From contig CAJXLE010000005.1 in the NCBI GenBank assembly GCA_913055895.1, positions 1 to 40,412 on the forward strand: 40,412 nt of DNA. The letters are read 5' to 3'. Source of the stretch: an uncultured Bacteroidota bacterium (GTDB lineage: Bacteria > Bacteroidota > Bacteroidia > Bacteroidales > UBA12077). The position numbers and the translations under genes were made by a program. Shown piece by piece: positions 1-40,412 of the stretch. The notes under the pieces were generated by a model, which was not told the origin of the DNA, made no database searches, and saw only the letters and a list, made by a program, of their open reading frames with translations. Positions within the stretch are counted from its first letter, which is position 1, and each line of letters opens with the position of its first letter.

Positions 1-1
1 C

Positions 2-1681
2 AACCTGGTCGACCGCATCACAGTTTTGAAGGGTCCCTCCTCCTCCATTCACGGGGCGGCACTGGGCGGAACCATCCTCTACCGTATGGGCCCACCCTCC
101 CAACAAGGCATTGCCATCAGGCAGGAAACCTCGGCAGGAAGCTACCGGATGCTTCAAAACGCCACCCAGGTCAGCTGGAAGGGACAACGCACCGGCCTGC
201 GCCTGGCTTACGACAAACACCGGCACAAGGGCTTCAGGGAAAACGATGATTACAACCGCGACGCTTTCACCGCCCTGCTGCACCATCAGCTCACACCACA
301 CATAGGCATGACCTACCTGGGCCGTTACCAGAACCTGAAAGCCTACATCCCCAGTTCCCTGGCCCGGGATACATATCTTAACCATCCGGGACGGGCAGCA
401 GATAACTGGGATGCTGTCAGCGGCCACGAGACCTACAACAAGATGCTCCACGGACTATCCCTTGACATCGACCTGGGCAACAGCCTTCGGAACGAGACCA
501 GCGTGTTTCTCAAAAACTATGACGGAAAGGAAATACGGCCATTTAACACCCTTGACGACCAAACTTTTACCTCCGGCATGCGCAGCCTGCTGGAATGGAA
601 ACAGCAGGCGGCCGGCGGCAACATCACCGCCGAAGCCGGCTATGAGCTGTTTCACGAAAACTACCGCTGGAAGATAAACGAAACACTGGCCGAAGGAGAC
701 ATCGGTGATGTGCTGAACAAAAACCGCCAGCGACGTATTCAAAACAACCTGTTTGCCTCCCTTTCCATGAAATGGGACCGGCTGGGAGTAAGCCTCGGGG
801 CCAACCTGAACAGGACGGGTTACCGCTATGACGACCTCTCCAGTGACAGCCTGGATCTTTCCGACAACAAGAATTACGACTGGATCGCATCGCCCCGCGT
901 ATCTCTCACATACAACATGAGCGACAACCTGATGGCTTTTGCCACCATCAGCCACGGTTTTTCTGCACCTTCCTATGAGGAGACCCTCAACGCACAGGGA
1001 TTCGTCAATGGCAGCATACAGCCTGAAACAGGCTGGAACAGGGAGATAGGACTACGTGCCCGCTCGGCCAGCAACAGGTGGCTGGCCAAAGTATCCGGCT
1101 ATTCGATTGCCGTGCAAGACCTGTTGGTCACCAAAAGACTGGCGGAAGACCGTTTTCGCAAGATCAACGCCGGAAAGACCCGCCACAACGGCCTGGAAAT
1201 ACTCGGAAAGTTTCAGTGGCTCAGCCACCACCTGGTGCAAAGCACACTGGATGTGAGTTACATGTATACCGATTACCGCTTTCGTGACTTCACCGACGAA
1301 GGCAACGACTATTCCGGCAACCGGCTGCCTGGCATTCCCCGCCATAAAATGTTTGTGAAACTCCAGGCCCAAATGCCGGCAGGCGTCTACCTGCAGGCCA
1401 ACTGGATAGGCGTCGACAAGATGCCCATGGACGATGCCAACAGCCTCTACTCCAACCCCTACGGACGCTTAAACCTGAAAGCAGGCATCAGGCGTTCCTT
1501 CTCCGATCAATGGACACTGCATCTTTTCGGGGGCATACGCAACGCCACCGACAACCACTTTGCCTCGATGATCCTGATCAATGCCCCCTCCTATGGCGGT
1601 TCGCCCCCACGCTATTTCTACCCGGCACAACCCCGCAACTTTTTTGGGGGACTGTCCCTGAATTATGCCTTGAGCCCCTGA
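2..1681 (+). CDS. TonB-dependent outer-membrane receptor, 3' part
   Basis: This is an outer-membrane active transporter that would import a siderophore, vitamin or glycan with energy from TonB-ExbBD; the substrate cannot be read from the sequence. The gene enters from outside the window. The reading frame is open from base 2, and the first listed codon (26) is a TTG inside the plug domain, not a start. The first residues visible (VDRITVLKGPSSSIHGAALGG) are the end of the plug consensus, so the N-terminal signal peptide, any carboxypeptidase-like domain and most of the plug are missing. The remaining about 560 residues look like a 22-strand barrel: alternating aromatic strands, long polar loops, and a last strand ending in SLNYALSP, a few residues past the usual terminal aromatic. 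It ends 70 bp before the next gene on the same strand. Confidence 0.9.
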   Translation, partial: NLVDRITVLKGPSSSIHGAALGGTILYRMGPPSQQGIAIRQETSAGSYRMLQNATQVSWKGQRTGLRLAYDKHRHKGFRENDDYNRDAFTALLHHQLTPHIGMTYLGRYQNLKAYIPSSLARDTYLNHPGRAADNWDAVSGHETYNKMLHGLSLDIDLGNSLRNETSVFLKNYDGKEIRPFNTLDDQTFTSGMRSLLEWKQQAAGGNITAEAGYELFHENYRWKINETLAEGDIGDVLNKNRQRRIQNNLFASLSMKWDRLGVSLGANLNRTGYRYDDLSSDSLDLSDNKNYDWIASPRVSLTYNMSDNLMAFATISHGFSAPSYEETLNAQGFVNGSIQPETGWNREIGLRARSASNRWLAKVSGYSIAVQDLLVTKRLAEDRFRKINAGKTRHNGLEILGKFQWLSHHLVQSTLDVSYMYTDYRFRDFTDEGNDYSGNRLPGIPRHKMFVKLQAQMPAGVYLQANWIGVDKMPMDDANSLYSNPYGRLNLKAGIRRSFSDQWTLHLFGGIRNATDNHFASMILINAPSYGGSPPRYFYPAQPRNFFGGLSLNYALSP

Positions 1682-1751
1682 AACATTTTGAAAAAATCTT
1701 TTTTATCGGTATTTTAGTTGTTACAAACCAAAACAACCAGGAGATAGCGTT

Positions 1752-1949
1752 ATGCCCGAAATACGCCGTCCCAGAGGCAACTGTCTGATCACCATCCTGC
1801 TCATTCTCGTCTTTTTGGCAGCATTTGGCATCATATCATGGGACACCGTAGGAGCTTTTGCCCGCTTCATCGTATACGTGATTGTTGCAGGCATTGCCAT
1901 TATCGTGGGCATCCTTCTTTATGCCTGGTTTTTTGGAAACCGATGGTGA
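1752..1949 (+). CDS. Small inner-membrane protein (65 aa), unknown function
   Basis: I do not recognise this protein. It is 65 aa with a short basic N-terminus (about residues 1-10) followed by two hydrophobic segments, roughly residues 12-30 and 36-60, separated by SWDTVGAF. The predicted product is a hairpin membrane protein. An AGGAG about 9 bases before the ATG supports the start. The opposite-strand ORF over the same bases is its shadow. It follows the TonB receptor by 70 bp and may be cotranscribed with it, but nothing else links the two. Confidence 0.6.
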   Translation: MPEIRRPRGNCLITILLILVFLAAFGIISWDTVGAFARFIVYVIVAGIAIIVGILLYAWFFGNRW

Positions 1950-1954
1950 TATCC

Positions 1955-2040
1955 CGACCCTGCCATCGACCCTGCCCCCGCTAAGCGGGATTTATTCCGC
2001 TAAGCGGGGGCAGGGTCGGGGGCAGGGGCAGGGGCAGGGC
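1955..2040. repeat. GC-rich interrupted palindrome with GGGGCA tandem repeats
   Basis: Between two convergent genes lies an inverted repeat: CGACCCTGCCCCCGC (1967-1981) and its exact complement GCGGGGGCAGGGTCG (2004-2018). The inner part continues as TAA/TAA and GCGG/CCGC, giving about 22 paired positions with a single A-A mismatch and an 8-base loop. The left flank carries a second copy of CGACCCTGCC (1955-1964), 12 bp away. The right flank carries GGGGCA repeats at 2018-2040 that run up to the sfsA stop codon. It may act as a bidirectional terminator, or it may be a REP-like interspersed element; I saw no second copy in the window. Confidence 0.7.
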
Positions 2041-2732
2041 TACAGAGAGAACGGCATTTCCCCTGCGATCTCAATTTTTTCAGGGGATACGCGGGCCTGC
2101 AAGGGGATGATTTCCACCCCACTCTGGTAGGCATCCCGGAGGGTTCGGGCATATTCGGGGTCGACGGACCGGGCGGGTGCAAAGCGGTCCACGTCCATCC
2201 GCTGGATCAGGTATAGCATCACGGTGCGATAACCGGCTTCACGGGCTTTGATAAGGGTGTCGAGGTGCTTTTTTCCCCTTTTGGTGATCGCATCGGGGAA
2301 AAGGGCGTATCTGCCGTCTTTCATGGTAACGTTTTTAACCTCCACGAAACACTTTTCCTTTTCGTTCTCGGCATAGACGTCAAAACGGCTGCCCTGCCAG
2401 GTCACTTCCCTTTGCACCCGTTCATACCCGCCGAGCCGCTCAATCTCTCCCTTTCTGATAGCATCATAGGCCAGGCGGTTGGGATGGTTGGTGTTGACAC
2501 CCACCCAGTCGCCGTTTATACGTATCATCTCCCAGGTGTAGCTGGTGCGGCGGTTGGGATCATCCACCGGGGTAAGGTATACTTCAGCCCCCTTCTCCAG
2601 GCAGGTCTTCATCGACCCGGAATTGGTGCAATGGGCGGTGGCCACCGTGCCATCATCCAGTTCCACATCAGCAAGAAAACGTTTATAACGCCTGATCAGC
2701 CTGCCATGTACCAAATCTTTTTTAAAATCCAT
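2040..2732 (-). CDS. sfsA: SfsA family protein (sugar fermentation stimulation protein)
   Basis: This 230-aa protein matches the SfsA family over its full length. The N-terminal part (about 1-85) corresponds to the family's OB-like nucleic-acid-binding domain. The C-terminal part has a restriction-endonuclease-like fold with the family blocks FVEVKNVTM and LFPDAITKRGKKHL (about residues 128-157), where the Glu and Lys of EVK are the putative nuclease residues. E. coli SfsA was named from a maltose-fermentation phenotype; its biochemical role remains unsettled. The start at MDFKKDLVHGRLIRRYKRFL agrees with the family. The stop codon sits directly against the GGGGCA repeat, and the gene stands alone on its strand. 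Confidence 0.93.
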   Translation of the reverse strand: MDFKKDLVHGRLIRRYKRFLADVELDDGTVATAHCTNSGSMKTCLEKGAEVYLTPVDDPNRRTSYTWEMIRINGDWVGVNTNHPNRLAYDAIRKGEIERLGGYERVQREVTWQGSRFDVYAENEKEKCFVEVKNVTMKDGRYALFPDAITKRGKKHLDTLIKAREAGYRTVMLYLIQRMDVDRFAPARSVDPEYARTLRDAYQSGVEIIPLQARVSPEKIEIAGEMPFSL

Positions 2733-3043
2733 ATCAATCTAATTATCCGTCTTAAAAAGACATCAAACAACCGGCTTTTGTGTTCAACAAGAAAGTCTGT
2801 CAAAAAGACGGTGATCAGGCCGATCAAACTTTCAGACCATCGGTGAATACTTGCCGCCATTGTCCTGGTTTCAGAACAACACGATAAAAAAAAAGTTGAA
2901 CGGATCATCATGTTAAAGAATATCTTCAACAAAAGCATTCATCAAAAGGAAGATCTGCAAAAAAATTGTATCATTGTCATGGACAATGTGCTTGCATCCA
3001 TGCTGTTTCCGATAAAATGACAACGATGATCAAATTTTAAACT
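2733..3043. other. AT-rich intergenic region between divergent sfsA and yccF-like genes
   Basis: This 311-bp region separates divergent genes, so it must hold promoters for both. It contains one clear dyad, CATTGTC-ATG-GACAATG (2972-2988), a possible operator just upstream of the yccF-like gene. The 80-aa minus-strand ORF that spans part of it has no recognisable features and is probably noise. I see no RNA gene. Confidence 0.45.
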
Positions 3044-3418
3044 ATGAATCTGCTGGGCAACATCATCTGGTTGATATTCGGCGGACTGGTCACCGCCGTG
3101 GAATACTTCATCTCAAGCGTTATCCTGATGGTCACCATCATTGGCATTCCCTTTGGTCTGCAATCCATCAAACTGGGGGTGCTGGCTCTTTGGCCCTTTG
3201 GCCAGGATGTACGTCGAAGGGAGACGGCTTCCGGCTGCCTGAGCCTGTTCATGAATGTGTTGTGGATACTGATCGGGGGCATATGGATCAGCCTGACCCA
3301 CCTTGCTTTTGGGGTCCTGCTGGCCATCACGATCATTGGACTGCCTTTTGCACGGCAACATTTCAAGCTGGCTCAGCTGGCCTTCATACCTTTTGGATAC
3401 GATGTTCAAATAAGGTGA
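3044..3418 (+). CDS. YccF family inner-membrane protein
   Basis: This 124-aa protein carries the two tandem YccF domains. Each is a membrane segment followed by a family block: GIPFGLQSIKLGVLALWPFG (about 39-58) and GLPFARQHFKLAQLAFIPFG (about 99-118). About four membrane segments are predicted. The family is widespread and has no settled biochemical function, although it is often annotated as an inner-membrane protein. It stands alone after a 311-bp divergent region. The start follows an AT-rich leader without a clear ribosome-binding site, which is common in Bacteroidota. Confidence 0.9.
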   Translation: MNLLGNIIWLIFGGLVTAVEYFISSVILMVTIIGIPFGLQSIKLGVLALWPFGQDVRRRETASGCLSLFMNVLWILIGGIWISLTHLAFGVLLAITIIGLPFARQHFKLAQLAFIPFGYDVQIR

Positions 3419-3550
3419 ACAATGCAAACAGCCTGCCAGGTCCAACCCAACATAAAGTTAGGGTGAGCAGGTAGGAAAATCATTTGGGCGCAGGAGCAGG
3501 GGGATGGCACGTTTTTTTGTATCTTTCCGAAAAATTTAAACAATAAGCGC

Positions 3551-4015
3551 ATGACCTACCAGGAATATATGTTGCCGATCATACTGGCCAACCTGATAGC
3601 CGTGGTGCTGGCCCTCTCCTCTTATAATTTCCCCCGTTTCATGAGGTTCGTATGGGGGCTGATCTTCATCATAGCCGGCATTGTGAACCTGATCAATGTG
3701 TACAATGAACCGGGCATCTATGTGGATGCTTTTGGTCCTTCAGCCATAGAGCCCTACAAAGAAATCATATACGGTATTTTCGCCAAAAACTCGGACATAT
3801 ATGTGAGCCTGATCGCCGCCGCCCAGGTCATCATTGGGGGACTCATATGGTCGGCCGGGTTCTGGTACTACCTGGGATTAACCGGTGGCATCATTTTCCT
3901 ACTGGCCATCGCACCGCTGGGAGTGGGTTCTGCCTTCCCATGCACCGTCATCCTGGCGATCGGTTTGATGTTGATGATGCGCAAAAGGCGTAAGAAAAGC
4001 ATTTTTGGAATTTAG
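3551..4015 (+). CDS. Integral membrane protein of unknown function (154 aa)
   Basis: I do not recognise the family with confidence. The protein is very hydrophobic, with about four or five membrane segments (roughly residues 7-25, 32-50, 82-101, 104-121 and 122-142) and a basic cytoplasmic tail (MRKRRKKS). The soluble loop at about 51-80 (YNEPGIYVDAFGPSAIEP) is predicted to lie outside the membrane. The overall shape recalls small DoxX-like or SPW-repeat membrane proteins, but I saw no diagnostic motif. TATCTTTC about 24 bp before the ATG resembles the Bacteroidota -7 element. Confidence 0.7.
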   Translation: MTYQEYMLPIILANLIAVVLALSSYNFPRFMRFVWGLIFIIAGIVNLINVYNEPGIYVDAFGPSAIEPYKEIIYGIFAKNSDIYVSLIAAAQVIIGGLIWSAGFWYYLGLTGGIIFLLAIAPLGVGSAFPCTVILAIGLMLMMRKRRKKSIFGI

Positions 4016-4260
4016 CTACAGCAATCAAAATTTCTCAACCACCGCCACCGGGTAAGAACATGCCTTGCTGGCTGGCCTCAGAACTTTGTCCACTGTAAAA
4101 AAGATCTGGTTCCCGACCCCGGAGAAGTGAACCCGGGCCTTTTGATCAACCAGTTTTTGTCCGGCGGGACATTCTTCTCACCGTTCACTCAGAAAACTAA
4201 TAAACCCTGGTGTTTCTTTATCGTCATAGGTAAAAGTCTAATCAAAACTTCTAACCCAAC

Positions 4261-5355
4261 ATGAAAAGAGCTGCTATCTTTATTTCATTGATTCTTTTTG
4301 TTACAGCTGCTTATCAGCCTGTTGTCGGACAGGAAAACAGCGAAAAAGATGAGATCATCGAAACCATGTCCAGGCATATGCAATATATGCAACACCGCAT
4401 GAACGAGCTGGAGAAAGCCGTTGATGATGTGCTCTGGTACAACAAGGTGGGTGATGTCGCCCACATCGACAAGGTATACATCACCGGACCTCCCCTTTGG
4501 AAAGAGAAGAACCCCGATTCGCAGGGTTACGGCAACCCGGTTAAGTTCAGGTCGTACGTGTTCATCCCCAAGGGCATTGACACCGACAAGAAGTATCCCC
4601 TTATTGTCTTTCCGCACGGTGGGGTCCACAGCAACTTCAACACTTATTATGCCCATATTGTGCGTGAGCTGATGGCCCAGCAGTACATTGTGGTAGCGGC
4701 CGAATACCGGGGTAGTACCGGTTACGGAGGAAGCCATTACCGCAAGATTGATTATGGCGGACGTGAGGTAGAAGACGTGGATGCCAGCCGTCAGTACATG
4801 CTGGACAACTACCATTTTGTGGATGAGAACCGGGTGGGCATCATCGGCTGGAGCCATGGTGGACTGATCACCCTGCACAACATCTTCGATTATCCCGACA
4901 ACTATGATGTGGCCTATGCGGGTGTACCCGTGAGCGACCTGATTGCACGGATGGGGTATAAGACCCAGGGTTATCGCGACCTGTATTCGGTCGATTATCA
5001 TATTGGCCAGACCGCCTATGAAAATGTGGAGGAGTACCGCCGGCGCTCACCTGCCTGGAATGCCCACAAACTGAAAGATGTGCCCTTACTGGTCCAAACC
5101 AACACCAACGATGCCGACGTCAACGTGCTGGAGGTGGAGCACCTGATCAAGTCGCTGAAGGCACATGACAAAGACTTTGAATATAAAATCTTCCAGGATG
5201 TGCCGGGCGGGCACAGCTTCAACCGCCTGGACACCAAAAAAGCCAAGGAGATACGGGTAGGCATCTACAAATTCCTGGACGAGGAGCTGAACCCGCCAAA
5301 GAAAATACGTTCGGTAAGCGACATCAACAGGGCTGCTTACAAGGGTTTCCGGTAA
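4261..5355 (+). CDS. Exported alpha/beta-hydrolase, prolyl oligopeptidase (S9) type
   Basis: This is a 364-aa exported peptidase or esterase with the S9 catalytic fold and no beta-propeller. Residues 1-23 form a Sec signal peptide ending VVGQ. Residues 28-58 look like a short coiled coil. The hydrolase domain runs from about 70 to 342, with the oxyanion strand VFPHGG (117-121), the nucleophile elbow GWSHGG (Ser198), an acid at Asp284 or Asp286 (NTNDAD) and His318 (GGHSF). Those residues make a complete triad, so it should be active in the periplasm. The lack of the propeller that gates larger S9 enzymes suggests looser substrate choice; the substrate is unknown. It is a single-gene unit with a hairpin terminator directly downstream. 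Confidence 0.85.
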   Translation: MKRAAIFISLILFVTAAYQPVVGQENSEKDEIIETMSRHMQYMQHRMNELEKAVDDVLWYNKVGDVAHIDKVYITGPPLWKEKNPDSQGYGNPVKFRSYVFIPKGIDTDKKYPLIVFPHGGVHSNFNTYYAHIVRELMAQQYIVVAAEYRGSTGYGGSHYRKIDYGGREVEDVDASRQYMLDNYHFVDENRVGIIGWSHGGLITLHNIFDYPDNYDVAYAGVPVSDLIARMGYKTQGYRDLYSVDYHIGQTAYENVEEYRRRSPAWNAHKLKDVPLLVQTNTNDADVNVLEVEHLIKSLKAHDKDFEYKIFQDVPGGHSFNRLDTKKAKEIRVGIYKFLDEELNPPKKIRSVSDINRAAYKGFR

Positions 5356-5382
5356 GAATTTTTCTGTTTTGAAAATGAATTT

Positions 5383-5418
5383 GCCGCAGAAGGAATTGTT
5401 TTTCCTCTCTGCGGCTTT
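5383..5418 (+). terminator. Hairpin terminator after the S9 peptidase gene
   Basis: The arms GCCGCAGA (5383-5390) and TCTGCGGC (5408-5415) pair perfectly. The stem extends inward as AGGAA/TTCCT with one bulged base, and a short T-rich run (TTTATTATT) follows. It lies 28 bp after the stop codon of the plus-strand peptidase gene. It also separates that gene from the convergent histidine kinase operon. Confidence 0.7.
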
Positions 5419-5633
5419 ATTATTGAACAAGGTCAAGTTGCCCTTCTTTACAGGTGTTGTGATAACAACAAGCCGCCCCTCATTATGGAAAACGTTTCTT
5501 GGTGCTTTACTTTGTATGACTGAGCAGACAAGATACCGCCACCGGTTGTGCCATTGGCAAGCGTCCATTTCCAGCCCTCCAATGGCTTTTATCCGCCTTC
5601 AGGGACAAGGACAACAAACCATTGGCAGGCCGA

Positions 5634-6938
5634 TCAATCAAAGTGGATCAAAAATTCGGTCCAGCCGTCCCGGTTGGTGGCCAGGGAAAAAGAAAAACGG
5701 TGGGCCGTCAGCACTTCCCTGATAAAGGTGAGGCCAATTCCCTGGCCATTCTTTTTATCGGAATAAAAGGGGGTGAAGATCTTGTCTTTTGTAGCCGGCG
5801 AGAGACCGCGGCCGTTGTCCATGACCCTCAGCCGGAGGGGCCTGGCAGATGTTTCAATCCGCAGCACCCCAGCTCCGTCCATGGCTTCCATGCTGTTTTT
5901 TACCACATTTACCAGCACCTGCTCCATCTGGGGCCGGTCGGCCTTTATCTCAGGCTTTGGGCGGCAAAGGTCTTTTTCCACCTGCACCGACCGGTTTCGC
6001 AACTCATTGTCAAACAAAACCAGTACTTTGTCAACCAGGTTGTTGAGGTCCAGTTGCTGCAGGTTGGGATCGGGAATCTTCACCACGCTGGCATAGTTGG
6101 CCATAAAATGGTTCAGGTTGCTGTTGCGTTCAATGGAGGCCTCCAGGGCTTCCCGTATATCCCGTGAAGCTTCGTCATCCTCATCTTTATGCAGCTCCGT
6201 CAGCGAATGGAGAAGGGAATTGATGCTTCCCACCGTATTGTTGACCTCGTGCGACATGGTACGGATGACTTTCTCGTACGATTTTTTCTCAAAACGGACC
6301 CATTCCCGGGTGAGTTCTTCGACAACATAGAATGCCCGGCGAAAGCCTTTGTCCATGAAATACCTGCGGTGCACCTGGTAGATGTTCATCCCGTCGAGCT
6401 GAATGAGCGAGGAGCTGGGTATGTTGATGGCTGCCAGCTTACGGGCCAGGGGGTGATCCAGATCCCGGAGCATGCGGCCGTACAGCACCAGGGGATCATC
6501 CACCTGAAGTTGTTGAAGGGCCGCCGGGTTGGTCTGCAAGATGCGTTCCTCCAGGTCGAGGATGATGATGCCTACAGGGCTGGCATCCAACAGCAGGTCG
6601 AGGAAATGGTTGCGTTCTTCCTTTTGCACCCGTTCCTGACGAAGTTCCTCCACCATCTGGTTGTATACTTCCACAATGCCGTCCACCTCTTTTTGTCCCA
6701 CTTTCTGGAGGTAGGTGGAAAAATTCTTCTCTTTCAAAAGGGATATACCGGAGCTGATGGTTTGGATGGGTTTGAGCAGCTGCCGGTAGAAGATGGCAAA
6801 AAGCACGATCATGCCCACAAGCAATATTTCTCCCACCAGGAACATCCATTTGTTCTGCCGGAGCACTTCAAAGAGGATCAACCCGTATGAAAGGAAAAAG
6901 AGGCTGCCAAAGAGTATGTATCGTCGCTTAAGACTCAT
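5634..6938 (-). CDS. Membrane sensor histidine kinase
   Basis: This is the sensor kinase of the two-component pair that ends the hlyD operon. From the start MSLKRRYILF it has 434 aa, with two membrane segments (about 7-25 and 31-51) and a very short exposed loop. A HAMP-like linker (52-105) and a PAS-like domain (about 107-210) follow. The H-box is MSHEVNNTVGS (His230). The ATPase domain shows the N-box NVVKNSMEAM (Asn348), G1 DNGRGL (374-379), the F-box FTPFYS and G2 GQGIGL (398-403). The near absence of a periplasmic domain suggests that it senses within the membrane or cytoplasm, or senses the permeases themselves. I chose this start over the 13-codon-longer ORF because it overlaps the regulator stop by 11 bp, a typical coupling. 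The longer form would start inside conserved regulator sequence. Confidence 0.9.
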   Translation of the reverse strand: MSLKRRYILFGSLFFLSYGLILFEVLRQNKWMFLVGEILLVGMIVLFAIFYRQLLKPIQTISSGISLLKEKNFSTYLQKVGQKEVDGIVEVYNQMVEELRQERVQKEERNHFLDLLLDASPVGIIILDLEERILQTNPAALQQLQVDDPLVLYGRMLRDLDHPLARKLAAINIPSSSLIQLDGMNIYQVHRRYFMDKGFRRAFYVVEELTREWVRFEKKSYEKVIRTMSHEVNNTVGSINSLLHSLTELHKDEDDEASRDIREALEASIERNSNLNHFMANYASVVKIPDPNLQQLDLNNLVDKVLVLFDNELRNRSVQVEKDLCRPKPEIKADRPQMEQVLVNVVKNSMEAMDGAGVLRIETSARPLRLRVMDNGRGLSPATKDKIFTPFYSDKKNGQGIGLTFIREVLTAHRFSFSLATNRDGWTEFLIHFD

Positions 6939-8292
6939 ATCGTATGTTGTACTTATCCAGCCGCCGGTATAGGGCACCCCTGCTTAGTCCCAGTGAACGG
7001 GCTACCTGCGAGAGATTTCCACGGTAAAAATTGATGGTCTCCTGTATCAACTGTTTTTCCGCTCCTTCAATGGTTTGTAGTCCCATCCTTTTGTTGCTGG
7101 CATTTACAGGGGCCTGTTTTTCTATCTGAGCCTGGAAGTCATCACCGGTCAGTTCAGATCCCGAGGCAAGCAGGACGGTCCGCTCTGCCAGGTTTTTCAG
7201 CTCCCGGATATTTCCAGGGAAGGGATATTTTTTCAGCAGGTTTTCGGCTTCTTGTGTCATGGTGGCACCAGGCAGGTGGTTTTCATGGCACACCTGCCGT
7301 ACAAAGTGCCTGGCCAGCATGGGTATGTCACCGGGCCGTTCCCTGAGCGAGGGTACGGTCAGGTTGATCAGGTTGATGCGGTAATAGAGGTCCTCGCGGA
7401 ACGATCCTTCGGACACCATTTGCTCAAGGTTGCGGTTGGTGGCACATATCACCCGAACATCGGCCTCACACGTTTTGCTTTCACCCAGCACTTCGTACTG
7501 TCGTTCCTGCAGCACCCGCAGGAGTTTGACCTGGGAGGCCGGTTCCAGCTCACCCATCTCATCGAGAAAAATGGTGCCGCCTTCGGCAATTTCGAAACGC
7601 CCTTTGCGGTCGCTTCTGGCATCGGTAAAAGCTCCTTTTTTGTGTCCAAACATCTCACTCTCGAAGAGGGTGGATGCTAGGCCTCCCAGGTTGACCTTCA
7701 CGAAAGGCTTATCACGGCGAAGGCTGTTGTTGTGGAGGGCTTCGGCTATCAGCTCTTTGCCAGTGCCACTCTCACCGTGTATGAGCACCGTGGCTTCCGT
7801 AGGTGCCACTTTACCCACGTCATTGAGCAATTGCAGGAACAGGGGATCCTCACCAATGATCCCGGCCAGTGCATACAGTTCGTCCAGTTCCCGGCGGTCC
7901 ATGGATACGTCTTCCCTGTTGCTCATCATCTGATGGGTCCGGATGGATTCCAGCAGCCTCTTGTTGTCCCAGGGTTTGGTGATAAAATCGTTGGCGCCTT
8001 TTTTGATGCCCTCTACGGCCAGGTCGATGCTGCCCCACCCGGTAATCAGGATGACGGGTACACCGGGTTGAAAGACACGCACTTTCTGCAGCAGCTCCAG
8101 GCCTTCCCGGCCACTGGTGTCACTGGAAAAATTCATATCCATCAGGATGGCAGAGGGCGTTTGCCGGCGTATCCAGTCGAGGGTCTCCCCGGGACCTGCG
8201 AGGGTCTCCACCGCATAGCCGGACTGCTTGAGCAGGAGTTTCAGCGAAGAGCGCACAGCTTTGTCATCATCAACGACCAGGATCATATTCAT
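6928..8292 (-). CDS. Sigma-54-dependent NtrC-family response regulator
   Basis: This 454-aa transcription activator has three domains. The receiver (1-120) has acidic residues D8-D10, phospho-acceptor Asp52 (LMDMNF), Thr84 and Lys106. The AAA+ sigma-54 interaction domain (about 145-375) has Walker A GESGTGKE (173-180), Walker B FLDEMG (242-247), and GAFTDA (220-225) in place of the usual GAFTGA contact loop. A Fis-type helix-turn-helix lies at about 425-450 (LSQVARSLGLSRGALYRRL). Once phosphorylated by the adjacent kinase it should oligomerise on upstream sites and open sigma-54 promoters. The two sigma-54 promoters in this window are its obvious targets, which would include its own operon. 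It lies 25 bp after the permease gene and overlaps the kinase gene. Confidence 0.96.
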   Translation of the reverse strand: MNMILVVDDDKAVRSSLKLLLKQSGYAVETLAGPGETLDWIRRQTPSAILMDMNFSSDTSGREGLELLQKVRVFQPGVPVILITGWGSIDLAVEGIKKGANDFITKPWDNKRLLESIRTHQMMSNREDVSMDRRELDELYALAGIIGEDPLFLQLLNDVGKVAPTEATVLIHGESGTGKELIAEALHNNSLRRDKPFVKVNLGGLASTLFESEMFGHKKGAFTDARSDRKGRFEIAEGGTIFLDEMGELEPASQVKLLRVLQERQYEVLGESKTCEADVRVICATNRNLEQMVSEGSFREDLYYRINLINLTVPSLRERPGDIPMLARHFVRQVCHENHLPGATMTQEAENLLKKYPFPGNIRELKNLAERTVLLASGSELTGDDFQAQIEKQAPVNASNKRMGLQTIEGAEKQLIQETINFYRGNLSQVARSLGLSRGALYRRLDKYNIRYES

Positions 8293-8317
8293 AATTTATA
8301 GGCTAATATACAAACTT

Positions 8318-9499
8318 TTACTCCTCTTTTAACGCCAGGGCCGGAGGTATTTTGGAAGCCTGCAGGGCCGGATAAAAAACACTGACAAACACCAGCAGCA
8401 GGATCACCAACAGGGCTGCTGCCATACCTTTGATAAATAGGCTCCATTCCACAGGCAGCAGGTCCAGGGCAGGTACCTGTACGATGATCAGAAAAGCCGG
8501 GATAAAAGCCATCAGGGTCATGGCCAGCAGCTCGGAAAAGATCAGGCCGCGCACATGTGAACGGGTGGCCCCTACTGCCCTTCGGATACCTATTTCCGAC
8601 CAGCGCTGGTTCACATTGTAACCCAGTATACCGATCAGGCCAAGGACCAGGTTGAAGATCAGAAAGCCCACCAGCAGGCCCACAAAAACCATGTCGCCAG
8701 AGCGGTTGGCGTTGGATACCTCCTTCATCGACTCCAGCGGCATGGACCGGGCTATCTTGTATTGATCCCTGGATAAGACCGAAAAAACTTCCCGGGCGTA
8801 CCCACGTGGCTGTGGATGGGTACCTTTCTCATACCTCACCAGCAGGTCGGTGCTGGCATAGACCCCGGTGGCCGGGTGGTTCATCGGAATGAAGATGGAA
8901 GGGCCCGAGGGCACAAAATCCCGGGTTTTAAAATGGCGAACCACCCCAATCACCCTGTATTGGTGCTCCATACCTTTTATACGCCGGCCCAGCGGGTCGC
9001 CCTCTGCGAAAAGTTCATCTGCCATGTCCCGGTTGATCACCGCGGGCACCACAGAAGGGGAACTCCCGTCAAAATCGCCGATCCAGCTCCCCTTTGCCAG
9101 CTCCAGGTTCAAGACTTGCCGAAAGCCTTTATCCACGTAATGGATGCGTGCGCTCGTGATGATCTCTCCATATTTGAATGACCAGCTGGAGGCCTGCATG
9201 ATATGGGGTGCCGCATACAGGGAAAAGCTGGCTGACTCCACCCCTTCCAGCTGTTCAATACGCTGGCGGATCTTCTCAAAATGATTGTGGGGACTTGCTT
9301 TCTCTCCTTCATGGTAGTTGATGTCCAGGCAATAAACCCGCTGGATGTCACATCCCGTACCTTCCAGGTAATTCGCTGCCTGGTCCACCATGTAGAGCAT
9401 GGTGGAAATGATGATCAGGAAGATGGCAAACAGTTCAAAAATGATGAAACCATATTTCCTCTTCTGGTTCCACATGATTTTAAATCCATGGAAAATCAT
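8318..9499 (-). CDS. ABC transporter permease, FtsX/MacB type (393 aa)
   Basis: This is a single-FtsX-domain permease of the MacB/LolCE class. It has an N-terminal membrane segment (about 17-37), a large periplasmic MacB-like core domain (about 40-265) and three C-terminal membrane segments (about 271-293, 322-345 and 358-383). The cytoplasmic coupling motif EIGIRRAVGATRSHV (after about 300) contacts the ATPase. Such permeases do not move substrate through the membrane in the classical way; they transmit ATPase motion to the periplasm (mechanotransmission). Its ATG overlaps the stop of the upstream permease gene in an ATGA, with GGAGG just before it, so translation of the two is coupled. The substrate is unknown. 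Confidence 0.92.
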   Translation of the reverse strand: MIFHGFKIMWNQKRKYGFIIFELFAIFLIIISTMLYMVDQAANYLEGTGCDIQRVYCLDINYHEGEKASPHNHFEKIRQRIEQLEGVESASFSLYAAPHIMQASSWSFKYGEIITSARIHYVDKGFRQVLNLELAKGSWIGDFDGSSPSVVPAVINRDMADELFAEGDPLGRRIKGMEHQYRVIGVVRHFKTRDFVPSGPSIFIPMNHPATGVYASTDLLVRYEKGTHPQPRGYAREVFSVLSRDQYKIARSMPLESMKEVSNANRSGDMVFVGLLVGFLIFNLVLGLIGILGYNVNQRWSEIGIRRAVGATRSHVRGLIFSELLAMTLMAFIPAFLIIVQVPALDLLPVEWSLFIKGMAAALLVILLLVFVSVFYPALQASKIPPALALKEE

Positions 9500-10758
9500 A
9501 ATACACCTCCTTTCATTACATAAGCGGGTTGCAGCCGGGAGATCCGCATGGCAGGTATCAACCCCGAGAGCACACTGAATATCAAAGAAACACCAATAAG
9601 TATGAAGAAAACCCCATAATTCAATTGCAGGGACACCTCCGACGGGTTGTTGATAAACCAGGCCGTAAAAACCTGCTCTTTAAAGCCGGTGGCAACTGCG
9701 TAAGCCATGATCAAGCCCATCACCCCGCCCAGGAAGGTGAGCAGGATGTTTTCGGTCATCACCTGCAGGGCCAGGTTCTTGCGGGTTGCCCCAAAAGCCT
9801 TCCTGATGGCTATTTCCTGGCTCCTTTCCTGAATGCGCGTCATGTTGATGCTCACCAGGTTGAGGGCCGGCAGGAAAAGGATCAGAAGGGCTTTACCTGC
9901 CATACCAAGATAGCTCATCCACAGGCCTCCATAAGCTTCGGGGTCGCGGTACCCTCTGAAGTAAATCTCTGCAGCCGGAGCCGGTCCTGCAAAAATCAGC
10001 TCCTGGTCGCCGTTCAAATTGTTCAACCGTTCGTTAACCTGACGTACCTGCTGTTGAATCTGCTCCCCGGTCCAGGTTTCAGTCGACCTGAAGGTTACGC
10101 CATAAGCGCCCGTATGACTGTAATCAGCATTCACAGGTGAATTGTTGCGCCGGGTATAGGGCAGCCATATCTGGGCGTAGGTGTTTCTGGAGAGTGAACT
10201 GACGTCTTCCACAACACCTGTTATCCGGTATACCTCCCCGTTGACGTCCATGGTGGTGCCGAGGGCATCCTTTTTGCCGAAGAGCTTACGGGCCAGGCTG
10301 CCTGAGACAACCGCGACATTGTGTTGTTCCTCAACATCCTTTTCATTGAAGGCATGTCCGTGAAGAAACCGGAAATCAAAGACCTTCCAAAAGTCTGCGT
10401 TGGTATACCGCAGGGAAAGATCACGAGCCCGGTTGTTTTTGAAGAAGGTTGCGCTGCCGGTTGACGAAAAAGCCAGGCTGTTGGGGGCAGCCAGCGGCCG
10501 GAAATGATTTTCAATGATGTTTAAAGGCACACCTCCCCAGGCTTCTGTCCCATCCTTACCATTGATCTTGACTTGCTGGATAAACAGCATCTCATCGTTG
10601 TTTTTCTCGGGACCCGATGGTTTGATGGACATCTCCACCTTGAGCACCATGATCATGATGACCATCACCGGTATGCTTATCCCAAAGAGGCTTAGGAAGG
10701 TAAAAAACCGGTTTTTTCGCAGTTGTTCCCAGAACTGTTGCAGATTCAAATATTTCAT
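9496..10758 (-). CDS. ABC transporter permease, FtsX/MacB type (420 aa)
   Basis: This is a second single-FtsX permease, paired with the next gene. I take the start MKYLNLQQFWEQLRKNRFF rather than the 15-codon-longer ORF, because the basic amphipathic start is typical of the family and the extra residues are not. It has membrane segment 1 (about 19-41), a periplasmic MacB-like domain (about 45-275) and three membrane segments in the last 140 residues, with the coupling motif EIAIRKAFGATRKNL. It is similar to, but clearly diverged from, the following permease, so the two may form a heterodimer around one ATPase dimer. It lies 172 bp after the ATPase gene, an unusually wide gap inside this operon. 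Confidence 0.9.
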   Translation of the reverse strand: MKYLNLQQFWEQLRKNRFFTFLSLFGISIPVMVIMIMVLKVEMSIKPSGPEKNNDEMLFIQQVKINGKDGTEAWGGVPLNIIENHFRPLAAPNSLAFSSTGSATFFKNNRARDLSLRYTNADFWKVFDFRFLHGHAFNEKDVEEQHNVAVVSGSLARKLFGKKDALGTTMDVNGEVYRITGVVEDVSSLSRNTYAQIWLPYTRRNNSPVNADYSHTGAYGVTFRSTETWTGEQIQQQVRQVNERLNNLNGDQELIFAGPAPAAEIYFRGYRDPEAYGGLWMSYLGMAGKALLILFLPALNLVSINMTRIQERSQEIAIRKAFGATRKNLALQVMTENILLTFLGGVMGLIMAYAVATGFKEQVFTAWFINNPSEVSLQLNYGVFFILIGVSLIFSVLSGLIPAMRISRLQPAYVMKGGVL

Positions 10759-10930
10759 ACGATTATTTTTTTTTCTAATAATTTGGCCATATGGAACCTG
10801 CATGAATAATCGTGTCCCTGTTGTGAAGGTTACTGGATGCAGGTTTCATTTGATTGTGTTATAATTCATCTATAGGTCAAATGGAGCTTACTCTTCCACA
10901 AGGGGTCAAAATACCTCGTTTTCTGATCTT

Positions 10931-11596
10931 TCAATTGACCTGTCTGCCATCAAAAAGGTGCACGATACGTCCTGTTTGGCTTGACAGCGACCGGTCGTGG
11001 GTCACCATCACAATGGTGGTGCCCAGTTCACTGTTCAGGGACCTGAGCAAAAGCATGACTTCCTCACCCATTTTGCTGTCGAGGTTTCCCGTGGGCTCGT
11101 CGGCCAGCAGCAGTTCAGGTTTGCCGGCAATGGCACGGGCCACTGCCACCCGCTGGCACTGTCCGCCTGAAAGCTCGGAGGGAAAGTGTCCCGACCGGTG
11201 TTTGAGACCCACCTGCTCCAGGACTTCCTGCGCCCTCATTTTCCGCTTTTTAGCAGGCATATTGCGGTACAAAAGTGGCAGTTCCACATTGTCGAGCACA
11301 TTGAGAGAGGGTATCAGGTGGAAATTCTGAAAGACGAACCCCAGCTTGTGGTTTCTCATCATAGCCAGCGATTTGTCGCTTTTGCCATTGATGGGGGTTC
11401 CGTCAAGGAAAAGCCGTCCTCCGGTGGGATTATCCAGGAGGCCCATCACATTGAGCAGGGTTGATTTGCCGCAGCCTGAGGGGCCCATGACTGAGAGAAA
11501 TTCACCCTTTTGAATCTTCAGGTTGATGCTGTCCAGGGCCAGGGTTTCAATGGTCTTTGTCCGGTAAAGCTTGCTGATGTTTTCCAGTTCTATCAT
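10931..11596 (-). CDS. ABC transporter ATP-binding protein, LolD/MacB type
   Basis: This 221-aa ATPase powers the adjacent permeases. All catalytic motifs are present: Walker A GPSGCGKST (38-46), Q-loop Gln90 (FVFQNFHL), signature LSGGQ (142-146), Walker B LLLADE (162-167), D-loop NLDS and switch His200 (VTHD). The LolD/MacB-type features (GLLDNPTGG after Walker A and the FQNFHLIPSLNVLDNV stretch) place it in the class that partners FtsX permeases. It is the only ATPase gene in the window, while four FtsX-type permease genes lie nearby, so it may serve all of them. It follows the adaptor gene by 16 bp. Confidence 0.95.
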   Translation of the reverse strand: MIELENISKLYRTKTIETLALDSINLKIQKGEFLSVMGPSGCGKSTLLNVMGLLDNPTGGRLFLDGTPINGKSDKSLAMMRNHKLGFVFQNFHLIPSLNVLDNVELPLLYRNMPAKKRKMRAQEVLEQVGLKHRSGHFPSELSGGQCQRVAVARAIAGKPELLLADEPTGNLDSKMGEEVMLLLRSLNSELGTTIVMVTHDRSLSSQTGRIVHLFDGRQVN

Positions 11597-11612
11597 GTGT
11601 AAAAGGGTTTAT

Positions 11613-12866
11613 TTAATTTTTGTATTTCAATCGCTGATGATCGGGGTATTTATCGTATATGGCGCTGCTGAGCACCACTTTTTGTCCGGCTTCCAGCCCC
11701 CCTTTCACCACCACATGGTGGTATGAACAGGAGCCCAGCACCACCTTTTTTCGAAGCAGTTCGCCGTTTTCCAGCACAAAAAGCTCGGTTCGGCCTTCTC
11801 CCTGGTAATATGCGGTATGTGGTATTCGGAGGGTATCGCAAAGATTTTGCTGGACCAGTCGTATCTCCACCTTTTTTTGCGCTTTCAGTCCGGGGTAAGA
11901 GGAATGTTCCAGTTTCACCGAATAGTTGATGTCGCCATGCTCCACACCGGGGGTAAGGCTGCTTACGTGGCCGTATAAAGCAGTATCGTCGACCAGTACC
12001 ATGGCCTGCTGTCCGGTATATACCTTATCCACCATCTTGTCGGGCAATGCGCCCCGTATGCGAAAAACATCGAGGTTGGAGACCCTGGCCACTTCCTGGC
12101 CTGAGGTGACCGTCTGACCGGGTGTAACGGCTATCCGGGTTACCACACCGTTCATGGAGGGCCTTATATCCGCCTGTTTTAACAGCTGCTGCATCTCCTC
12201 CAGCTCCTGCCGCTTCATAGCCATTTGCAGTTTCAGGGATGACATATCCAGGCGGATCATTCTTTTAAAGGAGGCATATTCTTTCTCTAGTTTTTGTTGT
12301 TCCAGCTTACTCAGCTGATAATCGATCTTGGCCTGTTCCACCGACTGAAGGGATGTCCCGCCAATCCCGAGCAACTCTTTCTCCTTCTCATAATGCGCCC
12401 TCAAACGGGCTGTGGTCAGGGAATCAGCCCGCAAATCACTTTCAAGTCCAAGCCTTCTTTCCCTGAGCTCTTCCTTCTTACGCTTTACGCTGTTCTCTTT
12501 CAAAGCCACCTCCTGCCTTACTTTTCTGTACTTGCGCTTCAGGGCATCCAGGTCAAGGGCGATCAGGCTGCTGGTGGTGTCGACCGTATCACCCGGGTGG
12601 TGGTTGACCTTCAGAACCTTTGCATGAACCGGTGTGGTGATCACTTCGTGGTATACCGGCTCCACCTTACCACCGGTGCTGACGCTTGTAACGACGTCTC
12701 CTCGTGTTACCGGGGCCACCTGGTAACCATCAAGCTCCACCACAGGTTCCATGAAGGAGGGGATGACAAGCCACATGCCCGCAAAGACAAGCAGGATGGA
12801 AAACCCTGTGATCCACCGCCTGAGGGTTCTTTTGCGCAAATACGATTTCGACAAATCTCGGTCCAT
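11613..12866 (-). CDS. HlyD/MacA-like periplasmic adaptor (membrane fusion) protein
   Basis: This is the periplasmic adaptor of the ABC system and the first gene of its operon. From the start MDRDLSKSYLRKRTLRRW it has 417 aa. It has a basic N-terminus, one membrane anchor (about 18-36), the first half of a lipoyl-like domain (about 60-100, HHPGDTVD), a long coiled-coil hairpin (about 105-232), the second lipoyl half (235-265, TPGQTVTSGQEV) and beta-barrel and membrane-proximal domains. The listed ORF begins 28 codons earlier, but that would put the start upstream of the sigma-54 promoter at 12887-12902. The start I chose is about 9 nt from the predicted transcription start. No TolC-type outer-membrane factor is encoded in the window. 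Confidence 0.9.
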   Translation of the reverse strand: MDRDLSKSYLRKRTLRRWITGFSILLVFAGMWLVIPSFMEPVVELDGYQVAPVTRGDVVTSVSTGGKVEPVYHEVITTPVHAKVLKVNHHPGDTVDTTSSLIALDLDALKRKYRKVRQEVALKENSVKRKKEELRERRLGLESDLRADSLTTARLRAHYEKEKELLGIGGTSLQSVEQAKIDYQLSKLEQQKLEKEYASFKRMIRLDMSSLKLQMAMKRQELEEMQQLLKQADIRPSMNGVVTRIAVTPGQTVTSGQEVARVSNLDVFRIRGALPDKMVDKVYTGQQAMVLVDDTALYGHVSSLTPGVEHGDINYSVKLEHSSYPGLKAQKKVEIRLVQQNLCDTLRIPHTAYYQGEGRTELFVLENGELLRKKVVLGSCSYHHVVVKGGLEAGQKVVLSSAIYDKYPDHQRLKYKN

Positions 12867-12886
12867 CGGTTTTTGACCAAAGCTTA

Positions 12887-12902
12887 GCAAGCTCCCTGCC
12901 AA
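12887..12902 (-). promoter_or_regulatory. Sigma-54 (-24/-12) promoter of the hlyD operon
   Basis: Read on the minus strand the sequence is TTGGCAGGGAGCTTGC, followed by TAAG. It matches the sigma-54 consensus TTGGCACGnnnnTTGC except at two positions within the CACG block, and it has the required GG-to-GC spacing of 12. The predicted transcription start is near 12875, about 9 nt before the chosen ATG of the adaptor gene. The operon it drives encodes a sigma-54 activator, which is strong contextual support. Confidence 0.8.
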
Positions 12903-12955
12903 AAATGTTATCAATCTGATATTGTGTATTTTAATCATGAACCCATGCATCCCTT

Positions 12956-12992
12956 CCTGTCCACAAATGGACAGGTTGTCCGCAAGTCAACA
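12956..12992. promoter_or_regulatory. Tandem activator-binding sites upstream of the hlyD promoter
   Basis: A perfect 8-4-8 dyad, CCTGTCCA-CAAA-TGGACAGG (12956-12975), is followed at a 19-bp offset by a weaker copy, TGTCCGCAAGTCAACA (12977-12992), which matches the core TGTCCACAAATGGACA at 12 of 16 positions. Both lie about 55-90 bp upstream of the -24 box, a normal distance for enhancer sites of NtrC-type activators. The response regulator of this operon is the likely ligand; this is inference. Confidence 0.65.
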
Positions 12993-13016
12993 ACATTGTG
13001 GGGCAACCATTAAAAA

Positions 13017-13036
13017 GCCCCGCGTGGAAGCGGGGC
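13017..13036 (-). terminator. Rho-independent terminator of the S46 peptidase gene
   Basis: On the minus strand GCCCCGC-TTCCAC-GCGGGGC is followed by TTTTTA, a textbook intrinsic terminator with a 7-bp GC-rich stem. It lies 67 bp after the peptidase stop and just upstream of the activator sites of the hlyD operon. It therefore insulates that operon from read-through. Confidence 0.9.
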
Positions 13037-13103
13037 GTTAAAACATTTTTGTCATGCAGGTTTCAGGACCAGCCAGGGGCCATCCTGATATCTCTCATAG
13101 CAT

Positions 13104-15272
13104 CTAGTTGACAAGATCCATCTCTTCAATAAGCCAGTCGACCTCACCGTATTTGTCCAGTATAAAGAGCAAATAGCGGATATCGGTACAGACGGTTTTC
13201 TGCATGCCCTCCTCATACTCAATGTCGCCTGTCATACCTTCCCAGTTGCTGTCGAAAGCCAGGCCGATGAGCTCGCCTTCGCCGTTCATCACAGGGCTGC
13301 CTGAATTGCCTCCGGTAATGTCGTTGTCGGTTATGAAACACACCGGCATCTGGCCGTTGTCGCCATATATTCCGTAGTCTTTTTTGCTGTAGAGTTTTTT
13401 AAGCTTATCGGGTATGATGAACTCGTAATTGTCGGGGTCTTCCTTTTCCATCACCCCTTCCAGGGTGGTATAATATTTATATTTTACCGCATCTCGGGCC
13501 TGGTAACCTCCCACCTCACCATAGGTCAGGCGCATGGTAAAATTGGCATCGGGATAGAAGGTCTTTTCCGGCTGCATCTCCATCACCCCTTTGACGAAAA
13601 GGCGCTGACCCTTCTGCAGCTGGTTGTCGTATTCACTGGAGCGGTCCCTGAGCTGGTAATACTTATCATAGGCCGATTCAGATAAAACATATGCCGGATC
13701 ATTGCGAAGCTGCTCCAGGCCGGGATCATCCAGGAAACCTTCAAAGCGGCTTGGATCGGTAAAGATGGAGTTGGCGAAAACATCAACTGCAACAGCCGAC
13801 ACATCGTCCTGGTGTTTACCCAGGTACTTTTTCAGGGCTTCCGGATAAAAACGCTGATCGATGTCCGCCTGGAGCATTTTCCACAGGGCCTGGGCTATCT
13901 CCAGGTCTGTCGTCCGGTGGTAATCCCGAAAATATTGTCTCCCCTGTTCTCTGAGCCTTTTCACTTCCTTTCTCAGGTCCTTACCTTTGAACAGGCGCTT
14001 GAGGAAGGAACGGTCCAGGAGCTGCTCCAGCTTCCTGGCACTGCGTGCAAAGCCCACCAGTTCCGGTCCGTAGAGCATGGTTTCACGAAGGTACTGGCCT
14101 GCATGCTCATATTCCCGGCGTTGCTCGTATGCCTGCTGTATCATGTCGAGGGTATTGCCGTATTTTTCTTCTCTTTCAGGCCGGCCATTGATCCACTGGA
14201 TGAAGTTTTTCTCCAGCTTTTTTCTCTTGGACAGCAGGTCGATCCTTTTGAAGCCTTCCATCTGTCCAATGCTGTATTTCCAGTAGTTGCTGGTGCCTTT
14301 ATACTTGGAGGCATACATGATTCGGTGTTCGGGGCTTCTGTTCATGATCTTGTTCATGATTTCCAGCTTTTTGCCCCTTATCTTGATGCGGTTGGGATGT
14401 TCAACTTCCTGGAGTTCACGGATGCCGTAGGAAGTCATAAACCGATCGGTGTTGCCCGGGTAGCCCATGATCATGGCAAAATCGCCTTCCTCAACTCCTT
14501 TCACAGAGACAGGCAGGTGGTGTTTGGGCTGGTAGGGCACATTGTTGGGGGAATAATCGGCCGGTTTGCCTTCGGGCGACATGTAGACGCGGAAGATGGC
14601 AAAATCGGCCTTGTGACGCGGCCACATCCAGTTGTCGGTAAGGCTGCCAAAGTCGCCTATCGAGGTTGGAGGAGAGGCCACCAAACGGACATCCTTATAG
14701 GTTTCGTAGACCATCATGTAGTATTGATTGCCTTCATAGAAGGGGCGGACGGTGGCAGAAAAGTGTGTGCCCTCCTCCGCTTCTTCCTCCACCTTATTGC
14801 TGATCTGCCTGATGCGCTGCTGCCGCTCTGTTTCGCTCATGCCTGGATCAACGCTGTTGAGCACCTGGTCGGTGACATCTTCGATGCGTTTGAGAAAGCG
14901 CACACTTAAGCCGGGGTTGGGCAATTCATCGTCCATCGACTGGGCCCAGAACCCATTCTTCAGATAATCGTTCTCGACGGTGCTGTGCGACTGTATCCTG
15001 CCATATCCGCAGTGCATGTTGGTGAGCAAAAGTCCCTGGTCGGTGATCATCTCGCCGGTGCATCCGCCCCCAAAAATCACAATGGCATCTTTGAGGCTGG
15101 ACTGGTTGATGCTGTATATGTCCTGGGCATCGAGCTTCAAACCTTTCTCTGTCAACTCACCATAGTCAAGCTGCTTCAAAAGGTTTACCATCCACATTCC
15201 CTCATCGGCCCTGGTGAGGTGAGAAAATAGCAGGGGGATGGTGATCAAAACGGCAAAGGTCAGTTTTTTCAT
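13104..15272 (-). CDS. S46 family dipeptidyl-peptidase, DPP11-like
   Basis: This is a periplasmic serine exopeptidase that removes dipeptides from peptide N-termini, used by asaccharolytic and proteolytic Bacteroidota to feed on peptides. It has 722 aa, the full family length, with a signal peptide at 1-22 (cut near TRADEG). The chymotrypsin-like catalytic residues are His87 (TNMHCG), Asp223 (KADFAIF) and Ser657 (GGNSGSP), with a helical insertion (about 290-560) that caps the active site. The residue after LAFD, which separates DPP7 (Gly) from DPP11 (Arg or Ser) in published work, is Ser675, so preference for Asp or Glu at the penultimate position is expected. The gene has its own TATATTTG promoter element and a strong terminator. 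Confidence 0.93.
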   Translation of the reverse strand: MKKLTFAVLITIPLLFSHLTRADEGMWMVNLLKQLDYGELTEKGLKLDAQDIYSINQSSLKDAIVIFGGGCTGEMITDQGLLLTNMHCGYGRIQSHSTVENDYLKNGFWAQSMDDELPNPGLSVRFLKRIEDVTDQVLNSVDPGMSETERQQRIRQISNKVEEEAEEGTHFSATVRPFYEGNQYYMMVYETYKDVRLVASPPTSIGDFGSLTDNWMWPRHKADFAIFRVYMSPEGKPADYSPNNVPYQPKHHLPVSVKGVEEGDFAMIMGYPGNTDRFMTSYGIRELQEVEHPNRIKIRGKKLEIMNKIMNRSPEHRIMYASKYKGTSNYWKYSIGQMEGFKRIDLLSKRKKLEKNFIQWINGRPEREEKYGNTLDMIQQAYEQRREYEHAGQYLRETMLYGPELVGFARSARKLEQLLDRSFLKRLFKGKDLRKEVKRLREQGRQYFRDYHRTTDLEIAQALWKMLQADIDQRFYPEALKKYLGKHQDDVSAVAVDVFANSIFTDPSRFEGFLDDPGLEQLRNDPAYVLSESAYDKYYQLRDRSSEYDNQLQKGQRLFVKGVMEMQPEKTFYPDANFTMRLTYGEVGGYQARDAVKYKYYTTLEGVMEKEDPDNYEFIIPDKLKKLYSKKDYGIYGDNGQMPVCFITDNDITGGNSGSPVMNGEGELIGLAFDSNWEGMTGDIEYEEGMQKTVCTDIRYLLFILDKYGEVDWLIEEMDLVN

Positions 15273-15329
15273 GATGTTCTGTTTTTTGTTTTATAAGGAT
15301 ATTATGGGGTTCGTTATTTCAGACCCCTG

Positions 15330-15337
15330 CAAATATA
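15330..15337 (-). promoter_or_regulatory. Bacteroidota -7 element of the S46 peptidase gene
   Basis: The minus strand reads TATATTTG, a perfect TAnnTTTG match to the -7 element of the Bacteroidota housekeeping sigma factor. It lies about 58 bp before the ATG. I found no good TTTG at the -33 position. Confidence 0.5.
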
Positions 15338-15490
15338 CTTCGTTTAATAAGCCCGATTGCATCCGGGATGAAAAACACCTGCTGTTGCAGATCATACTGA
15401 AGAGTTTTTTCAGCCCGGTTAATAGCGTTTCTCTTTTGAACAAGCTATTGTGAAACACCACCAGCAAGGAGACCATGGCTTTCATCCTGG

Positions 15491-15527
15491 AAAATAAAAA
15501 GAAGGACGCAGCTGGTGTGCGCCCTTC
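15491..15527 (-). terminator. Terminator of the NTF2-like protein gene
   Basis: On the minus strand GAAGGGCGCA (complement of 15518-15527) pairs with TGCGTCCTTC (complement of 15501-15510), with one mismatch in a 10-bp stem. TTTTTATTTT follows. It lies 50 bp after the stop of the minus-strand gene at 15577. Confidence 0.75.
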
Positions 15528-15576
15528 CGGAAAAAGTGTTAAAAAACTGCTTAGCTTTTTACAGGCTGAAAACCAC

Positions 15577-16029
15577 CTATTCGTGGCGATAATAGATTTT
15601 GCTGACGATCTGCCAGCCTTCATCAAACTTATAAAGCTGAAGGTAATCGGTAAAAAGCTTCTTTTCTTTCTGGTACAGCTCAATTTTGGCCATGGCTGCG
15701 TTGCCGGTGACATCGATCGATTTGTACTTGCAGGTGATCTTTTCTTCCTCGGGTCTGCCGTCGGGATTATTGGCCTTGCGTTTCTCAAAGCTTTCGATCC
15801 AACTGTAGATGGGAAATTTGGTGAGCATGTCGTTGCCGTTCACACCCAACAGGTTGAAACCGGGATGAAAACCATTTTTGATATCTTCCAGTTTGCCAAG
15901 GTTTTGGAGGCCGTCTACATAAGCGGTCTGTATGACCTTCTGGATGGCTTCTTTTTCCTTTTCTGTGTCGTTTGCCCGGGCTGCAAAAACAAAAATGGCC
16001 AGGGCTAAAAAAAGTACGGTCTTTTTCAT
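15577..16029 (-). CDS. Exported NTF2-like (putative lumazine-binding/SnoaL-type) protein
   Basis: This is a 150-aa protein with a signal peptide at 1-19 (ending AARAND) and a single cone-shaped NTF2-like domain. The pattern EAIQKVIQTAYVDGLQNLGKLEDIKNGFHPGFNLL, then strands ending LQLYKFDEGWQIVSKIYY, is typical of the 'putative lumazine-binding' group common in Bacteroidota. Members are mostly uncharacterised; some NTF2-like proteins are enzymes and others only bind ligands. It starts 43 bp after the small unknown gene upstream and has its own terminator, so the two are probably one short transcript. Confidence 0.8.
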   Translation of the reverse strand: MKKTVLFLALAIFVFAARANDTEKEKEAIQKVIQTAYVDGLQNLGKLEDIKNGFHPGFNLLGVNGNDMLTKFPIYSWIESFEKRKANNPDGRPEEEKITCKYKSIDVTGNAAMAKIELYQKEKKLFTDYLQLYKFDEGWQIVSKIYYRHE

Positions 16030-16072
16030 CTTTATCTATTTATAGGGTTAAGCAATCCAATGACTAAGATAA

Positions 16073-16372
16073 TCATTCCATCCGGTTTTTCTTTCTGAAC
16101 AGCACCTGTATGTACTTCGAATTCTCAGGAGGATTGAATATCTGGACCAGCTCCCAGCTTTTGTCATAAGTGTTGATGGCCTTCCTGAGTCTTTCAATCC
16201 GCGCAATGGAGCGGGTCAGATCATCTTTCCCGGCACTGAGCTCATCCTCGGCATCCCAGAGGAATGATTCTATGCGAAAGTCGTAAGATATCTTTTTGTC
16301 GCCAATTTTCAGGTACAGTTCGGCGACTTCATCTTCTTCAAATCCGGGTATGGGAACACAAATGTCTTTCAT
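16073..16372 (-). CDS. Hypothetical cytoplasmic protein (99 aa)
   Basis: I do not recognise this 99-aa protein. It has no signal peptide or membrane segment. The N-terminus is acidic (CVPIPGFEEDEVAELYLKIG), the middle is helical and charged (about 40-70), and the C-terminus is a beta-rich basic stretch ending KYIQVLFRKKNRME. Composition and codon use match the neighbours, and it lies 43 bp before the NTF2-like gene on the same strand, which supports a real gene. No function is proposed. Confidence 0.6.
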   Translation of the reverse strand: MKDICVPIPGFEEDEVAELYLKIGDKKISYDFRIESFLWDAEDELSAGKDDLTRSIARIERLRKAINTYDKSWELVQIFNPPENSKYIQVLFRKKNRME

Positions 16373-16625
16373 AGCATATCGCTTTAGGAGTTAAAAATCA
16401 TCGACCCCGAGGCTTTTCCGACGGGGGGGAGGAGCCAGCCTACCTGCAGGACGGGTGGGTTTGGTTAGCTGAGTGAGCGAACATCGCCTCTTGTTTTCCA
16501 TCAAAAAACAAGCACCGTACCAAAAAAGGTAAAACCCTGACAACCAAAGCCAAAAACAAACAACTGTCAGTAACGGACTTTCTTCCCGTGTCAAGATGAT
16601 ACATTGCTGTGCGGTTGCGTACGTT

Positions 16626-18995
16626 TTATTCATCGCGCAGGGTATGTGCCGGATTGGCATTGGCTGCTGCCACGGTCCTGCCCAAAACCGTTGCAAGGGC
16701 AATGAAAAAGGCTAAAAACAGTGAACCACCAAAAAACCACCACTCTATTGGACTGTGGTAGACAAAGTTGTCGTACCAGTTGCGGATAAAATAGTAGGCA
16801 ACAGGAAAAGCAATTGCAGCTGAAAGAAGAATCCACAAAAGATATCTGCCGGCAAACATACGTACTATACGGCTGGCGGAAGCTCCCATGACCTTCCTTA
16901 TTCCAATCTCTTTGATTTTACGGCTTATATGAAAGGCTGTTAAAGCGAACAGTCCCATGACAGCAATAAGCATGGCCATGAGCGTTCCGGCCACCATTAG
17001 ACCGGCGTATTTCTCTTCTCTCCGGTAATAGCGCCTCTGAAGATAATTGTCCAAAAAATAATGCTGATAAGTATAAGATGGGTCATGATCCTCAAGTACC
17101 GTTTCTGCATATTTCACAACCTGCCTGGCCTGCCCGTCAGCAATCTTTATGTATACGTGGTTGATGAGATTCTGTTTCTTCCCGATATGAGCCAACACCA
17201 CAGGTCCCAATTCACGGTGTAGCGACCGGTTGTGGTAATCGGCAAAAACACCGATGACGGGTCCCGAGTTTCCCCAGATATGAATTTTTTTACCCACGGC
17301 CTCTGTTAATCCCAACATCCGGGCAGCCTTTTGGTTGATCAGGAAGCCCTTGCGGTCGGTGTTCAGGCGGGGGGAAAAGGTCCGCCCTTCTGTGATCGGT
17401 ATTTCATAGAAATCCGTGAAACCTGGCTGAACAAGATTGGCCCTCACCTGGAAGGATTCTTTTTCCTGTTGCCGGGCAGTACGCAGGTTGGTCCCGCTGC
17501 CACGTGTACCAGGAACAGCCATGGAAGCCGTCACATCCAGGATACTGGGATTCTTAAGCAATTCCTGACGTATGGAGGCATACTGATCCTGGATGCCGGA
17601 GGTCAGATAACCCACCACCAAAACATTTTTTTGCTGGAAGCCCAGGTCCTTGTTCTTAACATAACGCACCTGGTTTAAGATGCCGGCCAGTGAAACCATC
17701 ATTATGATGGCAATAACAAACTGGAGGGACACCAACACCTGTTGAAGGCCCATTTTGTTTTTCCCCTTACTGGCAGATCCTTTCAGAACCGTCAAAGAAC
17801 CCAGGCGCGACAAGTAGAAAGCAGGATAGGCCCCAGCCCCCATACCTATGAATAAGGAAAGCAAAAACCCGGCAACTATCCATCCATAATCACGTCCAAA
17901 GCTCAAATGAAGCCGGCTGTCGACCAACCGGGAAAAATCATCCACAAAAACCTCCACCAACAAGATAGACAGGATAAAAGAACCCATTGCCAGGAGCGCG
18001 GCTTCCCCTATAAACTGCTTGCGAAGATCCGCGGGACTGGCACCATGAACCTTGCGCACACCCACTTCACCGGTTCGTGTTTCTCCCCGTGCCATGGAGA
18101 GATTAACAAAATTAAAAGCGGCAATGACAAGGATAAAAAATGCAATGGCAGAGTAAATCCATATATACTGAATATCGGTAGTTTTTGCAAGGTCGGAGCT
18201 AAAACCGGAATGTAGATGAATGCGTGTCAGGGGTTGCAATTCATGGGTGAATTGGACAGAGGTTTCGCCGTATCTTTTGTCATCAATATTTTCTGTCACC
18301 CGGCATATCTTCTTCTCCAGGTTTGTGTTGACGGGCTGGTTCAGCCGAAGGTAGGTATTAAAATCATGGCCGTGTTGGCTCAGTTTCTTCTCCCCAAGCG
18401 TTCTCAGGCTCAGAAGGGCGTCGAACTGGAGATGGCTCTTAACGGGCAGATCATCCATGATGGCCACCACACGGAATTCTTCTTCATCTATTTCCAGGGT
18501 TTTGTTGACAGGATCTTCATCGCCAAATATTTCGGCAGCCGTCTGACGGGTAAGCACCGTTGTATTGGGTTCTCCAAGCGCCCCGGGGTTGCCCTCCAGT
18601 ATCCTGAAGGAGAATATGTCAAAAAAGTCCCCATCCACGTAACTTTGTTGGTATCTTCCATGGTTGTTGTCCTGATAACGGATATACCGGAAATACCTGC
18701 GAAAGACCACGGTTGACGCTTCCACCTCCGGCACCTTTTCGGCAACCTGCTGGTCGACCTCATAGATGCTTTTGGGCATGGTCATTTCCTTACCCCTGCC
18801 TTCATAATGGGTGACCAACCTACCGATGCGGTCGGAGTCTTCAAAAAAACGGTCGTAAGTCATCTCATGATGGATAAAAAGAAGGAGAAGTATTACAGAA
18901 GCCAGGGCCAGGGCCATTCCAGGGATGTTGATCAGGCTGAACGATTTGTTCCTACTCAAATTTCTCAGGGAGGCTTTCATGTAGTGCTTGAACAT
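16626..18995 (-). CDS. Large ABC permease with two FtsX domains (789 aa)
   Basis: This is an 8-segment permease made of two MacB-like halves. Half one has a membrane segment at about 20-41, a periplasmic domain at about 45-280 and three segments at about 283-405 with the coupling motif EVGVRKVHGASPADL. Half two has a segment at about 430-450, a periplasmic domain at about 455-670 and three segments at about 675-778 with EIGIRKVMGASASRI. The C-terminus NPAHTLRDE is nearly the same as that of the upstream gene. The architecture suggests a full permease that works as a pseudo-dimer and needs an external ATPase. None is encoded next to it; the closest is at 10931-11596. It lies 60 bp after its paralogue and has no promoter that I can see. 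Confidence 0.93.
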   Translation of the reverse strand: MFKHYMKASLRNLSRNKSFSLINIPGMALALASVILLLLFIHHEMTYDRFFEDSDRIGRLVTHYEGRGKEMTMPKSIYEVDQQVAEKVPEVEASTVVFRRYFRYIRYQDNNHGRYQQSYVDGDFFDIFSFRILEGNPGALGEPNTTVLTRQTAAEIFGDEDPVNKTLEIDEEEFRVVAIMDDLPVKSHLQFDALLSLRTLGEKKLSQHGHDFNTYLRLNQPVNTNLEKKICRVTENIDDKRYGETSVQFTHELQPLTRIHLHSGFSSDLAKTTDIQYIWIYSAIAFFILVIAAFNFVNLSMARGETRTGEVGVRKVHGASPADLRKQFIGEAALLAMGSFILSILLVEVFVDDFSRLVDSRLHLSFGRDYGWIVAGFLLSLFIGMGAGAYPAFYLSRLGSLTVLKGSASKGKNKMGLQQVLVSLQFVIAIIMMVSLAGILNQVRYVKNKDLGFQQKNVLVVGYLTSGIQDQYASIRQELLKNPSILDVTASMAVPGTRGSGTNLRTARQQEKESFQVRANLVQPGFTDFYEIPITEGRTFSPRLNTDRKGFLINQKAARMLGLTEAVGKKIHIWGNSGPVIGVFADYHNRSLHRELGPVVLAHIGKKQNLINHVYIKIADGQARQVVKYAETVLEDHDPSYTYQHYFLDNYLQRRYYRREEKYAGLMVAGTLMAMLIAVMGLFALTAFHISRKIKEIGIRKVMGASASRIVRMFAGRYLLWILLSAAIAFPVAYYFIRNWYDNFVYHSPIEWWFFGGSLFLAFFIALATVLGRTVAAANANPAHTLRDE

Positions 18996-19008
18996 GGAAG
19001 ATTCTTTA

Positions 19009-19032
19009 GGTTTACGGGCAGGTTTACGGACA
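19009..19032. repeat. 12-bp direct repeat between the two large permease genes
   Basis: GGTTTACGGGCA and GGTTTACGGACA stand in tandem, followed by a partial third unit (GGTTGAAGTTTACAGG), within the 60-bp spacer. The minus-strand transcript through it is not predicted to form a strong hairpin. The role is unknown; it may simply be slippage. Confidence 0.5.
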
Positions 19033-19055
19033 GGTTGAAGTTTACAGGTTAAAGA

Positions 19056-21437
19056 TTATTCGTCCCTCAGTCTGCTGGCCGGGTTCACAGCAGCGGCCCG
19101 CAGGGTTTGCATGCTGATGGTGGCGGCAGCAATGCCCAGGGCGATCAGTCCGCCCAGCAGGAACATCCATATCTGCAGGTCGGTCCGGTAGGCAAAATTC
19201 TGCAGCCAGTCGCTCATGAAATACCAGGCGGCCGGCCAGGCCAGCACGTTGACCACCATTACCCATCGCAGGATGTCGATCAGCAACAGGCGCACCACCC
19301 GCTGGTAGGAAGCACCCATGGCCTTGCGGATGGCGATCTCACGGCTGCGCTTGACCACCGTGAAGGAACTCAGGGCGAAAAGGCCCAGGATGGCCAGGAA
19401 GATGGCCAACACCGACCCTGCCATGATCATCCTGTTGGTTTGCCGCTCCTGTTGGTGCAGCTGGGCAAAAACATCATCAATAAAGGTATACCTGAAATAA
19501 TACTGCGAATCGAACTCCTGCATGACCTGTCGCACATGCTCCAGGGTAGCCGGGACATCGCGCATGTCCATCTTGATGGAAATGTTCTGAAAATATCCCG
19601 AGTAATGGGAAAGCACCATAGGCTCTATCTGATGGTGGAAAGAGCGAAAATGAAAATCACGCATCACACCAATGACTTTCCCTTTTTGCTGAAAAACCTC
19701 TATCCGTTTGCCGATGGGATCGCTCAGTGCCAGCTTATCAACGGCCTGTTGGTTGAGAACAAAGCCGGTGCTGTCGCTGGCCAGCTCTTTGCGGAAATGC
19801 CTGCCTTCAACCATCTCAATGCCGTAGGTCTCCACATAATGATCCTGCACACGGTTTTCCTGTATGACGATGGACTCGGAAGAGGGATCCTCGGCCTTCC
19901 TGGCTGTCTGCACTGCACGGTCGGCACCCGGGTAACTTACCGAGGCGGTGACCGACCGGATGGAGGGATGTTTCATAAGCTCATCCCTTACGGACTGGTA
20001 GCTGCCACGGATGTCGCCTGTTACGTCCTGTACCACAAGAATATTATCCTTGTTCACACCCAGGTCTTTGTTGTTCAAATAGTTGATCTGGCTGCGCAGG
20101 ATGATCAGCGAGGTGATCAGGAAAATGGCGATGCCAAACTGCACCACTACGAGACCAATCTGCAGGGTCCTGTTGCGGGAGCCGCGGCTTCCTGTACGGC
20201 TGAAAATTCTCACCGGGTCGAACCGAGAGAGGAACAAAGCCGGATAAGAACCGGCCAGCAACCCGACAACAACAGCAAATCCAAGCAAACCTAGAATAAG
20301 TGCAGGATTCAACCAGTCGATGACCAGCTCGCTGCCCAGCAGGTTGCCCAGGGGGCCGGCCAGCCAGTTGACCAGCAGCAGTGAGATAAGAAGAGACACA
20401 AAAACCACCACAAAGGATTCCAGCAGGTGTTGGGCGATCAGTGATTTTCGGCGGGCTCCCAGCACCTTGCGCATGCCCATCTCGCGCGAGCGGTACTCAC
20501 CGTGGGCGGTGACCAGGTTAACGAAATTGACGATGGCAATGACCAGGATGAAGGCGGCCAGGAAGGAAAATATATAAATGGTGTTGATGTCGCCCTGGGG
20601 GTCAATCTCAAAATTGTAACCTGAATACAGGTGGATGCGGGTCAATGGCTGAACCCGGGTCTGCACATCGAAGGCTCCCTCCGATCCAATCTCCTGCATC
20701 ATGCTGGTGCCAATGCTGTTGGCCAGGCTCCTGACTTCCTCTGCCCATTCTCCTTCCGGTGCACCGGGTTTCACACGGAAATAGGTAAAAAAATCCCAGC
20801 CATGTTGCTGCATAAAACGCTCCGGATGCTCCATGGTGTAGAAGGAGGTGAGCATGTCGAAGTCGAAGTGGGAGTTGGCAGGTATCTCTTCCAGGACGGC
20901 CCCAACCGTATAGCGCTCCGTTTTTCTTCTTATCTCCTTACCAATGACCTCGTCGCTGCCAAAATAGCGGTTGGCCAGGGAACGGGTGATCACCACCTCT
21001 CCGGGGGTTTTCAGTGCAGATGCCCCGTCGCCCCGGTGAACCTTAAAAGAAAAAACATCGAAGAAGGAAGAATCTGTATACATCAGCTCGATGTTGGGAT
21101 ACATATTCTCTTTCCGGTCGATCAGGGTCACCTCATCTTCATAGAGCTTGTTGGTTTCCACGACTTGTGGTATCTCCCTTTTCATAGCTCCCGATACCTT
21201 GGCCAGGGTGCGCGGTACTACCATGGACTTACCCCCCGGCCGGTCCACATGCGAGACAATGCGATAAATCTGTTCATGCCCCTGGTGAAACTTATCGTAA
21301 CTCAATTCATAACGAATGTAGAGGAACAGCAGGATGGAGGCGGCCAACCCAATAGCCAGACCGGTGATGTTGATGATGGTATAAAATCGGTATTTCTTAA
21401 GATGTCGTATGGCGGACTTTAGATAATTGCTGAACAT
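19056..21437 (-). CDS. Large ABC permease with two FtsX domains (about 793 aa)
   Basis: This is a paralogue of the downstream gene with the same two-half plan: an N-terminal membrane segment (about 20-40), a periplasmic MacB-like domain, three segments with coupling motif EMGMRKVLGARRKSL, then a second half with EIAIRKAMGASYQRV and three final segments, ending NPASRLRDE. It is the first gene of the unit and is directly preceded by a sigma-54 promoter. The listed ORF begins at 21443 (MFM...); I prefer the second Met (MFSNYLKSAIRHLKKYRF), which matches the paralogue's start and leaves a leader of about 16 nt. It most likely works with the ATPase of the neighbouring operon to handle an envelope lipid, peptide or antibiotic; the substrate is not known. 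Confidence 0.92.
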   Translation of the reverse strand: MFSNYLKSAIRHLKKYRFYTIINITGLAIGLAASILLFLYIRYELSYDKFHQGHEQIYRIVSHVDRPGGKSMVVPRTLAKVSGAMKREIPQVVETNKLYEDEVTLIDRKENMYPNIELMYTDSSFFDVFSFKVHRGDGASALKTPGEVVITRSLANRYFGSDEVIGKEIRRKTERYTVGAVLEEIPANSHFDFDMLTSFYTMEHPERFMQQHGWDFFTYFRVKPGAPEGEWAEEVRSLANSIGTSMMQEIGSEGAFDVQTRVQPLTRIHLYSGYNFEIDPQGDINTIYIFSFLAAFILVIAIVNFVNLVTAHGEYRSREMGMRKVLGARRKSLIAQHLLESFVVVFVSLLISLLLVNWLAGPLGNLLGSELVIDWLNPALILGLLGFAVVVGLLAGSYPALFLSRFDPVRIFSRTGSRGSRNRTLQIGLVVVQFGIAIFLITSLIILRSQINYLNNKDLGVNKDNILVVQDVTGDIRGSYQSVRDELMKHPSIRSVTASVSYPGADRAVQTARKAEDPSSESIVIQENRVQDHYVETYGIEMVEGRHFRKELASDSTGFVLNQQAVDKLALSDPIGKRIEVFQQKGKVIGVMRDFHFRSFHHQIEPMVLSHYSGYFQNISIKMDMRDVPATLEHVRQVMQEFDSQYYFRYTFIDDVFAQLHQQERQTNRMIMAGSVLAIFLAILGLFALSSFTVVKRSREIAIRKAMGASYQRVVRLLLIDILRWVMVVNVLAWPAAWYFMSDWLQNFAYRTDLQIWMFLLGGLIALGIAAATISMQTLRAAAVNPASRLRDE

Positions 21438-21464
21438 AAACATCTTGTTTAAAATATTTCTTTT

Positions 21465-21480
21465 TCAAGTAACGTGCCAG
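21465..21480 (-). promoter_or_regulatory. Sigma-54 (-24/-12) promoter of the large-permease operon
   Basis: The minus strand reads CTGGCACGTTACTTGA. The -24 half TGGCACG is perfect and the spacing to TTG is correct, but the last base of the -12 element is A where C is usual. Transcription would start near 21453, about 10-16 nt before the start codon, the same short leader as at the hlyD operon. Confidence 0.7.
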
Positions 21481-21567
21481 ATAATGCAATTGTTTAAAAA
21501 ACAGACCATTAAACTTAAATGCACCATCCATTTGCCCTCCAAATGTGTACGGTATCACAACGGTTTG

Positions 21568-21603
21568 TGTCCGGCAACGAACAAGGCAGACCGTAATCGT
21601 ACA
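21568..21603. promoter_or_regulatory. Activator-binding sites upstream of the large-permease promoter
   Basis: TGTCCGGCAACGAACA (21568-21583) follows the same TGTCC-N6-(G)nACA pattern as the two sites upstream of the hlyD operon. A degenerate second copy (AGACCGTAATCGTACA, 21588-21603) stands 20 bp further, which mirrors the 19-bp tandem spacing there. The sites are about 90-125 bp upstream of the -24 box. That the response regulator at 6928-8292 binds both promoters is inference. Confidence 0.55.
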
Positions 21604-21818
21604 TTGCTCTCTATACGCACTCTGCAACATTTAAGATCGGATATCTTTATCCTCAGTGCATGGCCCCTTTCCGGCCCCTGGCCTGGCTTCGGCAAAATTA
21701 CCCGCCCATGCGGGGTGGAACCACCTGTGTATAATTTACCGGATTTTGTTAACAAACCCTGAGTCCATTGAGGGGATGGGACCAAAAATTTTAAGAAATT
21801 TGAGAAAAGGTCCCAATT

Positions 21819-24800
21819 ATGGAATTTATAGCCGATCTTCACATACACTCCCATTTTTCCATGGCCACCAGCAAACAGCTGCGGCCGGAATACCTGGATT
21901 ACTGGGCCCGCATCAAGGGCATCAAAGTAGTGGGAACGGGTGATTTTACCCACCCCGGATGGCTCAAGGAGATGAAAGAAAAACTGGAACCCGACGGTTC
22001 AGGTCTTTTCCGGCTCAGGGAAGACTACAAGCTGCCCAACATCATCCGGGAGAAACCAGAAAATGCTGTTCGCTTTCTGCTCACCGCCGAGATCAGCAAC
22101 ATCTATAAAAAAAACGGGCAGGTTCGCAAAGTACATAGCGTTTTGATGGCGCCCGACTTTGCAACGGCCGAAAGAATACAACAGCGGCTTGCCTCCATGA
22201 ATTTTAATATCACCTCCGACGGACGCCCCATCCTGGGCCTGGATGTGCGCGACCTGCTGGAGATGACCCTGGAGGCCAACGAAGACAATTTCTTTATACC
22301 CGCACACATCTGGACACCCTGGTTTTCGGTGTTTGGCTCCAAGTCGGGCTTCGACAGCATGGAGGAATGTTTTGACGACCTCACCGGACACATCCATACT
22401 GTAGAGACAGGTCTCTCCACCGATCCGCCCCTGAACTGGATGTGCAGCTTCCTGGACCGATACACCCTGGTCTCCAACTCCGATGCCCACTCACCGGAAA
22501 AACTGGGAAGGAATGCCAATTTGTTCAGGACAGAACCCAGCTATCATGGAATCGTGGATGCCATGAAAACGGGCGACCCGGAAAAATTTGGCGGTACCTT
22601 CGACATGTTTCCCCAGGAAGGCAAATACCATTACGACGGGCACCGCAAATGCGGAATAAGATGGGATCCGGCAGAAACGCTGAAACACCGGGGCATCTGT
22701 CCCGTATGTGGCAAAAAGATCACGGTAGGTGTTGTCAACCGTATTGTCAGGCTCTCCGACCGCGAGGACATCTTTGAAAAAGACCACCGCCTGCCTTACT
22801 ACAGCATCATCCCCCTCAAAGAGATGCTCTCAGAGATCGAGGGCGTAGGCGAAAAATCCAAAAAGATCTCCCGTCAGTATGAACAACTGATCCGCAAAGC
22901 CGGCAGTGAATTCAACATCCTGCACTACCTCACACCCGATGAGGTAAGTCATGCCGGAGGGGAAGTGCTGGCCGAGGCCATCAGGCGTATGCGCAACAAC
23001 GAGGTGATCATACATGAGGGGTTCGACGGCCAGTACGGAGAGATCAAAGTTTTCCAGCCCGGCGAGCTCCGGTTTGTCGGAAGCCAGGAATCGCTTTTCA
23101 ACGCCTCGGCATCTTTTAACAGACCCGCCAAAAGACAACTGATCAATTTCGACCTGGCTGAATACAAGAGACTGGAAAACTCCAGCCAGGTTTTCGATCA
23201 GGCTGCTGAAGATCCTGCCCGTTATGGCGCAGATGAGCAGGGTCCGCTGAAGGACTTAAACCCGGAGCAGAAACAGGCAGCTGCCCATTTTGAAGGGCCA
23301 GCCGCTGTTGTAGCCGGACCGGGCACCGGGAAAACACGGGTCTTGACCCGCCGCATGGCCTACCTGGTTGACGACAAGGGCATCGACCCCTCCCACATCC
23401 TGGCCATCACCTTTACCAACAAGGCTGCCGGAGAGATGAAAGAGCGATCTCGCCGGCTGATCAGCAGCAGCGATCAAGCCAGCCAGATGACGGTGGTCAC
23501 TTTCCACGCCTTCGGATACGTTTTCCTGCACGAGCACCCGGGGGAAGCCGGGCGAACAGCAAGCTTTTCGGTAATCGACGGGCAGGAGCAGCAGGAGTTG
23601 ATCAGGGAACTCTTTGGTGTCGGCTCCCGGGAGGCCGGCTCAATGGCCACAAGCTTCAGCCGCATCAAACATATGGAGGAAGCCCCGGAAAGCATAGAAC
23701 CGGAAGACAAGGCACCGACAAACAGAATCCCGCAGAACAAAGACCAGGAAAACCAAACAGCCGATAAAAACGAGAAAAAAAGATACAACGCAGATAAAGG
23801 GTCTGCCAGCGAAGTGGATGAGAAGACCCGCCAGGCGTTTGATGAGTATGAAAAGCAGCTGAGAGACCGCGATCTTTTTGACCTCGATGATTTGATCTTC
23901 CAGACGGTAAGGGTGATGGAAAACAACCCAACCCTACGCCAACAAGCCGTCAGCCGGTATCCGTGGATACTGGTCGACGAGTTTCAGGACATCAACCCCA
24001 TGCAATACCGCCTGCTCAGGCTCCTTAGCCAGGACAACCAAACACCCAACCTTTTTGTCATTGGCGATCCCAACCAGGCCATATATGGTTTCCGCGGATC
24101 CAGCACCCGCTTCATCTCACGCTTTATTGAGGATCATCCGGGAGCATCACAATACACCCTGCATACCAGCTACCGCTGCCCGCAAAACATCCTGAGGGCA
24201 TCAGGCAATGTGCTCCATCAAAAAGGACTGGAAGGTCTCAGCGAAGGTGTAAAGATTAAAATTGCACCGCAGCAGACCGGTAAGAGCGAGGCCGAATACA
24301 TTGCCCGGACCATCGAGTCGCTGAGCGGCGGCTTGCGTTTCTTCTCCATGGACAGCGGGATAACCGGCGGAGAGGGCGATAAAAAGATAGGCAGCCTCTC
24401 CGATTTCGCCATCCTGTGTCGCACAAAGGCACAAATGCGGGACATCGGCAAAGCACTTCGCGACCATACCATCCCCTATCAGTCCGCTGTTGATGAGTCG
24501 TTTTTCAACCACCCCCTCGTACAGAACGTACGGCGCATCATCGAATACCTGGAAAATCCGGACAACCGGCATCTCAAAGCCACCCTATCCAACATCATTT
24601 CTCCTGCCAAACCGCCGGAAAACATCCTTGATGAACTAAAGCAACATGAAGACCTGAAAACCAGGGTTCACATGACCCTGGAGTTGCTCGCCGGCAATAA
24701 CGGAAGCGATGACCAGGCTGAGATAAGCCAGAAAATAAAAGACCTGACCCCGTCCTTTGAACAGGCTGCAGATGATTTCATCCGTTATCTCAAACTGGGG

Positions 24801-25163
24801 GCACCCGGAGATGCTTACCAGGACAACACCGAGAAGGTGACGCTCATGACCCTGCACGCATCCAAGGGACTGGAATTTAAGTGTGTCTTCATTGCCGGTG
24901 TCGAAGACGGACTCATCCCCTATTCCCTGTTTAAAAACCAGCAAAGCGACCGTGAAGAGGAAAGACGCCTGCTCTATGTGGGCATGACACGCGCATCCTC
25001 CTACCTCTACCTCACCCATGCCAGGAAACGCAGCATCATGGGGCAGGAGAAAGATATGACCAGGAGCCCATTCCTGGACCAGATCGAGAAAGAGCTGACC
25101 GAAGTGGCGGAAAACACTTACCAGAAAAAGAAACAGGACGATTCCCAGCTGAAGCTTTTTTAG
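21819..25163 (+). CDS. Endonuclease Q-like PHP nuclease fused to a UvrD/Rep helicase
   Basis: The N-terminal about 430 residues are a PHP-family nuclease of the TIGR00375/endonuclease Q type. Metal-binding residues lie in DLHIHSHFS (6-14), GDFTHPGW (41-48), TAEIS (Glu91), His106, PAHIWTPW (His163) and SNSDAHS (219-225). A zinc finger follows (Cys278, Cys294, Cys297, perhaps His275) in the context ICPVCGK..TVGV. From about 478 a complete SF1A helicase follows: Q-motif LNPEQKQAA, Walker A GPGTGKT (500-506), Ia TFTNKAAGEM, II DEFQD (720-724), III GDPNQAIYGFRG, IV TSYRCP, V TLHASKGLEF and VI LLYVGMTRA. A charged, low-complexity insertion sits at about 620-665. EndoQ cuts DNA 5' of uracil, hypoxanthine, xanthine and abasic sites; the helicase could then unwind the nicked strand. 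It is transcribed alone. Confidence 0.9.
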   Translation: MEFIADLHIHSHFSMATSKQLRPEYLDYWARIKGIKVVGTGDFTHPGWLKEMKEKLEPDGSGLFRLREDYKLPNIIREKPENAVRFLLTAEISNIYKKNGQVRKVHSVLMAPDFATAERIQQRLASMNFNITSDGRPILGLDVRDLLEMTLEANEDNFFIPAHIWTPWFSVFGSKSGFDSMEECFDDLTGHIHTVETGLSTDPPLNWMCSFLDRYTLVSNSDAHSPEKLGRNANLFRTEPSYHGIVDAMKTGDPEKFGGTFDMFPQEGKYHYDGHRKCGIRWDPAETLKHRGICPVCGKKITVGVVNRIVRLSDREDIFEKDHRLPYYSIIPLKEMLSEIEGVGEKSKKISRQYEQLIRKAGSEFNILHYLTPDEVSHAGGEVLAEAIRRMRNNEVIIHEGFDGQYGEIKVFQPGELRFVGSQESLFNASASFNRPAKRQLINFDLAEYKRLENSSQVFDQAAEDPARYGADEQGPLKDLNPEQKQAAAHFEGPAAVVAGPGTGKTRVLTRRMAYLVDDKGIDPSHILAITFTNKAAGEMKERSRRLISSSDQASQMTVVTFHAFGYVFLHEHPGEAGRTASFSVIDGQEQQELIRELFGVGSREAGSMATSFSRIKHMEEAPESIEPEDKAPTNRIPQNKDQENQTADKNEKKRYNADKGSASEVDEKTRQAFDEYEKQLRDRDLFDLDDLIFQTVRVMENNPTLRQQAVSRYPWILVDEFQDINPMQYRLLRLLSQDNQTPNLFVIGDPNQAIYGFRGSSTRFISRFIEDHPGASQYTLHTSYRCPQNILRASGNVLHQKGLEGLSEGVKIKIAPQQTGKSEAEYIARTIESLSGGLRFFSMDSGITGGEGDKKIGSLSDFAILCRTKAQMRDIGKALRDHTIPYQSAVDESFFNHPLVQNVRRIIEYLENPDNRHLKATLSNIISPAKPPENILDELKQHEDLKTRVHMTLELLAGNNGSDDQAEISQKIKDLTPSFEQAADDFIRYLKLGAPGDAYQDNTEKVTLMTLHASKGLEFKCVFIAGVEDGLIPYSLFKNQQSDREEERRLLYVGMTRASSYLYLTHARKRSIMGQEKDMTRSPFLDQIEKELTEVAENTYQKKKQDDSQLKLF

Positions 25164-25506
25164 ATCTTTGCTCCTATTAATGGGGTAAATTCATCATTTT
25201 AATAGCAGGAACCTTTTTAAAGTACGTAGGTTGAATGATGGAAATGTTTTTATCCTTCCGTAGGTAAGCCTCTCAATGGATCAATTTCCTGTCGCCCAAT
25301 TTCAGATATGCTTTAATAGTGATGCCTACCATAACAACAGAATTCAATGGGAGGCAATTTTTTCCCGAAAATGAAAATCGGGGGCTTTTTTCAACAATAA
25401 TTCCCGTGAATGTTCTATTTTTATGCTAACATGCGATTTTTTTACACAAAGGTCATGTTATACTGATATAGGTTGATTTCCCATCATAACAAGGGATAAA
25501 GATTTC
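25164..25506. other. Intergenic region after the nuclease-helicase gene
   Basis: This 343-bp AT-rich region contains no convincing gene. Its only clear structure is a weak hairpin with a T run (25364-25392). The last 100 bases, directly before the BtuF-like gene, are where its promoter should lie, but no perfect TAnnTTTG is present. Confidence 0.4.
25364..25392 (+). terminator. Weak hairpin with T run
   Basis: CCCGA (25364-25368) pairs with TCGGG (25378-25382) and is followed by GGCTTTTTT. The stem is only 5 bp and it lies 200 bp after the helicase stop, so it is a tentative terminator. Confidence 0.35.
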
Positions 25507-26283
25507 ATGGAGACAAAAGATCAAACCGGCCGCAGGGTAAACATCCCTGAAAATCCCCAGCGCATTCTCTCTCTGGTACCCTCCATCACGGAGTTGCTTT
25601 TTGACCTGGGACTGGATGAGCGGATGGTGGGGCGTACGCGTTTTTGTATTTATCCTTCAGAGCGTGTGAAACGCGTTCCCGTTATTGGTGGGGTTATGGG
25701 CCTGAACACCCATGAAATAGACAAGATTGCCCCGGACCTGATCCTGGCCTCGCGTGAGGAAAATGCCCGCAACGAAGTGATGGACCTTGCCAGGCGGCAT
25801 CCGGCATGGGTGAGCGATGTACACAACCTGGATGATGCCCTGCAGATGATCCAATCCATTGGTGAGATATGTGGCGTGAGCGAAAAGGCAACCGAAATAA
25901 AAACCAACATTGAAGAGGCCTTCCACCAGCTTGACCACATACCCCCCGACATTGTCCGGGCGGTGTATTTGGTATGGAAAGACCCCCTTTACACGGTCAA
26001 CCGCAACACTTTCATACACGAGATGATGGCCCGCTGTGGCATAGAGAATGTCTTTGCCGACAAGGAGGATTCTTACCCCATCATCCGGGAGAAAGAGATA
26101 CGCGAGCGCAAACCCGATTTCATCCTGTTGCCCAATGAACCTTACAATTTCCAGGAGCACCACCGGCGCAAATTCTCGGAATCCTTTCCCCGGTCTGAAG
26201 TCAAAAGGGTGGAGGGAGAATACTTCACCTGGTATGGTTCACATTTGCTGAATGCTCCTTCTTATTTCAAACAATTGTTTTAA
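25507..26283 (+). CDS. BtuF/FepB-like helical-backbone metal receptor without signal peptide
   Basis: This 258-aa protein has the fold of class III periplasmic binding proteins for cobalamin or metal chelates: an N-terminal lobe with RILSLVPSITELLFDLGL (about 19-36), a long backbone helix around 105-140 (DALQMIQSIGEICGV) and a C-terminal lobe. Unlike true binding proteins it starts METKDQTGRRVNIPENPQR, with no signal peptide or lipobox. The start codon choice does not hide one, because the upstream sequence is AT-rich and not coding. Similar leaderless proteins occur across Bacteroidota. A cytoplasmic role, or salvage with a separate transporter, is possible but unproven. It lies 33 bp before coaD on the same strand and may be cotranscribed. 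Confidence 0.85.
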   Translation: METKDQTGRRVNIPENPQRILSLVPSITELLFDLGLDERMVGRTRFCIYPSERVKRVPVIGGVMGLNTHEIDKIAPDLILASREENARNEVMDLARRHPAWVSDVHNLDDALQMIQSIGEICGVSEKATEIKTNIEEAFHQLDHIPPDIVRAVYLVWKDPLYTVNRNTFIHEMMARCGIENVFADKEDSYPIIREKEIRERKPDFILLPNEPYNFQEHHRRKFSESFPRSEVKRVEGEYFTWYGSHLLNAPSYFKQLF

Positions 26284-26316
26284 GTTTGTCCCTTAAACTG
26301 CACAAAAAAGCTTGAC

Positions 26317-26790
26317 ATGAAAAGAGCTGTCTTCCCCGGGTCGTTCGACCCCTTCACCATAGGCCATGAATCCATTGTCCGTCGGGCCGTCCCTCTCTTT
26401 GATGAGATCATCATCGCAGTAGGTTACAACGTCAACAAGAAAGGCTATTTCCCCCTGGAGAAAAGGAAAGAGTGGATCAGGTCGGTATTTCATGATGAAC
26501 CCAAAATACGGGTGGACCATTTCGAGGGCTTGACCATCAACTACTGCAAAAAGATGAAGGCCGGTTATCTCCTCAGGGGCTTGAGAACTTCCGCAGACTT
26601 TGAATACGAGCGGGCCATTGCCCAGGTCAACAAAGCCATGCACGAAGGCATTGAAACCGTCTTCCTGCTGACCATGCCTGAGCACACACCAGTCACCTCG
26701 ACCATCGTGCGCGACATCATCCGCAACGGGGGCGACGCAAGCAAATTTTTACCAGAAGGAATGGACATCCATGAAAACCCGCAGCCGTAA
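26317..26790 (+). CDS. coaD: Phosphopantetheine adenylyltransferase
   Basis: This enzyme makes dephospho-CoA from 4'-phosphopantetheine and ATP, the penultimate step of coenzyme A synthesis, in the cytoplasm. At 157 aa it has the usual length. It has the nucleotidyltransferase motif PGSFDPFTIGH (7-17, the TxGH signature), the substrate-binding region RGLRTSADFEYE (about 88-99) and the C-terminal TPVTSTIVRDII (ST-R-type motif). All expected residues are present. Its last 20 bp overlap the start of the following gene, so the two are translated from one mRNA. Confidence 0.97.
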   Translation: MKRAVFPGSFDPFTIGHESIVRRAVPLFDEIIIAVGYNVNKKGYFPLEKRKEWIRSVFHDEPKIRVDHFEGLTINYCKKMKAGYLLRGLRTSADFEYERAIAQVNKAMHEGIETVFLLTMPEHTPVTSTIVRDIIRNGGDASKFLPEGMDIHENPQP

Positions 26791-28192
26791 ACACATCCTA
26801 TCCCTCACCCTTCTCCTGGCAGCATTGATGCTGAAGGGAACGCCGGCCGGGAGTCAGAACCCTGTAACAGTCCGGGGACAGGCTCCCTCCTATGCCGGCG
26901 GTGAGATCACCTTTTACCGGTACACCGATTACATCACAAGGGACACGACCCACCTGGCCCACAGCACTTTTGACTCGACGGGACACTTCTCCTGCCGCTT
27001 CCAGGTGGAACACACGGGGAAGGTTTTCACCAACCTGGGATCTTACCAGGGCTATTTTTTCGCTGAGCCGGGAAAAGACTATGAGCTGGCCCTGCCCGAA
27101 AAAAAGGAAAAGACCCAGGCACAAAAGCTCAACCCCTTTTTTGAAGGCATCCCTGTCCACCTGGGCATTGAAAGAGGGGAGCGGCATAAGCTGAATTTTA
27201 AGATCTACCGCTTTTCATCGGCTTATGAAGATGTGGTGAACAAGAACCTTGAAAACATCAGGGGACTGTCACGCCGCCGCGATTCTGTCCTGCTCCACCT
27301 GGATACAGTAGTCACAGCCAACCACCCCTTCTTCAATAATTATAAGCAATACACCCTGGCCGGACTGATGCTGCCCCTGGGAAGGGCACCGGAAAACATC
27401 AAGAAAGAATATTTTGCCAGCCGGCCGGTTATGTACAACAACCCGGCCTATATGGAGACTTTCTCCACCCTGTATGACGGTTACCTGATGGACCTTTTCT
27501 CCGACCATGGTAACCGTCTGTACTGGATCATCAACGGTTTGGGCAGCTATTCAAAGCTCGACTCCCTGTGCCGGAAAGATACCTTGCTGGCCAAAAATGA
27601 CAGCCTCAGGGAACTGGTGGCGATCAACGCCCTGAATGAGGCATACCATGATGAGCGTTTCTCCAGGAAAGCCGTCCGGGACATGCTCAAAACACTTGCA
27701 TCAGAAAGCAATATTGGCGAACATAAGCAAATGGCCAGGCGCATGTACCGGCGAGAACATGTGCTGGCGGCCGGCAAACCAGCACCATCCTTCTGTTTGT
27801 ATGATGCCGACAGCAACAGGGTATGTCTGGACGATTACCGGGACCAGTACATCTACCTGGGGTTCTGTACATCCAAAAATTACAGTTGCATCCGGGACTA
27901 TAAGCTGCTGGAAAACTTACAGGAGAAACACCGCCGGCACTTCCGCATCATCATCATTTCCTCCAACAGCTTCAAGAGCATGAGGCGGTATGTGCAGCAT
28001 CACGATTATTCCTTCACCTTCCTGCATGATGGGGGCAATGACAAGCTGCTCAGGGAATACCGGGTGAAAAACATGCCGGCCTATTATTTCATTGAGCCCG
28101 GCGGCAAACTTTCTATAGCTCCCGCTCCACCACCATCAGAAAACATCGAGGAGAGAATATACAGAAAGATGAAGGCCAATGGCGACTTATAG
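26771..28192 (+). CDS. Exported thioredoxin-fold (TlpA-like) protein lacking a CxxC
   Basis: This is a 473-aa exported protein with a signal peptide (about 1-28, ending PAGSQ). The N-terminal region (about 30-125) resembles the beta-rich DUF4369-type domain seen before Bacteroidota TlpA proteins. A helical middle (about 130-330) and a C-terminal thioredoxin-like domain (336-465, GKPAPSFCLYDADSNRVCLDDYRDQYIYLGFC) follow. In the active-site position the first Cys of CxxC is replaced (NYSC, 370-373). Cys373 and the nearby Cys366 remain, and the cis-proline (NMPAYYF, Pro436) is kept. A classical disulfide reductase is therefore unlikely; a single-Cys or structural role is possible. The start overlaps coaD by 20 bp and the end overlaps the convergent NUDIX gene by 6 bp. 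Confidence 0.8.
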   Translation: MKTRSRKHILSLTLLLAALMLKGTPAGSQNPVTVRGQAPSYAGGEITFYRYTDYITRDTTHLAHSTFDSTGHFSCRFQVEHTGKVFTNLGSYQGYFFAEPGKDYELALPEKKEKTQAQKLNPFFEGIPVHLGIERGERHKLNFKIYRFSSAYEDVVNKNLENIRGLSRRRDSVLLHLDTVVTANHPFFNNYKQYTLAGLMLPLGRAPENIKKEYFASRPVMYNNPAYMETFSTLYDGYLMDLFSDHGNRLYWIINGLGSYSKLDSLCRKDTLLAKNDSLRELVAINALNEAYHDERFSRKAVRDMLKTLASESNIGEHKQMARRMYRREHVLAAGKPAPSFCLYDADSNRVCLDDYRDQYIYLGFCTSKNYSCIRDYKLLENLQEKHRRHFRIIIISSNSFKSMRRYVQHHDYSFTFLHDGGNDKLLREYRVKNMPAYYFIEPGGKLSIAPAPPPSENIEERIYRKMKANGDL

Positions 28193-28801
28193 TATGCTGC
28201 CTGCCTTGAGCACTTCCACAATGGACGAATAGGTGTTTCCCACAACCTGGTCCATCCCGGATGCCGGCATCCACTGGGCCGTGACAATGTCTTCATGGGT
28301 CTGGGGTTCAAGCTTCTCATCTCCGCTGTAATCCATGCGATACCAGTAGGTCTTCTTCAGTATCATCACCCCGTCCAGAGTATAGGAATGATAGGTTGTG
28401 TGAAGCAGCTTGCCCGGGCTTGGCGATGTGATGCCGCACTCCTCCTCCACTTCCCTTACCGCTGTGGTCACAGGGTCCTCCCCCGGCTCCATCTTGCCTT
28501 TGGGCAAATCCCACTTGCCGCGCCGGTGTATGACCAGCACCCGGGCCTCCTGATCAAACACCAGGCCCCCGGCAGCTTCCATCTCCCTGAAAAAAGAACG
28601 GAAAGCATTGAAAGCCACCTCCACGTCGTGATGGATGATAAAAACATTGCGTATCTCCCGGACATTGCGAAACAACTCCAACACATAAGCCAGCTGTATG
28701 TCGTTCAGATACCTGACGAACAAACCGTTATAAGAATGATAATATTTCTCGAATTCATCGGTGAAGAATACCGTCCGGCTGTCAAAAAAAACTTTATACA
28801 T
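28187..28801 (-). CDS. NUDIX hydrolase
   Basis: This 204-aa protein has a complete Nudix box, Gx5Ex7REVEEECGI (GKMEPGEDPVTTAVREVEEECGI), at about residues 110-132. It is preceded by an about 85-residue N-terminal region (MYKVFFDSRTVFFTDEFEKY) common to a Bacteroidota subgroup. Such enzymes cleave nucleoside diphosphates linked to another moiety; the substrate is not predictable. I take the start at MYKVFF; the listed ORF starts 7 codons earlier, and a middle choice (MLQMYK, 28810) overlaps the pyrE ATG in a CATG. It is divergent from pyrE with only 7 bp between the chosen starts. Confidence 0.88.
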   Translation of the reverse strand: MYKVFFDSRTVFFTDEFEKYYHSYNGLFVRYLNDIQLAYVLELFRNVREIRNVFIIHHDVEVAFNAFRSFFREMEAAGGLVFDQEARVLVIHRRGKWDLPKGKMEPGEDPVTTAVREVEEECGITSPSPGKLLHTTYHSYTLDGVMILKKTYWYRMDYSGDEKLEPQTHEDIVTAQWMPASGMDQVVGNTYSSIVEVLKAGSIL

Positions 28802-28804
28802 TTG
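28797..28804 (+). promoter_or_regulatory. -7 element of pyrE
   Basis: TACATTTG is a perfect TAnnTTTG match and ends 4 bases before the pyrE ATG. Transcription would begin at or within a few bases of the start codon, so the mRNA would be leaderless or nearly so. The element overlaps the start codon of the divergent NUDIX gene. No -33 TTTG is evident. Confidence 0.45.
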
Positions 28805-28808
28805 TAGC

Positions 28809-29444
28809 ATGGAAAAAATCAATCAACAAATTGCATCGCAACTGCTACAAATTAACGCAATTAAATTCAATCCTGCAAATCCTTTTCAATGGTCTTCGGG
28901 CTGGAAATCGCCCATATATTGTGACAACAGAAAGACCCTCTCCCATCCTGCCCTGCGCAGCCAGATAAAAAATGCCCTGGCATCTACAATCCAGCAGCAA
29001 TACGGGTTGCCTGATGTTATAGCTGGTGTGGCCACAGGGGCCATTGCCATCGGGATCCTGACGGCACAGGCCCTGGACCTGCCTTTTGTTTATGTTCGTT
29101 CTTCACGCAAAAAGCACGGACTGCAAAACACCATCGAAGGAAGCCTGGAGCGCAACCAGCGGGTGGTGGTGGTGGAGGACCTGGTCTCAACCGGGCAAAG
29201 CAGCCTGCAGGCCGTCGACGCCCTACGCGAACAGGGAGCCACGGTTCTGGGTATGGTGGCCATCTTTACCTACGGCTTCGACCTGGCCCGCCGCAGCTTT
29301 GAAGAGAAGGACTGCCCGCTCCACACCCTTTCCGACTACAACAGCCTGGTGGAAATAGCCCTGGCAGAGGGTTACCTGAAAGAAGAAAACAGGCCCTACC
29401 TGGAACAGTGGCGGCAACATCCTGACAAATGGGGGCAGTCATGA
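28809..29444 (+). CDS. pyrE: Orotate phosphoribosyltransferase
   Basis: This enzyme converts orotate and PRPP to orotidine 5'-phosphate in UMP synthesis. From MEKINQQIASQLL it has 211 aa, the normal length; the listed ORF adds 16 residues that do not fit the family and lie upstream of the predicted promoter. It has the substrate stretch KFNPANPFQWSSGWKSPIYCDNR (about 19-41), the loop RSSRKKHGLQN (about 98-108) that closes over PRPP, and the PRPP-binding motif VVVVEDLVSTGQSS (about 118-131). Its stop overlaps the next ATG as ATGA, so the SRPBCC gene is coupled to it. Confidence 0.97.
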   Translation: MEKINQQIASQLLQINAIKFNPANPFQWSSGWKSPIYCDNRKTLSHPALRSQIKNALASTIQQQYGLPDVIAGVATGAIAIGILTAQALDLPFVYVRSSRKKHGLQNTIEGSLERNQRVVVVEDLVSTGQSSLQAVDALREQGATVLGMVAIFTYGFDLARRSFEEKDCPLHTLSDYNSLVEIALAEGYLKEENRPYLEQWRQHPDKWGQS

Positions 29445-29860
29445 GCAAGGTGGTCAGCAAAATAAGGGCCGTCCAACACGATGAGGACAAAGTCTACGCT
29501 TTTCTTTCTGATTTCAGAAACCTCGACGAGCTGGTCCCGGCCGACAAGATCCGAAACTGGGAGTCATCAGAGGACAAATGTCGCTTTGACATACCGGGGT
29601 TTGGCTCACTGGGCATGCAGGTCGTGGAAAAGGAACCATATAAACTGGTGAAGTTGGCCAACACAGGGTCAGCCTCCTTTTCCTTCACCCTGTGGATACA
29701 GATCAAACAGGTGAACCCTGCCGACTCCCGCGTTCGGCTTACCGCCCGCGCCGAGATGAATGCCATGATGAAAGCCATGGTACAAAAACACCTGCAAAAA
29801 GGCCTCGACGCCATGGTTGACAAACTGGCAGAATATCTCAACAGCCGGTCGGATATCTGA
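29441..29860 (+). CDS. SRPBCC (START-like) domain protein
   Basis: This is a 139-aa protein with a single helix-grip fold. The opening SKIRAVQHDEDKVYAFLSDFRNLDELVP and the C-terminal long helix (MNAMMKAMVQKHLQKGLDAMVDKLAEYL) are typical of polyketide cyclase-like ligand-binding proteins. The ligand is unknown. I chose MSKVVSKIR, which gives an ATGA overlap with the pyrE stop, over the 4-codon-longer ORF. It appears to be part of a pyrE transcription unit and is followed, after 69 bp, by birA converging from the other strand. Confidence 0.85.
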   Translation: MSKVVSKIRAVQHDEDKVYAFLSDFRNLDELVPADKIRNWESSEDKCRFDIPGFGSLGMQVVEKEPYKLVKLANTGSASFSFTLWIQIKQVNPADSRVRLTARAEMNAMMKAMVQKHLQKGLDAMVDKLAEYLNSRSDI

Positions 29861-29929
29861 GCGGATCCAACCTTGATGGGGCTATAAATCCTGTTTTATC
29901 ATAATTCATGCTTTCCGGCGGCCGTGGCT

Positions 29930-30679
29930 TCAGAGCATGAATTCCACCTCCTTGAAATTGTATTCCAGGGTCTTGCCGCTCTCATTCTCCAGGATGAGTT
30001 GTCCGTAATCGGAAACACCCACAATCTTGGCACGGAAGGTCTGGTCTCCACTCTGGTACCACGACATGGTGTTCAGACGGAAAAGGTGTTGGTGGTAATC
30101 CCTGTTGATGCGGTCAACCTTTCCCTGAGAGAGCATCCGGTAGCGCCTGTCAAGATGCGCACACACCTTGCGCAATTCCCGCTTCAGGTGAAGCCTTTTT
30201 TCCACCATTTGCCTGATAGAAACAGGATTGGGTATGTCACCGGGAAAATGGTCCTCGTTCAGGTTCAAACCAATTCCCACAATGCTGTCCTTCAAGACCG
30301 AACCCACCAGGTCGTTCTCTATCAAAATGCCGGCAATCTTACGGTCCTCCACATAAATGTCGTTGGGCCACTTGATGCTCACATCCGAGATGTAATCGGA
30401 GAGGTAATCAAAAAGGCCCAGGCTGATGGTCTTGGAGATTAAGAACTGCTGGTTGGCAGCAACAAAATCGGGATAAAGGATCACCGTAAAGAGAAGATTC
30501 TTTCCCCTCCCGCTGTACCATGTACTGCTTCCGTAGCCACGGCCTTTCTTCTGTTCGCCTGCAACAATCACCAGACCCTCCTCAGGAAGGTCGCCCTCAA
30601 GCATATCCTTCGCATAATCATTCGTGCTGTCTGTGGTGAGCAATGACACCAATTGACTCCCTATGATTCTATCTTTCAT
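29930..30679 (-). CDS. birA: Biotin--[acetyl-CoA-carboxylase] ligase (no DNA-binding domain)
   Basis: This enzyme activates biotin with ATP and attaches it to the biotin carrier of acyl-CoA carboxylases. At 249 aa it is the monofunctional form: it starts directly with the catalytic domain (TTDSTNDYAKDML) and lacks the helix-turn-helix of E. coli BirA, so it cannot repress biotin genes. It has the biotin/ATP loop GRGYGSSTWYSGRGKNLLFT (about 47-66), KWPNDIYV..KIAGILIEN (about 103-121) with catalytic Lys, and a small C-terminal SH3-like domain (about 205-249). It is divergent from rsfS. Confidence 0.95.
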   Translation of the reverse strand: MKDRIIGSQLVSLLTTDSTNDYAKDMLEGDLPEEGLVIVAGEQKKGRGYGSSTWYSGRGKNLLFTVILYPDFVAANQQFLISKTISLGLFDYLSDYISDVSIKWPNDIYVEDRKIAGILIENDLVGSVLKDSIVGIGLNLNEDHFPGDIPNPVSIRQMVEKRLHLKRELRKVCAHLDRRYRMLSQGKVDRINRDYHQHLFRLNTMSWYQSGDQTFRAKIVGVSDYGQLILENESGKTLEYNFKEVEFML

Positions 30680-30770
30680 AACCTTTCAACAGCATATGTG
30701 GGACCCGTCCCGCTTCAGCCGGATAAGTCCCATGTGGCCGATAAATCAATCAAAATATTATCAAACAAAA

Positions 30771-30778
30771 CAAAAGTA
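30771..30778 (-). promoter_or_regulatory. Possible -7 element of birA
   Basis: The minus strand reads TACTTTTG, a TAnnTTTG match about 90 bp before the birA start. No -33 partner is visible, and the surrounding AT-rich sequence makes chance matches likely. Confidence 0.3.
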
Positions 30779-30872
30779 ATTATTTTGCACCGATAAAATA
30801 AATTGCGACATTTTTTCATTATAATTGTTAAGGTACAATATTTGACTGGTAGAAAACCACAAGGCACATATG

Positions 30873-30915
30873 CATCTTTCTAAGATGATGATTCATAAAA
30901 ATTTGATTAATTTTG
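30873..30915 (+). promoter_or_regulatory. rsfS-ftsH promoter region: dyad and -7 element
   Basis: A perfect dyad CATCTT-TCT-AAGATG (30873-30887) lies just upstream of TAATTTTG (30908-30915), a TAnnTTTG match 13 bp before the rsfS ATG. The dyad would cover the -33 region and could be an operator for the operon carrying ftsH. This is inference from position only. Confidence 0.4.
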
Positions 30916-30928
30916 TAAAAAAATTTGA

Positions 30929-31309
30929 ATGATAAAAGGCAAGCAAGAAGACATCACAGCGGAACAATTGTTGGACAAAATTATAAAAGGAATACAGGAT
31001 AAAAAAGGAAGAGACCTGGTAACGTTAAAACTCAGCGAAATCGAAAACTCTATATGCGATTATTTTGTTATATGTCATGGTACCTCCAGTACGCATGTAG
31101 ATGCCATTGCCGATTCGGTAGAGGAACATGTCAAAAAATCACTCAATGAAAAGCCTTACAGCAAGGAGGGGATGGAAAATCTTACCTGGGTATTGATGGA
31201 TTATGCCAGCATCATCATACACATTTTCCAGAAGGAATACAGGGATTTCTACAACCTGGAGGACTTGTGGGCAGATGCCCCCATGACAACGTATCAGGAG
31301 GACCAATAA
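30929..31309 (+). CDS. rsfS: Ribosomal silencing factor
   Basis: RsfS (YbeB/Iojap) binds ribosomal protein uL14 and blocks joining of the 30S and 50S subunits, lowering translation in starvation. At 126 aa it has the full domain: EISICDYFVICHG-type motif as IENSICDYFVICHGTSSTHV (about 37-56) and WVLMDYASIIIHIF....FYNLEDLWADA (about 90-118). It is the first gene of a block with ftsH, cdsA and psd, an order widespread in Bacteroidota, and ends 24 bp before ftsH. Confidence 0.96.
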   Translation: MIKGKQEDITAEQLLDKIIKGIQDKKGRDLVTLKLSEIENSICDYFVICHGTSSTHVDAIADSVEEHVKKSLNEKPYSKEGMENLTWVLMDYASIIIHIFQKEYRDFYNLEDLWADAPMTTYQEDQ

Positions 31310-31333
31310 ACTAACCACGGAGGAATTTTTAGC

Positions 31334-33622
31334 ATGACCAATAACAATCAGAACCAAGATAGAGAGAACAACCAGGGATCCAATAACAACAACGACAAAA
31401 AACCCTTTCCCAAGTTCAACATATACTGGGTATACGCTTTGATCGCCATTTTCTTTATTGCCCTGAACTTCATGAACCTGGGAGGCAGTCCCAAGGAGAT
31501 CACCTGGCAGGAATTTCAGCGAAACATGCTGAAAAACAACGATGTTGCAAAGATCGTTGTCATCAACAAGCAGAAGGCGGAGGTGTATTTGAAGGAGGAG
31601 GCTCTGAATGCCGACCAGTACAGCGATCTGTTCAAAGATGGCATGTTCTCTGTTCCCAAGGAGGGCCCGCATTACTTTTTCACCATCGGATCCATCGAGA
31701 TGTTCGAGCAGCGCCTGTCAGATGTTCAGGACGGCATGCCGGATGGCGAATATATTGAAGTCAAATACGAGACCCGCAAGGATATCCTGGGTGAGGTGCT
31801 CACCTGGCTGCTGCCCATCTTCATCCTGGTGGCCATCTGGCTCTTCATTTTCAGGAGAATCGCCCGCGGCTCCGGAGGAGGCGGCGGCGGTAACATATTC
31901 AATGTGGGCAAGTCGAAAGCCGTACTTTTCGACAAGGAGTCGAACGTAAAGATTGATTTCTCCGATGTGGCCGGACTCGATGAGGCCAAGGTGGAGGTGC
32001 GCGAAGTAGTGGAATTTCTTAAAAATCCCAAGAAGTACACCGAACTGGGGGGTAAGATCCCCAAGGGCGTGTTGCTGGTGGGACCACCAGGCACAGGCAA
32101 AACCCTGATGGCCAAAGCGGTGGCCGGCGAAGCCAGCGTGCCTTTCTTCTCCATCTCAGGGTCCGACTTTGTTGAGATGTTTGTCGGTGTCGGTGCCTCA
32201 CGGGTGCGCGACCTTTTTAAGCAGGCCAAAGAAAAAGCCCCCTGCATCATCTTCATCGACGAGATAGACGCCATTGGCCGGGCACGGGGCAAAAACCCCA
32301 GTATGGGAGCCAACGACGAGAGGGAAAACACCCTGAACCAGCTCCTGGCCGAGATGGACGGGTTCAGCAACAACATAGGCATCATCATCATCGCCGCCAC
32401 CAACAGGGCCGACATGCTCGACAAGGCACTGCTGCGTGCCGGCCGTTTCGACCGCCAGGTTCATGTGGACCTGCCCGACCTGAACGAACGCAAACAAATC
32501 TTCAAGGTCCACCTCAAACCCCTGAAGATAGATAAAGACCTGGACATCGAGTTTCTGGCCAAACAGACCCCCGGCTTTTCCGGAGCCGATCTTGCCAATG
32601 TCTCCAACGAAGCAGCCCTGATTGCTGCCCGGAAAGACAAGAAAGTCGTGGAGAAAGAAGATTTTCTCGATGCCATAGACCGGATCATAGCCGGTCTGGA
32701 GCGCAGAAACAAGCTGATCACCAGCTCCGAAAAAAGGGCCATTGCCTTTCATGAATGTGGCCACGCCATTGTCAGCTGGATGCTCAAACATGCCAGCCCC
32801 CTGGTGAAAGTCACCATCGTGCCCCGCGGCAAAGCACTTGGTTCGGCCTGGTACCTGCCTGAGGAACGCAACCTGACCACCACCGACCAGATGCTTGATG
32901 AGATGAGTGCCGCCCTGGGTGGCAGGGCTGCCGAGCAACTGATATTCGACAAAATATCCACCGGTGCCCTCAACGACCTGGAGAAGGTTACCAAACAGGC
33001 CTATGCCATGGTGGCCTATTTCGGCATGAGCGAAAAAGTGGGCAACCTGAGTTTTTATGATTCCACCGGTCAGCGTGATTTCACCTTTACCAAGCCCTAC
33101 AGCGAAAAAACAGCAGAGCTGATCGACCAGGAAGTGCAACAGCTGGTGGACCAGGCCTATGAACGGGCATACAACATCCTGAGCAAATACCAGGAGCAGC
33201 TCAAGCAGCTGGCCGAACTGCTCCTGGAAAAAGAGATCATCTTCACCGAAGATCTCGAGCGGATACTGGGCAAGCGGGAGATCGACGACGAGAAGAAACA
33301 AAAGATCCTCGACGAAGGCAAAAAGGTGCAAAAGATCCACGAAGACAGTGAAAAGAAAAGCAAAGAGGAGGAGGAGAAAGAAAGCCGTGGCAAAGAGCAG
33401 AACCAGGAGAAAGAAGATACACAAAGCAAGGATGACGGAGAGTCCAGCCAAAAAGAAAAAGAGGCCGGTGGCCCGACACAACAGGCCGGGAAGGAGGAGG
33501 ACAGGGACCCTCATCAAGAGAATAAGGGCAACACCCAACAAACCGAATCCGGCCGGGAGGAAGATTCCCGGAACAAGTTCTCCGGCAACAACCGACCTTC
33601 GTCTGACAAAGACCAAGAGTGA
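31334..33622 (+). CDS. ftsH: ATP-dependent zinc metalloprotease FtsH
   Basis: FtsH is a membrane-anchored AAA+ protease that degrades damaged membrane proteins and short-lived regulators. It has 762 aa with membrane segments at about 31-48 and 153-174 flanking a small periplasmic domain, then a Gly-rich linker. The AAA+ domain has Walker A GPPGTGKT (250-257), pore loop FVG (283-285), Walker B IIFIDE (305-310) and the second region of homology near RAGRFDRQ. The protease domain has HECGH (473-477) and the third zinc ligand Asp548. After about residue 655 comes an about 105-residue tail very rich in Glu, Lys, Gln and Ser, so the protein is about 100 residues longer than typical. GGAGGAA lies before the ATG. 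It is 24 bp after rsfS. Confidence 0.97.
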
Positions 33623-33651
33623 TTCTCCTAAAGATGCTCCAAAGTTATTAT

Positions 33652-34473
33652 ATGAGCAATTTCTGGAAACGCACCATCTCAGGAATCCTTTTCGTGGCAG
33701 TGATATTATGGGCCCTATGGGCAGGGCCCATTTCTTTTTCCCTCCTGTTTGCAGCAATCACAGCCCTTACCCTTCATGAATTTCTGAATCTTTGCGGAAT
33801 ATCCCCCAAAAGCCCTTTAAGGCCCATTGCCATTGCCGCCGGTGTGGTGGTATTTATTTTCCATTTCCTTTTGGCCGGAAATTTCATTGAATTCCATCAG
33901 CTGATCGGGCTACTGGCCCTCCCATTCATCCTGACGGCTGTGGCTACCTTTGCCAGGTCACACCAACCGGTCAGCGACCTGGTATATGCCCTGGCCGCAC
34001 TGATCTATCCCGCCACCTTCATGGGAGCAATCAACTACCTGGTATACCAACCACCCGAAGCCACCGCTTTCAACAGCATGCTGGTGATCGGCATCTTCCT
34101 GCTCATATGGAGCTATGACACTTTTGCCTACTTAACAGGTAAATGGCTTGGCAGACACAAACTGATGCCCCGTCTTTCGCCCGGTAAAAGTTGGGAAGGA
34201 TCGGCTGGTGGGCTTATGATGAGCCTTTTGGTGGCCCTGCTCCTTCATCTCTGGATTGGCCGGCTGGACCTTCTCAGCTGGCTGCTCGTCTCCGTCATTG
34301 CAGCTGTCGCAGGCACGGTGGGCGACCTGTTTGAATCCATGTTGAAGCGTTCGGCCAACGTCAAGGATTCAGGCTCGCTGATACCCGGACACGGGGGCAT
34401 GCTCGACCGCCTGGATGCTGCCCTTTTTGTCTTTCCCGCCATCCTGCTCTATCTTCAGATCGCCAGCCTTTAA
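33652..34473 (+). CDS. cdsA: Phosphatidate cytidylyltransferase
   Basis: CdsA makes CDP-diacylglycerol from phosphatidic acid and CTP, the branch point to all phospholipids. It has about eight membrane segments. The C-terminal signature MLKRSANVKDSGSLIPGHGGMLDRLDA, with the metal-binding Asp residues, is intact, as is SPGKSWEGSAGG upstream. I take the start MSNFWKRTISGILF (273 aa), which fits the family N-terminus. The listed ORF begins at a GTG overlapping the ftsH stop and adds 11 unlikely residues. It lies 29 bp after ftsH, and psd follows after 152 bp. Confidence 0.95.
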   Translation: MSNFWKRTISGILFVAVILWALWAGPISFSLLFAAITALTLHEFLNLCGISPKSPLRPIAIAAGVVVFIFHFLLAGNFIEFHQLIGLLALPFILTAVATFARSHQPVSDLVYALAALIYPATFMGAINYLVYQPPEATAFNSMLVIGIFLLIWSYDTFAYLTGKWLGRHKLMPRLSPGKSWEGSAGGLMMSLLVALLLHLWIGRLDLLSWLLVSVIAAVAGTVGDLFESMLKRSANVKDSGSLIPGHGGMLDRLDAALFVFPAILLYLQIASL

Positions 34474-34599
34474 AGCTCTGTCAAGGCTGCGCTTGGGGGA
34501 CAACTGCCTGCCCATGAGATACATCCCCCAGGCCAATGGAAAAGGCATTAAAATTGTCTTAAATATAAAATACGCTTCACCAGTGATTCGTTTTTTGGT

Positions 34600-34607
34600 T
34601 ACCTTTG
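34600..34607 (+). promoter_or_regulatory. -7 element of psd
   Basis: TACCTTTG is a perfect TAnnTTTG match, 18 bp before the psd ATG and inside the 152-bp gap after cdsA. It suggests that psd has its own promoter in addition to read-through. No -33 TTTG is visible at the right distance. Confidence 0.45.
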
Positions 34608-34625
34608 TAATCAAACACATCATTA

Positions 34626-35279
34626 ATGCATATACACAAAGAAGGATATCCTGTCATCAGATGGTTCCTGCTGGGGCTGATCGGGTTGAACCTTTTGGTT
34701 TACCTCCTTTCGGTGAAGCCGGCTTACAGCATCACCATTGGCTCCCTGTCGCTGGTGCTGCTTTTCCTGGTGGTCAGGTTTTTCCGCGTACCCCATCGTA
34801 CACCTGTCACGGATGATTCTTCTGTTATAAGTCCTGCCGACGGCAAAATTGTGGCCATCGAGGAAACTACAGAAGATGAATATTTTAAATGTAAGATGAT
34901 CCAGATCTCCATCTTCATGTCGATTTGGAACGTGCATGTCAACTGGAACCCCATTGGGGGTTCGGTTGAATACCACAAGCACCATCCTGGCAAATACCTG
35001 ATAGCCAAACACCCCAAATCGTCTCTTCTGAATGAACGCTCCTCCACCGCAATCAGGAAAAACGACACCCAGGCCGTCATAGTGCGCCAGATTGCAGGAG
35101 CTGTGGCCCGTCGGATCATAAGCTACACCAATCCTGTACCTGAAGTGGAGCAGGGTTCCCAGCTGGGCATCATAAAGTTTGGATCGCGCGTGGACATCTT
35201 CCTGCCGGTGGATGTAAAGATCAAAGTCAATCTTAAAGACAAAGTCAAAGGCCAAAAGAGCATCCTGGCCGCCTGGTAA
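34626..35279 (+). CDS. psd: Phosphatidylserine decarboxylase (short, type A proenzyme)
   Basis: This enzyme decarboxylates phosphatidylserine to phosphatidylethanolamine. At 217 aa it is the short, archaeal-like (PSD-A) form common in Bacteroidota. It has two N-terminal membrane-associated segments (about 10-28 and 33-50), SPADGKIVAIEE (about 69-80), the His-containing FMSIWNVHVNWNP (about 97-109) and the self-cleavage site LGIIKFGSRVD (Gly-Ser about 186-187) that yields the pyruvoyl group. Together with cdsA it completes two steps of phosphatidylethanolamine synthesis; the PS synthase gene is not in the window. Confidence 0.95.
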   Translation: MHIHKEGYPVIRWFLLGLIGLNLLVYLLSVKPAYSITIGSLSLVLLFLVVRFFRVPHRTPVTDDSSVISPADGKIVAIEETTEDEYFKCKMIQISIFMSIWNVHVNWNPIGGSVEYHKHHPGKYLIAKHPKSSLLNERSSTAIRKNDTQAVIVRQIAGAVARRIISYTNPVPEVEQGSQLGIIKFGSRVDIFLPVDVKIKVNLKDKVKGQKSILAAW

Positions 35280-35412
35280 GGCAGGCCCATAACCTTGTGC
35301 TGTAACCCTCCCTTGCGGCCCTAAGCTTTACTCATGAATGTACCCATCCTGCCGGGGCAACCCCTACCTGCTGTGGGCATGCCCGACAAAAAGATTCTAT
35401 TGCCCTCCCGTG

Positions 35413-35928
35413 TTATTTAAAATAATTGTTGATGAACACCGCCTTCAGTTTGCTTTCATCGAAGACAAACACCCCCTGGCGCTTATCGTTTTGAATGGTT
35501 ACCGTATCCCTGAAATTGCTGGGGAAGTCGGAAATCCTTTCCTCCAGTTCTATCCGTGAGATGCCCACCCGTATACAGTGTCGCAGTTCCACCGATTCAT
35601 CGGCTATCTTGGAGGTCAAAAACGACTGGTCGCCTGCAGCCGTTTTATAAAACACCAGGCTGGTATGGCGGTTGTGAAAACGATAAATGGTATCCTTGCT
35701 ATGTCCCCCTTCGTCAACTTTCCGTAAAAAGCGGGTTAACTTCAGACGCTCGCCATAGACCTTTCGGACCGGGTCGATCTTCAAATCCACATAAAAGGGC
35801 CGCTCCAGAAATTCCTCCGAGGTAAGCGGGGTGCAGGGCTCCTGGTGTTGACTCAGCTGTTGGCTTGCACAGCCAAAAAGCAAAACCATCAAAACAGGCA
35901 GGATGTATCTGGGCGAAATGTCAAGCAT
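35413..35928 (-). CDS. Hypothetical lipoprotein (171 aa)
   Basis: I do not recognise the family. The N-terminus MLDISPRYILPVLMVLLFGCAS is a type II signal with the lipobox LFGC (Cys20), so the mature protein is lipid-anchored in the envelope. The remaining 150 residues are beta-rich and charged, with two further cysteines (CTP near 32 and RHC near 117) that could form a disulfide. It is a single gene between psd (converging) and the EamA transporter on the same strand, 141 bp downstream of the latter. Confidence 0.7.
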   Translation of the reverse strand: MLDISPRYILPVLMVLLFGCASQQLSQHQEPCTPLTSEEFLERPFYVDLKIDPVRKVYGERLKLTRFLRKVDEGGHSKDTIYRFHNRHTSLVFYKTAAGDQSFLTSKIADESVELRHCIRVGISRIELEERISDFPSNFRDTVTIQNDKRQGVFVFDESKLKAVFINNYFK

Positions 35929-36069
35929 GGTTCAAAGATAAACAGAATCTTTCGTTTGTTATAGCAGAATGAATTGTTCAAGGGTTCAGATCCCTGTTTT
36001 GGGGATCTATCGGCAACATAGAACCGTTGACAACCTTCCTTGTAGGTCCCTGCTGCCCCTTGGCGGAAT

Positions 36070-37023
36070 CTAAAGAAAGAAGAGTGCCACCCCGCCAAAA
36101 GCAATGAAAGCACCAATGATTTCAATCACATTGATTTTCTCCTTGAAGAAGAACACGGCAGGGGGTATGATCAGCACCGGCACCAGGGCCATCAATGTCG
36201 ACGCAATGCCTGTCAGGGTATGTTGCACCGCAAGCAGGGAAAAAGACACTCCCAGGAAAGGCCCAAAAAATGCCCCGACCGTCACACGCTTCATGGCCTT
36301 GCGGTTACTCAAGGCTGTAAAGACACGGTTCCAACGGCGAAGAATAAAAAACAGTACGGTGAAACCAACGGTTCCGGCCAACACACGGATCTGGGTGGCG
36401 GCAAAAGCATCGTAATCCTGCATGCCATATTTGCTGAGCACCAACCCTGTGGCCTGCCCCACAGCCCCGCCAAAAGCCATGATGATGCCCACCACATGGT
36501 AGGAAAAATTAACCTTCAGTCGTTTTTTCTTTTTGGGCTGAACATGCAGGGGGTCGGCAATCACCCTGGAAGGATTGGGATTGCGGTTTTTACGCTGGGT
36601 GATCACCAGGATGATGCCTGTCAGGGTAATGGCCATGCCGGCTATGTTCTCCAGCGAAAGCCGCTCATCCATAATGATCCAGCCTATCAGGCCGGTGATG
36701 GGTGGTACAAAAGACATGATAAGCGAAGAGATGCGGGCTCCTATCCGGACATAGGCTTCAAAGAGAAAAAGATCGCCAAGTGAAAAGCCGATCAATCCCG
36801 AGATGATCAGCCATTTCCACTGATGGAGGCTCGCATCCAGGGGGAAAAACATGGAACGGGTGATCCAGGTATATATCCCCAGGAAAAAGATGGCCATGAA
36901 AAGTCGTATGAGGTTGACACTTAATGACCCTACTTTTTTCCCGGCCGATTCAAAGGCCATGGCCGTGGTGGCCCAGCAAAAAGCAGCCAGTAAACCCGCT
37001 ATTTCTCCAAAATATGATTCCAT
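36070..37023 (-). CDS. EamA/DMT-superfamily transporter
   Basis: This is a 317-aa inner-membrane transporter with ten membrane segments in two five-segment EamA repeats. The repeats are separated by a basic cytoplasmic loop (about 142-170, QRKNRNPNPSR...KKKKRLKVN). The repeat ends show the EamA pattern of a segment followed by DERLS/KEKIN and a final membrane segment (IAGMAITLTGIILVI and IIGAFIAFGGVALFFL). Family members export amino acids, nucleobases or other metabolites; the substrate here is unknown. It is divergent from the T9SS cargo gene across a 295-bp AT-rich gap. Confidence 0.92.
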   Translation of the reverse strand: MESYFGEIAGLLAAFCWATTAMAFESAGKKVGSLSVNLIRLFMAIFFLGIYTWITRSMFFPLDASLHQWKWLIISGLIGFSLGDLFLFEAYVRIGARISSLIMSFVPPITGLIGWIIMDERLSLENIAGMAITLTGIILVITQRKNRNPNPSRVIADPLHVQPKKKKRLKVNFSYHVVGIIMAFGGAVGQATGLVLSKYGMQDYDAFAATQIRVLAGTVGFTVLFFILRRWNRVFTALSNRKAMKRVTVGAFFGPFLGVSFSLLAVQHTLTGIASTLMALVPVLIIPPAVFFFKEKINVIEIIGAFIAFGGVALFFL

Positions 37024-37265
37024 GTGCTATGTTTTTTTCTTTCTGCTTCTAAATAAAACCTGGTAGAGAAAATCCGTGCAAAGAAATAAAAAGACAGGTT
37101 CGTTGGATAGATGCCAGCAAAAAAAGTTTAAACCCATGGAATTTTCAATGACACCCCATGCTTTCCACCCAGCCCCAAAGTGTCCCATAGCGGGCCATCC
37201 CACACATTATCAACCTTCCTTTCGGCCATTGGATTGACCCCCCGTTAAAAAAATCAACACAAAAA

Positions 37266-37298
37266 TTTGAGATAATAAATGGCTATTTTATATATTTA
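37266..37298 (+). promoter_or_regulatory. Bacteroidota-type promoter of the T9SS cargo gene
   Basis: TTTG (37266-37269) and TATATTTA (37291-37298) are spaced by 21 bp, fitting the TTTG / TAnnTTTG pattern with a single change in the last base of the -7 element. The start codon follows 20 bp later. Confidence 0.5.
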
Positions 37299-37318
37299 CG
37301 TGAACAAATCTACAGGGA

Positions 37319-37948
37319 ATGGGCCAAAATAAAGTTTTCCTTCTTCTTTTTCTGATTCTTTGCGCATTCGTCAGGCCATCTTTAGCCCAGTACGATGGCA
37401 TAACATTCAAGGACAGTGTTTATGCGGCCACCCGGACCCATTACTTCATCCCCGAGATCATCTCCGGAAACGACACCATGCGTGTGAGCGATCCGGATGC
37501 TTTCACCCAGGTCGAATGGCGGGAAGACACCAACCCCATCGATCCCGACTCCTCCACGCAACGTGGTTACCTGGTTTACCGCCATGAATTTGAAAATACC
37601 GGAAACTTCGAAATCACTCTGGATATGGTGGATACCTCAGGGCTCTCCTATTTTGCATCCAAAAATGTTCTTGTCAGCGACCAGATAGAAGTCCCCAACG
37701 TCTTTTCGCCCGATGATGACGGCATCAACGACATTTTCCTTGTCAAATCCGGGGGCAACAGCCAGCTCAACCTAAGGATCTACACCCGTAACGGAGATCT
37801 GATCCACGAAAAGATTGGCGAGGTGGTGTACTGGGACGGCAAACTGGCCTCGGGCAATTACGCCAGGCAAGGGGTTTATTATTATGTGGTCACCTCCCAG
37901 GGCTCCGACGACATTGTCCGCAAAGGTTTCTTCCACCTCTTCCGCTGA
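37319..37948 (+). CDS. T9SS type B sorting (gliding-motility C-terminal) domain protein
   Basis: This is a 209-aa secreted protein. It has a signal peptide at 1-23 (ending SLAQ), a short beta-rich region (about 25-125) and a C-terminal domain of the CHU_C/TIGR04131 type: VPNVFSPDDDGINDIFLV (about 126-143), LRIYTRNGDLIHE, YWDGK and GVYYYVVTS...GFFHLFR at the end. This domain directs cargo through the type IX secretion system to the cell surface. Most type B cargo proteins are large and repetitive; here almost nothing remains but the sorting domain and one small domain. The T9SS machinery itself is not encoded in the window. Confidence 0.9.
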   Translation: MGQNKVFLLLFLILCAFVRPSLAQYDGITFKDSVYAATRTHYFIPEIISGNDTMRVSDPDAFTQVEWREDTNPIDPDSSTQRGYLVYRHEFENTGNFEITLDMVDTSGLSYFASKNVLVSDQIEVPNVFSPDDDGINDIFLVKSGGNSQLNLRIYTRNGDLIHEKIGEVVYWDGKLASGNYARQGVYYYVVTSQGSDDIVRKGFFHLFR

Positions 37949-38169
37949 CCCCTTTTTCAACAGGCCTGCCCCGGGGGAAAAGCCCGTTCCTTTTTCTGAA
38001 ACTTCATAGACCCTTCAAAAGAGCTTGCTTACAAAACAGATCGGTGTTTTCCCATAGGCTTTTCCTGCCAGCCATTTGTTTCCAGTGGATTTCACCGACA
38101 CACAGCAATGGGGTAAGCCCTAGAATATTTGGTACGATTTGTGTTTATAGAAAGCAAACAACCCCCAAC

Positions 38170-39336
38170 ATGAAAACCAGGATTTTGTATGCAGCCTTGC
38201 TGATGCTCTATTGCTGCAGTGGATGCCAGGGCCCGCGCCAGCCCGAAAAGATTCTCCATAAAACCGCCCGGCAGATAAGCCAGCTGGACAAAATCAACTA
38301 CCAGGCAAGTATCACCACCTGTGATTTTGGGTCGGCCGACTCCCAAACGGTGGAAACCACGTTATGGGCCCATAAATGGTCGGAAGATCCCCTTCTGGGA
38401 TACAGGATACGTATGAAAAAAAACGGGGAGTCATACATTTATAACCCACCTCATCTCTACCGGTTGGACCATCAGAAAAAGAACATACTAAAAGTCAACA
38501 CATCCCATAACGCCAACGCCCTGGCTGAATTTCCCATGGAAAGGTTGCTTTTCAATGAACTGCTCTTCGAAGATTTCTACCGGCAGTTGCAGGCACCGGG
38601 ATATCAAAAGACACTGGACAAAGAAACCAGTGACCATTGGATCATAAGAATTGATTACCCACCTGAAAAAGAAATCAGTCAAATGTCCCGGACACTCTGG
38701 ATCAGAAAAGGCAACCACCTGCCCGACCGCATGGACTATCGGGTGGCCTATCGGGAGGAGACCTACTACCAGCGGACAGAAATTCACCATTTATCAACCA
38801 AGGCAGGTTTCAGCAAAGAGATATTTTCACCCGGTAAGGTGCTGGGAAAATACCCCCTCAAAAACCACCTGTCAAACAACTATTCCAACACCAGCCTTTC
38901 CATAGGTGGAGTGGTTCCTGAATTTGAGCATCCCACCCTGGAGGGCGGACGCACCAGCCGCCGCTCACTAAGGGGCAAAGTGGCGGTCCTGGCTTTCTGG
39001 TATAAGGATTGTGCCGCCTGCTCTGCGGCTCTAAAACGGCTGGATGGCCTGCAAAGCCGGTATGAGGACCAGGGATTCAACGTATTGGGGATCAACAGCA
39101 TTGATCGCGAAAGAAGCCTTCTGAAGGAGTGGAAAAACAAACACGCCATCAGTTTTCCCATCCTGCTGGGGGATGAATATACGGAAAACCTCTACCGGGT
39201 AAGGGTTTATCCCACCTTCTACCTGGTCGACCGCCAGGGGATCCTCAGACACATGCACCATGGTGCATCGGATGATTCCATGAGAGAGCTCACAGAAGAG
39301 GTCCGCAATTTGTTATCCGGGCAAAAGGGACCATAA
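38170..39336 (+). CDS. TlpA-like thioredoxin-fold lipoprotein
   Basis: This is a 388-aa protein from the start MKTRILYAALLML; the listed ORF adds 42 residues from non-coding upstream sequence. The N-terminus ends in SGC (Cys19), a plausible lipobox, so it should be an envelope lipoprotein. An N-terminal domain (about 25-235) resembles outer-membrane lipoprotein-sorting (LolA-like) folds, with LWIRKGNHLPDRMDYRV. The C-terminal domain (about 250-385) is thioredoxin-like: VPEFEHPTLEGG, the active site FWYKDCAACSA with an intact CxxC, and the cis-proline YPTFYLVD. It is probably a periplasmic thiol-disulfide reductase. It follows the T9SS gene after about 220 bp. Confidence 0.85.
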   Translation: MKTRILYAALLMLYCCSGCQGPRQPEKILHKTARQISQLDKINYQASITTCDFGSADSQTVETTLWAHKWSEDPLLGYRIRMKKNGESYIYNPPHLYRLDHQKKNILKVNTSHNANALAEFPMERLLFNELLFEDFYRQLQAPGYQKTLDKETSDHWIIRIDYPPEKEISQMSRTLWIRKGNHLPDRMDYRVAYREETYYQRTEIHHLSTKAGFSKEIFSPGKVLGKYPLKNHLSNNYSNTSLSIGGVVPEFEHPTLEGGRTSRRSLRGKVAVLAFWYKDCAACSAALKRLDGLQSRYEDQGFNVLGINSIDRERSLLKEWKNKHAISFPILLGDEYTENLYRVRVYPTFYLVDRQGILRHMHHGASDDSMRELTEEVRNLLSGQKGP

Positions 39337-39504
39337 CACAGGCCATTCCTTAGCGGGATCGCCGAGCCCTAAAGCACCCGAATAAAGAGCCATCCGAGAC
39401 TTTCAACAAATTTCCCGGTCTGTTGTTGTTAATTGTGGAACACTGTTATGACAAAAACGATCCAACAAAGGATCAATAAATGTTTTACCACAACAAGCAT
39501 AATT

Positions 39505-40412
39505 ATGATACAACAACAAAGGCATCAACATATATGGATCCCGGAGACAGACAAACCCCGTGTGGTGATCATAGGCGGAGGGTTCGCAGGAATAAAGCTT
39601 GCCTTTAAGCTCAAGGGAAAGGGCATGCAGGTGGTGCTGTTCGACCGCAACAATTACCACACTTTCCAACCCCTGCTGTACCAGGTGGCAACGGCAGGAC
39701 TGGAACCCGATTCGGTGGCCGGACCCATACGCAAGCAGCTGGAGCCGGATCCCGACTTTTTCTTCCGCATGGCCACAGTGGAAAGGATCGATGTGGAGGC
39801 ACAAAAGGTGTATACCGAAACAGGTGAGCTGGCTTACGACCGCCTGGTAATCGCCGCCGGATCGAAAACCAACTACTATGGCGTTCAAAGCGTGATGAAC
39901 AATGCCTTTCCCCTAAAGAAAATTCCGGATGCACTGGATTTCCGCCACCACATACTCCAGAATTTTGAAAAAGCTGTCAACCATCACAATCCTGAAGAAT
40001 CCAGCCCTTACCTGAACATCGTCATTGCAGGCGGCGGCCCGACAGGCGTGGAGATGGCAGGAGCACTCGGCGAACTGAAGAAGAGCGTCCTGCCCAAAGA
40101 TTACCCCGAGATGGACTTCAGCTCCATGAAAATCATGCTGGTCGAGGGACAGCAAAGACTGCTGGGTGCCATGCACCCCACCTCGTCAGAAAGAGCCCTG
40201 CGGTACCTGCAAAAATTCGGGGTGGAAGTGAAGCTCAACACCCTGGTGCAATCCTTCGACGGTCAAAAAGTAAAACTCAGCAGCGGGGAAGAGATCCCCA
40301 CTCAAAGCCTTTTGTGGACATCGGGCGTCAAGGGCAACCTGATAGCCGGCCTGCCTGAGCAGGCCACAGAGAAGGGCAGAATACGCGTGGATGCCTACAA
40401 CAGGGTGGAAGG
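39505..40412 (+). CDS. ndh: Type II NADH dehydrogenase (NDH-2), 5' part
   Basis: This is a peripheral-membrane flavoprotein that oxidises NADH and reduces quinone without pumping protons. About 302 codons are in the window and the gene runs off the 3' end, which is why it is missing from the ORF track. It has the FAD-binding motif VVIIGGGFAGIKLA near the N-terminus, NNYHTFQPLLYQVATAGLEP (the usual NDH-2 block), the DRLVIAAGS motif and the NADH-binding motif IVIAGGGPTGVEMAGALGEL. The start ATG at 39505 fits the family; an in-frame ATG 19 codons earlier (39448) is less likely. Its presence implies a respiratory quinone chain. Confidence 0.93.
   Translation, partial: MIQQQRHQHIWIPETDKPRVVIIGGGFAGIKLAFKLKGKGMQVVLFDRNNYHTFQPLLYQVATAGLEPDSVAGPIRKQLEPDPDFFFRMATVERIDVEAQKVYTETGELAYDRLVIAAGSKTNYYGVQSVMNNAFPLKKIPDALDFRHHILQNFEKAVNHHNPEESSPYLNIVIAGGGPTGVEMAGALGELKKSVLPKDYPEMDFSSMKIMLVEGQQRLLGAMHPTSSERALRYLQKFGVEVKLNTLVQSFDGQKVKLSSGEEIPTQSLLWTSGVKGNLIAGLPEQATEKGRIRVDAYNRVE

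Follow-up and report, generated by a model that had tools for sequence, protein, structure and literature searches.

MacAB-type tripartite exporters are built from an HlyD-type adaptor, a MacB-type ATPase and MacB_PCD/FtsX permeases. In the BceRS–BceAB systems of Firmicutes, which also contain an FtsX-family exporter, the kinase senses flux through the ABC transporter and the regulator is of the OmpR type. In the ZraS–ZraR and NtrB–NtrC systems, a sensor kinase and a REC-AAA+-Fis regulator are combined with a −24/−12 promoter and an upstream palindromic site, and the regulator operon is autoregulated, as PMC12316311 mentions for ZraSR. The same paper, a statistical survey published in 2025, finds sigma-54 promoters enriched in front of FtsX-like ABC permeases (COG0577) in Bacteroidia and calls this the first link of sigma-54 with FtsX-like permeases (PMC12316311); the general association in Bacteroidia is already known. 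Whereas its accessible parts offer class-level statistics, without an enhancer sequence, a fixed spacing or a specific activator, we dissect one operon, and the matched enhancer, the helically phased spacing, the association with a regulator encoded in the same operon and the self-contained loop proposed below appear to be new detail. Within the open-licence literature we found no experimental study of this exporter operon; subscription journals may hold earlier work.

The operon lies on the minus strand of the window, by which we mean the whole 40,412-nt stretch analyzed, in a source genome of 3.3 Mb and 285 contigs. We consider it highly probable that the box in front of hlyD drives a self-contained export module that activates itself, made up of a kinase, a regulator, a palindrome, sigma-54 and a co-transcribed pump and sensor. 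The features are as follows.

13017–13036, minus strand: terminator-like hairpin and T-run, separating the operon from the S46 peptidase gene upstream of it
12977–12992, minus strand: weaker second palindrome-like site, TGTtgacttgcGGACA (2 mismatches)
12956–12975, minus strand: candidate enhancer (UAS), the perfect palindrome CCTGTCCATTTGTGGACAGG, its core kept in orthologous operons
12887–12901, minus strand: putative sigma-54 promoter box, TGGCA and TTGC separated by GGGAGC (−24 GG, −12 GC), by sequence match and conservation
12875, minus strand: predicted start of transcription, placed by standard sigma-54 geometry at 12 nt from the −12 C
11613–12866, minus strand: hlyD, periplasmic adaptor (membrane fusion protein) of 417 aa, Pfam HlyD_3
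10931–11596, minus strand: MacB-type ABC ATPase, Pfam ABC_tran
9496–10803, minus strand: MacB/FtsX permease A, Pfam MacB_PCD and FtsX
8318–9499, minus strand: MacB/FtsX permease B, by Pfam domains
6928–8292, minus strand: NtrC-family response regulator, fifth gene, proposed activator of the promoter, by domain matches
5634–6977 (alternative start ATG 6938), minus strand: sensor histidine kinase, last gene, PAS and HATPase matches

An adaptor, an ATPase and a MacB_PCD/FtsX permease are encoded together, as in a MacAB-type tripartite exporter; unlike in that type, the ATPase is separate from the permease and there are two permeases. No outer-membrane (TolC-type) channel gene is seen within the operon of this genus. 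In the operons of two relatives, G058 and G083, permease B and the regulator are set apart by an additional 1.7–1.9 kb (L081 7959–9658 and L082 11025–12916, respectively), perhaps an outer-membrane channel gene, and this insert is absent in this genus (window 8318–8292). All six genes lie on one strand with gaps below 30 nt, save for ~130–170 nt that separate the ATPase gene from permease A, whose start is likely ATG 10758, as ortholog matches begin at residues 14–21. That gap has no minus-strand terminator call and could hide an internal promoter.

Domain matches bear out the first-pass annotation in ending the operon with an NtrC-family regulator and its kinase. The regulator matches Response_reg (REC), Sigma54_activat (AAA+) and HTH_8 (Fis HTH) above cut-offs, its phospho-acceptor Asp, D52, is invariant among orthologs and its Walker motifs are retained. 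In the window regulator and 6/7 orthologs the sigma-54 contact loop reads GAFTDA rather than GAFTGA, a form listed in Desulfovibrio among variants expected to be still active (PMC4641369). In the kinase, two predicted transmembrane helices, few residues apart, precede PAS, an H-box (MSHEVNN) and HATPase, and the topology is similar in the six orthologs examined. The kinase thus appears to lack a periplasmic sensor, and it would most naturally sense inside the membrane or via the pump. Here the locus resembles BceRS–BceAB, in which an FtsX-family exporter is likewise encoded with a kinase of two transmembrane helices and almost no loop between them, but the output is NtrC/sigma-54 in place of an OmpR-type regulator and an adaptor is present. 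The likeness to ZraS–ZraR and NtrB–NtrC is one of architecture, ZraR site sequences lying outside the comparison, and extends to autoregulation if the loop proposed here operates; what differs is that regulator and kinase end an ABC exporter operon and that the kinase is without a periplasmic sensor domain.

The sequence proposed as the promoter, TTGGCAGGGAGCTTGC (12902–12887, minus strand), has GG at 12900–12899 and GC at 12888–12887 with exactly 10 nt between them, so that the −24 and −12 elements are at the strict spacing first claimed. The box itself, TGGCAGGGAGCTTGC (12901–12887), has one mismatch to the consensus TGGCAC-N5-TTGC and its 3′ end is 20 nt before the hlyD ATG at 12866, again as annotated; minus-strand positions 12905–12861, around box and ATG, read TTTTTGGCAGGGAGCTTGCTAAGCTTTGGTCAAAAACCGATGGAC. 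Taken alone, the match is at chance level. The window holds two exact copies of TGGCA-N6-TTGC where 0.66 are expected, a count of 2 being reached in 16/100 shuffles, and sites with at most two mismatches to the full consensus are fewer than expected (31 observed, 49.5 expected). A box at 3424 (TGGCAGGCTGTTTGC) was rejected as a promoter and judged a chance match; the palindrome is absent nearby.

What makes the 12901–12887 box significant is its position and conservation rather than the match. If its GG-N10-GC were a coincidence, as the window counts taken by themselves would allow, hlyD would be transcribed from a housekeeping promoter elsewhere. However, the position of the box is kept across the genus and in Bacteroidaceae together with a matched upstream palindrome, and no strict Bacteroidota −33/−7 promoter (TTTG/TAnnTTTG) occurs between 13200 and 5601 of the minus strand; we disfavor this explanation as extremely improbable. 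The source genome has a single rpoN (PF04552 at G000:C31, E 3.6e-56), and all nine of the genomes tested, the source and 8/8 relatives, encode RpoN. The first-pass claim of a sigma-54 promoter is thus upheld by conservation, the palindrome and rpoN, but a box at strict spacing is insufficient as its sole reason; once the comparative evidence is added, the case that the box is a sigma-54 promoter is convincing.

That evidence comes from the window operon and seven genomes of the same order. Adaptor, ATPase, permeases and regulator occur together in 7/7 of the other genomes and the kinase is matched in 6/7, the stretch read in the remaining genome (G049) ending just past the regulator. Identities to the window HlyD are 71, 61, 34, 29, 27, 27 and 26%; the ATPase is 64–80% identical in the orthologous operons and the regulator 77–52%. 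In the two genomes of the same genus, the box stands at the same place amid otherwise diverged DNA (G003, TGGCAGGGGGATTGC; G002, TGGCAATGAAATTGC). A −24/−12-like box also precedes hlyD in orthologous operons of five other families, weakly so in G058 (TTGCACAGCGCTTGT).

Reading the hlyD upstream regions of the eight operons also revealed the palindrome, which the first-pass annotation had not reported. Its core, TGTCC-N6-GGACA (12973–12958 in the window), lies upstream of hlyD in 8/8 operons, as the variant CGTCC-N6-GGACG in G044. The distance from palindrome to −24 is 56 bp in the window and 56, 56, 56, 55, 44, 45 and 44 bp in the others, which makes two spacing classes one helical turn apart, 55–56 bp in five genomes and 44–45 bp in three. 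The conserved palindrome probably serves as the enhancer of the operon's own NtrC-type regulator, an assignment that we infer from co-localization. The second site, TGTtgacttgcGGACA, is centered 19 bp upstream of the UAS, and its conservation is restricted to a GGACA/NNACA half-site.

Could the palindrome mainly be the transcription terminator of the upstream gene instead of an enhancer? In G044 (L080) and G083 (Bacteroides pyogenes; L082) it forms part of a longer stem with a T-run after it, and in Bacteroidaceae the flanks are repeatedly A/T-rich. In the window, however, no T-run follows the palindrome and a separate terminator hairpin lies upstream at 13036–13017. A terminator would need neither the kept TGTCC/GGACA letters nor the helically phased distance to −24, and we regard this explanation as very unlikely. 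The hairpins of G044 and G083 may be terminator and enhancer in one.

Conservation of the pair, which we read as promoter and enhancer, extends well beyond these eight operons. Three HlyD orthologs used as queries against bacterial genomes yielded 80 loci, nearly all from Bacteroidaceae and including Bacteroides, Phocaeicola, Mediterranea and relatives. The palindrome (at most two mismatches) is present in 78/80 and a GGCAY −24 box in all 78, with a gap of 44 or 45 bp in 77 of these and a single gap of 47 bp. The palindrome is lacking at L164, where the contig starts 110 bp upstream of hlyD, and at L187. Bacteroidaceae have a looser −12 element (TTGC, TTGA, TTGT, TGGC, TCGC or TAGT), and its GC is missing from many Bacteroides boxes. 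Palindrome and box at permitted spacings were found in 71/72 dereplicated hlyD regions against 26/14,400 dinucleotide shuffles, counts that show conservation rather than independent trials, the loci being related and the allowed spacings having been set after seeing the data. For the window region alone, 95/20,000 shuffles pass. The same test is passed by 1.3% of downstream 260-bp tiles, perhaps in part through further palindromes. At L119, L120, L162 and L189, a further palindrome lies ~130–145 bp before the ATPase gene, and the exporter cluster is split or enlarged in several Bacteroidaceae, these four loci among them. A phylum-wide scan for palindrome plus box found 4/396 genomes, which says little on distribution as the order is thinly sampled.

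Within the source genome, the pairing of palindrome and TGGC appears essentially confined to the hlyD promoter. The exact core has two matches in 3.3 Mb, the UAS and C25:19365, and the latter has no comparable box 3′ of it. Searching for the core with TGGCW at 40–60 bp gave hlyD and one other site with a poor core (G000:C2:34099). Since the pair is near-unique, the regulator probably has few targets, perhaps its own operon alone, a count that weaker sites would escape. Three palindrome–TGGCA sites elsewhere in G003 were rejected as regulon members, as they lie inside AGCGCT-rich repeats.

It is also possible that the promoter is a real sigma-54 promoter whose palindrome is bound by another NtrC-type regulator, the operon being controlled in trans and its own regulator acting elsewhere. 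The genome encodes ~10 full sigma-54 activator domains plus fragments, so candidates exist, and at many Bacteroidaceae loci the operon's own regulator was not found within the 10 kb read around hlyD, so that a self-contained loop would be hypothetical at those loci. On the other hand, eight genomes of this order have the regulator alongside the exporter (seven with the kinase as well), and palindrome plus TGGC is nearly limited to this one promoter in the source genome. We consider control in trans unlikely and favor the co-encoded regulator as the activator.

The hlyD start had been moved downstream in the first-pass annotation, a correction with which our alignment agrees. The longer ORF indeed begins upstream of the box, at ATG 12950, and would put the promoter inside the gene; HlyD residues M1-D2-R3 are invariant in 8/8 orthologs; and in G003 an in-frame TAA separates the box from the M-D-R ATG. 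For these reasons the start is assigned to ATG 12866, which corrects the N terminus of the exporter protein HlyD. The predicted leader is 9 nt in the window and 12–35 nt in the other seven operons. Among leaders mapped in B. thetaiotaomicron, those below 10 nt make up ~3.7% and the commonest length is 23 nt (PMC7366714).

How might such an operon be switched on? Sigma-54 RNA polymerase would be held closed at the 12901–12887 box until the membrane kinase encoded by the last gene phosphorylates the NtrC-type regulator encoded by the fifth. The regulator would then oligomerize on the palindrome at 12975–12956, and possibly also on the weaker site at 12992–12977, touch sigma-54 at a distance of ~56 bp, always from one face of the helix, and open the promoter near 12875 at the expense of ATP. 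Transcription would begin ~9 nt before the hlyD ATG at 12866 and proceed through the adaptor, the ATPase, the two MacB/FtsX permeases, the regulator and the kinase. As one transcript would carry all six genes, induction would lift pump and sensor alike, and we infer from this arrangement the closed loop suggested at first pass, in which exporter, regulator and kinase are self-activated. The result is a specific promoter, an enhancer and a candidate activator that are open to direct testing, and the promoter–enhancer pair, a layout shared with Bacteroides of the human gut, is also found in species available in culture, B. fragilis and Phocaeicola vulgatus among them. No paper on RpoN in gut Bacteroides was found in the open-licence literature, and the subject appears to be scarcely studied.

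Finally, other FtsX permease genes have similar boxes. At 7/14 FtsX permease loci of the source genome (G000, L090–L104), a box with at least 8/10 matches lies 21–46 nt before the start, against ~0.3 expected from a simple binomial estimate, and several FtsX permease genes are on the same contig as a gene for an NtrC-type activator (C63, C80, C72, C29 and C39). This suggests that exporters are a genome-wide sigma-54 theme. A bolder generalization, which we offer tentatively and hold to be possible rather than probable, is that in Bacteroidales RpoN is chiefly the output of exporter-sensing modules that are self-contained. Each module would combine a pump of the FtsX type with a kinase that has no periplasmic sensor and monitors the membrane or the pump, a dedicated activator of the NtrC type and a palindromic enhancer of its own. 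If true, these modules would be a sigma-54 counterpart of BceRS–BceAB flux sensing, built as a positive-feedback switch. In the window, a second sigma-54-like box, TGGCACGTTACTTGA (21479–21465, minus strand), stands 21 nt before the gene for a 795-aa FtsX permease (ORF 21443–19056). Related genes are preceded by counterparts of this box in G003 (TGGCATGTGATTTGA) and, for a second copy in G002, by TGGCATGTTAATTGA, which has TTGA at −12. Upstream of the 21479–21465 box, TGTTCGTTGCCGGACA at 21583–21568 is a possible, different enhancer.
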